This document shows positions 1-64,000 of a DNA stretch of 64,000 bases, piece by piece. The position numbers and the translations under genes were made by a program. Source of the stretch: Streptacidiphilus sp. 4-A2. Lineage in GTDB: Bacteria > Actinomycetota > Actinomycetes > Streptomycetales > Streptomycetaceae. A model generated the notes under the pieces. The model was not told the origin of the DNA. It searched no databases and saw nothing but the letters and a program-made list of their open reading frames with translations. Each line of letters starts with the position of its first letter. The stretch's first letter is position 1. The DNA is taken from contig JAAFYY010000001.1 in NCBI GenBank assembly GCA_014284505.1, positions 5,319,845 through 5,383,844 on the forward strand, read 5' to 3'.

Positions 1-2529
1 CCGGGCACCGCGGAGAACGGGTGCGGGACGAACCGGTCGGCGGTCAGGTCCGGGCGGCCCAGATAGCCGCGGGCCAGGCAGTCACCGCCGATGTACAGCT
101 GCCCGGCGGTGCCCACCGGCACCGGGTTCAGCTCGGCGTCCAGCACATAGGTCTCGACACCGCTGATCGGACGGCCGATGGGCACCCGGTCGCCGGTGAA
201 CGGGTCCTCCAGCAGCGTCGCCGTGGCGTTGACGGTGGTCTCGGTCAGCCCGTAGACGTTGAACACCGGCCCCGGTGTCCCGTTGCCAGAGCCGCAGCGC
301 CTGCGCGTCCACCGGCTCGGCGCCGATGGAGGCCAGCCGCAGGCTGGGGGCCGGGTGCAGGCCCCGGGCGTGTGCGTCGGTGATCCACTGCCGCCAGTAG
401 CTGGAGGTGAGGATGGCGAAGGTGATCCGCTCCCGGGTCATCAGCCCGGTCAGCTCCTCCGGCCCCGGCTGCGGCTCGGGGCGAGCACCACACAGCCCCC
501 GCCGACCAGGTCGGGTACATCTCCTCCACCGCGATGTCGAAGCCGAGGCTGGCGAACTGGAGCACCCGGTCGGCGGCGGTCAGCCCGTAGATCCGGCGCA
601 TGGTCGCCACCACGATGGACAGCGAGGCATGGGTGACCGCCACTCCCTTGGGCTCGCCGGTCGAGCCCGAGGTGAACAGCACATAGGCCAGGTTCCCCGG
701 CTCCGGACGGCGCACCGGGGTCACCGCCGCGCGCGGCCCGGAGGTCAGCTCGTCGACGGTCAGCACGGTGGCGTCCGCCTCGGCCAGCCGGTGCACCGTG
801 ACCGCGTCGGCGACCGCGTACCGGGCCCCGGCCGCGCCCAGCAGCCGGGCCAGATAGGCCGGGTGTGGGTGGAGCTCAGCGGCAGATAGGCCGCGCCCGC
901 CTTGAGAATGCCCAGCAGCGTCGCGGCCGTTCCCGCCCCGCGCTCCTGGAGCACCCCGACGATGTCCTCGGGCCCGGCCCCGGCCGCGCGCAGATGCTCG
1001 GCGATCCGCTCGGACAGCTCGTGCAGCTCGGCGTAACTGGTCTCCCCCGCCCCAGCTCACTGCCGGGGCCGCGGGCGTGGCGGCGGCCTGGCGGCGAACA
1101 TCTCGTGCACCCGCTCCTCGGCGCCGCTGACCGGCTCCGGCCGACTCCACTCGTCCAGGATCAGCGCCCGCTCCCGTTCGCCCAGCAGCGGCAGCGCGTG
1201 CAGCGGCAGCTCCGGGCCACACCGGCGGTCAGGAAGCGGACGAACTGCTCCACGAAGCGGTCGACGGTGCCCGGGTCGAACAGCTCGGTGCTGTAGCTGA
1301 GCACCCCGACATAGCCGTCGGCCGTCCGAGGCGGCGTTGATGGACAGGTCCAGATCGAACTTGGCGGTGGTCGGCTCGGGCAGCCGCAGCTCGGCCGACA
1401 GGTCGGCGAAGCGGGGCCGGGCCATCGGCGCCAGATCGGCGCTGAAGGCCACCTGCACCAGCGGCGTGTGGCTGGGCAGCCGGTCCGGGCGCACCCGTTC
1501 GACCAACTGGTCGAAGGAGACCCCCTGGTGGGACAGCACATCCAGGGCCGACCGGCGCACCCCTTCGAGTACCGAGCCGAAGGTCTGGCCGGCCGAGGTC
1601 CTGACCCGAACCGGCAGGGTGTCCACGAACAGCCCGATCAACGGCTCGAACTCCGGCTCCGGGCGGTCGGTCACCGGCATGCCGACCAGCAGGTCGGCCG
1701 CGCCGGTCAGCCGCCCGAGCAGCGCCGAGTACGCCCCCAGCAGCACCATGAACGGGCTCATCCGCATCCGCCCGCCGAGCGCCGCCACGTCCGCCATCAG
1801 CGCGGCCGGGAGCTGGAACACCCGGGTTGCGCCCGCGATGCCGCGCACAGTCGGGCGCGGCCGGTCGCCGGGCACGGTGAGCAGGTCGGGCGCGCCGGAG
1901 AGATAACCGGTCCACCAGTCCAGCAGTTCCCCGCCGTCGAGCAGGGCCCGCTGGTAGCCGACATAGTCGCGGTACTGCGCGGTCAGCTCCGGCAGGGCGG
2001 CCGCGGCCGCGCCCCGCACTCCTGCGCGTACAGCTCGGCGAGTTCCTCGAACAGCACGGTGATCGACTGACCGTCGCAGACGATGTGATGCAGCGCCAGG
2101 CAGAGCAGGTGGTCCTGCTCCTCCAGCCGGAAGACCGCGGTGCGCAGCAGCGGTCCGGCGGTCAGCTCGAACGGCTGCTCGCACCAGGACTGCGCGAGCT
2201 CCCCGGCCCGCTCCGCCCGCTCCCCGGCGGGCAGCCCGCCGAGGTCGGTCACCGGGAGCGGGATGTCGACGAAGTCGGCGATCCGCTGCACCGGGACGCC
2301 GTCCACCGCCTCGAAGGTGGTGCGCAGCGCCTCGTGCCTGGCCACCACCCGGCGCACCGCGGCCCGCAGCGCGTCCAGATCGGCCGGGCCGCCCAGACGG
2401 ACCGAGAAGAAGACGTTGTAGTGGGAACTGTGCGGATGAAGCTCGTTGATCAGCCACAGTCCGCGCGGCGGGGGAAACCGGAGCCGTGGTCGCCGTGTCG
2501 GGCGGGGCAGTCGGCTGCTGGACAGTCAC
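1..2529 (-). CDS. Nonribosomal peptide synthetase, C-A module (3' end outside window)
   Basis: Modular enzyme that activates an amino acid and joins it to a growing peptide. GTG at 2529 follows AGAAGGGA at good spacing. A condensation domain fills about 2490-1100: RHEALRTTF near 2340 and the active-site HHIVCDG near 2080 are visible. An adenylation domain follows, with core A3 FTSGSTGEPKG near 670 and A5 YGLTETT near 250; the reading continues off the left edge. The reading must change frame near 2495, 2010, 1315, 1220, 1065, 500 and 285, each time by what looks like a lost base. Transcribed after the A-T-C synthetase at 2894-6128, probably as one operon. The amino acid activated cannot be deduced because the specificity region is frame-broken. 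Domain identity is certain; intactness of the gene in the organism is inferred. Confidence 0.85.
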
Positions 2530-2581
2530 GGTGTTCCCTTCTGGACAACCGGCGGCGGCAGGTGTGCACGACCGCGGGTTC

Positions 2582-2637
2582 GCGGAACTTTCGCGGATCT
2601 TCGGGACGCGGAACTTCGGGACGCGGATCTTCTGGAC
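2582..2637. repeat. 15-bp tandem repeat between the two NRPS genes
   Basis: Three 15-bp units (2593-2607, 2608-2622, 2623-2637) alternate GCGGATCTTCGGGAC and GCGGAACTTCGGGAC with one or two changes; a partial unit precedes them at 2582. They sit in the 364-bp gap between the synthetase genes. Read on the minus strand they would encode a Pro-Arg-Pro-Glu repeat, but no ribosome site or family match supports translation. Confidence 0.8.
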
Positions 2638-2646
2638 GCGCGGCGG

Positions 2647-2671
2647 CCGCCGACGCATCATGCGTCGGCGG
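2647..2671. terminator. Perfect hairpin between NRPS genes, terminator or operator
   Basis: Eleven-base arms CCGCCGACGCA (2647-2657) and TGCGTCGGCGG (2661-2671) are separated by three bases. There is no T-tract. It lies between the stop of the A-T-C synthetase and the start of the C-A synthetase, so it may attenuate or process the polycistronic message; an operator role is also possible. Confidence 0.45.
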
Positions 2672-2893
2672 GCTTCCGCCGGACCCCGGGCGCCGGCGGC
2701 CGCCCGCATTGCGGAGAGCGGGGATCGTGATAGCCATCCCCTAACCGGCTGCTGTTTTCTGACTGACCATCTGTTTCTTGCCACCGCATCCGGGCGCGTC
2801 TGCGCCGGGGCCTTCCGCGCCGGGCCGTCCGCCCGCTCTTTCCGGGCTGTGCCGAACGGCAGCCGTAGCCTGCCCGCCCGCCCGGCGCAGCGG

Positions 2894-5800
2894 TCAGCCG
2901 GTGGCGCCCGCCGAGCCGCCCGCCACCCCGGCACCCAGCCGCTCCAGCACGCCGCGGGCCAGCTCCGAGAGTGTCCGGTGGTCAGCGCCGCCGGGTCGCG
3001 GCTGACCCGCAGCCGGGGGGAGACCCGGCGCGACGACCAGCTCCACCATCAACTCCGCCTGGGCTCCGGTCAGTTCGTCCCGTTCGTCGATGACGGTGCG
3101 GCAGCCGTCCAGCTCCAGCAGCGGCGGGGCAGTCCTGGACCGCAGCGAGCACCTGGTAGAGCGGATGGCGGTGGCTGCGCGGCGGCCGCACCGCGCGGAC
3201 CACCTCGGCGAACGGCAGGTCGGCGGCGGCCAGCGCCCCGGCCACCGCCCGCGCCACCGCACCGACGGCAGCGTCCGCGTCCACGTCCGTGGCTTTGTCG
3301 TCCGTGGCTTTGGCGTCCGTGGCTTTGGCGTCCGTGCCTGGTTCCTTGCCTGGGTCCGTGTCCGCGTCCGGCCGGGGCCGCACACAGACGGTGTCGATCA
3401 GGCAGCGCGCCGCGGCAACTCCTGGGTGCCGCGCAGGTTCACCGGTACCCCGAGGGCGAAGTCCCGCTGCCCGGTCTGCTCCGCGACCGTCCGCCAGACC
3501 GCGTCCGCCAGCGCGGCCAGCAGTCCGGTGCCTTGCCGCCGCGCCGCATCGGCCCCGGCGCGGAGCTCCTCGGTCAGCGGGTACTCGATCCGGGTCGGAC
3601 CGTCCTGCGCCCGCCCCGCCGGGGCCGGCCAGTCCAGTGCCGGGACACCTGCCAGCGTCCGGGCCCAGTAGGCCCGTTGGGCGGACAGGTCCACCGCCGC
3701 GGCCAGCTCCTGGAGCAACCGGTGGGTGCGGGCCGGGCCGGGCACGGGATCGGCGAACACCGGCTCCCGGCCGGACCGCCGGGCACTGTACGCCAGGCCG
3801 AGCTCGCCCGAGAGCAGGTGCTGCGACCAGCCGTCGAAGGCCGCGTGGTGCACCGCGACCGCGAACAGCCAGCGCTCACCCGGCTGTTCACGCACCAGCA
3901 CCGCCCGCCAGACCTGCCCGGCGCCGAGGTCGAACGGCTGGAGCAACTGTTCCGCCAGCATCCGCTCCGCCTGCTCCGGCGCCTCGGCGGCCAGCCGGAC
4001 GAACTCCACCGGCTCCCCGGAGTCGACCGCCAGCAGTTCGTCCTCGCTCTCGTAGCGCGCGGAGAGGTAGCCGTGCCGCCGGTGCACGTCCGCCACGGCC
4101 GCCGCGAGCGCGACCGGGTCCAGCGGCCCGGTCACCGCCCAGCTCAGCACACAGTGGTTGGCCAGGTCGGCGCCGGACCGCAGGTGCTGGAGCACAAAGG
4201 ACTCCTGCATGCTGCTGAGCGCGGCCCCACCCCCGGCTCCGCCGGTACGGCCGTCGCGGCCGGGTCGAGCCCGTCCAGCCAGGCGGCCAGCCCGGCCACG
4301 GTGGGGGTGCGGTTCAGCTGCGACACGGGGATGCCGCGCCCGAATCTGGCGCCCAGCCGGGCGGACAGCCGGACGGCGGTCAGCGAGGTGCCGCCGAGGG
4401 CGAACACCGACTCGCTCCGGTCCACCTCGGCCAGCCCGAGCAGCGCCCGACCTCGGCGGCCACCTGCTCCTCGGTGCCTCCCCCGAAATCCCCCAGCCCG
4501 GCCTGCCCCGGCCCGGCGTACTGTCCGGCGTGCTGGGGCCGGATGTACTGAGGCCCGGCGCCCGGCTCGCGGCGCCGGATGGGCCGCGAGCAGCGCCGCG
4601 ACATCCACCTTGCCGTTGGCGGACAGCGGCATCCGGCCGACGGCCACCACCTGGTCGGGCACCGAGTAGCCGGGCAGGGCCTCCCGCAGCGCGGCGGTCA
4701 GCTCCGGTTCGGTCGGAGCACCCGGCCCGGCCAGATAGAAGAGCACCAGCCCGGTGGCGTTGCCATTGCCGTCGCGGTGCGCGGCCACCAGGCAGCGGCC
4801 CACCCCGGGCACGGCGTCGGCCACCCGTTCGATGCCGGCCGGCTCCAGCCGGTGCCCGCGCACCTTGACCTGCCGGTCCAACCGTCCGTGGAAGTGGAAC
4901 ACGCCGTCCGGCCCGAGGCTGCCGAGGTCGCCGGTGCGGTACAGCCGGCGCGGCTGCCCGTCGACCGGCACGGTGACGAACTTCCGCGCGGTCAGCTCCG
5001 GATCGCCCAGATAGCCGACGGCCAGCCCGTCCCCGGCCACGCACAGCTCGCCGACCTCGCCGGGCGCGCAGACCCTCCCGAACGGCTCGTCACGGCGCAT
5101 CAGCAGCCTCGGTGCGCGGCACCGGGCGCCCCAGCGGGATCTCCGCCGCCGTGTCCCGCACCCGGACCCGGTGGGCGAGGACGAAGACCGCGCTCTCCAC
5201 CGGCCCGTACCCGTTGACCAGTCGCAGCTGCGGCCAGGCGGCCAGCAGCCGGGCCGCGTGCGGGGCGGACAGCTTCTCGCCGCCGACCATCAGCGTGCGC
5301 AGCCCGGCGAAGGCCCCCGGATCCTCCTCGACCAGCAGGTGGAACAGCGAGGTGGTCAGGAAGACGGTGTTGACCCCGTGCTTCGCCACCGTCTCGCGCA
5401 GCCCCGCCGGGGTCAGCGGCCGCTCGGTGACCAGCACACAGGTGCCGCCGGTCAGCAGCGGTCCCCACAGCTCCAGGGCGAAGGCGTCCCAGGGCACAGC
5501 GGCGATCTGTGCCAGTACCGTGCCCGGGTCGAAGGCCGCGAAGGTGGGGCCGTCGAACAGCCGGGCGGTGGCCCGGTGCGGGACAGCACCGCCTTGGGCG
5601 CGCCGGTGCTGCCGGAGGTGAAGAACACCATGGCGGCCGCGCCGTCGGCGGCGACCACCGCCGGCGGCCGTTGCGCGAGGTCCGGCCGCAGCAGGTCGCG
5701 CCGCGGTCTGTCCGGCTGCGGCGCGCCCGGCGCGCCGTCCGGTCTCCCTGCCGTCGGGGCGAGGACCAGCCGGCGGCCGGCGAAGCCCTGGCCGGCGCCC

Positions 5801-6128
5801 GGACCGGTGACGGCGGGCTGACCGGGCAGCAGTCCGGCGATCGCCCGCATCCGCTCCGGTGGCCAGCCGGTGTCCAGGGCGGCATAGGCCGCGCCGCACT
5901 TGAGCACCGCCAGCAGCACCGCCACCAGCTCCGGTGAGGGCGGCAGCAGCACCGGCACCACATTCCCGGGCCGATCCCGGCCCCGGCCAGCTGCGCCGCG
6001 AGCCGGTCGGACCAGCGGTCCAGCTCTCCGTAGCCGACGCAGCCGCCGGGGTGCACCAGGGCGGGCGCATGGGGACGCTCGGCAGCCCGGGTCCGCACAG
6101 CCTCATGGATCAGATCGGTGTACGGCAC
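2894..6128 (-). CDS. Nonribosomal peptide synthetase, A-T-C
   Basis: GTG at 6128 follows CGAAGGGA and overlaps the end of the upstream regulator by 26 bases. An adenylation domain comes first (A3 FFTSGSTGAPK near 5610, A5 NGYGPVE near 5210, GDLGSLGPDG near 4920). A carrier domain follows with the phosphopantetheine serine in GGTSL near 4390. A condensation domain with HHAAFDG near 3840 ends at the TGA at 2894. Starting with A and ending with C means the enzyme has a free carrier acceptor problem: the next gene also begins with C, so two C domains meet. The last C domain may be a releasing or trans-acting one, or the operon may not be collinear. A run of Asp/Lys/Ala/Thr repeats lies inside it (3285-3370). 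Frame changes near 6000, 5600, 5095, 4450, 4235, 3395, 3125 and 3010. Confidence 0.85.
3285..3329. repeat. 15-bp tandem repeat inside the condensation domain
   Basis: Three units of GTCCGTGGCTTTGGC (one with T for G near its end) occupy 3285-3329; degenerate copies continue to about 3370. On the coding strand this gives an Ala-Lys-Ala-Thr-Asp repeat between the ACLIDTVCVR strand and the DLPFAEVV helix of the condensation domain. It is an in-frame insertion in a region where the family is normally compact. Confidence 0.8.
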
Positions 6129-6870
6129 AGTCGTCCCTTCGGTATTCCGTGCCCGGCACGGCCGTGGCCGCGGGGCAGGCGGGCAGCAGCGCCCGCGTGA
6201 TGCTGTCCTTGGCGCGCACATGCGCGATCAGCGCCCGGCGTTTCCAGCCGGCGCTGCGGATCTCCGGGTCGGGGATGGCGAACTTCTCGACCAGGTAGTC
6301 GATATGCGCGTCCACCGCCCGTGGGCTCAGCCGCAGCCGTGCGGCGATCTCGGCCGAGGTGGGCGGCGGCACGTCGGGTCCGTCCAGCAGTACCGGGGCG
6401 CACAGCTCGGCCAGCACCGCGAAGTAGCGCGCGTCGGGGTCGAGCTCCGGATCGCGGCGGCGTCCGATCGCCGGACAGCCGCCCGCCCCCGCCCGGCCGG
6501 CCGGTGGGCCCGGGGTGAAGAAAACCGTCACCGACAGCGCCCCCGCCTTGTCGAGCGGTTTCACTATCGCCATGTCATGACTGAACGGCTGCCACTCCCC
6601 GGCCAGACCACGGTCTGGGCGGCATTGTCGTCGACATCCGAAACCATCATGGGCATGTCATCGGAAAGGTTGGCAATACTCCATTGATCGGGCCCGACCC
6701 CCAGCTCGCCCATGAAATGGCCCGGGAGTGGCCAGCAATGGTAAGTCGAATGTGCAGCCTCCGCATCCGCACACGCCGAATGTACCGATCTCACCCGCTT
6801 GGAGCGAGAATTTCCGCGGACTCGTACTTCGTTCCGCCGCCTCCTGGACCGTGAGCACAGACAACGTCAT
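6103..6870 (-). CDS. FHA-like / helix-turn-helix transcriptional regulator
   Basis: Cytoplasmic DNA-binding protein, the likely pathway regulator of the adjoining NRPS operon. Read across two frame changes, the N-terminal half (LQAGEIGTFG, then QWSIANLSDDMPM, then VVWPG) resembles a diverged forkhead-associated fold. The C-terminal half (RYFAVLAELCAPVLLDG, then TSAEIAARLRLSPRAVDAHI) is the winged helix found in Streptomyces FHA-HTH regulators. A frame change near 6725 falls in a CCCGGGCC run. One near 6600 falls in a CCGGGG run where one more G restores the frame. ATG at 6870 is the first plausible start, but its GAGGA lies only one base upstream, so the true start is uncertain. The stop lies inside the synthetase gene, suggesting translational coupling. 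The family assignment is from recall of its layout. Confidence 0.65.
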
Positions 6871-7228
6871 TCCTCATCGACTGATCGCCGCGGCGGCGCC
6901 CGCAGACGATTGCTTTCAAGGGAGGTTCTTACGTTCTACCGTGACGGGTGCATGCCATGCTGATAGTGCTCGGGCTGTCGGCCCGGGAAAGGCCACCCGG
7001 CGACCGTGCCCGCATCCGCCGAAAGACGCGGACCGGCAATAGGTCGGAAAGTCGGGGGGCGAATCGACAGAAAAAGACAGGCGCGACTCTGCGGACCGCC
7101 CCCGGCAATCCGGACGAAAAGGTGCGGCCGCAGTCGCACAGTGGGATCATCACCGGTACTTCAGCGGCTCCGGCCGCCGCGCCCGGCCTCGCCGCTGGGT
7201 TCCGGAACGGGCGAATACAAGTTCGTAG

Positions 7229-7256
7229 CCGATCGGTTGGCACTCGCACCGATCGG
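7229..7256. promoter_or_regulatory. Inverted repeat, possible operator
   Basis: CCGATCGGT (7229-7237) and ACCGATCGG (7248-7256) are perfect complements 10 bases apart. The spacing of about two helical turns between arm centres suits a dimeric regulator. It lies 360 bp upstream of the NRPS regulator. The binding protein is unknown. Confidence 0.4.
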
Positions 7257-7527
7257 GCGGACAGCTGCCGGGAAGGCCTGCGCGGAACGCGCCCGGCCGC
7301 CGGGCGGCTCGCCCGGCACCCTGGGGCCGCCCCCAGGACCCGCCCTGATCTGCCGCTGGGACGAAGAGCCCCGGAAGCGGACGAACGATCCAGCCGGCCT
7401 CGGCGGATCAAAAGTGGGGATGCACGGTATCTCCAGTTGATTTTGTCGCCGCGGACTCGCCTGCGGGATGAGCAGGACGGAACCTCGGAATCGGTGTCTC
7501 CCCTCGTGGGGTGGCAGGGCGATGGCA

Positions 7528-7556
7528 ACGCTAGCGATAGGTCGCGAACATGACAA
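7528..7556 (-). promoter_or_regulatory. Possible vegetative promoter
   Basis: On the minus strand TTGTCA (7556-7551) and TAGCGT (7533-7528) are separated by exactly 17 bases, resembling a principal-sigma promoter. A transcript would run toward the NRPS regulator with a leader of about 650 bases. Confidence 0.3.
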
Positions 7557-7795
7557 GAGGAATAGAAAACTTGTAGGGCGCTCCGGCAATTATTCAAGCG
7601 CCCGTGGACATCTGACTGAATTGCCGGGAACTCGATGCCGACCACACGGACAACCCGGAGCGCCCGACGCGTCCGCGCCCACCCCGGAGGCCCCGCCCGG
7701 CATCGGCCGTCGGCGGCGGCATCAGGCCAGGCCCGCCCGGGTGTCCGGAGCGGGCCGCCGGCCCCGCGGGCACGACGGCCCGGCTTCACTGCGAG

Positions 7796-7868
7796 TGCCC
7801 CCAGCAGGACTCGAACCTGCGGCCAAGTGCTTAGAAGGCACCTGCTCTATCCGCTGAGCTATGGGGGC
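7796..7868 (-). tRNA. tRNA-Arg (anticodon UCU)
   Basis: The 73-base minus-strand sequence folds as a tRNA. The acceptor stem is GCCCCCA with TGGGGGC and discriminator A at 7796. The D-arm is GCTC with GAGC. The anticodon stem GGTGC pairs with GCACT around loop CTTCTAA, giving anticodon UCU. The T-arm is GCAGG-TTCGAGT-CCTGC. No CCA is encoded. It reads rare AGA (and AGG) arginine codons. The NRPS locus begins on its 3' side, a typical integration site, but no integrase or repeated tRNA end is seen in the window. Confidence 0.95.
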
Positions 7869-8194
7869 GGGACAGGGACCCGGCGATCACCGGCCACCCT
7901 GCTGTTGTGGGACAGGATAAGCACGGACGGGCTCTGCACCTGGCGCTCCATCGGGAGCGGGGGTTGGCCGGTTCCACTGCGGAGCGGTCTGATAATCGCA
8001 GGTGGACTCTGAGTACGCAGCGGTGCGGGAGCCCCGAGTCGTGGCTGTTGTTCAGTCGTTACGGCGCTGCTGCCTCACCCGTTATGGACGCGCTACGACT
8101 CGGCCGGCGCGGAGCGGCAACCGGCAAGGCTCCACGGGCATCACCTGAAAGGCGGTCTCGCCCTCCGGCAAGTACACCCGATCGAGTGGCGGCG

Positions 8195-8221
8195 TTTTCC
8201 ACAGCGGGCTACTTGTCCACA
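8195..8221 (+). promoter_or_regulatory. Two DnaA-box-like sites upstream of ssbB
   Basis: TTGTCCACA at 8213-8221 matches the Streptomyces DnaA box exactly. TTTTCCACA at 8195-8203 differs by one base, 18 bases away on the same strand. They lie about 95-120 bp before the ssbB start, where DnaA could act as a transcription factor. The rest of 7869-8314 shows no gene. Confidence 0.5.
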
Positions 8222-8314
8222 GATCGCCCGCCTTCGCCCCGAATCGTCTCCCGGATCGGGCAGGCTCGTCGTACAGGCCGCCATCGCGCACACGACAAGG
8301 GAACGGGGCAGACC

Positions 8315-8797
8315 ATGAACGGAACGACGGTGACTCTGGTGGGAAATGTCGTTTCCGATGTGAAGTATTCGACTACCAGCGCCGGTGTGCCGGTAGCGAA
8401 TTTCCGGCTGGCCGCAACCGACCGCCGCTTCGACCGCCAGCGGCAGGGCTGGGTCGACGGCGACACCAGCCTGTTCCTGGTGTGGGGCTGGCGCTGGCTC
8501 GCGGAGAACCTCCTGGCCTCGGTCGGGCGAGGTGATCCGCTGCTGGTGACCGGCCGCCTGCGGATCCGCGAGTGAGGGCACCGAGGGGCACCCCGGCGGG
8601 CTGGTCCCGGAGATCGAGGCCGCCTCGATCGGGCACGACCTCTGCCGGGGCACCTCGGCCTTCCGCCGGGCGGTGCGCGGCCGCCCGGCGCTGGTGGCCC
8701 CGATGGCCGCGCGGTCCGCGCCGGTCCCCGCCGCACCCCCGAGCCGGTGCCGGTGGGCGGGCCGCCGGTCCCGGCAGCCGGGCCGCCCGGCGACTGA
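8315..8797 (+). CDS. ssbB: Single-stranded DNA-binding protein (SsbB-type)
   Basis: Binds single-stranded DNA in replication, repair and, in Streptomyces, sporulation-time chromosome handling. ATG at 8315 opens MNGTTVTLVGNVVSD, followed by VPVANFRLAATDRR and WRWLAENLLASVGRGD: a clear OB-fold SSB. The frame breaks near 8570 after GRLRIRE. The continuation (EIEAASIGHDLCRGTSAFRR) lies in another frame, and one further shift near 8740 gives a proline-rich tail ending at TGA 8797. The whole is about 160 residues and lacks the acidic DDDIPF tip of SsbA, which fits the SsbB paralog. As I recall, ssbB lies beside the ABC-F gene in S. coelicolor as here. Confidence 0.85.
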
Positions 8798-8891
8798 GCG
8801 GGGGCAGCCGCACCACCCTGCCGGGAGCGCCCTCCCGGTGCGGCACAATGGAAGGCTGTAGCCACCCCCCAACGACGCCGGACGGTTCATC

Positions 8892-10544
<1,653 letters not shown>

Positions 10545-10560
10545 CCGCCGGCTGACGGCC

Positions 10561-10578
10561 CCGCGCCCCAGGGCGCGG
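10561..10578 (+). terminator. Hairpin after ettA
   Basis: CCGCGCC (10561-10567) pairs with GGCGCGG (10572-10578) around a four-base loop, 16 bases after the ettA stop. No T-run follows, as is common for actinomycete terminators. Confidence 0.4.
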
Positions 10579-10683
10579 AGCAGATCCGCAACACCGCCGG
10601 GGCAGGCCCGCCCTGCCCGGCGTCCGCGCAGCAGGCAGCGGGCCCGCCCCGGCAACCGGCAACCCAGCACCCTCGGAGACACA

Positions 10684-11106
10684 GTGGCCCGCCACATATA
10701 CGCCTGCCCCCTGCGCTGGTCCGACATGGACGCATTCGGGCACGTCAACAACGTGGTCTTCCTGCGCTACCTGGAGGAGGCCCGGATCGACCTGACCTTC
10801 ACCAACGCGGGCGAGGCCGGGGAGAAGGCCTTCTCCGAGGGCTCGGTGGTGGCCCGCCACGAGATCGACTACCTGCGCCCGCTGGTCTACCGGCCGACCC
10901 CGGTCACCATCGAGACCTGGCTCACCCGCCTCGGCAACGCCTCGTTCACGGTCGCCTACGAGGTCAAGGACGAGGAGCAGGTCTATGTGCGTGCCTCCAC
11001 GGTCGTGGTCCCCTACGACCTGGCGGCGGCCCGCCCGCGCCGGCTGACCGCCGGGGAGCGCGAGTTCCTCGCCGGCTACCTGGAGACGGCGGCGGCCGCC
11101 GCGTGA
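10684..11106 (+). CDS. Hotdog-fold acyl-CoA thioesterase
   Basis: Probable 4-hydroxybenzoyl-CoA-type thioesterase that hydrolyses an acyl-CoA; the acyl group is unknown. GTG at 10684 follows GGAG. The 140 residues are intact. MRWSD-type opening RWSDMDAFGHVNNVVFLRYLEEAR contains the catalytic aspartate of the family (in DMDAFGHVNN), and HEIDYLRPLVY is the usual second motif. Its stop overlaps the next start (GTGA), so the two are coupled. The same pairing of a thioesterase with an ABC-F gene is common in streptomycetes. Confidence 0.9.
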   Translation: MARHIYACPLRWSDMDAFGHVNNVVFLRYLEEARIDLTFTNAGEAGEKAFSEGSVVARHEIDYLRPLVYRPTPVTIETWLTRLGNASFTVAYEVKDEEQVYVRASTVVVPYDLAAARPRRLTAGEREFLAGYLETAAAAA

Positions 11107-11779
11107 CCGCTCTGCACCTGGCCGACCCCCATGAGGCCGCCGACCTGGGTGTCTTCCTGGCCCGGCTGCTCCGCTTCGACAAGGCGGCCGCCGTCCGCGT
11201 GCAGACCGCCCGGTCCGGCCTGGCGGTCTTCGCCCGGCTGCCGCTCGGCGAGAGCGGTCCGCTGGTGGTCCGCACCGCCGGGCTGGCCCCGACACCCTCA
11301 GGGACCACCCCGAGCCGGTCGACCTCACCGTCTCCGCCGGGCAGCTGCTGGACGCCGTGGACACCACGGCCGCGATCACGCTTCCGCCGGTGATCACCGG
11401 ACCGGCCTGGGCCGGACTGCTGCCGCCCGCCACGGCTGGGAGCACCTGCGCGCACTGCCTGCCGAGCCGCTGCGGGCCGCGGTGCGGGCCGCGGTCACCG
11501 AGTTCGCCGCGAGAGCGAGGACCCGGACGCCCTGGCCGAGGCCATCTGGTCCCGGCAGGTCGACCCCAGCGGGCTGACCTGCGTGCGCTGCACGCGGCGC
11601 AGCTGGCCGGGCTGCTGCACCGGGTCGACAGCGTCGCGCTGTACCGGCATCCGGCCTGGCTGCGACTGGCCGCCCCGCGCGGCTATGTGATCACCCGGCG
11701 CGCTCCCCCCCGGCGCCGGCCTCGGCCTCTCCCCGACCCGCTGAGCCCGGCGAGCCCGTTGAGCCCAGTGACCCGCTGA
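11103..11779 (+). CDS. Protein of unknown function, frame-broken
   Basis: GTG at 11103 overlaps the thioesterase stop by four bases. The first 65 residues (MTALHLADPHEAADLGVF, then FDKAAAVRVQTA) are clear. The frame then changes near 11290, 11430 and 11515, and the stretch HRVDSVALYRHPAWLRLAAP follows. Codon bias stays strong across all joined parts, so this is a real gene of about 220 residues. I recognise no domain. The tail after 11710 is ambiguous: a further shift in a run of C would end the protein at 11744 rather than 11779. Its coupling to the thioesterase suggests a shared function, not a known one. Confidence 0.6.
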
Positions 11780-11860
11780 GCCCGTTTCCGGGCAGCCGGC
11801 CGGGCGCGGCTTGACCCTCGACCTGGTCGAGCCCCCAGAGTCCACGCTGTGGAGAGCGAC

Positions 11861-13048
11861 ATGCACAGCATCGGCGAACTGGCCCGCCACAGCGGCCTGA
11901 CGGTCAGCGCCCTACGGTTCTACGACGGGGCCGGGGTGCTCGTCCCGTCCTGGGTGGATCCGGCCAGCGGCTACCGCTGGTACGCGCCGGAGCAGTTGGA
12001 AGACGCCCGGCTGCTGGCCCGGCTGCGCCGGGTCCAGTTGCCGCTGGCGGACATCCGGCTGCTCCTGGCCGGCTGGGCCAGCGAGGACACCTCACTGGTC
12101 CGCGGCCTGCTGGAGGCCCACCTCCGGCGGCTGGAGGACGGGCTGGCCGGTGCCCGCCGCGAACTCTCCGCAGTCAGCGCCCTACTCGCCCTGAGGGAGA
12201 CCCCTGTGAGCAGCACAGCCACGTCCGACCGGACCACCCCCAACACCCGCGTCACCCTGCCCGCCCGCGACCTGGCGGCGGCGCTGGACCAGGTCCGCTT
12301 CGCGGCCGCCACCGACCCCGAGCTGCCGATGCTCTGCGGCGTGCTCTTCGACGCCGAGTCCGGAGCGCAGGCCGGTGCCGGCGCGCTGCGGCTGGTCGCC
12401 ACCGACCGCTACCGGATGTCGCTGGCAGGCGCGGCGGCCACCGCCCTGGAAGGTCCGGCGGTGCGGGCGATCGTCCCGACCGTGCTGGTGGACGCGATGC
12501 GGGCGCTGCTCGGCGGCCGCGCCGACGCGAACGCGGACCTGCTCTTCGACGGCGGCCGGATCACCCTGGAGGTCGACGGCAGCCAGGCCGCCGGGCAGTC
12601 CCTGGACTTCGACTTCCCCGACTACCGCCGCCTGTCCCTGCTCCCGGCCGGACGCCGGCTGCCGGTGCGGGTGCCCGCGCTCCAGGAGGCGCTGCTGGCC
12701 GGCGCCTCGGTCAGCCGTGAGCGCGAGCAGGACGGGGTCGGCTACGACCTGTCGCTGCTGTCGGTGGCCGAGGACGGCACGATCACCGTGGTCACCGAAG
12801 CCGAAGCCGAAGCCGAGACCGAAACCGGAGCCGATGCCAGGACCGGAGCCGCAGCCCGAGCCGCGCAGGCCCGCCCGGGGACGGTCTTCGGCGTCAACCG
12901 CGGGTTCCTGCTGGAGGCCCTGCGGGTCGGCGGCCGCGACGATCTGGTGCTGGAACTGGGCGACCCGATGGCGCCGCTGGCGATCCGCCCGCCCGAGCCC
13001 GAGGCGTCCGCCTTCTCGCTGCTGATGCCGGTCCGGCTGGAGGGGTAA
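11861..13048 (+). CDS. MerR-type regulator fused to beta-sliding-clamp-like domains
   Basis: Intact, 395 residues from ATG 11861 (GGAGAG lies five bases upstream; an in-frame GTG at 11849 is less well placed). Residues 1-75 are a MerR winged helix: MHSIGELARHSGL, RFYDGAGVL, GYRWY. Residues about 125-395 look like the second and third domains of DNA polymerase III beta. The matches are LVATDRYRMSLA, the FPDYRRL motif, NRGFLLEALRV, and a C-terminus MPVRL close to the MPMRL end that forms the client-binding pocket of DnaN. Domain I is absent and the MerR part takes its place. A Glu/Ala-Thr low-complexity loop lies near residues 310-335. Function may be a DNA-site-directed clamp or a ligand-binding regulator using a clamp fold. 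A family-A polymerase follows 190 bp downstream. Confidence 0.85.
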   Translation: MHSIGELARHSGLTVSALRFYDGAGVLVPSWVDPASGYRWYAPEQLEDARLLARLRRVQLPLADIRLLLAGWASEDTSLVRGLLEAHLRRLEDGLAGARRELSAVSALLALRETPVSSTATSDRTTPNTRVTLPARDLAAALDQVRFAAATDPELPMLCGVLFDAESGAQAGAGALRLVATDRYRMSLAGAAATALEGPAVRAIVPTVLVDAMRALLGGRADANADLLFDGGRITLEVDGSQAAGQSLDFDFPDYRRLSLLPAGRRLPVRVPALQEALLAGASVSREREQDGVGYDLSLLSVAEDGTITVVTEAEAEAETETGADARTGAAARAAQARPGTVFGVNRGFLLEALRVGGRDDLVLELGDPMAPLAIRPPEPEASAFSLLMPVRLEG

Positions 13049-13090
13049 GGCCCGGGCAGGCCCGTCCGGCCGCCGCCCGCACCCGCCGCC

Positions 13091-13116
13091 CCGCCCGGGA
13101 ACGCCGGCCCGGGCGG
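13091..13116 (+). terminator. Hairpin after the MerR-clamp gene
   Basis: CCGCCCGGG (13091-13099) and CCCGGGCGG (13108-13116) form nine perfect pairs around an eight-base loop, 43 bases after the stop and upstream of the polymerase gene. Confidence 0.4.
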
Positions 13117-13237
13117 GCGCGCCGCGCTGTCAGTACCCGGTGGTACGTTCCGGACCAGGACGACCGGCGGCTGCGGCTGCCCGGGCAGACAGGGCCATCG
13201 GCAGGCGCGGCCACCGGCGGACACAGGGAGGCGACAG

Positions 13238-14991
13238 GTGGCAGGCCAGAGAGCACCGCGGGTCGCGGTCGCGGCGGACCAGGACGGCCGCGGCGGACGG
13301 CTCCAGCCGCTGGACGAGACCGGCGAGCCGCTGGACGAGCCGCTGCGGGTCCGCGACCTGGCCGCGGCCATGACCGCCCAGGAGGCCGCCGCCGCGCCCC
13401 GCTGGGTGTGGGCCGCGACCGAGGAGCTCTATCCGCGGCTGCTGCCGGATCTGCCGGAGGGCCGGCTGGCCCGCTGCCATGACGTCAAGCTGGTGGAGCC
13501 GCTGCTGCTGGGCCAGGAGGAGCGCTACGGCCAGCCGCGCTCGCTGGGCGCGGCCTGGGCCCGGCTGCGCGGTGGGTACGTGCCGGAGGACCTGCCCGAG
13601 GGTCCCGGCGGCGACAGCGACCAGGACTCCCTCTTCGCGCCCGACCGCAGCCGGCTGGCGCCCGGCGTCGACCCGCTGACCGCGCTGGTCGCCGTGCACG
13701 CGGAGCAGCAGCGGCGGATCGCGGCCACCGCCGAACCGGCGCGGACCAGGCTGCTCTGCGCGGCCGAGTCGGCCGGCGGGCTGATCGCCGCCGAGATGGC
13801 CTTCGACGGGCTGCCGTGGAGCGCGCAGGCCCATGACCGGCTGCTGACCGAGCTGCTTGGCCCCCGGCCGCACGGCGGCGCGCAGCCCGCCAAGCTCGCG
13901 GCGCTGGCCGTGGAGCTCCAGCAGGCCCTCGGCGGGCGTCCGCTCAATCCGGACTCGCCGTCCCAGGTGCTGCGGGCCTTCGCCGAGCAGGGGGTGAGCC
14001 TGACCTCCACCCGCAACTGGGTGCTGCGCGAGGTGGACCATCCGGCGGCCCCGCTGCTGCTGCGTTACAAGGAGCTGTCGCGGATCCACGCCGCCCACGG
14101 CTGGGCCTGGCGGGAGGCCTGGGTGCGGGGCGGGCGCTTCCGTCCGGAGTACGTGGTCGGCGGTGTGGTCTCCGGCCGCTGGGCGAGCCGGGGCGGCGGG
14201 GCGCTGCAGATCCCGCGGATCATGCGCGGCGCGGCCCTGGCCGATCCGGGCTGGCTGCTGGTGGTCGCGGACGCCGGTCAGCTGGAGCCGCGGGTACTGG
14301 CGGCGATGTCGGGCGACCCGGGGCTGATCCGGGCCGGTGCCCAGGGCGACCTGTACGCCGGACTGGCGGCGGTGGCCTTCGGCGGCGACCGGGCCCGGGC
14401 CAAGCTGGGGCTGCTCGGCGCGATGTACGGGCAGACCACCGGCGAGACCGGGCAGTTGGTCGCGGTGCTGCGGCGGCGGTTCCCGCAGGCCATGGGGCTG
14501 GTGGAGGCGGCGGCGCGGACCGGCGAGACCGGCGGGGTGGTGCGCTCGCAGCTGGGGCGGGTGTGCCCGCCGCCGTCGGTGGGCTGGCTGGATCCGGCCG
14601 AGGGCGGCTCGGACGCCGCCACCGAGGACGCGGCCCGGGACAGCCGTTCCCGCGGGCGCTTCACCCGTAACTTCGTCATCCAGGCCAGCGCGGCGGACTG
14701 GGCGCTGGCGCTGATCGCGGCGTTGCGGCGGCGGCTGGCGCAGATCCCGACGGCGGTCCCGGGCGACCGGCCGCGGCTGGTGTTCTTCCAGCACGACGAG
14801 GTGGTGGTGCACACCCCGGGCCAGCTGGCCGACGAGGTGCGGGCGGCGGTGACCGCCGCCGGGAGGAGGCCCGGCGGCTGGTCTTCGGGGACACGCCGGT
14901 GCACTTCCCGCTGGACACGCATGTCGCCACGAGCTACGGGGAGGCCAAGGGCGGCGCGGAGGAGGATTTCGAGGGTTCCGAGGAGGAGTGA
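13238..14991 (+). CDS. Family-A DNA polymerase (polA-like, bifunctional 3'-5' exonuclease/polymerase type)
   Basis: GTG at 13238 follows GGGAGG. Motif A is VVADAGQLEPR (DYSQIELR in PolA). Motif B is RARAKLGLLGAMYGQ, with the conserved Arg, Lys and Tyr-Gly. Motif C is FFQHDEVVVH with the catalytic His-Asp-Glu. At about 585 residues it is shorter than PolA and has no 5' nuclease domain; the N-terminal 200 residues replace the exonuclease region and show no complete DEDD set that I can find. It matches the short actinobacterial polymerase family. Residues 129-133 read QDSLF, close to the clamp-binding pentapeptide QLSLF. The frame breaks near 14860; the other frame supplies the C-terminus to TGA 14991. 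Neighbours suggest a repair or specialised-synthesis role. Confidence 0.88.
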
Positions 14992-15103
14992 GCGGCGCGG
15001 GCCGACCCACCGACCGAGGTCAGCACACCAGCGGCCCACTGCGCCGGCAAGCCCGCTGCGCCGACGGGTTCACCGCACCGGCAGGCTCACCGCACCGGCA
15101 GGC

Positions 15104-15407
15104 TCACAGCGCCAGTCGCCAGAGCCCGGGGAAACGTTCCTCCACCTCCGGCCGCCGCAGCCGGTTGAAGCGGCGCCCCCTCGTCCCGCTGCTCGACCAG
15201 CCCGGCCTCGCGCAGTACCGCGAAGTGGTGGCTCACCCCGGCCTTGCCCACCGGCACGTCGAAGGAGCCGCAGGTCCGCGACCAGTCCGCGCTCTCGGCC
15301 AGCTGCCTGACTATCGCCAGCCGGACCGGGTCGGCCAGGGCCGCGAAGACCACCTCCACCGGTACCTCGCTCGGGTCGTTGTGCTGCGGCGCCGCGCGAC
15401 GACTCAT
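15104..15407 (-). CDS. ArsR-family transcriptional regulator
   Basis: ATG at 15407 follows GGGGGAGG. Winged helix: FAALADPVRLAIVRQLAES, then VGKAGVSHHFAVLREAGLVEQRDEG. No metal-binding Cys pair of the ArsR alpha-3 or alpha-5 type is apparent; the single cysteine in RTCGSFDVP is isolated. The frame breaks near 15180 in a run of G; the alternative frame finishes RRFNRLRRPEVEERFPGLWRLAL at 15104, about 100 residues in all. Divergent from the quinone oxidoreductase, whose promoter it probably controls. Confidence 0.85.
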
Positions 15408-15533
15408 GCCTCCCCCTCCTCCGGCAGCCCGACCTCGCACGGCGGTCGCCGCATCAGGCGGTTGAAGTGTTCGATGAAATCCGTACACTTGTGGATGTTC
15501 GCAAAGCACTGAACACTCTACCGGGGGTCCCTC
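15408..15533. promoter_or_regulatory. Divergent promoter region with AGTGT/ACACT half-sites
   Basis: The 126-bp divergent gap holds AGTGT (near 15465) facing ACACT (near 15485), and a further ACACT near 15515. Together these form an imperfect palindrome with a related third half-site just before the oxidoreductase. It is a reasonable operator for the ArsR protein; spacing beyond that cannot be judged. Confidence 0.35.
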
Positions 15534-16514
15534 ATGCACGCAGTCGTCGTCGAGGAGTTGGGCCCGGCGGAGAACCTCCAGCTGCTCGACCTTCCGGAGC
15601 CGCAGCCCGGCCCGGGCGAGATCGCCGTCGAGGTCGCGTACACCGGGGTCAACTTCGTCGACGTCAAGGCCCGGGCGGGCGGCTACCGGGTCGACCGGCT
15701 GCCCTTCATCCCCGGCATCGAGGTGTCCGGCCGGGTCCGCGCCCTGGGCGAGGGCGTGACCGGGCCGGCCATCGGCACACCGGTGGTCGCCACCGTGAGG
15801 TCCGGCGGCTACGCCGAGGTGGTCGTGGCCCCGGCGGAGCGGGTCTTCGCCCTGCCCGACGGCCTGGACCTGCGTGCCGCCGCCTCACTCCCGACCGTGC
15901 TGCCGACCGCCCACGCGCTGATCCACGACCTCGGCCGACTGCGCCCGCAGGAGAGCGTGCTGATCCAGGGGGCGGCCGGCGGCGTCGGCACGGTGGTCGG
16001 CCAGATCGCCCGGCTGGCCGGGGCAGGCGGGGTCTACGGTGTGGTCTCCCAGCCCGAGAAGGCCGAGTACGCCCTGGAATTCGGCTACGACCAGGTCTTC
16101 GTCGGCGAGGACTTCGACCGGCAGCTGGCCGCGGCGACCGGTGGCCGGGGGGTCGACCTGGTGCTGGACCCGGTCGGCGGCGAGAGCTGGCGACGCGGGC
16201 TGGCCTCGCTGGCCCGCTACGGGCGGCTGGTCTCCTTCGGCAACGCGAGCGACTCGGCGCCCTGGAGCGCGGGCTTCGCCGAGCTCAGCACCAGGGGCCT
16301 GTCGGTGTCCGGGTTCAGCATTCTCGGCCTCGGCGCCGAGGATCCGCAGCGGCTGCGCCGGCTGACCGAGGACGCCTTCGCCCTGGCCGCGACCAGCGGC
16401 ATCCGGCTGCCGGTCACCGCCGAGTTCCCGCTGGAGAAGGCCGCCGAGGCGCACCGCCTGCTGGAGAGCCGCACCAGCACCGGCAAGCTGCTGCGGGTCT
16501 CCAGCACGGTCTGA
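15534..16514 (+). CDS. Zinc-independent NADPH:quinone oxidoreductase, MDR family
   Basis: Reduces quinones or enones with NADPH. Intact at 326 residues from ATG 15534. GroES-like N-terminus (VAYTGVNFVDVKARAGGY, PFIPGIEVSGRV) is followed by a Rossmann fold with VLIQGAAGGVGTVVGQIAR near residue 143. The zinc ligands of classical alcohol dehydrogenases are absent. C-terminal ELSTRGLSVSGFS and PLEKAAEAHRLLESR-TSTGKLL are typical of the qor group. Divergent from the ArsR gene, so probably induced by a thiol- or quinone-type stress sensed by it. Confidence 0.93.
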   Translation: MHAVVVEELGPAENLQLLDLPEPQPGPGEIAVEVAYTGVNFVDVKARAGGYRVDRLPFIPGIEVSGRVRALGEGVTGPAIGTPVVATVRSGGYAEVVVAPAERVFALPDGLDLRAAASLPTVLPTAHALIHDLGRLRPQESVLIQGAAGGVGTVVGQIARLAGAGGVYGVVSQPEKAEYALEFGYDQVFVGEDFDRQLAAATGGRGVDLVLDPVGGESWRRGLASLARYGRLVSFGNASDSAPWSAGFAELSTRGLSVSGFSILGLGAEDPQRLRRLTEDAFALAATSGIRLPVTAEFPLEKAAEAHRLLESRTSTGKLLRVSSTV

Positions 16515-16619
16515 CACCCGGCTCTCCCGCCCACTCCCCCGCCCGGCCCGCGCCGCGGCCACCTGCCGCCGGATGCCGGGCGGGAGCCGGGCGGCGGCCG
16601 AGCGGGGATACTTTGCCCC

Positions 16620-17102
16620 GTGATGCGCACCGAGCGGCTGCGGCTGCACCCCGCCACGCCCGACGACGCCAGGCAGCTGGCGCACGGCCAGGACGGCGGC
16701 TGGACCTGGCTCGGCGGCGGCCCCGGCAGCGGGACCCGCGACCTGGCGGGGATCGTCGAGCGCGCCGCCGAGGTCGGCTGGCACCGCCCGCCCTGGGGCC
16801 TGTATGTGATCGTCCGCGACAGCGACAGCGTGGCCCTGGGCGGCGGCGGCTTCCACGGCCCGCCGGACCACCGGGGCTCGGTCGAGGTCGGCTACGAGCT
16901 GGCCCCGGAGGCCCGCGGCCTGGGCTACGCCACCGAGGCACTGCTGGCGCTCGCCGGATTCGCCCTCGGCCATCCGGCCGTGCGGGCGGTCACCGCCGCC
17001 ACCCAGCCGGACAACGGCGCCTCCCAGGCCGTCCTGCGGCGGGCCGGGTTCACCCGCGGGGACGACCTGGACGGGCTGCACCGATATCGGCTCGACAGGT
17101 GA
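16620..17102 (+). CDS. GNAT-family N-acetyltransferase (RimJ/RimL type)
   Basis: Intact, 160 residues from GTG 16620 (an ATG follows at once). [14 protein letters not shown] opens the fold. [21 protein letters not shown] is the acetyl-CoA pyrophosphate-binding region (motif A, Q/RxxGxA type), and [16 protein letters not shown] is the usual motif B. This resembles acetyltransferases for ribosomal proteins or small amines. Nothing in the neighbourhood fixes the substrate. Confidence 0.88.
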
Positions 17103-17132
17103 GGGGGCTGCTTGCGTAGGCTGGGGGACGCA

Positions 17133-20100
17133 ATGGGTACCCCGCAGAGCTCCACCGCCGCAGTCCAGCCCCCCGCCGCGCCGTCCGGCAGCCCCAGCGG
17201 CTCCGACGACGCCGCGCGCCCCCGCGCAGCACCCGTGTCCGCGGCCGCCGTCCGGGCGGACCGCGGCCGGAGGCACGCCCCGGCGCACCCGGGGCCGACG
17301 CCGACCCCGGCGTCGAGGCCCCCGGCCGCCCGCCGCCGGGGCCGACGCCGACCCCGGCGTCGCGCAGGCCGATGCCGCGCGGGCCGATGCCCGGCCCGCC
17401 GGGACCGCCCCCGGCGAGACCGCCGCAGCCGGGACCGCGCCCGGCGAGCGGCAGCCCGGCGAGGCCCGCCGTCGTGCCCGCGGCCGCTCCAGCCGCGCCC
17501 GCTCCGGCGCCCCCCGCGAGCACACCGCCGCATCCGGCGCCGACCACGCGGACGGCCCCACCGACACCGTGCACCCGGAACACCCCGACCACCCGGCCGG
17601 TACCGACACCGCGGCCCCGCGCCGCGCCGGCGGTCGCGGCGGCGCTCCGGCCGGCGGCGGCGCTCCGGCCGGCGAGGTGTCCGCCCTGGCCGCCCGGCTG
17701 CCCGCGCTCGCCCTGCGCGACGAGGAACGCCTCGGCCGCCGGCTGGAGGGCCTGCGCAAGGTCCGCGAACCGGAGAAGCGCGAGCGGCAACTGGCCGCGG
17801 TCACCGGCGAGGTCGAGGCGGCGGAGCTGCGCCTGGCCAACCGCCGGGCCTCGATCCCGACCCCGGTCTACCCGGAGTCGCTGCCGGTCAGCGCCCGCCG
17901 CGAGGACATCCTGGCGGCGATCCGGGACAACCAGGTGGTGGTGATCGCGGGCGAGACCGGCTCCGGCAAGACCACCCAGATCCCCAAGATCTGCCTGGAG
18001 CTCGGGCGCGGAGTGCGCGGCCTGATCGGCCACACCCAGCCGCGCCGGATCGCCGCCCGCACCGTGGCCGAGCGCGTCGCCGAGGAGCTGGGCACCGACC
18101 TGGGCTCGACCGTCGGCTGGAAGGTCCGGTTCACCGACCAGGTCGGTCCGGACACCGCCGTCAAGGTGATGACCGACGGCATCCTGCTCGCCGAGATCCA
18201 GAACGACCGGCTGCTGCGCCAGTACGACACCCTGATCATCGACGAGGCGCACGAGCGCAGTCTCAACATCGACTTCATCCTGGGCTATCTCAAGCAGCTG
18301 CTGCCCAAGCGCCCGGATCTGAAGCTGGTGATCACCTCCGCCACCATCGACCCGGAGCGCTTCGCCCACCACTTCGCCGACCCGCGCAGCGGCGAGGACG
18401 CGCCGATCATCGAGGTCTCCGGGCGCACCTTCCCGGTGGAGGTCCGCTACCGACCGGTCGTCGACGACGCCGTGGACGAGGAGTCGGACGCGCCGGACGA
18501 CATCGACCGCGACCGCGACCAGGTCCAGGCGATCTGCGACGCCGTGGACGAGCTCGGCGAGGAGGGCCAGGGCGACATCCTGGTGTTCCTCTCCGGCGAG
18601 CGGGAGATCCGGGACACCGCCGACGCGCTGGAGAAGCAGAACCTGCGCTTCACCGAGATCGTCCCGCTGTACGGCGGCTGTCCTCGGCCGAGCAGCACCG
18701 GGTCTTCCAGCAGCACAACGGCCGCCGGATCGTGCTGGCCACCAATGTCGCCGAGACCTCGCTGACCGTCCCCGGCATCCGCTATGTGATCGACCCGGGC
18801 ACGGCCCGGATCTCCCGCTACAGCCACCGCACCAAGGTGCAGCGGCTGCCGATCGAGGCCGTGTCGCAGGCCAGCGCCAACCAGCGCAAGGGCCGCTGCG
18901 GCCGTACCTCCGACGGCATCTGCATCCGGCTGTACTCGGAGGAGGACTTCCTCTCCCGCCCGGAGTTCACCGATCCGGAGATCCTGCGCACCAACCTGGC
19001 CTCGGTCATCCTGCAGATGACCGCCGCCGGGCTGGGCGACATCGCCGCCTTCCCGTTCCTGGACCGCCGGACCGCCGCAACATCAAGGACGGCGTGGAAC
19101 TGCTCCAGGAGCTGGGCGCGCTGGACACCTCCGAGCGCACCAACCGGCTCACCCCGGTCGGCCGCCAGCTCTCCGCGCTGCCGGTGGACCCGCGGCTGGC
19201 CCGGATGGTGCTGGAGGCGCAGCCGCCACGGCGTGGTGCGCGAGGTGATGGTGATCGCGGCCGCGCTCTCCATCCAGGACCCGCGTGAGCGCCCGGTGGA
19301 GAAGCGGGCGCACGCCGACCAGCTGCATGCCCGCTTCACCGACCCGACCTCGGACTTCCTCACCTACCTGAACCTCTGGCGCTACTTGAAGGATCGTCAG
19401 AAAGAGCTCTCCTCAAGCCAGTTCCGCCGGATGTGCAAGTCGGAGTTCCTCAACTACCTGCGGATACGCGAGTGGCAGGACATCGACGCGCAACTGCGCC
19501 AGGTGGCACGCTCGTTGGACATCGACGTCGGCCACCCCTCGGACGAGGTGGACGGCAATGCGGTCCACCGCTCGCTGCTGGCCGGGCTGTTGTCGCACAT
19601 CGGCCTCAAGGACGCCGAGAAGCAGGAGTACTTCGGCGCCCGCGGCGCCAAGTTCGCGGTCTTCCCCGGCTCAGCCCTGTTCAAGAAGACGCCGCGCTGG
19701 GTGATCGCCGCCGAGCTGGTGGAGACCTCCCGGCTGTGGCCCGGATCGCCGCCAAGGTCGAGCCGGAGTGGATCGAGGAGCAGGCCCAGCACCTGCTCCG
19801 GCGCAGCTACAGCGAGCCGCACTGGGAGAAGGACCGGGGTCAGGTCGTCGCCTTCGAGAAGGTCACCCTGTACGGGGTGACCCTGGTCGCGCAGCGCAAG
19901 GTCGGCTACGGGAAGATCGACCCGGAGCTCTCCCGCGAGCTCTTCATCCGCCGGGCCCTGGTCGAGGGCGAGTGGCGCACGCACCACAGGTTCTTCCATG
20001 ACAACCGCAAACTCCTGGACGAGGTCGAGGAGTTGGAGAACCGTGCGCGGCGCAGGGACATCCTGGTCGACGAGGAGACCCTGTTCGACTTCTACGACCA

Positions 20101-21606
20101 GCGGGTCGGCTCGGAGGTGGTCTCCGGGGCGCACTTCGACAGCTGGTGGAAGCAGACCCACCGCACCCGCCCCGACCTGCTGACGTTCACCCCCGAGCTG
20201 CTGGTCAACGACAACGCCACCGCCGTGACCGAGCGGGACTACCCCTCGGTGTGGCGGCAGGGCGAGCTCACGCTGCCGCTCACCTACCAGTTCGAGCCGG
20301 GCGCGGAGGCGGACGGCGTCACCGTGCACCTCCCGCTGACGCTGCTCAACCAGGTCCGCCCGGCCGGGTTCGACTGGCAGATCCCGGGGCTGCGCGAGGA
20401 TCTGGTGACCGCGCTGATCCGCTCGCTGCCCAAGGCGCTGCGCCGCAACTTCGTGCCCGCCCCGGACTTCGCCAAGCATGTGATGCGCGGCCTGGAGAGC
20501 ACCCCGCCGGACGACAAGCCGCTGGTCGAGCTGCTGGAGTGGCAGCTGCACCGGCTCCGGGGCATCCCGGTGCCGCGCGACAGCTGGAGCTACGAGTCGG
20601 TACCGGACCATCTGCGGATCACCTTCCGGGTGGTGGACGAGAAGGGCCGCAAGCTCGGCGAGTCCAAGGACCTGGAGGCGCTCAAGATCGAGCTGCGCAG
20701 CCGCACCCAGGCCGCGATCGCCGAGGCGGCGGGCGGGCTGGAGAAGCGCGGGCTCAAGGAGTGGACCATCGGCGAGCTGCCGCACTCCTTCATCCAGAAG
20801 CGCGGCGCGCAGACGGTCAAGGGCTACCCGGCGCTGGTCGACGACGGCGAGTCGGTCTCGGTCCGGCTGCTGGACACCCCGCACGCCCAGCAGCGGGCGA
20901 TGCTCGGCGGTACCCGGCGGCTGCTGCTGCTCGGCGTGCCCTCACCAGTCAACTCGATCCAGGGCCGGCTGGGCAACGGCGCCAAGCTGGCGCTGGCCTC
21001 CAATCCGCACGGGAGCACCGAGGCGCTGTTCGCGGACTGCCTCACCGCCGCCGCGGACAAGCTGATCGCCGACGCCGGCGGACCGGCCTGGGACGAGGAT
21101 TCCTACAAGCGGCTGCGCGACTCGGTCCGGGCCGAGCTGTACGACACCACCGCCGACGCGGTGGTGAAGGTGGCCAACATCCTGGCGGTGAACCACCGGG
21201 TCAACGAGCGGCTGAAGGCGATCGGCAACAGCCTGCTGCTGCTCACCGGGCTCACCGACATCCGCGCCCAGCTCGCCGAACTGGTCCACCCGGGCTTTGT
21301 CGCGGACACCGGCTGCCGCCGGCTGCCGGATCTGCTGCGCTATCTGAAGGCGGTCGAGCGCCGGCTGGTGAAGCTGCCCGAGGACCCGCACCGGGACCGG
21401 GACCGCACCAGCGTGATGCTGCGGATGCGGGACGCCTACGACGATCTGCTGGCGGACCTGCCCGCGGACCGCATGGACGAGGACGGCGTGGCGCAGATCC
21501 GCTGGATGCTGGAGGAGCTGCGGGTGAGCCTGTGGGCGCAGCCGCTGGGGACCCCGTACCCAGTTCCGAGCAGCGGATCCTGCGGGCGATCGAGGCGCTC
21601 GGCTGA
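17133..21606 (+). CDS. hrpA: ATP-dependent RNA helicase HrpA (DEAH box)
   Basis: ATG at 17133 follows GGGGGA. The core from about 17690 has [13 protein letters not shown] (motif I), TQPRRIAA (Ia), DEAHERSLN (II), SATID (III), [18 protein letters not shown] (V) and QRKGRCGR (VI). It continues through the helicase-associated and OB-fold regions and the large DUF3418 C-terminus to TGA 21606. Length about 1490 codons; the first 150 are an Ala/Pro/Gly-rich extension containing a direct repeat. Frame changes occur near 17500, 18680, 19075, 19220, 19735 and 21565. HrpA proteins remodel mRNA or ribosomes; the substrate here is unknown. A strong hairpin follows. Confidence 0.93.
17291..17362. repeat. 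25-bp direct repeat in the hrpA leader region
   Basis: The 25 bases at 17291-17315 recur exactly at 17338-17362. In frame they encode a Gly-Ala-Asp-Ala-Asp-Pro-Gly-Val unit in the low-complexity N-terminal extension. The frame break in this extension lies close by, so the repeat may have been mis-assembled. Confidence 0.8.
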
Positions 21607-21621
21607 GCGGCTCCGGCCCGG

Positions 21622-21651
21622 GAGCGGGTGCCCCGCGCGGGGCACCCGCTC
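21622..21651. terminator. Bidirectional terminator between hrpA and marR
   Basis: Thirteen perfect pairs (21622-21634 with 21639-21651) around a GCGC loop lie between the convergent genes. One arm overlaps the marR stop codon at 21650-21652. Confidence 0.75.
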
Positions 21652-22106
21652 AGGACTCGTCGGTCTGCTCCAGCACCGGCCGCAGCCGGGTCAGCAGCTC
21701 GTAGAGCACCGTGCGCTCGCGGTCGTCGAGCAGGTCGAGCGCCTGGTGCGTGGTCTGCATGTCGTCGCGGACAGCTCGGATCGCGGCGGCCCCGGCCTCG
21801 GTGGCGACCACGATCTTGATCCGCCGGTCGACCGCGCTGACCTCGCGCCGGACCAGCCCGCGCGTCTCCAGCCGGTCGACCAGGCCGGTGACATTGGACG
21901 CGTCGCACACCAGCGCCTCGGCCAGGCCGCGCATCGGCACCGGCTTGCGCAGCAGCACCGACAGCGCCTTGGCCTGCACCGGGGTCAGCCCGTGCCGGGC
22001 GGCGACAGCGGCGAAGTCCTGGTAGTAGGCGGCGCCGAGCGCGGCGAACTCCTCGATGAGGTGCGCCTTGGTGGGCGTGGGCGTTGGTCGGCGCGGTGCT
22101 GCTCAT
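21650..22106 (-). CDS. MarR-family transcriptional regulator
   Basis: Dimeric repressor. ATG at 22106; after MSSTAPTN the frame shifts by one near 22070 to give AHLIEEFAALGAAYYQDF. The rest is clear: VQAKALSVLLRKPVPMRGLAEAL, CDASNVTGLVDRLETRGLVRRE, and the wing VDRRIKIVVATEAG. About 151 residues. The divergent aldo-keto reductase is the natural target; the intergenic region holds a 23-bp triple repeat rather than an obvious palindrome. Confidence 0.88.
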
Positions 22107-22149
22107 GACGGGAAGCCTACTCCGACCCTTGATGTCCTCAATTGTTCAG

Positions 22150-22217
22150 GTCGCCGCCGGTCTCCGGTTCGGGTCGCCGCCGGTCTCCGGTTCGGGTCGC
22201 CGCCGGTCTCCGCGACC
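22150..22217. repeat. 23-bp tandem repeat in the marR/AKR promoter region
   Basis: Three head-to-tail copies start at 22150, 22173 and 22196; the first two are identical over 23 bases and the third diverges in its last six. A second short series, GGTTTCC in three copies, follows at about 22278-22302. Both lie between the divergent starts and could bind the MarR protein or merely be unstable repeats. Confidence 0.85.
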
Positions 22218-22318
22218 CGCCGCCGCCGCTTGACCTGGAGCGCACTCGAAGCGCAGGCTGATACCCGCCGCCACCGGTTTCCACGGGTTTCCGCAGGTTT
22301 CCACAGAGGAGAGCAAGG

Positions 22319-23287
22319 ATGCGCACCACCACGCTGGGCAGCAAGGGTCCGCAGATCGGGGTCATCGGGCTGGGCTGCATGGGGATGACCCATGCCTATG
22401 ACCCGGAGGCCGGGACGACGCCACCTCCGTCCAGGTGATCAGGCAGGCGGTCGACCTCGGGGTGACCCTGATCGACACCGCCGACGTCTACGGCCCGTCA
22501 GCAACGAGGAGCTGGTCGGCGGGCCCTGGCCGGCGGTCTGCGCGAGCGGGTGGTGCTGGCCTCCAAGGTCGGTCTGACCTACGACGGCGCCGACAGCCTG
22601 GCCCGGGGCGGCCAGCTGGTCCGCAACGGGCGGCCGGAGCACGTCCGGGCGGCGATCGACGCGAGCCTGCGCCGGCTCGGGACGGACCATGTCGACCTCT
22701 ACCAGCTGCACCGGATCGACCCGGAGGTCCCGGTCGAGGAGACCTGGGGCGCGCTGAGCGAGGCGGTGGCGGCCGGGAAGGCGCTGCGGATCGGCCTGTC
22801 CGAGGTCACGGTGGAGGAGATCCGCCGGGCCCGGTCGGTGCACCCGGTGGCCTCGGTGCAGTCCGAACTGTCGCTGTGGACCCGCGATCCGCTGACGGAG
22901 GTGCTGCCCTACTGCGAGCGCGAGGGCATCGCCTTCCTGCCCTTCTCCCCGCTCGGCCGGGGCTTCCTGGCCGGGCGCTTCACCGGAGTGGAGGACCTCC
23001 CGGCCGACGACTGGCGGCGCACCCTGCCGCGCTTCCAGCAGGAGGCGCTGGCCGCGAACCAGACACTGGTGGCGGCCGTGCGGGCGATCGCCGAGCGGCA
23101 CCGGGCGACCCCGGCCCAGGTGGCGCTGGCCTGGGTGGTCGCCCAGGGCAGCCTGGTGGTGCCGATCCCGGGCACCAAGACGCCCAAGTACCTGGTGGAC
23201 AATGCGGGCGCGGCCGACCTGGCGCTCACCGCCGAGGACCTGGCGCAGCTGGACGCCCTGCCCGCCCCGACCGGCGGGCGCTACTGA
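22319..23287 (+). CDS. Aldo/keto reductase
   Basis: NADPH-dependent carbonyl reductase. ATG at 22319 follows GAGGAGAG. MRTTTLGSKGPQIGVIGLGCMGMTHAYDP is the usual start of the AKR11/13-like group; DTADVYGP carries the catalytic Asp and Tyr; VVLASKVGL the Lys; DLYQLHRID the His. The C-terminal half (LPFSPLGRGFLAGRFTG, VPIPGTKTPKYL) is open to 23287. Frame changes near 22420, 22500 and 22535 break only the N-terminal quarter. About 323 residues. Likely repressed by the divergent MarR protein. Confidence 0.9.
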
Positions 23288-23376
23288 TCACCCCGGAGCG
23301 CTCCAGGCCACGGCGGGGAGCGCTCAGCGGTGCCCGCCGTGGCCCGGTCAGCCCGGCAGATACCGGGTCGGCCCAA

Positions 23377-23410
23377 CAGACCGGTCAGCCCAGCAGACCG
23401 GTCAGCCCAG
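23377..23410. repeat. 17-bp tandem repeat
   Basis: CAGACCGGTCAGCCCAG occurs twice without a gap (23377-23393, 23394-23410), with degenerate copies to the left. It reaches into the last codons of the membrane-protein gene that ends at 23402. Confidence 0.8.
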
Positions 23411-24454
23411 CAGATAGGGCAGGCGCCGGGCCAGGAAGCCGCGTGGGAACTCCTCGCGCGGCCGCCACAGCCCGGCGTCCACCACGAAGTGGGCCATGCT
23501 CGCGCCGAGATAGGCCCCGTAACCGGCGCGGTCCAGCGCCTGCGCGCCGGTGTGCAGCCGCGACGCCAGGTCGAGCAGCAGACCCAGGCCCAGGCAGACG
23601 GCGAGCAGCACCGCCAGTGAGGCCAGCCGTGCCTGCCGCGGTCCGCCGCCTCCGCCCGCGACCAGCCCGAGGATCAGCAGGTACTGGAAGCCGTGGGCGA
23701 GGACCAGCGCGGCCACCGCGGTGAAGGGCGACTGGAAGAGGAACACCGGCAGGAAGAACAGCAGCGTCATCAGGTAGAGCCCGCTGGCGGCGGCGCGCCG
23801 GTCCCCGGGGGCGCGCCGCGTCAGCTGCACCACCCCGTAGCCGACGGCCAGCGCGTACCCGGCCGCGGCGAGCGGGAAGGCGGCGCCCAGCCGTGGCGCG
23901 TCGGCGAGCCGCAGCAGCGCCGGATGGCTGATCAGCCCGCAGATCCCGGCGATCCCGGCGGCGGTCAGTGCCCGGCGCTCGCCCCGGCGCAGCGGTCCGC
24001 TGCCGTAGGCGGCCGAGGCCAGCCCCGCCAGGTTCCGGTTCTGCTGCTGGAAGTGCAGGAACTGCCAGCCGAAGTAGGGCAGCAGCAGCAGCAGTTCGAA
24101 GGGCCGCTGGGGCAGGCTCCCGGCGAGCACCGCGCTCCCGGCGACCAGTGCCAGCGGCGCGGTGACATAGCGTCCCCGGCGGGCGCCGAGCTGCCGCCGC
24201 ACCTCGGGGACGGCGTAGAACCAGCCGGTCCCGGCGACATGCGCGCAGGAACCGAGGAACAGCAGTCCGCCGAGGGCCGGTCCGGGTGCGGAGCCGACGG
24301 CCGGGGCCAGCAGCAGCGCGGTCGGCAGGGCGCCGAGGGTCAGCAGCAGGGTGCCGCCGAGCCAGGCGGCCCGCGGCGCCGGGCCGCCGACGGTTCGGCG
24401 CGGCGCGCCGGACGGGCGGCGCGCCGCCGCTGCTATGGGTCCCTGGGCTGGCAT
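23402..24454 (-). CDS. Multipass membrane protein with conserved histidine motifs, function unknown
   Basis: Intact, 350 residues from ATG 24454. Eight or more hydrophobic helices are visible. Polar motifs sit at membrane borders: WQFLHFQQQNRNL (about 140), LAHGFQYLLI (about 260) and MAHFVVDAGLWR near the C-terminus. Histidines placed this way recall membrane di-iron or carotenoid-oxygenase (Brp/Blh-like) proteins, but I do not recognise the family firmly and only suggest a metal-dependent membrane enzyme. Read away from the AKR gene; the stress-type membrane protein GlsB/YeaQ lies upstream with its own start. Confidence 0.75.
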   Translation of the reverse strand: MPAQGPIAAAARRPSGAPRRTVGGPAPRAAWLGGTLLLTLGALPTALLLAPAVGSAPGPALGGLLFLGSCAHVAGTGWFYAVPEVRRQLGARRGRYVTAPLALVAGSAVLAGSLPQRPFELLLLLPYFGWQFLHFQQQNRNLAGLASAAYGSGPLRRGERRALTAAGIAGICGLISHPALLRLADAPRLGAAFPLAAAGYALAVGYGVVQLTRRAPGDRRAAASGLYLMTLLFFLPVFLFQSPFTAVAALVLAHGFQYLLILGLVAGGGGGPRQARLASLAVLLAVCLGLGLLLDLASRLHTGAQALDRAGYGAYLGASMAHFVVDAGLWRPREEFPRGFLARRLPYLLG

Positions 24455-24570
24455 CGCGCCAGCATAATCGCGCCGCGCGGGGTGCCGTTCCGGGGCGGAC
24501 CGGTGGCGCGAACCGGCGCGCGGACCGGCCGCCGCGCTCCGCGCGCCGGGGAGGCGGCCGGCCGGCGGCG

Positions 24571-24849
24571 CTATCGCTTCGACCGCTTCGCCCGGTCCTG
24601 CGGGTAGAACGAGGATCCGGCGGCTACCACCACCACCGCGCCCACCAGTTGCAGGAAATGCCGGATCCAGTCGATGCCGTGGGTGTGCCTGACCCCGATC
24701 GCCGAGGCCAGGAAGTTGCCCAGCAGCGCGCCGATCATGCCGCAGAGCACCGTCAGCCAGATCGGGATGGACTGCTTGCCAGGCAGCAGGAGCTTGGCGA
24801 TGCACCCGAGAACCGCACCGACGATGACGATCCAGATGGCCTGAAACAT
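24571..24849 (-). CDS. GlsB/YeaQ/YmgE-family small membrane protein
   Basis: Intact, 92 residues from ATG 24849. Three hydrophobic helices; the family pattern GAVLGCIAKLLLPGKQ, then TVLCGMIGALLGNFLAS, then an amphipathic third helix. Members are stress-induced inner-membrane proteins of unknown activity, formerly called transglycosylase-associated. Ends in a basic RAKRSKR tail. Confidence 0.9.
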   Translation of the reverse strand: MFQAIWIVIVGAVLGCIAKLLLPGKQSIPIWLTVLCGMIGALLGNFLASAIGVRHTHGIDWIRHFLQLVGAVVVVAAGSSFYPQDRAKRSKR

Positions 24850-24955
24850 GGTCTGCTCCCTGGGTTGCCAGTGGCCCCAGCGTCCACCGGCGCGCCTCCG
24901 CCCGCACGGCGACTCCGCCGAACGGGTGAAGCGGCCGAACAGCTGGAGCAGGCGC

Positions 24956-26158
24956 TCAGAGCCCGGGCGCGGGCTCCACGGCCGCGGCCGCGGCGGCCGG
25001 GCCCTCCGTGTCGCGGGCGAGCAGCAGCAGCACCACGTCGTCCCGCAACTGACCGCCGGTGTGCCGGAGCAGATCGGCGTAGACCCGGGCGACCGCCGCG
25101 TCCAGTTCCCCGGCGCAGCCCGCGACCAGGCCGGGCGCGCGCTCCAGCAGCGGGTAGAACGTGCCGTCGGCGTGACCCCTGGCCTCCACCACCCCGTCGG
25201 TGCACAGCACCAGCACGTCGCCGGCGGCGAACGGCACGGTCCAGCTCTCCGGGTCGCCCGCGGCCATGTCGCCGAGGCCCAGCGGCACCCAGGGATCCGG
25301 CGGGTCGAGCACCCGCGCCGTGCCGTCCGGGGAGACCCGCAGCGGCGCCACATGCCCCAGGTGCAGCAGCCCCACGCGGTCCGGGGAGCCGAGCGCGACC
25401 AGCAGCGCGGTGATGAACTCGCCCGTGGGCACATGCCGGTGGACGCTGGTCTCCAGTCTGCGGGCCACCCCCTCCAGGTCGGGCTCGTCGTAGGCCGCCT
25501 CCCGGAAGGCCCCGAGCACCACCGACGCCGCCCGGACCGCGCCCAGCCCCTTGCCCCGGACGTCCCCGATGATCGCCCGTACCCCGAACGGGGTGTCCAG
25601 CACCGCGTAGAGGTCGCCGCCGATCTGCGCCGAGTCGGCGGCCGACACATAACGGGCGGCCAGCCGGATGCTGCCGACCAGCGGCCCCGGCGGCCGCAGC
25701 AGCGCGTGCTGGGCGGCCTCGGCGACCGTGCTGACGGCCACCAGATGCCTGGTCCGGTCCACCCGCAGCTGGGAGATCACCGCCCCGGCCACGGTCAGCG
25801 CGGCGTAGGCGATCAGCGTCCCGTAGAACAGCCGCTGGTCGGGCGGGTTCTCCAGGCCGTCGTAGCGGCTCAGCAGCACCAGCAGCCCCATGCCGAAGCA
25901 GCTGACCCACACCAGCTCCATCGGGTACAGCGAGAGCGCGGCCAGCGGCGGCACCACCGACATCAGCGAGGCCAGATACGTGCCGTGGCCGGAGAGCAGG
26001 TCGAAGAAGGTCACCAGCACCATCGCCGCGAGCGGGGTCAGCACCCGCACCCGGAAAGGCGCCCGCAGCAGCGCCGCGTCGTCGCGCAGCCGCAGCGAGG
26101 AGGACGTGGCAAGCGTGCCGAAACCGGTCTCCTGCTCGTCGGGCGGCTGCTGCTCCAC
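24956..26158 (-). CDS. Membrane-anchored PP2C (SpoIIE-type) serine/threonine phosphatase
   Basis: Intact, 400 residues from GTG 26158. Four or five hydrophobic helices fill residues 40-150. The PP2C domain follows: AARYVSAADSAQIGGDLYAVL and VRAIIGDVRGKGLGAV carry the metal-binding aspartates, then LLHLGHVAPL, LCTDGVVEARG, and the final GGQLRDDVVLLLLAR. Such proteins dephosphorylate anti-anti-sigma factors (STAS proteins) in partner-switching pathways that release stress or developmental sigma factors. No anti-sigma or STAS gene lies nearby, so its partner is elsewhere. Confidence 0.92.
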   Translation of the reverse strand: MEQQPPDEQETGFGTLATSSSLRLRDDAALLRAPFRVRVLTPLAAMVLVTFFDLLSGHGTYLASLMSVVPPLAALSLYPMELVWVSCFGMGLLVLLSRYDGLENPPDQRLFYGTLIAYAALTVAGAVISQLRVDRTRHLVAVSTVAEAAQHALLRPPGPLVGSIRLAARYVSAADSAQIGGDLYAVLDTPFGVRAIIGDVRGKGLGAVRAASVVLGAFREAAYDEPDLEGVARRLETSVHRHVPTGEFITALLVALGSPDRVGLLHLGHVAPLRVSPDGTARVLDPPDPWVPLGLGDMAAGDPESWTVPFAAGDVLVLCTDGVVEARGHADGTFYPLLERAPGLVAGCAGELDAAVARVYADLLRHTGGQLRDDVVLLLLARDTEGPAAAAAAVEPAPGL

Positions 26159-26297
26159 GGCAGAAATCTATCGGAAGAACCCCATATGCGACACAGCATC
26201 ACCTTGGGTGCATAAGCCTTCCATTCACCACCAGCCATGCCATAGTGCTGCGGCGCCGCATACCGTCCGGACCACCAGGGGAAGCAGGCCCAGCACG

Positions 26298-27325
26298 ATG
26301 ACCAGCGCAGGCACTCCCGGTCGGCGGGGCCCGGCAGTCACCCGAGCGGCCGCGGCCGGTCTCCTGCGCAGCCGGCACTGGGCCCAGTGCTTCTTCGGCG
26401 GACTGGCGCTGTGGCTGGCCACCGTGCTGGTCACCTACTGGACCGGCAACAGCAACCTGCTGCCGACCATCGTGCTGCTGGGCAGCTTCCTGGTGCCGGG
26501 CACCTTCGTGGTCTGGGCCACGAGCGCTACGGCGCGGACATCGGCACCGACCGGATCGTCAGCTGCTTCGCGGTCGGCGGGATCATCGGCGTGCTCGGCG
26601 CCTCACTGCTGGAGTACTACCTGCTCTCCAGCTCGGTCTGGGTCTATGCCGGGGTCGGGCTGATCGAGGAGGCGGTGAAGGCCTGGGCGCTGATCCTGCT
26701 CACCCGGCGGATCCCGGCCTCCGGGCTGCGCCACGGCCTGGTCCTGGGCGCCACCGTCGGCTTCGGCTTCGCGGCCTTCGAGAGCGCCGGATACGCCTTC
26801 AACGCGGTACTCACCGAACAGGGCCTGTCCCTGCGGGAGCTGGTGTCCACCGAGATCCTGCGCGGAGTGGTCGCCCCGGTCGGGCACGGGCTGTGGACGG
26901 CGATCCTGGGCGGGGTGCTGTTCCGGGAGCGCCGCAACGGCCACTTCGTCCTGAACGGCCCGGTGCTGCTCACCTACCTCGGCGTCTCCGCGCTGCACGC
27001 GCTGTGGGACAGCTCGCACGGCATCGCCGCCTGGGTCGTCGCCCAGCTCACCGAGCCCGGCTTCCACCAGAGCCTGTTCGACCTCGGCTACCTGCCCCAC
27101 CCCAGCGAGTACCAGGCCGAGCTGTTCACCCTGTTCTCCACCGCCGGGCTGGTCCAGGTCGCGGTGCTGGGCCTGCTCTGGCTGCGGCTGCTGATCCGCT
27201 CCGCCCGGCGCTCCGGCCACCACACCGGCCCCCAGCCGCCCGGCGGCCGTCCCCGCCCGACTGGGGCGCCCCGCAGGGCTGGGGCGCCTGACGGCGGGGC
27301 ACCGCTGACCTCGGGGCACCCCTGA
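26298..27325 (+). CDS. PrsW-family intramembrane metalloprotease
   Basis: Multipass protease that cleaves anti-sigma factors or other membrane proteins. ATG at 26298. Helices begin at WAQCFFGGLALWLATVLV. After a frame change near 26520 the frame is open to 27325. The family motifs are present: LIEEAVKAWALI (EExxK), GFGFAAFESAGYAFN (FxxxE) and VGHGLWTAILG plus LHALWDSSHG (two histidine motifs). About 343 residues with a Pro/Gly/Arg-rich tail. Its substrate is not encoded nearby. Confidence 0.9.
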
Positions 27326-27454
27326 CGCCGGGCATCGGAGTGCCCTACCGCGATCCGGCGGGAGGTATTCCCCGGGCGCGCGTGGGACATCTCACGCCCG
27401 TCAAGCCCTACCTACGGTGGCGTAGGTCACTTCACACCATGAAGTATTTTCACC

Positions 27455-28248
27455 ATGCCCGAGCAGCCGCCGCACACCGACCTCACTTCCTATGTCGCCC
27501 TCGGGGACAGCTTCACCGAAGGCCTGAACGACCCCGACCCCGGCGGCGGCTACGCCGGCTGGGCCGACCGCCTGGCCCGGCTGCTCGCCGAGCAGCGCCC
27601 GATGACCGAGGAGGGGCGCTACGACTTCCGCTACGCCAACCTCGCGGTCCGCGGGCGGCTGCTGGACCAGGTGATCGCCGAGCAGCTCCCCCAGGTCCAG
27701 CGGATGGAGCCGGACCTGGTCAGCTTCTGCGCCGGCGGCAACGACATCCTGCGCCCGGGCAGCGACCCGGACCAGGTCGCCGAGCGCTTCGAGGCGGCGG
27801 CCGCGCGGCTGCGCGAGAGCTGCGGCACCGTGCTGATCTGCACCGGCTTCGACACCCGTGACACGCCCGTGCTGCGCCACCTGCGCGGCAAGATCGCCAC
27901 CTACAACGCGCACCTGCGTGCCATCGCGGACCGCAACGGCCTGGCGGTGGCGGACATCTGGGCGCTGCGCGCGGTGCGCGACCGGCGCGCGCTGAGCGAG
28001 GACCGGCTGCACCTCTCCCCCGAGGGCCACCAGCGGGTCGCCCAGCTGGCCGCCCGCGCCCTCGGCCTGGACGCGGGCGACCCGGAGACGCCGTGGCCGC
28101 CGCAGCGCGCCCACAGCACCGCCGAGCTCCGCCGGGAGAACCTGCAGTGGCCCGCGAGTACCTGCTGCCCTGGGTCGGCCGACGGCTGCGCGGCGAGTCC
28201 TCGGGCGACCACGTCGAGGCCAAGCGCCCGGACCTGCTCCCGCTCTGA
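27455..28248 (+). CDS. SGNH/GDSL-family hydrolase
   Basis: Esterase or lipase-like hydrolase, cytoplasmic by the lack of a signal peptide. ATG at 27455. Block I YVALGDSFTEGL has the nucleophilic Ser, ANLAVRG is block II, FCAGGNDILRPG block III, and DRLHLSPEGHQ supplies the catalytic Asp and His. The frame is open to about 28150, where one shift after ENLQW leads to the end LLPWVGRRLRGES and TGA at 28248, 264 residues. The natural ester is unknown. A strong hairpin follows. Confidence 0.92.
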
Positions 28249-28294
28249 CCCGCACCCACCCCGCGCGCACCGGCTGCGCGCCGGTACCGTCCCC

Positions 28295-28323
28295 AGCCCG
28301 CCCGGCCTCCCGCCGGGCGGGCT
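28295..28323 (+). terminator. Terminator after the SGNH hydrolase gene
   Basis: Twelve perfect pairs (28295-28306 with 28312-28323) around a five-base loop, 47 bases after the stop, then TTCG. No T-run. Confidence 0.7.
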
Positions 28324-28360
28324 TCGCCGTACCCGGGCCCGGCGGCAGGCCCGGCGGACC

Positions 28361-28420
28361 GCCGTCCGCCGCCGTCCGCCGCCGTCCGCCCCCGTCCGCC
28401 GCGATCCGCCGCCGTCCGCC
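28361..28420. repeat. 10-bp tandem repeat
   Basis: Six contiguous units of GCCGTCCGCC; units four and five have one and two changes. Intergenic, between the terminator and the copper operon promoter. Confidence 0.85.
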
Positions 28421-28532
28421 GGGACACGCCCGCCCGCGCCGCCCGACGAGACGGGGCAAACCGCCCACCGCTGGCTACTCTCTGCATCGGCGCACCGGCT
28501 TCCCCTGCGAAACCGCCGCCGCGATCCCGGGA

Positions 28533-28549
28533 ATACCCCCCAGGGGTAT
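28533..28549 (+). promoter_or_regulatory. CsoR-type copper operator of copZ-copA
   Basis: ATACCCCCCAGGGGTAT is a perfect inverted repeat with three central bases, the pattern bound by actinobacterial CsoR when copper is low. It lies 76 bp before the copZ start. No csoR gene is in the window, so control is in trans. Confidence 0.85.
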
Positions 28550-28624
28550 GGTGTTACCAAATGACGGAGCACCACCCGTCCGATGCAGCGAGCAGCGCGC
28601 GAACCGATCCATCCTGGAGGAAAC

Positions 28625-28837
28625 ATGTCCACTGCCGTCTTCACCGTCTCCGGCATGAGCTGCGGCCACTGCGAGAAGTCGGTGAGCGAGGAGCTCGGCG
28701 CCCTGCCCGGCGTCACCGGGGTCGACGCGGACGCCAAGGCGGGGACGGTCACCGTCTCCTCCGAGCAGCCCCTGGACGACGACGCGGTGCGCGCCGCTGT
28801 CGACGAGGCCGGCTACCAGCTGGTCGGCCGGGCCTGA
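28625..28837 (+). CDS. copZ: Copper chaperone CopZ (heavy-metal-associated domain)
   Basis: Intact, 70 residues from ATG 28625 behind GGAGGAAAC. Ferredoxin-like HMA fold with the metal site GMSCGHCEKSV (Cys-x-x-Cys) and C-terminal EAGYQLVG. Cytoplasmic carrier that passes Cu(I) to the CopA pump encoded next. The 148-bp spacer to copA contains a short repeat of AAGCCCGG-type units. Confidence 0.96.
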   Translation: MSTAVFTVSGMSCGHCEKSVSEELGALPGVTGVDADAKAGTVTVSSEQPLDDDAVRAAVDEAGYQLVGRA

Positions 28838-28985
28838 GGCCAGGCCCGAAACCTGGCGCGAAGCCGGGCCTGAAGCCCGGCGGAGCGGCCGCGGACCGCA
28901 CAGGAGACCGTGGCAGGACCGCCGCAGGACCGACGAACAGCGACCGGATCGGGGGCACCGGTCCGCAGTGAGGAGGCGCAGGATC

Positions 28986-31273
28986 ATGAGCACCGCAAGC
29001 CCGGGCGCGGGGACCGCCGAAGCGGCCGTCGCACCCCTTCCGCAGCACCGGGTGGAGCTGGCCATCGGTGGCATGACCTGCGCCTCCTGCGCCGCCCGGA
29101 TCGAGAAGAAGCTCAACCGGATGGACGGCGTCCAGGCCAGCGTCAACTACGCCACCGCCAAGGCCGTGGTCGACCACCCGGCCGGGACCAGCGTGGACGA
29201 CCTGATCGCGACCGTCGAGCGGACCGGCTACACCGCCGAGCCGCCCCGGCCGCCGGCCGCCGCCGAGGAGGAGTCCGGCACCGCCCAGGCCGACCCGGAG
29301 CTCGCCGCACTGCGGCAGCGGCTGCTGGTCACCGCGGCACTGGCGGTGCCGGTGATCGTGCTGGCGATGGTGCCCGCGCTCCAGTTCCGCTACTGGCAGT
29401 GGCTCTCCTTCGCGCTGACCGGCCCCGCCGTGGTCTACGGAGGGCTGCCCTTCCACCGGGCCGCCTGGACCAACCTGCGGCACGGCGCGGCCACCATGGA
29501 CACCCTGGTGTCCATCGGCACCCTGGCCGCCTTCGGCTGGTCCACCTGGGCGCTGTTCCTGGGCACCGCCGGACGTCCCGGGATGACCCACGGGTTCAGC
29601 CTCGGCCTGTCCTCCGCCGACGCCTCCGGCACCCTCTACCTGGAGACCGCCGCCGGGGTCACCGCCTTCATCCTGCTCGGCCGCTACCTGGAGGCCCGCG
29701 CCCGGCGGCGGGCCGGGGCCGCCCTGCACGCCCTGCTGTCGCTGGGCTCCAAGGACGCCGCCGTACTGCGGGACGGGCGCGAGGTCCGGGTAGCGGTGGC
29801 CGAACTGGCCGTCGGCGACCGCTTCGTGGTCCGGCCGGGCGAGAAGATCGCCCACGACGGCGTGGTGGTCGAGGGCAGTTCGGCGTGGGACACCTCGCTG
29901 CTCACCGGCGAGTCGGTGCCCACCGAGACCTCCCCGGGCGACAGCGTCACCGGCGCCACGGTCAACTCCGGCGGACGGCTGGTGGTCGAGGCCACCCGGG
30001 TCGGCGCGGACACCCAGCTCGCGCGGATGGCAAAGCTGGTCGAGGAGGCGCAGAACGGCAAGGCGGCGGCGCAGCGGCTGGCCGACCGGATCTCCGCGGT
30101 CTTCGTGCCGGTGGTGCTGCTCGTCGCCGTGGCCACGCTGGTCGTCTGGCTGGCCGTCAGCGGCAGCGCCACCGAGGCGTTCACCGCCGCCGTGGCGGTA
30201 CTGATCATCGCCTGCCCGTGCGCGCTCGGGCTGGCCACGCCGACCGCGCTGATGGTGGGCACCGGCCGGGGCGCGCAGCTGGGGATCCTGATCAGGGGCC
30301 CGGAGGTGCTGGAGTCCACCCGGGCGGTGGACACCGTCGTGCTGGACAAGACCGGCACGGTCACCACCGGCCGGATGACCCTGGTCGCGGTGCACCCGGC
30401 GGCCGGCACCACCGCGGCGGAGGCGCTGCGGCTGGCCGGCGCGCTGGAGCACGCCTCCGAGCACCCGATCGGCCGGGCGGTGGCCGAGGCCGCCGCGGAG
30501 GCCGGGGAGCTGCCGCCCGTCAGCGACTTCCAGAACCTGCCCGGACGCGGCGTCCAGGGCGTGGTGCAGGGGCACTCGGTGGTCGCCGGGCGCGAGCAGT
30601 TCCTGGCCGACTGGGCACAGCACCTGCCGGCGCCGCTGGCGGCCGCCAAGGCCGCCGCGGAGGCGGCCGGGCGGACGGCGGTCGCGGTGGGCTGGGACGG
30701 CGCGGCACGGGCCGTGCTGGAGGTCGCCGACGCGGTCAGGCCCAGCAGCGCCGAGGCGGTCGCCCGGCTGCGCGCGCTGGGGCTGACTCCGGTGCTGCTG
30801 ACCGGGGACAACCGCGCGGCCGCGCTCGGTGTCGCCGCGGAGGTCGGCATCGAGGCCGACCGGGTGGTGGCCGAGGTGCTGCCCGAGGACAAGGCCGCGG
30901 TGATCCGGGGCTCCAGGCCGAGGGGCGGACGGTGGCCATGATCGGCGACGGGGTCAACGACGCCGCCGCGCTGGCCCAGGCGGATCTGGGCCTGGCCATG
31001 GGCACCGGCACCGACGCGGCCATGCAGGCGGCGGACCTGACCCTGGTCCGCGGCGACCTGCTGGCGGCCGCGGACGCGATCCGGCTGTCCCGGCGCACCC
31101 TGGGCACGATCAAGGGCAACCTGTTCTGGGCCTTCGGCTACAACGTGGCGGCGCTGCCGCTGGCGGCCTTCGGCCTGCTGAACCCGATGATCGCGGGCGC
31201 CGCGATGGCCTTCTCCTCGGTGTTCGTGGTCAGCAACAGTCTGCGACTGCGCGGCTTCCAGGCCAGGCCCTGA
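28986..31273 (+). CDS. copA: Copper-exporting P1B-type ATPase CopA
   Basis: Pumps Cu(I) out across the membrane. ATG at 28986. An N-terminal HMA domain carries [15 protein letters not shown], then eight hydrophobic segments. TGESVP is the actuator motif. [13 protein letters not shown] holds the transmembrane Cys-Pro-Cys. DKTGTVT carries the phosphorylated Asp, EHPIG the nucleotide-binding His-Pro, and [12 protein letters not shown] the hinge. [10 protein letters not shown] and [16 protein letters not shown] near the end match the Cu(I) class. One frame change near 30915, just before [14 protein letters not shown]; otherwise open, about 762 residues. Controlled by the CsoR site ahead of copZ. 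Confidence 0.96.
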
Positions 31274-31314
31274 CCTTCCGGCTCCTGCGCCGCCGCCGCG
31301 GACCGTCCCGGACG

Positions 31315-32034
31315 TCAACGGCCGAGCAGTTCACCGCCGTTGACGTTCAGGATCTCGCCGGTCAGGTATCCGGCGTCGGGCGAGGCGAGGAAGCAGACGG
31401 CCGCGGCCACATCATCCGGCACCCCGATCCGGCCGACCAGGGTGCGGCCGCTGCGCCGGACCGCCTCGGCCTCGTCCAGGCGGCCGCCGAAGAACTCGGT
31501 ACCGGCCACCGTGCCCGGGGCGACGATATTGGCGGTGATCCCGGACGGGCCCAACTGGGCCGCCAGGGAGTGGTTCCAGGCGTGCAGGGCGGCCTTGGCC
31601 GCGCCGTAGGAGCCGGCCCCGCGCAGCGCGGCGATGGAGCTGACGGTGACCACCCGGCCGCTGCCCGGGGTCAGCCGGTCCCGGACGCACTCGGTGAGCA
31701 GCACCGCGGTCAGCACATTGCGCTCGAAGTCCCCGCGCCAGCGCGCAACCACGGCATGCGGCCCGGCGCCGACGCCGATCTCGCGGCTGCCCGCGTTGTT
31801 CACCAGCACGTCGACCCGGCTCGGCAGGTCGCCCAGCAGCGACTCAACGGCGTCCGGGTCGGCCAGGTCGCAGGCGATGGGCCGGACCCGGGGGCCGAGC
31901 TCGGTGGCGGCCTCGACCAGCACCTCGCGTCTGCGTCCGACGATGGTCACGTCGTCGCCGTTCTGCGCGAACCGCCGCGCCGTGGCCAGGCCGATGCCCG
32001 TACCCCCACCGGTTACGACGACGTTCCTGCCCAT
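31315..32034 (-). CDS. Short-chain dehydrogenase/reductase
   Basis: Intact, 239 residues from ATG 32034 with AAGGGG upstream. Classical SDR: cofactor motif TGGGTGIG near residue 8, the NADPH-favouring Arg pair GRRRE, NNAG near 92, catalytic Ser in VSSIAAL, YGAAK with catalytic Tyr and Lys, and a C-terminal GYLTGEILNVNGG. Resembles FabG-like reductases; substrate unknown. The 480-bp upstream region has a perfect 7-bp-arm palindrome at 32225-32240. Confidence 0.92.
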   Translation of the reverse strand: MGRNVVVTGGGTGIGLATARRFAQNGDDVTIVGRRREVLVEAATELGPRVRPIACDLADPDAVESLLGDLPSRVDVLVNNAGSREIGVGAGPHAVVARWRGDFERNVLTAVLLTECVRDRLTPGSGRVVTVSSIAALRGAGSYGAAKAALHAWNHSLAAQLGPSGITANIVAPGTVAGTEFFGGRLDEAEAVRRSGRTLVGRIGVPDDVAAAVCFLASPDAGYLTGEILNVNGGELLGR

Positions 32035-32224
32035 ATCAGCCCCTTCGTTCCGATGGGCTGATTCTTACCATGGTGCACTCCGGACAAAGGCCGCCGGGTC
32101 ATCGCGCCGTCCTTCTGACGACGGTGTATGGGGACTTGGAGCCAGTACAGGGCGTAGGCGGAGCCGCACGCAGCGGTGTGAGAGGAGAGTCACATGGGCC
32201 AGCCGTAACCTTCACGCCCCGTGG

Positions 32225-32240
32225 ACGTGTTACAACACGT
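32225..32240. promoter_or_regulatory. Palindrome ACGTGTT-AC-AACACGT
   Basis: Seven-base arms with two central bases, about 190 bp upstream of the SDR start, in a 480-bp stretch (32035-32517) that otherwise has no gene. It looks like a TetR- or LacI-size operator; the regulator is not adjacent. Confidence 0.4.
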
Positions 32241-32417
32241 GTGCCGGGTATTGGGCGGTCAGTCGCCCGACACCCGGCTGGAGTTCCGGCGGACTCCACC
32301 GTCGGCCGCCGTCGCTGGACGGCCGACCACGCACGGCGCACGTGTACGACGGGGTGGGTTGAGCGGCCTCCCCTGGCGTACCGGGCGCCGTGCGCACGGG
32401 TTTCAGGCGCACGAGCG

Positions 32418-32446
32418 GGGGCCCGGCCGAGTTTCGGCCGGGCCCC
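32418..32446 (-). terminator. Terminator after citrate synthase
   Basis: Twelve perfect pairs (32418-32429 with 32435-32446) with a five-base loop, about 70 bases beyond the citA stop on its own strand. Confidence 0.7.
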
Positions 32447-32517
32447 TGCCCCGTTCTCCGGCGCGCCGTCAGCGCCCGGTCGTCACTCTTCGGCGGTCGC
32501 CGTCGCTCTTCGGCGGG

Positions 32518-33807
32518 TCAGCGCTCGCCGATGGCGACGTAGTCGCGGATCTCGATCCCGGTGTAGATCTGCCGCGGGCGGCCGATCTTGTTGCTCGGGT
32601 CGGTGATCATCTCCTGCCAGTGGGCGATCCAGCCGGGCAGCCGGCCGAGCGCGAACAGCACGGTGAACATGCTGGTCGGGAAGCCCATGGCGCGGTAGAT
32701 CAGGCCGGTGTAGAAGTCGACGTTCGGGTAGAGCTTGCGGGAGATGAAGTAGTCGTCGGTGAGGGCGTGCTCCTCCAGCTTGAGCGCGATGTCGAGGAGC
32801 TCGTCGGCCTTGCCGAGCTGGGCCAGCACGTCGTGGGCGGCGACCTTGATGATCTGCGCGCGCGGGTCGAAGCTCTTGTAGACCCGGTGCCCGAAGCCCA
32901 TCAGCTTCACGCCGTCCTCGCGGTTCTTCACCTTGCGGATGAAGGCGTCGACGTCTCCGCCGTCCTTCTGGATGGCGGTGAGCATCTCCAGCACGGCCGC
33001 GTTGGCGCCGCCGTGCAGGGGGCCCCACAGGGCGTTGATGCCGGCCGAGATCGAGGCGAACAGGTTGGCCTGCGAGGAGCCGACCAGCCGGACCGTCGAG
33101 GTGGAGCAGTTCTGCTCATGGTCCGCGTGCAGGATCAGCAGCGTCTCCAGGGCGTTCACCACGACCGGGTTGAGCTCGAACTCCTCGGCGGGGACCGCGA
33201 AGGTCATCCGCAGGAAGTTCTCCACGTACCCGAGGTCGTTGCGGGGGTAGACGAACGGGTGACCCTGGGACTTCTTGAAAGCGTAGGCCGCTATCGTCGG
33301 CAGCTTGGCCAGCAGCCGCACCGCCGAGAGGTAGCGCTGCTCCGGGTCGAACGGGTTGTGGCTGTCCTGGTAGAACGTGGACAGCGCGCTGACCACGGAC
33401 GACAGCATCGCCATCGGGTGGGCGTCCCGGGGGAAGCCCTGGTAGAAGCGCTTGACGTCCTCGTGCAGCAGCGTGTGCTGGGAGATGTCGTGCTGGAATC
33501 CGGCGAGCTGGTCGGTGGTCGGGAGTTCCCCGTTGATCAGCAGGTAGGCGGACTCAAGGAAGGTCCCACGCTCGGCCAGCTGTTCGATGGGGTAACCGCG
33601 GTAGCGGAGAATCCCCTGGTCGCCGTCGATGTAAGTGATCGCGGACTTACAGGCCGCGGTGTTGCCGAAGCCGTTGTCGAGTGTGGTCAGGCCGGTCTGG
33701 CTCAGCAGCTTCGAGATGTCGAAGCCACCGTTGCCGACGGTGGCGTCGACCACCGGGTACTCGTACTCGTTGCCCTGGTAGCCGAGTACTACAGAGTTGT
33801 CGCTCAC
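32518..33807 (-). CDS. citA: Citrate synthase (type II, hexameric class)
   Basis: Joins acetyl-CoA and oxaloacetate in the first step of the TCA cycle. Intact, 429 residues. I prefer GTG 33807 (GGGAAG just upstream, start VSDNSVVLGYQG) over the in-frame ATG 33873. Active-site motifs: NALETLLILHADHEQNCST, GPLHGGAN, KLMGFGHRVYKSFDPRA with catalytic His and Asp, and the CoA-binding GRLPGWIAHW-EM end. Position next to recD2 matches what I recall for S. coelicolor citA. Single gene with its own terminator. Confidence 0.96.
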   Translation of the reverse strand: MSDNSVVLGYQGNEYEYPVVDATVGNGGFDISKLLSQTGLTTLDNGFGNTAACKSAITYIDGDQGILRYRGYPIEQLAERGTFLESAYLLINGELPTTDQLAGFQHDISQHTLLHEDVKRFYQGFPRDAHPMAMLSSVVSALSTFYQDSHNPFDPEQRYLSAVRLLAKLPTIAAYAFKKSQGHPFVYPRNDLGYVENFLRMTFAVPAEEFELNPVVVNALETLLILHADHEQNCSTSTVRLVGSSQANLFASISAGINALWGPLHGGANAAVLEMLTAIQKDGGDVDAFIRKVKNREDGVKLMGFGHRVYKSFDPRAQIIKVAAHDVLAQLGKADELLDIALKLEEHALTDDYFISRKLYPNVDFYTGLIYRAMGFPTSMFTVLFALGRLPGWIAHWQEMITDPSNKIGRPRQIYTGIEIRDYVAIGER

Positions 33808-33975
33808 GTCTTCCCTCACCAGCGAAATGAACCTCTTCAAGGGGTGCCCTGACTTAGTACTACCATCGCCCATTCGAGCGACCTAGGGTAGTCGGGGTGA
33901 CCCAAAAGGGCTGGGACCTACAAAACAACCGGCCCGGTCCGTTCACTTCCTGACAACAGCCGATGGTTGCGGAGG

Positions 33976-36238
33976 TCAACCGGAACGCAGCCGGTGATCC
34001 AGGGCAGTATGGCGGCGACCTGCGGAAACAGCCCTTACCGCCTGCCCGAGGGCCCGGCGCGAGCCGACCAGTACGACGATCTTCTTGGCCCGGGTGACCG
34101 CGGTGTAGAGCAGATTCCGCTGGAGCATCATCCAGGCGCTGGTAGTGACAGGGATCACCACGCACGGATACTCGCTGCCTTGCGAGCGGTGGATGGTGAC
34201 CGCGTAGGCATGCGCCAGCTCGTCCAGCTCGTCGAAGTCGTAGGGCACCTCCTCGTCCTCGTCGGTGAGGACGGTGAGCCGCTGCTCCTCCGGATTGAGC
34301 GCGGTCACCACCCCGACGGTGCCGTTGAAGACGCCATTGGCACCTTTGTCATAGTTGTTACGGATCTGGGTGACCTTGTCGCCGACCCGGAAGGTCCGCC
34401 CGCCGAACCGCCGCTCCGGGGTGTCCGGCCGGGAGGGCGTGACCGCGGCCTGGAGCAGCACATTCAGGTTCCCGGCCCCGGCCGGGCCCCGGTGCATCGG
34501 GGCGAGCACCTGCACGTCCCGGCGCGGATCCAGGCCGAACCTGGCCGGGATCCGGCGGGCGACCACGTCCACCGTGAGGCCGGCGGTGGCCTCCGTGTCC
34601 TCCTCCGGGAAGAGGAAGAAGTCGGCGAGCCCGTCGGTGATCGGCGGCACGCCCTCGTTGATCCGGTGGGCGTTGGTCACCACCCCGGACTGGGCCGCCT
34701 GGCGGAAGATCCGGGTCAGCCGGACCGCCGGGATCGGGCTGTCCGCCGCGAGCAGGTCACGCAGCACCTCCCCGGCGCCCACCGAGGGCAGCTGGTCGAC
34801 GTCGCCCACCAGCAGCAGGTGCGCGCCCGGGGGCACGGCCTTGGCCAGCTTGTTCGCCAGCAGCAGGTCCAGCATCGAGGCCTCGTCCACCACCACCAGG
34901 TCCGCGTCCAGCGGGCGGTCCCGGTCGTAGGCGGCGTCCCCGCCCGGCTTCAGCTCCAGCAGCCGGTGCACGGTGGACGCCTCGCAGCCGGTGAGCTCGG
35001 CCAGGCGCTTGGCCGCGCGGCCGGTCGGCGCCGCCAGTACGACCTTGGCGTTGCGGGCCCGGGCCAGGGTGACGATGGAGCGGACGGTGAAGGACTTGCC
35101 GCAGCCGGGACCGCCGGTGAGCACCGCCACCCGTTGGGTGAGCGCCAGCCGCACCGACTGCTCCTGCTCGGGCGCAAGATCGGCCCCGGTCTGCCCCCTG
35201 AGCCAGGCCAGCGCCTTCGTCCAGTCCACCCCGCCGAAGGCGCCCAGCCGGTCCTCGGAGCTGCGCAGCAGCCGCAGCAGCTGGCCGGCCAGGGAGATCT
35301 CGGCACGGTGGAACGGCACCAGGTAGACGGCGGCGACCCGCTCCCCGACAGTGTCGTCCCCGGGCCCGCCGTGCCCGCCCGGGAGCTCCTCGCGGACCAC
35401 GCCCTCCTCCGCGATCAGCTCCGCCAGGCACTCGATGACCAGGCCGATGTCCACCGCCAGCAGCTTCACCGCGTCGGAGATCAGCTTTCCTCGGGCAGGA
35501 AGCAGTGGCCCTGGTCCGCGCTCTGCGAGAGGGCGTACTGGAGCCCGGCCTTGACCCGCTGCGGGCTGTCATGGGGTATCCCGACGGCCTGGGCGATCCG
35601 GTCCGCGGTGAGGAAGCCGATGCCCCAGACATCGGCGGCCAGCCGGTAGGGCTCGTTGCGCACCACCGCGATGGAGGCGTCGCCGTAGTTCTTGTAGATC
35701 CGGACCGCGAGCGAGGTGGAGACCCCGACGCTCTGGAGGAAGATCATCACCTCCTTGATCGCCTTCTGCTCCTCCCAGGCCGCGGCGATCAGCTTGGTCC
35801 GCTTGGGCCCCAGCTTGGGGACCTCGATCAGCCGCTGCGGCTCCCGCTCGATCACCTCCAGCGTCTCGGTGCCGAAATGCTCCACGATCCGGTCGGCCAG
35901 CCGCGGGCCGATGCCCTTGATCAGGCCGGATCCGAGATAGCGGCGGATGCCCTGGATCGTGGCCGGCAGCACGGTGGTGTAGTTCTCGACGGTGAACTGC
36001 TTGCCGTACTGGGGGTGGCTGCCCCAGCGCCCCTCCAGCCGCAGGCTCTCGCCCGGCTGCGCCCCAGCAACGCGCCGACGACGGTGAGCAGGTCATTGGC
36101 GCCGCGCCCGGTGTCCACCCGGGCGACGGTGTAGCCGGTCTCCTCGTTGGCATAGGTGATCCGCTCCAGCACGCCTTCCACGACTGCCAGTTGGATCTGC
36201 GGAGCGGACTGGTTCGCAGCCCGGGGCCCTGCGGCCAT
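33976..36238 (-). CDS. recD2: ATP-dependent 5'-3' DNA helicase RecD2
   Basis: SF1B helicase acting in DNA repair or replication-fork handling without RecBC. ATG 36238 follows AGGGGGCAGGG. The N-terminal region has YANEETGYTVARV and helix-hairpin-helix segments (GLIKGIGPRLADRIVEHFG, LIEVPKLGPKRTKLI). The motor has VLTGGPGCGKSFT (motif I), DEASMLDL (II), GDVDQLPSVGAG (III), RLTRIFRQA (IV) and VTIHRSQGSEYPCVV plus LLYTAVTRAKK (V, VI). Frame changes near 36060 and 35485; about 755 residues in all. Upstream at 36285-36321 lies a 14-bp tandem repeat. Confidence 0.93.
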
Positions 36239-36284
36239 CCCTGCCCCCTTCCTGCGGTGTGCCCTGCGGCCTGCCCTGCTGTCT

Positions 36285-36321
36285 TGTCTGCGCTGTCCTG
36301 TCTGCGCTGTCCCGTCTGCGG
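36285..36321. repeat. 14-bp tandem repeat upstream of recD2
   Basis: TGTCTGCGCTGTCC at 36285-36298 and 36299-36312, then a partial third copy. It lies about 50 bp upstream of the recD2 start, in the likely promoter or leader. Confidence 0.8.
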
Positions 36322-36536
36322 TGGGCGTCGCCTGCACCGTATCGCCCGGCTCCGACAGCCGGAGCGGGGCACCGGCCACCACTTTCGAACATGATCGAAA
36401 CTGACAGAAAGAGACCTGAAAAGATTCTTCTGGATCGGTGCGTCCGGGACCCCCGGAATTGTCAGTGGCGGGCGCAAGACTTGGGCCGATCCCCACCGGA
36501 GGGGATGAGCACCCTCACTTCCCGCAGGAGCACACC

Positions 36537-37286
36537 GTGTTGAGCACTTCCTTCGTGGCCGGCTCGCCGAACTGGGTCGACCTGGGCACCTCCGACACCG
36601 AGGCCGCCATCGCCTTCTACAGCGGGTTGTTCGACTGGCAGAGCGTCTCCGCCGGGCCCGGCATGGGCGGCTACGGCTTCTTCACCCTCGACGGCGAGCG
36701 GGTCGCCGCCTACGGCCCGCTCGACGAGCCCGGCGCCGGGCCCGCGTGGACCGTCTACTTCGCCACGCCGACGCCGACCACCGCCAAGGCCGTCGAACAG
36801 GCGGCGGCACGGTCCGGGTGCCCCGGCCGAGGTGCTGACGAGGGCAGGTTCGCCCAGTTCACCGACCCCCGGCGGTCGCTTCGCGTGTGGCAGCCCGGCG
36901 ACACGGTCGGCCTGGACACCGTGAACGCCCGGACAGCCTGTGCTGGGTCGAGCTGCACACCGCCGACGCGGCCGCCGCCCGCGACTTCTACCGGGCAGTC
37001 CTCGACTGGCAGTCCACGAGGTGCCGATCGACCCGGACCCACCTACTCGGTCGCGCACACCGGCGGCGAGGAGGCCGACTTCGGCGGGATCACGCAGTCC
37101 GCCTCCGGGACCAGGCCGTGGACACCGTACTTCGAGGTCGAGGACTGCGACACGAGCACCGCCAGGGCGCTCGCCCTCGGCGCCACGGTGCGGCTCCGGC
37201 CGACGGACCACCCCGGCGTCGGCCGGGTGGCCGCGATAACCGACCCCCAGGGCGCCGAGCTGCTGCTGATCACCAGCGCCACCTGA
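36537..37286 (+). CDS. VOC-family protein (two glyoxalase-like domains)
   Basis: GTG 36537 (or TTG 36540) follows GCAGGAG. Domain 1: NWVDLGTSDTEAAIAFYSGLFDW and AAYGPLDEPGAGPAWTVYFA. Domain 2 begins CWVELHTADAAAARDFYRAVLDW in other frames, then ends PWTPYFEVEDCDTS and DPQGAELLLI. This is the two-domain bleomycin-resistance/dioxygenase-like family common in actinomycetes; metal ligands cannot be judged because frame changes near 36810, 36880, 36930 and 37020 break the middle. About 248 residues. Substrate unknown. Confidence 0.82.
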   Translation: MLSTSFVAGSPNWVDLGTSDTEAAIAFYSGLFDWQSVSAGPGMGGYGFFTLDGERVAAYGPLDEPGAGPAWTVYFATPTPTTAKAVEQAAARSGCPGRGADEGRFAQFTDPRRSLRVWQPGDTVGLDTVNARTACAGSSCTPPTRPPPATSTGQSSTGSPRGADRPGPTYSVAHTGGEEADFGGITQSASGTRPWTPYFEVEDCDTSTARALALGATVRLRPTDHPGVGRVAAITDPQGAELLLITSAT

Positions 37287-37450
37287 GCAGCCGCCGTCAG
37301 CAGCCCCTGAGCCCGCCCGTCAACGGCCGCTGAGCCACCGTCGGGGCGGGAACTGCTGCTGTCACCAGGGAAGAAGCCGCCGGGAAGAAGCCGTGATGGG
37401 GCAGTGTTGTGGGTGACGACCCGCACCTGCCGCACCACGGAGGATCCTCG

Positions 37451-37938
37451 ATGAGCCTGTACGACATCCCGCTGCGCACCCTCGGCGGCGAAGCCACCAC
37501 GCTGGACGCCTACCGGGGCAAGGCCGTACTGGTGGTGAACGTCGCCTCCAAGTGCGGCCTGACCCCGCAGTACAGCGCGCTGGAGCAGCTCCAGCAGCAG
37601 TACGCCGAGCGCGGCTTCACCGTGCTCGGGGTGCCCAGCAACCAGTTCGCCGGACAGGAGCCGGGCAGCGCGGAGGAGATCCAGACCTTCTGCTCGACCA
37701 GCTACGGCGTCACCTTCCCGCTGCTGGAGAAGACCGACGTGAACGGCGCGGAGCAGCACCCGCTGTACGCGGAGCTGACCCGGACCGCCGACGCGGCGGG
37801 CGAGGCCGGCGACGTCCAGTGGAACTTCGAGAAGTTCCTGCTCTCCCCGAGGGCACGGTCGCGGGCCGGTTCCGCCCGCGTACCGAGCCGGACGCGGCGG
37901 AGGTCATCGCCGCGATCGAGGCCCAGCTCCCGGCCTGA
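37451..37938 (+). CDS. Glutathione peroxidase-family thiol peroxidase
   Basis: Reduces hydroperoxides. ATG 37451 follows GGAGGA. NVASKCGLTPQY holds the peroxidatic Cys (a Sec/Cys site), NQFAGQEPG the Gln, and WNFEKFLL the Trp and Asn of the catalytic tetrad. One frame change near 37850 before EGTVAGRFRP; total 162 residues, normal. Actinomycetes lack glutathione, so the electron donor is presumably thioredoxin or a mycothiol system. Confidence 0.93.
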
Positions 37939-38026
37939 CGCCTTTGGCCCGGGGCACCTCGCCTGGGACTCCTGGGGCGGAACTGCTGGGCCGACTGTGT
38001 CGGCCGGCCGGTCTAGGCTGACGATC

Positions 38027-38481
38027 ATGACTGACACCAGCTTCCGGTCGGCCGTCGCCGAAGACCTCCCGGAGATCGTGGCCATGCTCGCGGACGATCC
38101 CCTGGGCGCGCTCCGCGAGTCCCCGAGGATCTGGCCCCCTACCGGGCCGCTTTCGAACGGATGGCGGCCGACCCCGGCCAGTGGCTGCTGGTGGCGGAGC
38201 GCGACGGCCGCGTGGTCGGCACGCTCCAGCTGTCGCTGATCCCGGGGCTGGCCCGCAAGGGCTCCACCCGGGCCATGATCGAGGCGGTCCGGGTCAGCTC
38301 CTCGGAGCGGGGCAACGGGCTGGGCTCGGCCCTGATCCGCCACGCCATCGAGGAGTCCCGGCGGCTCGGCGCGGACCTGGTCCAGCTCACCTCCGACCGG
38401 ACCCGGACCGATGCCCACCGCTTCTACGAGCAGCTCGGGTTCACCGGCTCCCATCTGGGATTCAAGCTCAACCTGAACTGA
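38027..38481 (+). CDS. GNAT-family N-acetyltransferase
   Basis: ATG 38027. SFRSAVAEDLPEIVAMLADDPLGALRE opens the fold; a frame change near 38130 leads to WLLVAERDGRVVGTLQLSLI. The acetyl-CoA motif is VSSSERGNGLGSALIRHAIEESR, then TDAHRFYEQLGFTGSH. About 151 residues. Substrate unknown. Confidence 0.88.
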
Positions 38482-38497
38482 CGCCCCGGAGTGGTGC

Positions 38498-38839
38498 TCA
38501 GTGCTGCTCGGCGTCCTCGGCCTGGTTGCGCTGCACGGTGCCGGGCAGGCCGTTGTCCCGGTGCCACTCGGCCACCAGCTCGTCCTTGGTGCCGAAACGC
38601 ACCAGGTGGCGGCCGACGACGTCCTCCAACCGGTCCAGGTTCTCGGCCTCGCCCTCGACCGTGAGCAGCAGTAGCCCCGGCTCGGCGACCAGGGTGGCCG
38701 TGCCCGCGCCGAAGGTCAGGGCGCCGCGCCCGGCCTCCTCGTCCCAGCTGCTCTCGGCCTTGCGGCCGAGGTGGGCGGCGAGCTGCTTGGCGTAGCGGTG
38801 CGGACGGTCGGTGGCGACGCGGGCTTCGGAGCGGGGCAT
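38498..38839 (-). CDS. DUF2218 family protein, iron-regulated
   Basis: Intact, 113 residues from ATG 38839 (GGAGGAC upstream). RVATDRPHRYAKQLAAHLGRKAE and ETLDRLEDVVGRHLVRFG-like strands match DUF2218, a small family often found beside siderophore or MarR iron genes. A perfect DtxR-type box lies 62 bp upstream, so expression is expected in iron shortage. The molecular role is unknown. Confidence 0.85.
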   Translation of the reverse strand: MPRSEARVATDRPHRYAKQLAAHLGRKAESSWDEEAGRGALTFGAGTATLVAEPGLLLLTVEGEAENLDRLEDVVGRHLVRFGTKDELVAEWHRDNGLPGTVQRNQAEDAEQH

Positions 38840-38900
38840 GGTGTCCTCCTGGACGCGATGGAGCCGGGCCCGGTGTCGCCGGGCCTGCCTGGACTCTAAC

Positions 38901-38914
38901 TTAGGCTAGCCTAA
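38901..38914. promoter_or_regulatory. DtxR/IdeR/DmdR-type iron box
   Basis: TTAGGCTAGCCTAA is a perfect palindrome matching the core of the actinobacterial iron box (TTAGGTTAGSCTAACCTAA). It lies between the divergent DUF2218 and MarR genes, 62 bp from the first and 111 bp from the second, so it may control both. Confidence 0.9.
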
Positions 38915-38992
38915 TAGAAAATATGAGCCAGGCTCTCTAATTTCTCGATGACAACCCGCACCGGGACCGCCTTCTCCTGTTCGCGCCCGATA

Positions 38993-39018
38993 TCCTGGTT
39001 GTTCCCATCGAACCAGGA
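38993..39018. promoter_or_regulatory. Inverted repeat before the MarR gene, likely autoregulatory operator
   Basis: TCCTGGTT (38993-39000) and AACCAGGA (39011-39018) are perfect complements 10 bases apart. The right arm overlaps the ribosome site of the MarR gene at 39025, ideal for self-repression. Confidence 0.5.
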
Positions 39019-39024
39019 GCCCCC

Positions 39025-39566
39025 GTGACCGCCGATCACCCCGCCGGAACCTCCGCCGCGGCGCGGGACGAGGTGGAGCTGGCCGACGCGGTGATGCGGG
39101 CGAGCAAGCGGATGCGCCGGGACACCTTCCACCGGCTCTCCCCCTACGGGGTCACCCCCTCCCAGGGCCGGGCGCTGGAGGTACTGGCCCACGGGGCCCA
39201 TCACCACGGCGGGTTGATCCGGCTGAACCAGCTGGCCGAGCGGCTGCGGATCGCGCCGCGCTCGGTCACCACGGTGGTCGACGCGCTCGAAGCCGCCGGG
39301 CTGGTCGCCCGCACCCAGGACCCGGAGGACCGCCGGGCGATCCTGCTCCGGCTCACCGAGGCGGGCGACAGCATGGTCGAGCAGATCAACCGGGTCCGCC
39401 AGGAGGTCGCCGAGGACTACTTCGGCGCGATCAGCCCCGAGCAGCGGGCCGGCATGCTGCTGATGCTGCGGACCGCCGACGCGGCGTACGAACAGGCGCA
39501 CCCCGGGCACCGGCACCACCCCCGCAGCACCAGGCCGCACAGCCGAACCCGGTGCAGAGCGGCTGA
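39025..39566 (+). CDS. MarR-family transcriptional regulator
   Basis: GTG 39025 follows AGGAG. Helices MRASKRMRRDTFHRLSPYGVTPSQGRALEVLAH; winged helix LNQLAERLRIAPRSVTTVVDALEAAGLVAR; wing EDRRAILLRLTEAG. The fold is open to about 39525; a one-base change there gives a Pro/Gln-rich tail ending at TGA 39566, about 180 residues. Its operator-like palindrome and the iron box suggest a link to iron or siderophore stress. Confidence 0.88.
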
Positions 39567-39651
39567 CCCGCCGCCCGGCCGGGGCCCCGCCTTTCACCCG
39601 CATGCCCCGATCGGTGGCGACGCCCCTGAAGCTCGCCAAGGATCAAGTCAT

Positions 39652-40474
39652 ATGACGCACCCTTACCGATCCCTGACGTACCGTCTGCGAATCGCGGCCG
39701 CGGTCACCTCGTTGCTCGGCGCCGCGCGGCCGCCATCGCCCCGCCCGCGACGGCCGAACCGGAGCAGGCGCTCCGCCGGACGTCGGCGACCGAAGTGCAG
39801 CGCTCCACCGCTTTCGGCGGGACACCCGGGTCGGTGCCCTGTTCGCCGATGCCCACGGCGCCCTGCGCGGCCATTTCTGCACCGCCGCGGTGGTCGACAG
39901 CCCCGGCCGCGACCTGCTGGTGACCGCCGCCCACTGCGTGGTCGCCCCCGGCAGCGGCAAGGCCCGCAACGACCTGATGTTCGTCCCCGGCTATGTCTCC
40001 GGCCGGGCGCCCTACGGTCGCTGGGCGGTACGCCGGGCGGTGGTGGACACGCACTGGGCCCACCAGGGCGACCAGAACTACGACGTGGCCTTTCTGACCA
40101 CCGCGCCGATGGACGGCCAGGGCCGGGTGCAGGACGCGGTCGGCTCCGAGGCCCTGGACTTCATCGCCGACGTCGATCCGGTCCCCGCCGTGGCCGTCGG
40201 CTACCCCGACCGCACCGAACGGCCGGTCCACTGCCTGAGCCGGCTGCGCGGCTTCGGTGCCGGGCAGCTGGAGTTCGACTGCCCGGGGCTGCCCGGCGGC
40301 ACCAGCGGCAGCCCGCTGCTGGCCGGGGCCCTGCCCACCGGCTCGGGCCGGGGCGCGGTGGTCGGGGTGATCGGCGGCTACCAGACCGGCGGCAACACCG
40401 ACGACATCTCCTACAGCCCCCGCTTCGGCCCGCTGATCGCCGCCGTCTACCGCACCGCGGTCGCCCAGGGCTGA
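39652..40474 (+). CDS. Secreted trypsin-like serine protease
   Basis: ATG 39652. Signal peptide: basic YRSLTYRLR then a hydrophobic AAAVTSLLGAA core, broken by a frame change near 39720. Mature part: HFCTAAVV, LLVTAAHCVV with catalytic His, NYDVAFLTT with Asp, and PGGTSGSPLLAG with the nucleophile Ser (GTSGS form as in chymotrypsin-like enzymes). A second frame change lies near 39830. About 274 residues. Exported, probably by Sec. A 15-bp tandem repeat overlaps the stop. Confidence 0.9.
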
Positions 40475-40512
40475 ACCCGGCGGGGCTGAACCCCGCAGGG
40501 CTGAATCCGGCG
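40468..40512. repeat. 15-bp tandem repeat at the protease stop codon
   Basis: Three contiguous 15-bp copies of GGGCTGAACCCGGCG with one or two changes each (40468-40482, 40483-40497, 40498-40512). The protease stop TGA lies inside the first, and each copy contains the same TGA. Confidence 0.85.
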
Positions 40513-40560
40513 CCGCTCTGCCCGGTCGGCGCCGGCCCGCCCGGTCGGCATCAGCCGGCC

Positions 40561-41378
40561 TCAGTTGGCCAGGCCGATGACCAGCCACATGAATCCGGTG
40601 CCCAGCACAGTGCACAGCAGCGTCGAGCGCGAGGGGTGCGGACTGTGCGCCTCCGGAGGATGTCCGAGGTGGCCAGGTACATCAGGAAGCCCGCGAAGAA
40701 ACCCAGATAGAGTCCGACCACGGACTCCGGGATGGTGAACAGCAGCGTGATCCCGGCGCCCAGCACCGGGGCGACCGCGTCGCACAGCAGCAGGACCACC
40801 GCGCGTCGGCGGTTGTTCCCGTAGAGCCGGGTGATGGTGTAGGTGTTGAAGCCGTCGGCGAAGTCGTGGGCGATGACGGCGATGGCGACCACCGCGCCGA
40901 AGCTGTCGGCGACCTGGAAGGCCGCGCCGATGGCGAACCCGTCCATGACACTGTGCAGGCACAGCGCGGAGGCCGCGGCCAGACCGAGGTTCTCGCTGCG
41001 CCCGTGCACATGGCTGCCCGCCGGGACCTGCCCCGGGCCGGCGCCGACGGCGGGCGGGTCGCCACCGGGGTGCCGGGGGCCGTGGTGGTGCACCGCGTAC
41101 TCGGACTCATGGGCCCGGTGGATCGCCACCGAGCGCTCGACCACATGCAGCACCAGGAAGCCCAGCACGAACATCAGCAGGCCGTGCTCCACCCCGAACA
41201 GCTTGCCGGGGGACGCGTGCAGCGCCTCCGGCAGCAGGTCGAAGCCGACCACACCGAGCATCAGCCCGGCGGCCAGCCCGAGCACCAGGTGGCGCCGGTC
41301 GCCGACCCGGCCCGCGACCAGGCCGCCGAGGAGGGTCATCACAAAGGCCCCGCAGGCCACGAACACTGACGGATTCAC
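40561..41378 (-). CDS. ZIP-family metal transporter
   Basis: GTG 41378, VNPSVFVACGAFVMTLLGGL. Eight predicted helices; a His-rich loop (VHHHGPRHPGG) between helices 3 and 4 is typical. The metal path is marked by CLHSVMDGFAIGAAF (helix 4) and AHDFADGFNTYTI (helix 5). One frame change near 40640: the C in a CCGG run appears lost, after which EAHSPHPSR and MWLVIGLAN complete about 272 residues. Probably imports or exports Zn or another divalent metal. Confidence 0.88.
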
Positions 41379-41785
41379 CTTGCGGCCACCTGCTCTCGTC
41401 CGGCGATCCGGCCCGGCCACCGCCCCCGTCCGGCTCCGCCCGGTCCCGCCTGCGGCCGGGGGCGGACGTGACGCCCGCCGGGATGCCCGCCCCGGCCCGC
41501 GGCTGGTCCGCACCGGTCCCGGGCCGGGACGGGAAAGGCAGGAGGGCGACGGCGCCCTGCCCAGTCGCCGCCGCCCTCCGCACGGGCCCGGATACGCGCC
41601 CTCCCGACCATCGTGGCGCGCCGTGCGCCCGTCCGCCCGCCGGACTGCTCCGGACGGGGTGCCCGCCCACGCCGCAGCGCCGCCAGTACCGCCCCCAGCC
41701 ACTCCCCGGTCGCCGCCAGTCGCCCCCGGTCGCCGTCAGCCGCCCCCGGTCACTGTCAGCAGCCTTCAGCCGCCTTCAGCCGCTC
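41379..41785. repeat. Gene-poor spacer ending in a CAGCCGCC-type repeat array
   Basis: No convincing gene between the ZIP and Mrr-like genes. From about 41695 to 41788 short units such as GGTCGCCGCCAGTCGCCCCC and TTCAGCCGCC recur at 10-17 bp spacing and reach the stop of the Mrr-like gene. Confidence 0.6.
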
Positions 41786-43163
41786 TCAGCCGCCGAGCTC
41801 CGTGCCCAGATGGGCCCGGACCAGGGCCCGCAGTTCGCCGCCGTCGATCAGCCGCAGCTCCGGCAGCGAGGCGGCGGCGATCACCGCGTCCGGGTGGAAG
41901 CTGCCGGTGGTGGCCCAGATCCCGCGCTCGGCCGACTCCTCCTCGACCACCTCGGCGACATTGCGGACCGCCTCCGCGCTCACCACCAGCGGCCGCCGGG
42001 CCGCACAGACCACATAGGGCGCGTCGGCCAGCTGCCGTCCGTCGCCCTGGCCCAGCGCCAGCAGGCCGTCCCGGCCGTGCAGCCGCAGCTCCCATTCGTC
42101 CAGTCCCAGATGCTCGAACAGGTCGGCGATCAGCGCGGCGAACTCGCCGGGTGAGAGCTCCTCGGGCGCGGGAGCGGAGGTGGAGCCGCCGCGTACGCCG
42201 CCACCGGGGCCGGGGTGTACGGATCGTCGGTGAGCGCGCAGCCGAGCTCCCGCAGCCGGTCCACCGCGTCGCCGTGCACGGAGGGCAGCAGGGTGCGCGC
42301 ATAGAGGTCGCCGCGCCGGGCGTCCACGCTGACCACGCAGGTCTCACCGGCCTCCGCGGTCACCGCACGGCCGTTGACCACGATGCCGTCCAGCTGGGAC
42401 TCGGTGTCGGCGGCCAGCAGCGCGTCCAGGGCGCGCAGCACCAGCCGGGCCACCAGCTGGAGATAGCGGATCTGCGACTCCTGCCGGGGCGCGGCACCGG
42501 CTCCACACCGCCGTCCGCCACCACCCGGAACTCCAGCGCCGCCGGGACCACCGCCGGACTGGGCAGCACCAGGTCCACCACCGCCGTCCGGGTGAGCGCG
42601 CGGTAGCAGACCCGCGCCGGGACTTCGAGCCCGGGCAGCCGCCCGGCGGCCGCCAGGGCGCGCTCCAGCACCGACTCGACCGCGGCCGCTTCGCCCGCCT
42701 CGTAGGCCGCGCGGTAGCCGCGCAGCCGGTCGTTGTACTCCCTCACGCTGCGGGCGCGCTGCTGCTCCTGCTCGTGCGCCAGCCGTGCCTGCTCGGCCAG
42801 GACGCGCAACTCCTTCTCGTGGCCCCGGTATTCGCGCAGAGCGCGCTGGTGCCGCAGCCTGGCCGAGGCGAGCTGCTGCTGGTAAGCGCCGCTGAGCAGC
42901 GGCTTCCCCGGCCCGCCGGACCCTCCCGGCCCGGCCGGCCCGGAGGGGCCGGGCTCCGGGGCGTAGTCGGCCCAGCGGGGCGGCTCGGCCACCGCCTCCG
43001 GCGGCAACGGCCGGGGCTCGTAACTCCGTTGCAGGGCATCGAAGTCGACAGCGGGGGAAGGCTCCGCGGCCAGCGCGAGCAGTTCGTCCAGGCGCAGCTC
43101 GGCATCCCGAGCGACCTCGGTGTACTGCTGCGCGAGGTAGGCCCGTCCGCCGCCTGGTGTCAT
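41786..43163 (-). CDS. Restriction-endonuclease-like (Mrr_cat fold) protein, probably inactive
   Basis: GTG 43163 region, MTPGGGRAYLAQQYTEVARDAELRL. Residues about 95-160 form an Arg/Glu/Gln-rich coiled coil (YQQQLASARLRHQRALREYRG). A conserved central region follows (LPGLEVPARVCYRAL, VVDLVLPSPAVV). The C-terminal part after frame changes near 42495 and 42170 reads LIADLFEHLGLDEWELRL, GRQLADAPYVVCAARRPLVVS, RGIWATTGSFHPDAV and LIDGGELRALV. This order matches the Mrr catalytic fold, but the usual QxK position reads CAARR. I infer loss of cleavage activity. About 455 residues; role unknown. Confidence 0.65.
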
Positions 43164-43288
43164 TCCTGTCCCCCGTGCCGCTGTCCGTCGATGCGTCCTA
43201 GCATCTCATCAGCCAGGCCGTTCATCCCCCGATCGCCCGCCGGAAACGGGACATCCCACCACCGGAGGAAACGGCGGGAGTTGACGGC

Positions 43289-44014
43289 TCAGCCGGCCGG
43301 ATCGGCCCCGGCCGAAGACTGTTCCGCCGGCCGGCCGGCCGGTTCGCCGGTCCGGCGCTCCCGGGCCTGCTGCTCCTGGCCGTAGAGCGCGAGCATGACG
43401 TTCACGGCGACGCTTCCGGCCACCGGGGGCGGCTCCGGGCTCGGCTCACCGGGCTTGCCCAGATACTCCTCGATCAGCGCCGCCATCCGGTCCCGGAACT
43501 CGGCGGCGCGCTCGGGCCGCATCCGCGTGTCGGCGAGGACCATCAGCGGGCTGCGGTAGGAGATCCCGGGCAGCGCCTCGGTGTTGAGGTCGATGCTGCC
43601 GGAGCGCACCCCGGCGAACTGCTGCTGGAAGCTGTCCATCCCGGCGCCGAGCAGCGCCGAGGTGTCGGAGGCGGCGGAGCTGCCCAGGAAGTCGCGGCTC
43701 AGTTGCAGCCCGGTCTGCGCGGCCAGGTAGCGCTGCTCCACGATGCCGGAGACCAGCCTGGTCCCGGCGACGCGCAGCAGTCCGCGCTCCTCCAGCTGCT
43801 TGATGTGCCGGTACAGCTTGGTCTGCGGCTCGCCGAGTTCGGCGGCGAGTTCCTTGACCGTCCAGGGGCGCAGCGCCCCGCCGTCGCCGGGCTCCATCAT
43901 CACCCCCAGCATGGTCACCCGCAGCGGGTCGGACAGCGCCTTGAGGGTGTCGGTGTCCTGGAGCAGCCGCACGCCGGGCACGGCGTCCTCGGCTGGTGTC
44001 CGTTCATCGTCCAT
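43289..44014 (-). CDS. ArsR-type winged-helix regulator
   Basis: Intact, 241 residues from ATG 44014. VRLLQDTDTLKALSDPLRVTMLGVMM leads into the winged helix VKELAAELGEPQTKLYRHIKQLEERGLLRV, then a C-terminal effector half (VEQRYLAAQTGLQLSRDFLG, MVLADTRMRPERAAEFRDRM). This long ArsR-like layout typically accompanies MFS exporters, as here: the exporter diverges from it, with a perfect operator-like repeat between. Confidence 0.9.
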   Translation of the reverse strand: MDDERTPAEDAVPGVRLLQDTDTLKALSDPLRVTMLGVMMEPGDGGALRPWTVKELAAELGEPQTKLYRHIKQLEERGLLRVAGTRLVSGIVEQRYLAAQTGLQLSRDFLGSSAASDTSALLGAGMDSFQQQFAGVRSGSIDLNTEALPGISYRSPLMVLADTRMRPERAAEFRDRMAALIEEYLGKPGEPSPEPPPVAGSVAVNVMLALYGQEQQARERRTGEPAGRPAEQSSAGADPAG

Positions 44015-44073
44015 GGCCCCATCCTGCCAGGAACCCTTGCCAAGCGCTCACGCTGGCGACATCATTCACCTAA

Positions 44074-44107
44074 ACGTGAATGCTCACTATCCGGTGAGCA
44101 TTCACGT
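44074..44107. promoter_or_regulatory. Perfect 14-bp-arm inverted repeat, operator of the regulator/exporter pair
   Basis: ACGTGAATGCTCAC (44074-44087) and GTGAGCATTCACGT (44094-44107) are exact complements six bases apart. They sit in the 123-bp gap between the divergent ArsR-type gene and the MFS gene. Symmetry, length and position make it the probable binding site of the encoded regulator, controlling both promoters. Confidence 0.8.
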
Positions 44108-44137
44108 ACTAGCGTTCGCGCTCCTGAGGGGACTGCT

Positions 44138-45421
44138 GTGACCGAGAGCCTGACCAGAGCCGCCAGCACCGCGGCCGTGCCCGCCACCGAGGTACCGCTG
44201 CACCGCAACTGGCGGTTCCAGACCCTGTGGATCGGCTCCACCACCGCCCTCACGGATCACCGCGGCCGATGTCGCCTATCCGCTGGTGATCCTGGCCATG
44301 ACCGGATCCCGGCCATGGCCGGGCTCTTCGGCTTCCTCCAGGCCGCCGCCACCGTGACCTGCGGCCTGCCGGCCGGGCAGTTCGCCGACCGCTACGACCA
44401 CCGGCGGATCATGGTGGCCGCCGAGGGCGTCCGGGCGCTGGCCGCCACCGGGGTCGCCCTGGGCTGGGCCACGCACCGGCTGGCGCTGGTCCCGCTGCTG
44501 GTCGCGGCGGTACTCCTGGGGGCGGCCCAGCCGTTCGTCGGCACCGCCCGCACCCTGCTGGTGCGCACCGTGGTGACACCGTCGCAGCTCACCGCCGCGC
44601 TCACCCAGGACGAGGTCCGCGGCGGCCTCGCGGAACTCGTCGGCCCCTCCCTCGGCGGACTGCTCTACGGCCTGAGCCGGGCGCTGCCGTTCCTGTTCAG
44701 CGCCGCCTCCTTCACCATCTCCCTGGTGTGCGCGGTCATCGTGCGCCCCGCCGAGGCGCCGGGCGCCCCCGTTCGGCGCAGCGCGGGACCGTCCGGGGCG
44801 GGGTCTTCGCCGGGGCCCTGGACGGGATCAAGGTGCTCTGGGCCGACCCCGCGATGCGGACCGCGCTGGTCCTGGTGTCCTTCCTCAATGCCGCCGGAGC
44901 GCCGCTCACCCTGGCCGCGATCTACCAGCTGCACCGCATGTCCGCGCCGTCCTGGAGCATCGGCCTGGTGCTCAGCGGTGCGGCGGTCGGCGGACTGGCC
45001 GGAGCCGGGCTGGTCAAGCCGCTGCACCGGCGGTTCCGCCCCGGTTGGCTGCTGCTGGGATCACCGCCACCGAGATCCGCTGGCGGCCGCACTCGGGCTG
45101 GTGCGCGGCCCGCTGCCGATGGCGGCGGTGCTGTTCTGCACAACGCTGGGCATCCCCGCGCTCAGCGTGCTGCTGGACGTGCTGATCTTCCGCCAGGTCC
45201 CGGACGAGCTGCGCGGCCGGGCCATCGGCTCCGCCATGACCGTGGTCGGCCTCGGTATCCCGCTGGGCAGCGGGGCCGGAGGGCTGCTGCTCCAGTGGCT
45301 GGGCAGCACCGGCGCCCTGCTGGTCCTGGCCGCGCTGCTGGCCTGCGGGGCCGGCTGGGCCGTCGCCCAGCCCGGGCTGCGTGCCGCGCGCTGGCCTTCC
45401 GACCGGCCCGGCACCGCGTAA
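44138..45421 (+). CDS. MFS transporter, EntS-like
   Basis: Twelve-helix exporter. GTG 44138, MTESLTRAAS, then HRNWRFQTLWIGSTTALTD. The motif A region reads GQFADRYDHRRIMV after helix 2; ALTQDEVRGGLAELVGPSLGGLLYG is the characteristic loop of the EntS/MacB-type MFS group. The C-terminal half includes [16 protein letters not shown] and LRGRAIGSAMTVVGLGIPLG. Frame changes near 44255, 44300, 44795 and 45060. About 425 residues. Probably exports a toxic or natural product sensed by the divergent regulator. Confidence 0.87.
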   Translation: MTESLTRAASTAAVPATEVPLHRNWRFQTLWIGSTTALTDHRGRCRLSAGDPGHDRIPAMAGLFGFLQAAATVTCGLPAGQFADRYDHRRIMVAAEGVRALAATGVALGWATHRLALVPLLVAAVLLGAAQPFVGTARTLLVRTVVTPSQLTAALTQDEVRGGLAELVGPSLGGLLYGLSRALPFLFSAASFTISLVCAVIVRPAEAPGAPVRRSAGPSGAGSSPGPWTGSRCSGPTPRCGPRWSWCPSSMPPERRSPWPRSTSCTACPRRPGASAWCSAVRRSADWPEPGWSSRCTGGSAPVGCCWDHRHRDPLAAALGLVRGPLPMAAVLFCTTLGIPALSVLLDVLIFRQVPDELRGRAIGSAMTVVGLGIPLGSGAGGLLLQWLGSTGALLVLAALLACGAGWAVAQPGLRAARWPSDRPGTA

Positions 45422-45507
45422 CCAGGCCCTGCCCTGGGTAAACCAGGTCGCAGTGGATCGCGAGAAGCAGCAGCCCGCAGGAAGCAACGGCAGACGGGGG
45501 TGACGCG

Positions 45508-46371
45508 GTGATCGGAGACATGTGGGTGCGGGTGGCCCTGCTCGACAAGCCCGGCTACCTCAGCGCGGGCGGGCCGTCACCGTCGCCGAACCGCAGCTGT
45601 ACGCGCTGGCCGACGAGGAGGACTCGACCGGGGGCGTGCGGATCCCGGTGGACCGCGCCGAGTGGGACGCCTGGCGGGCCGCGGCCGCCCGCTACCTGCT
45701 GGTGCTGGAGAGCGCCGCGGTCGACATCCGGACCGCCGAGCGGCGCGCCCGGCGGGCGTCGGCCCGCACCCAGTCCGGCGCGCGCAAACGCGCCACGGTG
45801 TCGGCCGAGGCCGCGTACACCGAGGCGGCCGGGCGCTATCCCGGACGGGTGCGCGCCGCCTCCGACGCCTACTGGCCGATCCACTGCGAGATCCAGCGCC
45901 GGATGGAGGCCCAGGCCGACGCGCAGCGCTGGATGCTGGTCCTGGAGCGCTTCGACGGGGCCGGTCTCGACCAGCTCTGGGGGCTGGCGCTGGTCCAGAG
46001 CGGCCCGGCCGCGTGCGAGGTGCATGTCTTCCGCTGGGACGTGCCGACCGCGCTGCCCGAGCACGCGGTCTGCTCGGAGCACCAGCTGACCGCCATGGAG
46101 CTGGACCGGGCGCTGCTCGGGCTGCGCGCGCAGTGGCGGGTGCGCCGGGTGCACTGGGCCGCCGAGGCCCGGACGGCGGTGGAGCGGGAGACCGAGGGCG
46201 TGCCGTTCGAACTGTGGTGGCGGGCGGTGACCACCCGCACGGACGCGCAGGAGAAGGTGGTCCCGCCGCGCTCGGCCGCGCCCCGCAGCGGCTCCGACCA
46301 CCGGCCGCGGCCCGGCCGCCGCCGCCAGGAAGTCCTGCAACTCCCCCGGCGACGACGAACCACTGCTGTGA
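45508..46371 (+). CDS. Protein of unknown function
   Basis: GTG 45508, MIGDMWVRVALLDKPGYLSAG. One frame change near 45570, then open through VTVAEPQLYALADEED, a helix-rich Arg/Ala stretch (TAERRARRASARTQSGARKR, residues about 85-105), ALVQSGPAACEVHVFRWDVP and a second basic region. A last change near 46310 would give the end SCNSPGDDEPLL and TGA 46371, more natural than the Arg-rich alternative. About 287 residues, no signal or membrane segment. Codon use is normal for the window. I recognise no family. It follows the MFS gene by 86 bp and converges on the ABC exporter. Confidence 0.7.
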
Positions 46372-46396
46372 GCAGCGCCGACGCGGTGCGCCGGCG

Positions 46397-50428
<4,032 letters not shown>

Positions 50429-50479
50429 AATTAGCCATGCTAACTGTCTCGGGACTCGGGCGTCTACAGACCTTCCCCG

Positions 50480-50501
50480 GCCGTCCCCGGCCGGGGACGG
50501 C
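50480..50501 (-). terminator. Hairpin after the oxidoreductase gene
   Basis: Nine to ten pairs (50480-50489 with 50492-50501) adjoin the oxidoreductase stop and precede the ABC exporter start. It could end the first gene or attenuate read-through. Confidence 0.5.
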
Positions 50502-50923
50502 TCAGCTTCCGGAGCCATAGACCCGGTCGACCGTGAGCCGGACAACCAGCCGGCGGTCGGCCACCATGGCGGCCCGGTACTCGTCCCAGTCCGGATGTTC
50601 GCCCGCGACCTGCCGGTAGACCTCGACCAGCTCGTCCGTCACCGGGTCCTGCGGATCGGCGGCCACCGCGGAGAGCTCCACCGTGCCCTCGGCGACGGCA
50701 TAGGTCCAGCCGTCCTTGCTGCTGACGTAGTAGCTGGCCCGGGGGTCCCGGCGAAGGTTCGCCACCTTGGCCCGGTCCGCGGTGCTGGAGATCCGCAGCA
50801 GTCCGGTGGACGGCTCGAAGACATGGCTGACATTGGAGAGCTGCGGACGGTCCGTCCCGCTTCAGGGTCACCAGCGCGCCACGCGCGCCTCCGCGATCAG
50901 CTGGTCAGGTCCTTGGCTGCCAT
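50502..50923 (-). CDS. PPOX-class (pyridoxamine-oxidase-fold) F420- or FMN-dependent oxidoreductase
   Basis: ATG 50923 follows AGGAGG. Read through frame changes near 50900, 50860 and 50830: MAAKDLT, LIAEARVAR, VTLKRDGRPQLSNVSHVF, then open to 50502: KVANLRRDPRASYYVSSKDGWTYAVAEG, DELVEVYRQVAGEHPDWDEYR, RLVVRLTVDRVYG. The TGRPQ-like cofactor segment and DPRASYYV strand match the split-barrel family in which actinomycetes often use F420. About 140 residues. Its stop precedes the ABC exporter on the same strand. Confidence 0.82.
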
Positions 50924-50946
50924 GGTGCCGTCCTCCTGGTTATGTG

Positions 50947-51008
50947 TCCCGGCCGGGTGGTGCCCGTCGGGTGGTCCCTGTCAGGTGGTCCTCGTCAGGT
51001 GTACCGCT
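50947..51008. repeat. Imperfect 14-bp tandem repeat
   Basis: Four or five diverged units of GTCAGGTGGTCCCT type lie upstream of the oxidoreductase start. The rest of 50924-51196 shows no gene. Confidence 0.6.
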
Positions 51009-51196
51009 CGGGATCCGGTGCAGATCCCTCAGCGTCCAATGCTGTCCCCTTCTTCCCCGGACCGCACCGGGCGGGAGTCCGAACCGGCCAGGACCACGGT
51101 CGTAGGGCGTGGGCCCTCCCCGTGGTCCGGCGTCTCGCGCCCCGGGCCCTCGGGCTTCCGGCCGGTTACGGTTCCAGGCGGGCTCCGGCGCCGCGG

Positions 51197-52757
51197 TCAG
51201 GGACGCGCCGGGGAGCGCAGGAAGCACCAGACCAGCAGCGTCGCCACCAGGTAGGCCGCCGCCGCGACCCGAAGTCCACCGCCGCCGCCGAGTACCACTG
51301 GCCGCCGGTGGCCGCCAGCACGATCCCGGTCAGCGCCACCCCCACCAGCGTGCCGACCTGCCGGTTGGCGTTCATGGTCGCCGCACCCGCGTTGGCGTGC
51401 TCCGGGCCGGCCGCCTCCACCAGCGCCGCGACCATCGCCGGGACCGCAACGCCGACACCCAGGTTGGCGACCACCAGCAGTGCCGCCATCACCGCATAGG
51501 GCATCGCGGCGGAGACCGTGGTCAGCCCCAGCATGGCCACCGCCGCCAGCAGCAGCCCGGCGATCAGCGGGCCGCGCACGCCCCACCGGCCGGTCAACCG
51601 GGCGAAGAGCAGGTTCCCCAGCACGAACACCCCGGTCACCGGCAGCATCTCCACCCCGGCCTGCAACGGGTCGGCCCCACGCGCGGACTGGAGGAACAGC
51701 CCCAGCAGGTAGAGCTCCCCGTACACCCCGGCGTTGATCAGGAAGCCGACCGCGTTGGCGGCCGAGAAGCGGCTGCTCGCGAACAGCTCGACGGGCAGCA
51801 CCGCCCGTCGCGCGGTCCGCAGATGCCGGACGAACAGCGTCACCAGCAGCAGCGTCCCGGCGATCGAAGCCAGGATCGGCGCCGAAACCCACCCCAGGAC
51901 CGAGCCCTCGATCAGCGTGAAGCACAGCAGCGCCAGCATCCCCAGTCCCAGCGCGTGCCCCGTCCAGGCGAAGCGGGCCGGGCGCCCGGCAGCGCGGGCA
52001 CCACCCGGGCCGCCAGCAGCAGGCCGAACACCCCGACCGGCAGATTGACCAGGAAGATGCTGCGCCAGCCGAAGCTGTCCACCAGCAGCCCGCCGATCAC
52101 CGGGCCGAAGGCCATCGAGCCGGAGACGATCGCCGACCACAGCGCAACCATCCTGGCCCGGCGGGCCGGATCCGGAAAGGAGACCGTGAACAGGGTCAGC
52201 GAGCTGGGCATGAACAGTGCCGCCCCGGCGCCCTGTACCAGCCGCGCGGCCACCAGCAGCAGGCCGTCCGGCGCCAGCGCGCAGCCGAGCGAGGCCACGA
52301 CGAAGACGGCCAGTCCGGCCAGGTACAGCCGCTTGGCCCCGAACCGGTCCGCCAGCGTCCGGCGAGCAGCAGCAGGGCGGCGAAGGAGAGGGTTAGCCGT
52401 CCACCACCCAGGTCAGCTGGGACAGGCCGAGGCCGAGCCGCTGCTGGAGGGTGCGCCCGGCGACGTTCACCACGGTGGCGTCGACCGCCGCCATCACGAA
52501 CCCGGCAGCCAGGGCCAGCAGTTGCACGCCGCCGCGCCCGGCCCGGCGCTCCCCGCCGGCCCCGGACCGGGCGGCGCACCCCCGGTGTCCGGATCAACCG
52601 GGCGGGGGCGGACCTGCGCTTCGATCCGCCCCAACGCCTGGCCCGGGGTCTGGGCCCGGGCCAGGGTCTGGGCCTGGATCTGGCTCTGGCTCTGCGTCCC
52701 GGCGTGAGTACGGGTCTGGGTCTGGATCTGGGTCCGGGTCTGTCGCGGATTCGACAT
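51197..52757 (-). CDS. MFS exporter, DHA2 (14-helix) family
   Basis: Drug-efflux permease driven by proton exchange. ATG 52757. The first 55 residues are a Gln/Thr/Arg-rich low-complexity tail (RTQIQTQTRT, then TQSQSQIQAQT). The membrane part begins LLALAAGFVMAAVDATVVNVA (DHA2 motif D1), then LSQLTWVVDGY, LADRFGAKRLY (motif A), ARLVQGAGAALFMPSSL (motif C) and MAFGPVIGGLLVDSFGWRSIFLVNLPVG. The C-terminal half includes LEVELYLLGLFLQS-like helices and RQVGTLVGVALTGIVL. Frame changes near 52540, 52395, 52360, 51985 and 51270. About 515 residues. Divergent from its HxlR regulator. Confidence 0.88.
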
Positions 52758-52842
52758 GCTGCGCTGCTCCCGTTGCTGTGGCCGGAGTTGATTCGTGCCC
52801 GGCACTGTTGATCCTGGCGACAGCTACCGTTGGTCCGTAAGG

Positions 52843-52860
52843 ACGCACTTTGAAGTGCGT
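52843..52860. promoter_or_regulatory. HxlR-type operator
   Basis: ACGCACTT (52843-52850) and AAGTGCGT (52853-52860) are perfect arms with two central bases, in the gap between the HxlR gene and its divergent DHA2 exporter. The compact 18-bp palindrome is typical of HxlR dimers. Confidence 0.75.
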
Positions 52861-52882
52861 ACCGCACCGGGGAGGGGCACAC

Positions 52883-53311
52883 ATGGTCACGCGCACGGCG
52901 GCCGAGCGGCGCGAAGAGGCGCGCATGACCTTCGAGAAGTGGTTCGCCGAGTGCCCTGGGCGGCAACTGCTCGACCGGGTCGGCGACCGGTGGACCTGCG
53001 TCCTGCTGCGGGCCCTGAGCGAGGAGCAGCAGCGCTACAGCGACCTGCTGCGCAAGGTGCCTGCGGTGAGCCAGAAGATGCTCACCCAGACACTGCGGAC
53101 CATGGAGCGGGACGGCCTGGTCTCCCGGCAGATCACCCCGTCGGTACCCGTGCGCGTGGACTACGAGCTGACCGTGCTCGGGCGGAGCCTGCTGCCGGTG
53201 GTGGATGTCATCTCGGCCTGGGCCAACACGCACATGGACGAGGTCAACGAGGCGCGCCGGGCGTACGACAGCGCACTGGACGAGAACCTGGAGGAGCTCC
53301 GCTCCGCCTGA
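52883..53311 (+). CDS. HxlR-family transcriptional regulator
   Basis: Intact, 142 residues from ATG 52883 behind GAGGGG. RQLLDRVGDRWTCVLLRAL is the hallmark opening; RYSDLLRKVPAVSQKMLTQTLRTMERDGLVSR is the DNA-binding helix; VDYELTVLGRSLLPVVDVISAW the dimer region. The single Cys in the N-terminal part (FAECPG) matches the redox or electrophile-sensing position of some members. Probably controls the exporter and itself through the palindrome between them. Confidence 0.92.
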   Translation: MVTRTAAERREEARMTFEKWFAECPGRQLLDRVGDRWTCVLLRALSEEQQRYSDLLRKVPAVSQKMLTQTLRTMERDGLVSRQITPSVPVRVDYELTVLGRSLLPVVDVISAWANTHMDEVNEARRAYDSALDENLEELRSA

Positions 53312-53362
53312 GCACCCGCCGCCCGGCTACTTTTGCCCGAACGCCGGCTGCCCGGACGCCGG

Positions 53363-53384
53363 CTGCCCCCGCCCGACGGGGCAG
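53363..53384. terminator. Hairpin between convergent hxlR and tetR genes
   Basis: CTGCCCC (53363-53369) pairs with GGGGCAG (53378-53384). A short direct repeat ACGCCGGCTGCCC (53341 and 53356) precedes it. Confidence 0.4.
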
Positions 53385-53397
53385 GTCGCGCCGTGGG

Positions 53398-53990
53398 TCA
53401 GCCGGCCGCGGCGGCGGCCAGCGCGCCGAGGGCGAGCCGGTGCAGCAGTTCGGCCATGGCCCGGTGATCCTGGTCGTTGCCGGCGGCGGCGCTGTGCGGG
53501 GTGGAGTTGAGCAGTCCGAAGACGGCATGGACGCAGGCCCGCGCCTTCTCGCCGAGGCTGGGGAAGGCCTCACCGGCCACGGTGACCCACAGCTCCACAT
53601 ACTGCCGCTGGAGGCTGCGAACCTGGTGCCGCTCCGCGTCCGGCAGGTGCAGCAGCTCCCGGTCGTGGAGGGTGATCAGCGCGCTCTCGTCCAGGGCGAA
53701 GTCGATATGGCCGTCCAGCAGCGCGTCCAGCGCGGCGGCGGCGTCGGCAGCCGCGTCCACCCGGCGGCGGCCCTCGGTCAGCAGCCGCTGGCTGATGCCG
53801 ACGAGCAGGTCGGCGAGCATCGCGTCCTTGCCCGCGAAATGCCGGTAGATGCCGGGGCCGGAGATGCCACGGCCTTGCCGATCTCGTCCACACCCACGCC
53901 CAGGAAGCCCCGGGCAGCGAACAGCCGGGCGGCCTCGCGGCGGATCTGCGCGCGGCGGGGACTCTCTACGGGGCTCGGCTGGCTCGGCAT
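53398..53990 (-). CDS. TetR-family regulator of the acyl-CoA operon
   Basis: ATG 53990. RAQIRREAARLFAARGFLGVGVDEIGKAV is the helix-turn-helix; after a frame change near 53865, ISGPGIYRHFAGKDAMLADLLVG completes it. The effector half follows (LHDRELLHLPDAERHQVRSLQRQYVELW) to the stop at 53398, about 197 residues. The usual Leu-catabolism context is a TetR gene divergent from accD1; the proposed ligand is an acyl-CoA. Related regulators of this type repress leucine/isovalerate genes. Confidence 0.88.
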
Positions 53991-54296
53991 CCCACCATCC
54001 TAGACATCAGGGTTACTGACTGTTAACGCCCTGACCGCACCCAAACCGGACTGCCCGGGGCCCACCCCACTGTCCGCCATCCGTCGTGGTCTGTCTGCCA
54101 TCTGCCGGTATCGGCACCCCCGTCATGGCGGTGTCCTCGATCCGCCGCAGCAGCCCCCGGCTGCTCACTGCCGGTCCGGCAGAGCCGCGCCGACGACAGA
54201 TGTGCAGGTCAGCGACTATGCCCCGACCTACTGTGGGCAGCGCCGGGCTTTCCGGCTGCCCCAGCCCGCCCAAGTGTCGCCCTTGCGCTGCCGGTT

Positions 54297-54326
54297 AGCG
54301 AGGGTTAACCTGCGAGCGAGTTAACC
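54297..54326. promoter_or_regulatory. Direct AGCGAG(GG)TTAACC repeats before accD1
   Basis: AGCGAGGGTTAACC (54297-54310) and AGCGAGTTAACC (54315-54326) stand 49-78 bp before the accD1 start; each contains the palindrome GTTAAC (GGTTAACC in the first). A further TTAAC follows at 54331 and another GTTAAC lies near 54022. These are the best candidate operators for the divergent TetR protein. Apart from them, 53991-54374 shows no gene. Confidence 0.45.
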
Positions 54327-54374
54327 GTCATTAACGTCATCGACGTAAGCGGGCCCACGAAGGAGCGCACGGCC

Positions 54375-56006
54375 ATGTTGCTCGCTCAGACCTCCGCTCC
54401 CCGGCTGGAGACAGCCGTGGACCGCGGCTCCGACGCCTTCCGCAGCAACGACGCCGCCCAGCGCGCGCTGGTCGCGGAACTCCGGGCGAAGCTCGCGACC
54501 GCCGCACTGGGCGGCGGGGAGCGGGCCCGGCAGCGGCACACCCAACGCGGCAAGCTGCTGCCCCGCGAACGCGTGGACGCGCTGCTCGACCCGGGCTCGC
54601 CGTTCCTGGAGCTCTCCCCGCTGGCGGCGGACGGCCTGTACAACGGGGACGCCCCGGCCGCCGGGCTGATCACCGGCGTGGGCCGGGTGGCCGGACGCGA
54701 GGTCGTGGTGGTCGCCAACGACGCCACGGTCAAGGGCGGCACCTACTACCCGATGACCGTCAAGAAGCACCTGCGGGCACAGGAGATCGCCCAGGAGAAC
54801 CGCCTCCCCTGCATCTACCTGGTGGACTCCGGCGGAGCGTTCCTGCCCATGCAGGACGAGGTCTTCCCGGACCGCGACCACTTCGGGCGGATCTTCTTCA
54901 ACCAGGCCCGGCTGTCGGCCGCGGGCATCCCGCAGCTCGCCGCCGTCCTCGGTTCCTGCACCGCGGGCGGGGCGTATGTCCCGGCCATGAGCGACCAGGC
55001 CGTGATCGTCCGCAACCAGGGGACGATCTTCCTCGGCGGGCCCCCGCTGGTGAAGGCCGCCACCGGCGAGGTGGTCACCGCCGAGGAGCTGGGCGGCGGC
55101 GAACTGCACTCGCGGACTTCGGGCGTGACCGACCAGCTCGCCGAGAACGACTCCCACGCACTGGCGATCATGCGCACCATCGTCGCCGGGCTCGGCCCGC
55201 GCACCCCGCGCCCCTGGCCGGTACAGCCGTCCGAGCCGCCGGCCGTCGACCCGGACACCCTCTACGGCGCGGTCCCGGCCGACCCGCGCACCCCGTACGA
55301 CGTACGCGAGGTGATCGCGCGGATCACCGACGGCAGCCGCTTCGCCGAGTTCAAGGCCGAGTACGGCCCCACCCTGGTCACCGGCTTCGCCCAGATCCAC
55401 GGCCACCCGGTCGGCATCGTCGCCAACAACGGCATCCTCTTCGCCGAGTCCGCCCTCAAGGGCGCGCACTTCATCGAACTCTGCGACCAGCGCGGCATCC
55501 CGCTGCTCTTCCTGCAGAACATCTCCGGCTTCATGGTCGGCCGCCAGTACGAGGCCGGCGGCATCGCCAAGCACGGCGCCAAGATGGTCACCGCGGTCGC
55601 CGGGACCAGGGTCCCCAAGCTGACCGTGGTGATCGGCGGCTCCTACGGCGCCGGCAACTACTCGATGTGCGGACGGGCCTACTCACCCCGCTTCATGTGG
55701 ATGTGGCCGGGGGCCAAGATCTCGGTCATGGGCGGCGAGCAGGCCGCCTCCGTGCTGGCCACGGTCCGCCGCGACCAGTTCGAGCAGCGCGGCGAGGCCT
55801 GGTCGGCCGAGGACGAGGAGGAGTTCCGCCGTCCGGTGCGCGAGCAGTACGAGCGCCAGGGCAGCGCGTACTACGCCACCGCCCGGCTCTGGGACGACGG
55901 CGTGATCGACCCGGCCGACACCCGCACCGTGCTCGGCCTGGCCCTCAGCAGCTGTGCCAACGCCCCCCTCCCCGACCCGCGCCCGTACGGCGTCTTCCGA
56001 ATGTGA
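54375..56006 (+). CDS. accD1: Methylcrotonyl-CoA (acyl-CoA) carboxylase beta subunit
   Basis: Intact, 543 residues from ATG 54375 behind AAGGAG. Carboxyltransferase: [66 protein letters not shown] (first oxyanion loop), and [25 protein letters not shown] with [16 protein letters not shown] (second). FMVGR and ADRDHFGR point to 3-methylcrotonyl-CoA rather than propionyl-CoA carboxylase. Forms a complex with the biotin subunit encoded next. First gene of a four-gene operon. Confidence 0.95.
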
Positions 56007-56021
56007 CGGAGGCTCACCCCC

Positions 56022-58199
56022 ATGTTCGACAGCGTCCTGGTCGCCAACCGCGGCGAGATCGCGGTCCGCGTGACCCGCACCCTGCGACGGCTGGGCGTGC
56101 GCTCGGTCGCCGTGCACAGCGGCGTCGACGCCGACGCCCCGCATGTGCGCGCCGCTGACACGGCCGTACTGCTCGGCCCGGCCGACGGCGAATCCGCCGC
56201 CGACAGCTATCTCCACATCGGGCGCATCCTGGAGGCTGCCGCCCGGACCGGGGCCCAGGCGGTGCACCCCGGTTACGGCTTCCTCGCCGAGAACGCTGCC
56301 TTCGCCCGCGCCTGCGCCGACGCGGGGCTGGTCTTCATCGGCCCTCCTCCCTCCAGCATCGAGCTGATGGGTGACAAGATCCACGCCAAGGCAGCCGTCC
56401 AGGCCAACGGGGTACCGGTGGTCCCCGGCAGCGAGGGCGACTCCCTCAGCGACGAGCAACTGCTGGCCGCGGCAGCGGAGATCGGCCTGCCGGTGCTGCT
56501 GAAGCCGTCAGCGGGCGGCGGCGGCAAGGGCATGCGGCTGGTCCGCGACGCGTCCCGGCTCAGCGAGGAGATCGCCGCCGCCCGCCGGGAGGCACGGGCC
56601 TCCTTCGGCGACGACACCCTGCTGCTGGAGCGATGGATCGACCGGCCGCGACACATCGAGATCCAGCTGCTCGCCGACACCCACGGCCATGTGGTCCACC
56701 TCGGCGAGCGCGAGTGCAGCCTTCAGCGGCGGCACCAGAAGCTCATCGAGGAGGCCCCCTCCCCGCTGCTCACCCCGCAGATCCGGGCAGCCATGGGCCA
56801 GGCCGCCGTCCGGGCAGCCGAGTCCTGCGGCTACGCCGGTGCGGGCACGGTCGAATTCATCGTTCCCGGTGACGATCCCTCCTCCTACTTCTTCATGGAG
56901 ATGAACACCCGTCTCCAGGTGGAACACCCGGTCACGGAACTCACCGCCACCGTCCACGGCGCCCGGCTGGACCTCGTGGAGCAGCAACTGCGCATCGCCG
57001 CATGCGAACCCCTCGGCTTCGGCCAGCAGGACATCGGCAGCACCGGCCATGCCGTCGAGGCCCGGATCTGCGCCGAGGACCCGGGACGCGGCTTCCTGCC
57101 GACCGGCGGCCGGGTGCTGCTCCTGGAGGAGCCCTCCGGTGAGGGCATCCGGGTCGACTCCGGGCTCGCCCCCGGCGTCAGCGTCGGCAGCAGCTACGAC
57201 CCCATGCTGTCCAAGGTCATCGCCTACGGCCCCGACCGGGCGACCGCCCTGCGAAGGCTGCGCGCCGCCCTCGCCGGGACCAGTTCGCTCGGGGTCACCA
57301 CCAACGCCGGCTACCTGCGCCGACTGCTGGCCCACCCGGACGTGGCCGCCGGACGGCTCGACACCGGCCTGGTCGAGCGCAACCTGGAGCTGACCACGGC
57401 CGACCCCGCCGACAGCCCCGCCGCCTCGGCCGCCCAAGCGGCCGATACCCCGGTCAGCGGTCCGACCGAGGACGCCGACAGCGCCCCCGACCACCGCCTC
57501 GACCCCGTGTTCACCGCCGCCGCACTGGCCCGGCAGCTCGACCTGTCGCCGGCCGTCGCCGACAACGGATGGACCGATCCCTTCGCTCTCCCCTCTGCCT
57601 GGCGTACCGGCGGGGAACCCGCCTGGACCCTCCACCGGCTGCGCCTCCCCGGCAGCGAACCGGTCGAGGCCAGGGTCCGCCCCACCTCTGTCCGGACCGT
57701 ACTCGACCCCACTGACAACTCGGCCGCCGACGCGGAGGGCGGCTTCGAGGTCCGCCTCGGCTCCGGCGCTCCCTTCCCGGTGCGGGTGACGGCCCGGCCG
57801 GACCGGATCACCCTCAGCCAGGACGGCCTGACCCACACCTTCTCGCACGCCACTGACAACCACACCGCCGACAGCGCGGTGCACTGGCTCGGGCGGAACG
57901 GCGACAGCTGGGCCGTGCACTCCTACGACCCGCTCGACGACCTGGCGCGCGGCCCGGCCGGTGCGCGGGGCGCGGGCCTCAACGCGCCCATGCCGGGCAC
58001 GGTCACCGTGGTCAAGGCCGCCGTCGGGGACCAGGTGGTCAAGGGCCAGCCGCTGCTGATCCTTGAGGCGATGAAGATGGAACATGTGATCACCGCGCCC
58101 CACGACGGCACTGTCGAGCAGTTGCGCGTCGTTCCCGGCGGCACCGTCGCCATGGACGAGTTGCTCGCCGTGGTCACCGCGCACGAGGAGGTCAGCTGA
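56022..58199 (+). CDS. accA1: Biotin-containing acyl-CoA carboxylase alpha subunit
   Basis: Intact, 725 residues from ATG 56022 (GGAGG upstream; 15 bp after accD1). Biotin carboxylase: MFDSVLVANRGEIAVRVTRTL, HPGYGFLAENAAFARAC, KPSAGGGGKGMRLV, EMNTRLQVEHPVTE. C-terminal biotinyl domain with EAMKMEH; Lys 685 carries biotin. Makes carboxybiotin from bicarbonate and ATP for the AccD1 subunit. A Thr/Asp/Ala-rich stretch of about 60 residues precedes the BT linker. Stop overlaps the next start (TGATG). Confidence 0.95.
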   Translation: MFDSVLVANRGEIAVRVTRTLRRLGVRSVAVHSGVDADAPHVRAADTAVLLGPADGESAADSYLHIGRILEAAARTGAQAVHPGYGFLAENAAFARACADAGLVFIGPPPSSIELMGDKIHAKAAVQANGVPVVPGSEGDSLSDEQLLAAAAEIGLPVLLKPSAGGGGKGMRLVRDASRLSEEIAAARREARASFGDDTLLLERWIDRPRHIEIQLLADTHGHVVHLGERECSLQRRHQKLIEEAPSPLLTPQIRAAMGQAAVRAAESCGYAGAGTVEFIVPGDDPSSYFFMEMNTRLQVEHPVTELTATVHGARLDLVEQQLRIAACEPLGFGQQDIGSTGHAVEARICAEDPGRGFLPTGGRVLLLEEPSGEGIRVDSGLAPGVSVGSSYDPMLSKVIAYGPDRATALRRLRAALAGTSSLGVTTNAGYLRRLLAHPDVAAGRLDTGLVERNLELTTADPADSPAASAAQAADTPVSGPTEDADSAPDHRLDPVFTAAALARQLDLSPAVADNGWTDPFALPSAWRTGGEPAWTLHRLRLPGSEPVEARVRPTSVRTVLDPTDNSAADAEGGFEVRLGSGAPFPVRVTARPDRITLSQDGLTHTFSHATDNHTADSAVHWLGRNGDSWAVHSYDPLDDLARGPAGARGAGLNAPMPGTVTVVKAAVGDQVVKGQPLLILEAMKMEHVITAPHDGTVEQLRVVPGGTVAMDELLAVVTAHEEVS

Positions 58200-59182
58200 T
58201 GTCCGCGACCGAACCCACCGTCCTGGAACTCGGGCTGCCCGCCCCGGTCCGGCTGGACGGCCTGCCGAGCGCCGTGCGGATCCACGAGGTCGGCGCCCGT
58301 GACGGGCTGCAGAACGAGCCGGCCTCGCTGCCGGTCGAGGTGAAGGCCGAGTTCATCGCCCGGCTGGCCGCGGCCGGCCTGCGGACGGTCGAGGCCACCA
58401 GCTTCGTCCACCCCAAGTGGGTCCCCCAACTCGCCGATGCCGAGCAGCTGTTCCCGCTGGTGCAGGCGCTGCCGGGGCAGTACCCCGGGCTGCGGCTGCC
58501 GGTCCTGGTTCCCAACGAGCGCGGGCTCGACCGGGCACTCGCCCACCAGGTACGGGACATCGCGGTGTTCGCCAGCGCCACCGAGAGCTTCGCCGAGCGG
58601 AACCTCGGCCGGGGCGTCGACGCCTCGCTGGAGATGTTCGCCCCGGTGGTGCGCCGCGCGCTGGAGTCGGGGATCCCGGTCCGCGGATATCTGTCGATGT
58701 GCTTCGGCGACCCCTGGGAGGGGCCGGTGCCCGCGTCGCAGGTGGTCGAGGTCGGCCACCGGCTGCTCGAACTGGGCTGCACCGAACTGAGCCTGGGCGA
58801 CACCATCGGCACGGGTACGCCCGGCCAGGTCACCGACCTGATCGGCGGGTTCGCCGCCCGCGGCATCGGACCGGAGCAACTGGCCGTGCACTTCCACGAC
58901 ACCTACGGGCAGGCGCTGGCCAACACCCTGGCCGCGCTGCGCTGCGGCGTGAGCACGGTGGACTCCTCGGCGGGCGGCCTCGGCGGCTGCCCGTACGCGA
59001 AGAGCGCCACCGGCAACCTCGCCACCGAGGACCTGGTCTGGATGCTGAACGGGCTGGGCATCGAGACCGGCGTCGACCTGCCCGCGCTGGCCGCCACCAG
59101 CAAGTGGCTGGCCGACCGGCTGGGCCGCCCCAGTCCCTCCCGCGCCGTGCGCGCCCTGACCGGCAGCGACGCACAGCAGTAG
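58199..59182 (+). CDS. mvaB: Hydroxymethylglutaryl-CoA lyase
   Basis: Intact, 327 residues; ATG 58199 overlaps the accA1 stop. VRIHEVGARDGLQNEP holds the catalytic Arg and Asp (ARDG); SFVHPKWVPQLADAE, LVPNERG and LSLGDTIGTGTP follow; HFHDTYGQALAN supplies metal-binding His; GGLGGCPYA contains the family Cys. Splits HMG-CoA into acetoacetate and acetyl-CoA, the final step of leucine breakdown. Confidence 0.96.
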   Translation: MSATEPTVLELGLPAPVRLDGLPSAVRIHEVGARDGLQNEPASLPVEVKAEFIARLAAAGLRTVEATSFVHPKWVPQLADAEQLFPLVQALPGQYPGLRLPVLVPNERGLDRALAHQVRDIAVFASATESFAERNLGRGVDASLEMFAPVVRRALESGIPVRGYLSMCFGDPWEGPVPASQVVEVGHRLLELGCTELSLGDTIGTGTPGQVTDLIGGFAARGIGPEQLAVHFHDTYGQALANTLAALRCGVSTVDSSAGGLGGCPYAKSATGNLATEDLVWMLNGLGIETGVDLPALAATSKWLADRLGRPSPSRAVRALTGSDAQQ

Positions 59183-59229
59183 CGGCAACCCACCGCGAGC
59201 GCCCCTCCCCACCCTCAGGAGACACCACC

Positions 59230-60411
59230 ATGCTCGACCACCGGCTCGACTCCGAGTACGAGGAACTGCGGCGCACAGTCGCCGAGTTCGCCCGTGATGT
59301 GATTGCGCCCAAGATCGGCGAGTACTACGAGCACGAGGAATTCCCGTACGAGATCATCTCCGAGATGGGGCGGATGGGGCTGTTCGGCCTCCCCTTCCCC
59401 GAGGAGTACGGCGGCATGGGCGGCGACTACTTCGCGCTCTGCCTCACCCTGGAGGAACTGGCCCGGGTGGACTCCTCGGTGGCGATCACCCTGGAGGCCG
59501 CCGTGTCCCTGGGTGCCATGCCGATCTACCGCTACGGCACGGAGGAGCAGAAGCGCACCTGGCTGCCGCGGCTGTGCTCGGGCGAGATGCTCGGTGCGTT
59601 CGGCCTGACCGAGCCCGAGGGCGGCTCGGACGCCGGGGCGACCCGCACCACGGCCCGTTTCGACGCCGACACCGACGAGTGGGTCATCAACGGCTCCAAG
59701 TGCTTCATCACCAATGCCGGAACGGAGATCACCGGGCTGGTGACCGTGGCCGCCCTCACTCTTTCGGGGGAAGAAGCCGAAGCAGGCTCGCCAACACGCT
59801 CGATCTCCACCATCATCGTTCCCACCGGGACCCCTGGGTTCACGGCATCCAAGAAGTACTCCAAAGTCGGCTGGAACGCCTCGGACACCCGGGAGCTCTC
59901 CTTCGTCGACTGCCGCGTACCGGCCGCCAACCTGCTCGGTGAGCAAGGCCGGGGCTACGCACAGTTCCTGCGGATCCTCGATGAGGGTCGTATCGCGATC
60001 GCAGCCCTGTCCACCGGCCTGGCCCAGGGATGCGTGGACGAGTCGTTGAGCTACGCCGCGCAGCGGCGCGCCTTCGGCAGGCCCATCGGTGCCAACCAGT
60101 CCGTTCAGTTCAAGATCGCCGACATGGAGATGCGCGCGCACACCTCCCGGTTGGCCTGGTACCACGCCGCTTCCCGGCTGCTGGCCGGTGAGCGGTTCAA
60201 GAAGGAGGCGGCCATCGCCAAACTCCACTGCTCCGAAGCGGCCGTGGACAACGCCCGCGAAGCCACCCAGATCCACGGCGGCTACGGGTTCATGAACGAG
60301 TACCCGGTGGCCCGGTTCTGGCGGGACAGCAAGATCCTGGAAATTGGCGAGGGGACCTCGGAGGTCCAGCGGATGCTGATCGCCCGCGAGTTGGGCCTGC
60401 CTTCCGCCTGA
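59230..60411 (+). CDS. acdH: Acyl-CoA dehydrogenase (branched-chain, AcdH type)
   Basis: Intact, 393 residues from ATG 59230 behind AGGAG. FAD enzyme: GLPFPEEYGGMGGDY, GAFGLTEPEGGSDAG, CFITNAG, RAFGRPIGANQSVQFKIADM, IHGGYGFMNEYPVARFWRD and EGTSEVQRMLIARELG. Oxidises isovaleryl- or related branched acyl-CoA. The likely catalytic Glu is residue 374 (GEGTSE), the short-chain/branched type, whereas true isovaleryl-CoA dehydrogenases have Ala or Gly there and a Glu near residue 254; here the corresponding place reads LDEGRIA with Gly in that slot. The substrate could thus be wider than isovaleryl-CoA. The enoyl-CoA hydratase of the pathway is not in the operon. Confidence 0.93.
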   Translation: MLDHRLDSEYEELRRTVAEFARDVIAPKIGEYYEHEEFPYEIISEMGRMGLFGLPFPEEYGGMGGDYFALCLTLEELARVDSSVAITLEAAVSLGAMPIYRYGTEEQKRTWLPRLCSGEMLGAFGLTEPEGGSDAGATRTTARFDADTDEWVINGSKCFITNAGTEITGLVTVAALTLSGEEAEAGSPTRSISTIIVPTGTPGFTASKKYSKVGWNASDTRELSFVDCRVPAANLLGEQGRGYAQFLRILDEGRIAIAALSTGLAQGCVDESLSYAAQRRAFGRPIGANQSVQFKIADMEMRAHTSRLAWYHAASRLLAGERFKKEAAIAKLHCSEAAVDNAREATQIHGGYGFMNEYPVARFWRDSKILEIGEGTSEVQRMLIARELGLPSA

Positions 60412-60493
60412 CCGTCCGCCGACCCCGGTGCACGTTTCAGCTGAACCGCCGTTCGACTCAGCCGGGTTGCGCGCGTCGTGCGTCACCCGTCCT

Positions 60494-60575
60494 GGGTTGC
60501 GCCTGGCCCTGGGTAGCACCTGCCCCTAGGTTGCGCCTGCATTGGGTTGCGCCTGCATTGGGTTGCGCCTGCCCT
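60494..60575. repeat. 16-17 bp tandem repeat after acdH
   Basis: Five contiguous units of GGGTTGCGCCTGCATT type (60494, 60511, 60528, 60544, 60560); the first two are 17 bp and more diverged, the last three 16 bp and nearly identical. Intergenic, between acdH and the terminator at 60681. Confidence 0.88.
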
Positions 60576-60680
60576 GAGCTCCGGCCGCACAGCGGTCCGT
60601 GCTCAGGCGCATCCCGGCGGAACCCGCATCCCGACCGGCCGGCACTGGGCCGACCGGCACCCCCATCACATCCATCCCCG

Positions 60681-60728
60681 CATCCCCTGAGCCGGGCGGA
60701 CTTCCCCGGCCGCCCGGCTCAGGGGATG
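60681..60728. terminator. Strong bidirectional terminator overlapping the USP stop
   Basis: Nineteen perfect pairs (60681-60699 with 60710-60728) around a ten-base loop. The stop of the universal stress gene (60719-60721) lies inside one arm. It can serve both that gene and the acdH operon. Confidence 0.8.
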
Positions 60729-61389
60729 ACGACGACCGGTCGGTTGGCGCGCCGCGCCAGCCGACCGGCCACAGAGCCGAAGATCCGGCCGAGGAACCCG
60801 TGGGTGCCGCCGACGACGATCGCGTCTGCCGCGTACTCGCGGGCCACCTCCTCCAACTCGTGGCAGATGTCCCCCCGCGCTCGACCAGTACCCAGGGGAC
60901 ATCGCACAGGTACTCCGAGCATGCCAGCTCCAGGCCCAGCACCTCGGTGCGGTGGTCCGGCACGTCCACGAAGACCGGGGGCTCGCACCCGGCCCAGACC
61001 GTGGCGGGGAGCCTGTTGGCCACATGCACGATGACCAGCCCCGCCCGGGAGCGGCGGGCCATACCGACGGCGTACGCCAGCGCTCGCTCGCTGGAGACCG
61101 ATCCGTCGAATCCGACGACGACACCATGGAGGAATGCCGGATCGCAGGTTGCGGACACCTGCGACTGAAGTTCAAACCAGCCATATGGGGAGGGGTTCCC
61201 GTCGGGGGCTCGGGCGGGTACGGGTGCGGGTTCTTGCGAGGTACGTCCCCGTCGCGGCTGGGCGGCCAACTGAGCTGCGGTTTCCACAACTTCGATCGGG
61301 GTTTGGCGGTCGCGGCTTCGACTGCTCCGTGGGCGAGCCGCGGATCTGCCTTCGTTGGGCTCAGGAAGCTCGTAACCGGCCATGGTCAT
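60719..61389 (-). CDS. Universal stress protein (UspA family)
   Basis: ATG 61389 or 61383 (MTMAGYELPEPNEG); no clear ribosome site. After about 75 residues of Arg/Pro-rich lead, the UspA fold begins HGVVVGFDGSVSSERALAYAVGMARRSRAGLVIVHV. A frame change near 60880 precedes ELEEVAREYAADAIVVGGTHGFLGRIFGSVAGRLARRANRPVVVIP, which carries the ATP-binding GGxxGxxG-type signature. Single domain, about 223 residues. Binds ATP and acts in stress tolerance. Confidence 0.88.
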
Positions 61390-61968
61390 GAGAGTTTCGA
61401 CGAGGTGGGATGAGGACAGTTCTGCATGGTCACGCCGGGACTGTTGGACCAGGAGCACCAGCACCACACTCCGCTCCAGGTGCGAAACGGCCGGGTGATG
61501 GCTTGCGCGACCTCTTCCCTCCAGGGTACGGCGACAATCTGTTCTCGCCCAGACGCAGAGCGCTAGGAGGACACGGTTACCACGAATGGCGGCCGCGTAC
61601 GCCGGGGCGCGCTGGGCGTGCATGGAGCATGCCGCAGCAAAGGCGTGTGCGCAACGGTGTCCCGCGACCCTTTGCCCCATGGGCAGGGGCCCGCAGGGCC
61701 CTCCTGGCACGCCGACGGCGCCCATTCCCACCCCGGGCGCCGCCGAGCCTCCTGGACGCCCCCAGGGGCCGTTCCTGGGCAATCGCAGGCAATCCCGGCA
61801 GGGTGGGAGCAACGGCCCGCCCACGGCGCCTCACGGCGGTCCACAGCGGCCCGAAGACGTCGCGAAGGCGGCCCGCAGGCGGCCCGAAGCGACCCATCGG
61901 CGGGCAGGATCACACGTTTCGGTCAGTTTTGGCCGTATGCCTCGTGCATATGCCAAGGGACTGAAACG
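61390..61968. other. Intergenic stretch without a convincing gene
   Basis: About 580 bp between the divergent USP and HAD genes. Open frames on both strands lack ribosome sites, domains or third-position bias. GCGGCCCGCAGGCGGCCCG (about 61868-61888) is a short direct repeat. Confidence 0.5.
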
Positions 61969-62652
61969 ATGCCACCCATGCCTCCTCTCATGCTGCTCGA
62001 CCTGGACAACACACTGATCGACCGCAATCTCGCCTTCCGTGGCTGGGCCACGGAGTTCCTCGCGGTGCGCGCCCTTCCGGCGGAGGACCTCAGCTGGCTG
62101 ATCACTCTCGACTGCGGCGGCCATCTCGACCGGATCACCCTGATGAGCGCCGCGGTCGATCGCTACGGACTCTCCGAGGAATCGACTCCCTGCTGAAGGA
62201 GTACCGGGAGACCCTCACCCAGCTGACCGTCTGCCCGACCCCCCACCGCGAGGCACTGCGGACCGCACGGGCGGCCGGCTGGACGCTCGGCATCGTCACC
62301 AACGGAGCGACCGGGCACCAGCTGGCGAAGATCCAACGCACCGGCCTGACGAGCTGGTGGACGGCTGGGTGATCTCCGGCGAGGTCGGCTGCGCCAAGCC
62401 CGATCCGCGGATCTTCCGGATCGCCGCCCGCCGCTGCGGTTTCGCCGAACGCTCGGCCTGGGCCGCCGACACCTGGATGGTCGGCGACCACGCACCCGCC
62501 GACATCGCCGGAGCAGTGGTATCCGGCCTGCGCAGCGTCTGGCTCGCCCACGGCCGCCCCTGGCCCGAAACCGCCTACGCGCCACCTCCATCACCGAGAC
62601 CCTCCCGGACGCGGTCGGGCTGATCCTCGACTCAGCCAGCGTGCTCAGCTAG
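61969..62652 (+). CDS. HAD-superfamily phosphatase
   Basis: ATG 61969, with AAGGGA ten bases upstream. Motif I LLDLDNTLIDR supplies the nucleophile and acid Asp; motif II IVTNG the Thr; motif III GCAKPDPRIFRIA the Lys; motif IV WMVGDHAPADIAG the Asp pair. The helical cap lies between motifs I and II. Frame changes near 62185, 62350 and 62580. About 228 residues. Similar to sugar-phosphate and nucleotidase members; substrate unknown. Confidence 0.9.
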
Positions 62653-63176
62653 GCCGATCGGCCACCGCTCTGCGCCCCCTTGCGCGCCCCTGCACGCCCC
62701 CAATGCCTCCGAACGCCGCTTTTCGGTCAACTTCGGGGCCATCCACCGCGATTGAATGGGGGCTGCTTCAAGACACCCGCACTGACCAGGGCCTTCTGTG
62801 GAACCAGCCAACGGGGCGTGCGACAACTGGCCAGCACCTGACACGCCCCCTTCCCCGAAAGGCCATCGGGTGCGACCCTCGGTGATCGAATGCTTCACGC
62901 CAAATTGCCATGTCGACATAGCGTTAGATGGTGAACTTGTCGCACCAGCATCGCTGAACGCAGTAGATTCGATCTTGGCGAGGGCAGGGGCCGAGAAGTG
63001 CAGCACAGGACAGAACAACCATGACGTCTCAGACGTGGGCCGCGCGCTCGGCAGTCCCGGAATTCCACCGGGAGACCCGATCGTTCGCAGCGCCCGCGTC
63101 GGCGGCACATACGACCGAGGGGGGCCGGAGCGCCTTGAGCAGGGTGAGCAGGAGCGCCACAACGACGGACGGCGCG
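62653..63176 (+). promoter_or_regulatory. Long upstream region of adpA
   Basis: About 520 bp with a less GC-rich central part (62880-62990). A 9-of-10 match to the AdpA consensus TGGCSNGWWY lies on the minus strand at 62893-62902 (TGGCGTGAAG). AdpA is known to bind its own promoter in streptomycetes, so this may be an autoregulatory site. No gene is convincing. Confidence 0.4.
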
Positions 63177-64000
63177 ATGTCCCCGCAGAGCCGATATGGA
63201 GCGGTCCCCGCCCCCGGCCCCGTTGAACGCGGTGGCGTGGCCGCCCCCGTCCCCCTCGACGAGGCCCTGGCGCAGGCCTCGGCCCGCGGAAGCTCTCCGG
63301 GCGCCGCCGCCCCGAAGTTGTCGCCGTACTCCTGTTCAGCGGTGCGCCGATCTTCGAGAGCTCCATCCCGCTCTCCGTCTTCGGCGTCGACCGGCAGGAC
63401 GCCGGTGTGCCGCGCTACCGCCTGCTGGTCTGTGCCGGCGAGGAGGGCCCGCTGGCCACCACCGGCGGCCTGACGATGACCGCCCCTACGGGCTGGAATC
63501 CATCGGCCGGGCCGGGACCGTGGTCGTGCCCGCCTGGCGCTCCGCCGCCCAACTCCCGCCCCCGGAAGCCCTGGAGGCGCTGCGCAAGGCGCACCGCGAG
63601 GGGGCCAGGATCATCGGGCTGTGCACCGGCGCCTTCGTGCTCGCCGCCGCCGGACTGCTGGACGGCCGGGCGGCGACCACCCACTGGATGTACGCGCCCA
63701 CCCTCGCCAAGCGCTACCCGCAGATCCAGGTGGACCCGCGCGAGCTGTTCATCGACGACGGCGACGTGCTGACCAGCGCGGGCACCGCCGCCGGGATCGA
63801 CCTGTGCCTGCATGTGGTGCGCACCGACCACGGCACCGAGGCAGCCGCGGCCCTGGCCCGCCGGCTCGTGGTGCCGGCCCGCCGCACCGGAGGCCAGGCC
63901 CAGTACATCGACAGGTCTTTACCCGAAGAAATCGGCAACGACCCGCTGGCGGAGGTCGTGACCTGGGCCCTGGACAACCTCTCCAAGCAGTTCGACGTGG
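63177..64000 (+). CDS. adpA: AraC/GlxA-family developmental regulator AdpA (3' end outside window)
   Basis: Master regulator of aerial growth and secondary metabolism. Start uncertain: ATG 63177 gives about 38 residues before the conserved core; an in-frame ATG at 63021 is the alternative. The core RKLSGRRRPEVVAVLLFSGAPIFESS and PLSVFGVDRQDAGVPRYRLLVCAGEEGPLATTGGL matches Streptomyces AdpA closely. The DJ-1/PfpI-like domain continues with VVVPAWRS, GLCTGAFVLAAAGLLDGR, TTHWMYAPTLAKRYP and SLPEEIGNDPLAEVV. Frame changes near 63295 (lost C before CGGAAG) and 63488 (CCCCTAC). The AraC helix-turn-helix and any TTA (bldA) codon lie beyond the edge. Confidence 0.93.

What the first reader, a model, noticed from the sequence alone, without database searches (positions are those of the whole stretch)
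11861..14991. MerR-sliding-clamp fusion next to a polymerase with a clamp-binding-like motif
Seen: an intact MerR winged helix joined to two clamp-like domains, ending in MPVRL (DnaN ends MPMRL, its client pocket), with FPDYRRL and NRGFLLEAL. 190 bp later lies a family-A polymerase with Lys/Tyr motif B and HDE motif C, and residues 129-133 QDSLF, resembling the clamp-binding QLSLF. Known: bacterial clamps have three domains per subunit and bind QL(S/D)LF peptides. Inference: a DNA-sequence-directed half clamp could recruit this polymerase or SSB to particular sites, or the clamp fold could be a sensor. I know of no described system of this form. ssbB and ettA are close neighbours.
Basis: partly seen in the sequence, partly recalled or inferred. 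Interest (0 to 1): 0.8.

Follow-up and report, generated by a model that had tools for sequence, protein, structure and literature searches.

The report
Clamp-half MerR autoregulator, TipA-like
Many soil Streptomyces relatives carry a gene switch fused to half of the DNA-replication sliding clamp that appears to control little but itself and to make extra free clamp halves, which looks like a built-in sensor and sponge for antibiotics (or peptides) that attack the clamp.

Summary
Window 11861-13048 encodes a MerR DNA-binding domain and long helix joined to DnaN domains 2+3 (domain 1 missing); 189 nt later lies an NF011538 polymerase (C-terminus frameshifted). The polymerase motif is real (QxxLF in 42 of 42 sequences, the window's included).
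New: (1) a MerR-type promoter (TTGACC, 19-nt spacer with palindrome, CAGAGT) precedes the gene in 81 of 81 loci; in 200 genomes 85 of 86 sites precede a fusion or clamp-half gene, the other a transporter gene. (2) At the disordered junction all 81 copies keep a start codon behind GGAG, with the rare Arg codon AGG (69 of 77), predicting a second product: the free clamp half. One genome has such a half as a separate gene under the same operator. (3) The peptide pocket bound by griselimycin is conserved; ring-interface residues largely are not.
Best reading: a TipA-like autoregulator that senses and sequesters clamp-pocket ligands. Ligand unproven; a diverged subfamily mostly lacks the internal start.

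The parts
11811..11841 (+). MerR-type promoter/operator: -35 TTGACC (11811-11816), 19-nt spacer with palindrome CTCGACC-T-GGTCGAG (11817-11831), -10 CAGAGT (11836-11841)
   Evidence: TTGACC with a CAGAGT-like hexamer 19 nt on in 81 of 81 loci; mean information 1.68 bits per column against 0.28 upstream; single site in own genome at up to 3 mismatches
11861..13048 (+). Full-length MerR / DnaN-domain-2+3 fusion (395 aa, long form)
11861..12070 (+). MerR winged-helix DNA-binding domain (residues 1-70)
   Evidence: Pfam MerR_1 / MerR
12089..12199 (+). Long helix (residues 77-113), presumed MerR dimerisation helix
   Evidence: AlphaFold2 model secondary structure; the dimer role is inferred from MerR family knowledge
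12194..12199 (+). Internal Shine-Dalgarno AGGGAG (codons Arg112-Glu113)
   Evidence: AGGGAG 69, CGGGAG 8, AAGGAG 4 of 81; AGG in 69 of 77 Arg codons in this column, at most 9 of 71 in the 33 other conserved Arg columns
12206..13048 (+). Predicted short form (free clamp half), internal start GTG at codon 116
   Evidence: codon 116 is ATG 77, GTG 3, TTG 1 of 81; SD plus start also in 29 of 29 loci L011-L039, some of them the same contigs as named loci; stand-alone equivalent gene in G170. The product itself was not observed
12245..12622 (+). Clamp domain 2
   Evidence: Pfam DNA_pol3_beta_2 at residues 133-254; model strands from 129
12623..13045 (+). Clamp domain 3
   Evidence: TIGR00663 match through residue 393; alignment with DnaN
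12398..12418 (+). Pocket motif ATDRYRM (residues 180-186)
12614..12634 (+). Pocket motif FPDYRRL (residues 252-258)
13022..13039 (+). Pocket motif LMPVRL (residues 388-393)
13238..14991 (+). Neighbouring NF011538 'bifunctional 3'-5' exonuclease/DNA polymerase', C-terminus frameshifted near 14860; not judged part of the fusion's system
13622..13636 (+). QDSLF, clamp-binding-like motif of the polymerase

Best explanation
The gene is a stand-alone MerR autoregulator that works like TipA, with half of the replication clamp (DnaN domains 2+3) as its ligand-binding domain. Shown from sequence: MerR domain, half clamp with conserved peptide pocket, a dedicated MerR-type promoter, and a conserved internal Shine-Dalgarno/start codon at the domain junction. 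Inferred: the long form binds the palindrome between its own -35 and -10; a ligand entering the clamp pocket switches the 19-nt-spacer promoter on; the message is translated from both starts, giving the long regulator and free clamp halves; these halves sequester the ligand and so protect the true DnaN. Most likely ligand class, inferred: clamp-directed natural-product peptides such as griselimycin and mycoplanecin, which bind this same pocket.
For: Promoter: TTGACC followed 19 nt on by CAGAGT (48), CAGGGT (27) or a close variant (6) in 81 of 81 loci, conservation starting sharply at the -35. Regulon: of 200 genomes 83 have the operator (up to 1 mismatch; the reversed-pattern control found none), all 83 have the fusion, and 85 of 86 sites lie 5-104 nt upstream of a fusion/clamp-half match (19 nt in 67); the one orphan site (G012) precedes an MFS_1 transporter ORF. 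Of 49 further operator-bearing genomes 48 have the fusion and the 49th has a deleted remnant. Second start: codon 116 is a start codon in 81 of 81; GGAG lies 6 nt (75) or 9 nt (6) before it; R-to-K changes (AAG, 4) keep the SD; no other in-frame start codon in the 81 genes has A[AG]GGAG 5-14 nt upstream; AGG dominates only this one of 34 conserved Arg columns; the site lies in the low-confidence linker. G170 has a separate 252-aa clamp-half gene without MerR, with its own SD, under the same operator. Pocket (85 A-branch copies): E. coli L155, T172, M362 and P363 kept in 85; R176 and P242 in 84; H175 is Tyr, as in the own DnaN, in 84; R246 83, R365 81, N320 74. Interface: L273 is Arg in 75, E304 Val in 78, E298 a gap in 85; pocket and interface residue lists from PMC11139829 passages. 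Apart from the fusion itself, no neighbour family at a fixed offset in more than 11 of 74 loci. Griselimycin and mycoplanecin bind this pocket, and a second DnaN (griR, mypR) is the proposed self-resistance in their clusters (PMC10817943 passages). TipA: two products from alternative starts, autoregulation and sequestration (PMC7762955, abstract and introduction; passages).
Against: No ligand was or could be tested. Pocket conservation fits cellular clamp clients equally well. The diverged subfamily B (13 copies) keeps the promoter layout (13 of 13), but only 1 of 13 (L207) has a clear SD-preceded ATG at the junction; several others show only weaker SD-like matches elsewhere. In B, R246 is kept in 2 and R365 in 6 of 13, and N320/Y323 are lost. 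The A-branch copy L218 lacks the internal start. 13 of 96 fusion genomes had no operator match at up to 1 mismatch; a looser pattern recovered one, G065. The transporter target and the separate clamp-half gene are one genome each, and the transporter's start codon is not settled. E. coli I272 is still hydrophobic (Val in 78 of 85), and the domain-3 alignment there is uncertain. The stand-alone G170 half has changed pocket residues (T172 Ser, R365 Leu). The 81 sequences share ancestry, so counts are not independent events.
Confidence: 0.55

Rival explanations
1. Clamp-client sensor and buffer: the fusion senses free cellular clamp-binding proteins (repair polymerases, MutL-like proteins, or phage-encoded clamp binders), and the free clamp halves titrate them, acting as a brake on replication or repair rather than as drug immunity.
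For: Same pocket, promoter and internal start evidence. The neighbouring polymerase and its 41 orthologues examined carry a QxxLF peptide that could bind it.
Against: Patchy presence (96 of 200) and broken or deleted copies (6 of 6 partial or missing ones read; assembly errors not excluded) suit a niche-dependent function better than core replication control; the one extra operator target of another kind is a transporter.
Confidence: 0.2
2. The clamp half is a scaffold that evolved to bind an unrelated small molecule; the autoregulated sequestration logic holds but clamp antibiotics are not the ligand.
For: Subfamily B changes subsite II while keeping the regulator design. MerR effector domains are varied (general knowledge).
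Against: Subfamily A keeps most pocket residues in the form found in the own DnaN, which is not expected for a repurposed site.
Confidence: 0.15
3. One reading: a DNA-sequence-directed half clamp that recruits the neighbouring polymerase or SSB to chosen sites.
For: Conserved pocket and conserved QxxLF in the polymerase; adjacency in Streptacidiphilus.
Against: One operator copy in the own genome, at the gene itself, and one in 130 of 133 operator-bearing genomes; no co-occurrence or conserved adjacency; G066 has the polymerase locus without the fusion.
Confidence: 0.04

Closest known systems
TipA (TipAL/TipAS) of Streptomyces lividans and TipA-class regulators
   Same: N-terminal MerR HTH plus helix, C-terminal ligand-binding domain, autoregulated, two products from alternative starts, proposed sequestration by the short form (TipA facts: PMC7762955).
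   Different: Effector is DnaN domains 2+3, not the helical TipAS domain (no PF07739 hit at E up to 1).
DnaN (beta sliding clamp)
   Same: Fold of domains 2 and 3 and the client/griselimycin pocket.
   Different: No domain 1, changed ring interface, fused to MerR; the own genome has a separate full DnaN.
GriR / MypR self-resistance clamps
   Same: Extra clamp protein proposed to protect against clamp-directed peptides (PMC10817943 passages).
   Different: Those are DnaN genes in the griselimycin and mycoplanecin pathways; this is a half clamp with its own regulator domain, present in about half of the family's genomes searched.
BmrR / BrlR-type MerR drug sensors
   Same: MerR with a C-terminal ligand-binding domain (PDB matches 5xbt, 5xql, 3d71 over the MerR part).
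   Different: Different effector fold; those regulate other genes (general knowledge).

Membership tests
MerR family | MerR winged-helix DNA-binding domain | tested here: met
   PF13411 45.1 bits against cut-off 21.6; PF00376 39.2 against 28.2
MerR family | Palindromic operator in a long (19-20 nt) -35/-10 spacer | tested here: met
   TTGACC and a -10-like hexamer 19 nt apart in 81 of 81 loci and TTGAC[CT] likewise in 13 of 13 of subfamily B; the palindrome is imperfect in many copies; binding not tested
MerR family | Dimerisation helix | tested here: inconclusive
   Long helix 77-113 in the model; dimerisation not tested
TipA class | TipAS effector domain PF07739 | tested here: not met
   No hit at E up to 1
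TipA class (works like) | Internal translation start giving the effector domain alone | tested here: met
   Sequence evidence only; product not observed; 1 of 13 in subfamily B
TipA class (works like) | Ligand-induced autoregulation and ligand sequestration | not testable with these tools
   Operator at own promoter shown; induction and binding need experiments
DnaN sliding clamp | Three clamp domains per subunit | tested here: not met
   Only model positions 123-367 matched
DnaN sliding clamp | Client-peptide pocket | tested here: met
   Residue conservation only
DnaN sliding clamp | Ring dimer interface | tested here: not met
   Domain 1 missing; L273 to Arg 75 of 85, E304 to Val 78 of 85, E298 gap 85 of 85; I272 stays hydrophobic
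Clamp-binding motif (polymerase QDSLF) | Consensus Q-aliphatic-x-[L/M]-[F/L] (PMC11139829) | tested here: inconclusive
   Q, L and F invariant in 42 of 42, but position 2 is D/E/S/P, not aliphatic
NF011538 exonuclease/polymerase | Score above equivalog cut-off | tested here: met
   678.3 against 389

The most novel reading that the evidence does not exclude
A resistance regulator whose sensor is a copy of the drug's own target: half of the sliding clamp, expressed both as regulator and as free decoy, forming a one-gene sense-and-sponge immunity against clamp-directed antibiotics in about half of the Streptomycetaceae. This would imply that such antibiotics are far more common in soil than the few known.
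Probability: 0.42. Interest if true: 0.87.

Novelty: new variant of a known kind. Interest (0 to 1): 0.74.

Why it matters
If right, it is a drug-target-derived sensor and decoy in one gene, a natural reporter for antibiotics that bind the sliding clamp (a validated anti-tuberculosis target, PMC10817943 abstract as listed), and a sign that clamp-directed natural products are common. It also gives a function to a gene named only 'MerR family transcriptional regulator' where the plasmid records name it (3 of 6), and it makes an internal-start prediction testable by one immunoblot.

Tried and rejected
Polymerase/fusion partnership: rejected on co-occurrence, adjacency and the locus without fusion in G066. 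Conserved operon partners: none found; the commonest neighbour family was in 22 of 74 loci at scattered offsets, none at a fixed offset above 11 of 74; genes were called by a simple composition script (first two versions, judged poor; third, used), and 74 of 81 loci were counted because 7 failed the motif filter. Wider regulon: scans with up to 1 mismatch in 394 genomes and up to 3 in the own genome; extra sites were looked at in G012 and G170 (G155 has two fusion copies). Phage origin: no phage record at E up to 1e-10; viral contigs gave 25 clamp relatives at 22-37% identity, not inspected. Plasmids: 6 records, Streptomyces 5 and Embleya 1. RNA element near the promoter: none at Rfam gathering scores in the 3,031 bases of L170. 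Literature: the ten searches of the held PMC library listed no paper that by title or shown abstract describes a MerR/clamp fusion; most listed papers were not opened. Opened: PMC7762955 (abstract and introduction, and passages), PMC10817943, PMC11139829 and PMC5676206 (passages). The locus name SCO1180, recalled from memory, gave no paper. Three class-level hits that match only the clamp part (G208, G232, G249) were fetched (L225-L227) but not examined. Complex or dimer prediction was not possible with the tool.
Full report
What is there. Window 11861-13048 (+) encodes a 395-aa protein with a MerR DNA-binding domain (Pfam MerR_1, E 1.1e-11) and a C-terminal half that matches DnaN model positions 123-367 of 367 (TIGR00663, E 2.3e-19, below the family cut-off), i.e. 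DnaN domains 2 and 3 without domain 1. The AlphaFold2 model (42 sequences, mean pLDDT 81.3, pTM 0.60) shows the HTH, a long helix at 77-113, a stretch at 113-123 with pLDDT under 50, then two clamp-like domains. Foldseek places it on sliding clamps (best E 4.2e-15, TM-score by query length about 0.5; rank 4 is a clamp with griselimycin). With pTM 0.60 the relative placing of the two halves is not reliable. The own genome has a separate full DnaN.

The polymerase next door. It starts 189 nt downstream and belongs to NCBIfam NF011538 (678 bits). Its last ~40 codons lie in another frame; the ettA-like and SSB-like ORFs look broken in the same manner, and the genome is rated 76.5% complete, so assembly errors are likely (inference). 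It lacks the aliphatic second residue of the published consensus (PMC11139829, passages). It is probably a clamp-binding peptide for the ordinary DnaN (inference), because it is present with or without the fusion.

Are they a pair? No. In 200 genomes of the family (Streptomycetaceae, judged from the named genera) the polymerase is in 194 (E up to 1e-40) and the fusion in 96 (E up to 1e-25). Of the 98 fusion or clamp-half copies, 85 had a polymerase position in the listing; 6 lie within 20 kb, with 174-4018 nt between the matches. In one of them, G066, the polymerase is 89% identical and the neighbourhood aligns, but a transporter-like ORF sits in place of the fusion on the other strand (named by eye).

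Distribution. 80 named loci were fetched (the best 80 of 452 confirmed stretches): Streptomyces, two Actinacidiphila (L082, L102) and two Streptacidiphilus (L123, L142). A class-level profile search found matches in 31 of 296 genomes. Not all are clamp fusions: G335 is a MerR/PP2C-like protein, and G208, G232 and G249 match only over the clamp part and were not examined. A diverged subfamily ('B', 13 copies read, L202-L214) occurs in this family and in families f4, f17 and f19. Of the copies seen as partial or missing, six were read and all six are broken or, in G497, reduced to a remnant (assembly errors not excluded), so the gene seems dispensable. Around the fusion no neighbour is conserved at a fixed offset in more than 11 of 74 loci. 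It is a stand-alone gene in many different places.

The promoter. Directly upstream in 81 of 81 loci (window plus 80) is TTGACC, and 19 nt further a hexamer: CAGAGT (48), CAGGGT (27), CACAGT (2), CAGTGT (2), GAGGGT (1), CAGGCT (1); the hexamer ends 19 nt before the start codon in 76. The spacer carries the palindrome CTCGACCnGGTCGAG or imperfect variants of it. Conservation begins abruptly at the -35: mean information 0.28 bits per column over the 50 nt upstream, 1.68 over the promoter. A 19-nt spacer with the operator inside is the MerR hallmark (general knowledge).

The regulon. With up to 3 mismatches the own genome has one site, at this gene. In 200 genomes (up to 1 mismatch) 83 have the site, 86 sites in all; all 83 genomes have the fusion, none of the 104 without a fusion match has a site, and the reversed-pattern control found none. 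85 of 86 sites are 5-104 nt upstream of a fusion or clamp-half match, 67 at exactly 19 nt. 13 fusion genomes had no site at this stringency; a slightly looser pattern recovered one (G065). That pattern found a site in 133 of 394 genomes, two sites in three of them (G012, G155, G170); of the 49 genomes new to this count, 48 have the fusion and the 49th carries a remnant. Two extra targets stand out. In G170 a second site drives a 252-aa gene encoding only the clamp half (Pfam DNA_pol3_beta_2 E 7.7e-15). In G012 a second site precedes an MFS_1 transporter ORF (E 2.2e-31); the first standard start codon of the listed ORF is 224 nt downstream, but its frame is open further up, so the true start is not settled. 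Each is one case only.

The hidden second start. At the MerR/clamp junction codon 116 is ATG in 77, GTG in 3 and TTG in 1 of 81: different amino acids, but all start codons. It is preceded at 6 nt (75) or 9 nt (6) by GGAG within AGGGAG (69), CGGGAG (8) or AAGGAG (4). The Arg codon in this SD is AGG in 69 of 77; in the other 33 Arg columns conserved in at least 65 of 81 copies, AGG reaches at most 9 of 71. No other in-frame start codon in the 81 genes has A[AG]GGAG 5-14 nt upstream. All 29 loci L011-L039 have a start codon behind GGAG at the junction, though some are the same contigs as named loci. Three of four A-branch copies from outside the family (L216, L217, L219) have it; L218 does not. 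In subfamily B only L207 of 13 has a clear one; several others show only weaker SD-like matches at other places. Because codon choice and start identity are conserved while the linker peptide varies, translation of a free clamp half is the simplest reading for subfamily A (inference; the product was not observed, and related sequences are not independent).

Pocket and ring. Using residue lists from PMC11139829 (passages), subfamily A (85 copies) keeps L155, T172, M362, P363 (85 of 85), R176 and P242 (84), R246 (83), R365 (81) and N320 (74); G174 and H175 are Arg (85) and Tyr (84), as in the own DnaN; R152 is Leu (83), also as in the own DnaN; Y323 is Phe (76); V344 varies. Ring-interface positions are changed: L273 to Arg in 75, E304 to Val in 78, E298 a gap in 85; I272 stays hydrophobic (Val in 78). 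Subfamily B (13) keeps the core of subsite I (L155, T172, R176, P242, M362 and P363 in 13) but R246 in only 2 and R365 in 6, and it loses N320 and Y323. The half clamp of subfamily A therefore looks selected for binding, not for ring formation.

Mechanism. TipA is a MerR regulator with two products from alternative starts, autoregulated, in which the short form sequesters thiopeptides (PMC7762955, abstract and introduction; passages). The same layout is found here with a half clamp in place of TipAS. The pocket is the site that griselimycin and mycoplanecin occupy, and a second DnaN (griR, mypR) is the proposed self-resistance (PMC10817943, passages). I therefore propose: a clamp-directed peptide enters the pocket, the long form activates its own promoter, and free clamp halves soak up the peptide. 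Shown from sequence: operator, near-exclusive self-targeting, internal start, pocket. Inferred: DNA binding, induction, short product, ligand, protection. The main rival is a buffer for cellular or phage clamp clients.

Novelty. Ten searches of the held library listed no paper that by title or shown abstract treats a MerR/clamp fusion; most were not opened, so this is not proof of absence. Of 6 plasmid records with a match, 3 name it a MerR family regulator and 3 show no feature name. It is not a TipA-family member (no TipAS domain), nor a DnaN (no domain 1), but it appears to work like the first with a piece of the second: a new variant of a known kind.

Noticed in passing
window 13622-13636; loci L041-L069, L259-L270: The NF011538 polymerase carries an invariant Q-x-x-L-F peptide in a variable loop (42 of 42 sequences examined), so this polymerase is probably a sliding-clamp client.
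   Followed up: partly
L003 (own genome, 1489-2571) and L215 (G335): MerR domain joined to a PP2C-like phosphatase domain (named by eye from the sequence). L215 has an in-frame ATG after GAGGAG at the junction (codon 114), so the dual-start design may occur in other MerR fusions; TTGACC lies upstream in both.
   Followed up: no
window ~8570, ~9380, ~14860: SSB-like, ettA-like and polymerase ORFs all change frame; with genome completeness rated 76.5%, indel errors in the assembly are likely.
   Followed up: no
L202-L214: Diverged MerR/half-clamp subfamily with its own promoter style (TTGACC-TTC...TTGAAG...-GATGAT-like), mostly without a clear internal start.
   Followed up: partly
L220 (G170) 545-1303 -: Stand-alone clamp-half gene under the fusion's operator.
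   Followed up: partly
L253-L258: Six genomes carry broken or deleted copies of the fusion behind an operator, including an internal-deletion remnant in G497.
   Followed up: partly
L228-L252 (viral contigs): Clamp-like relatives on 25 viral contigs at 22-37% identity to the query; not examined further.
   Followed up: no
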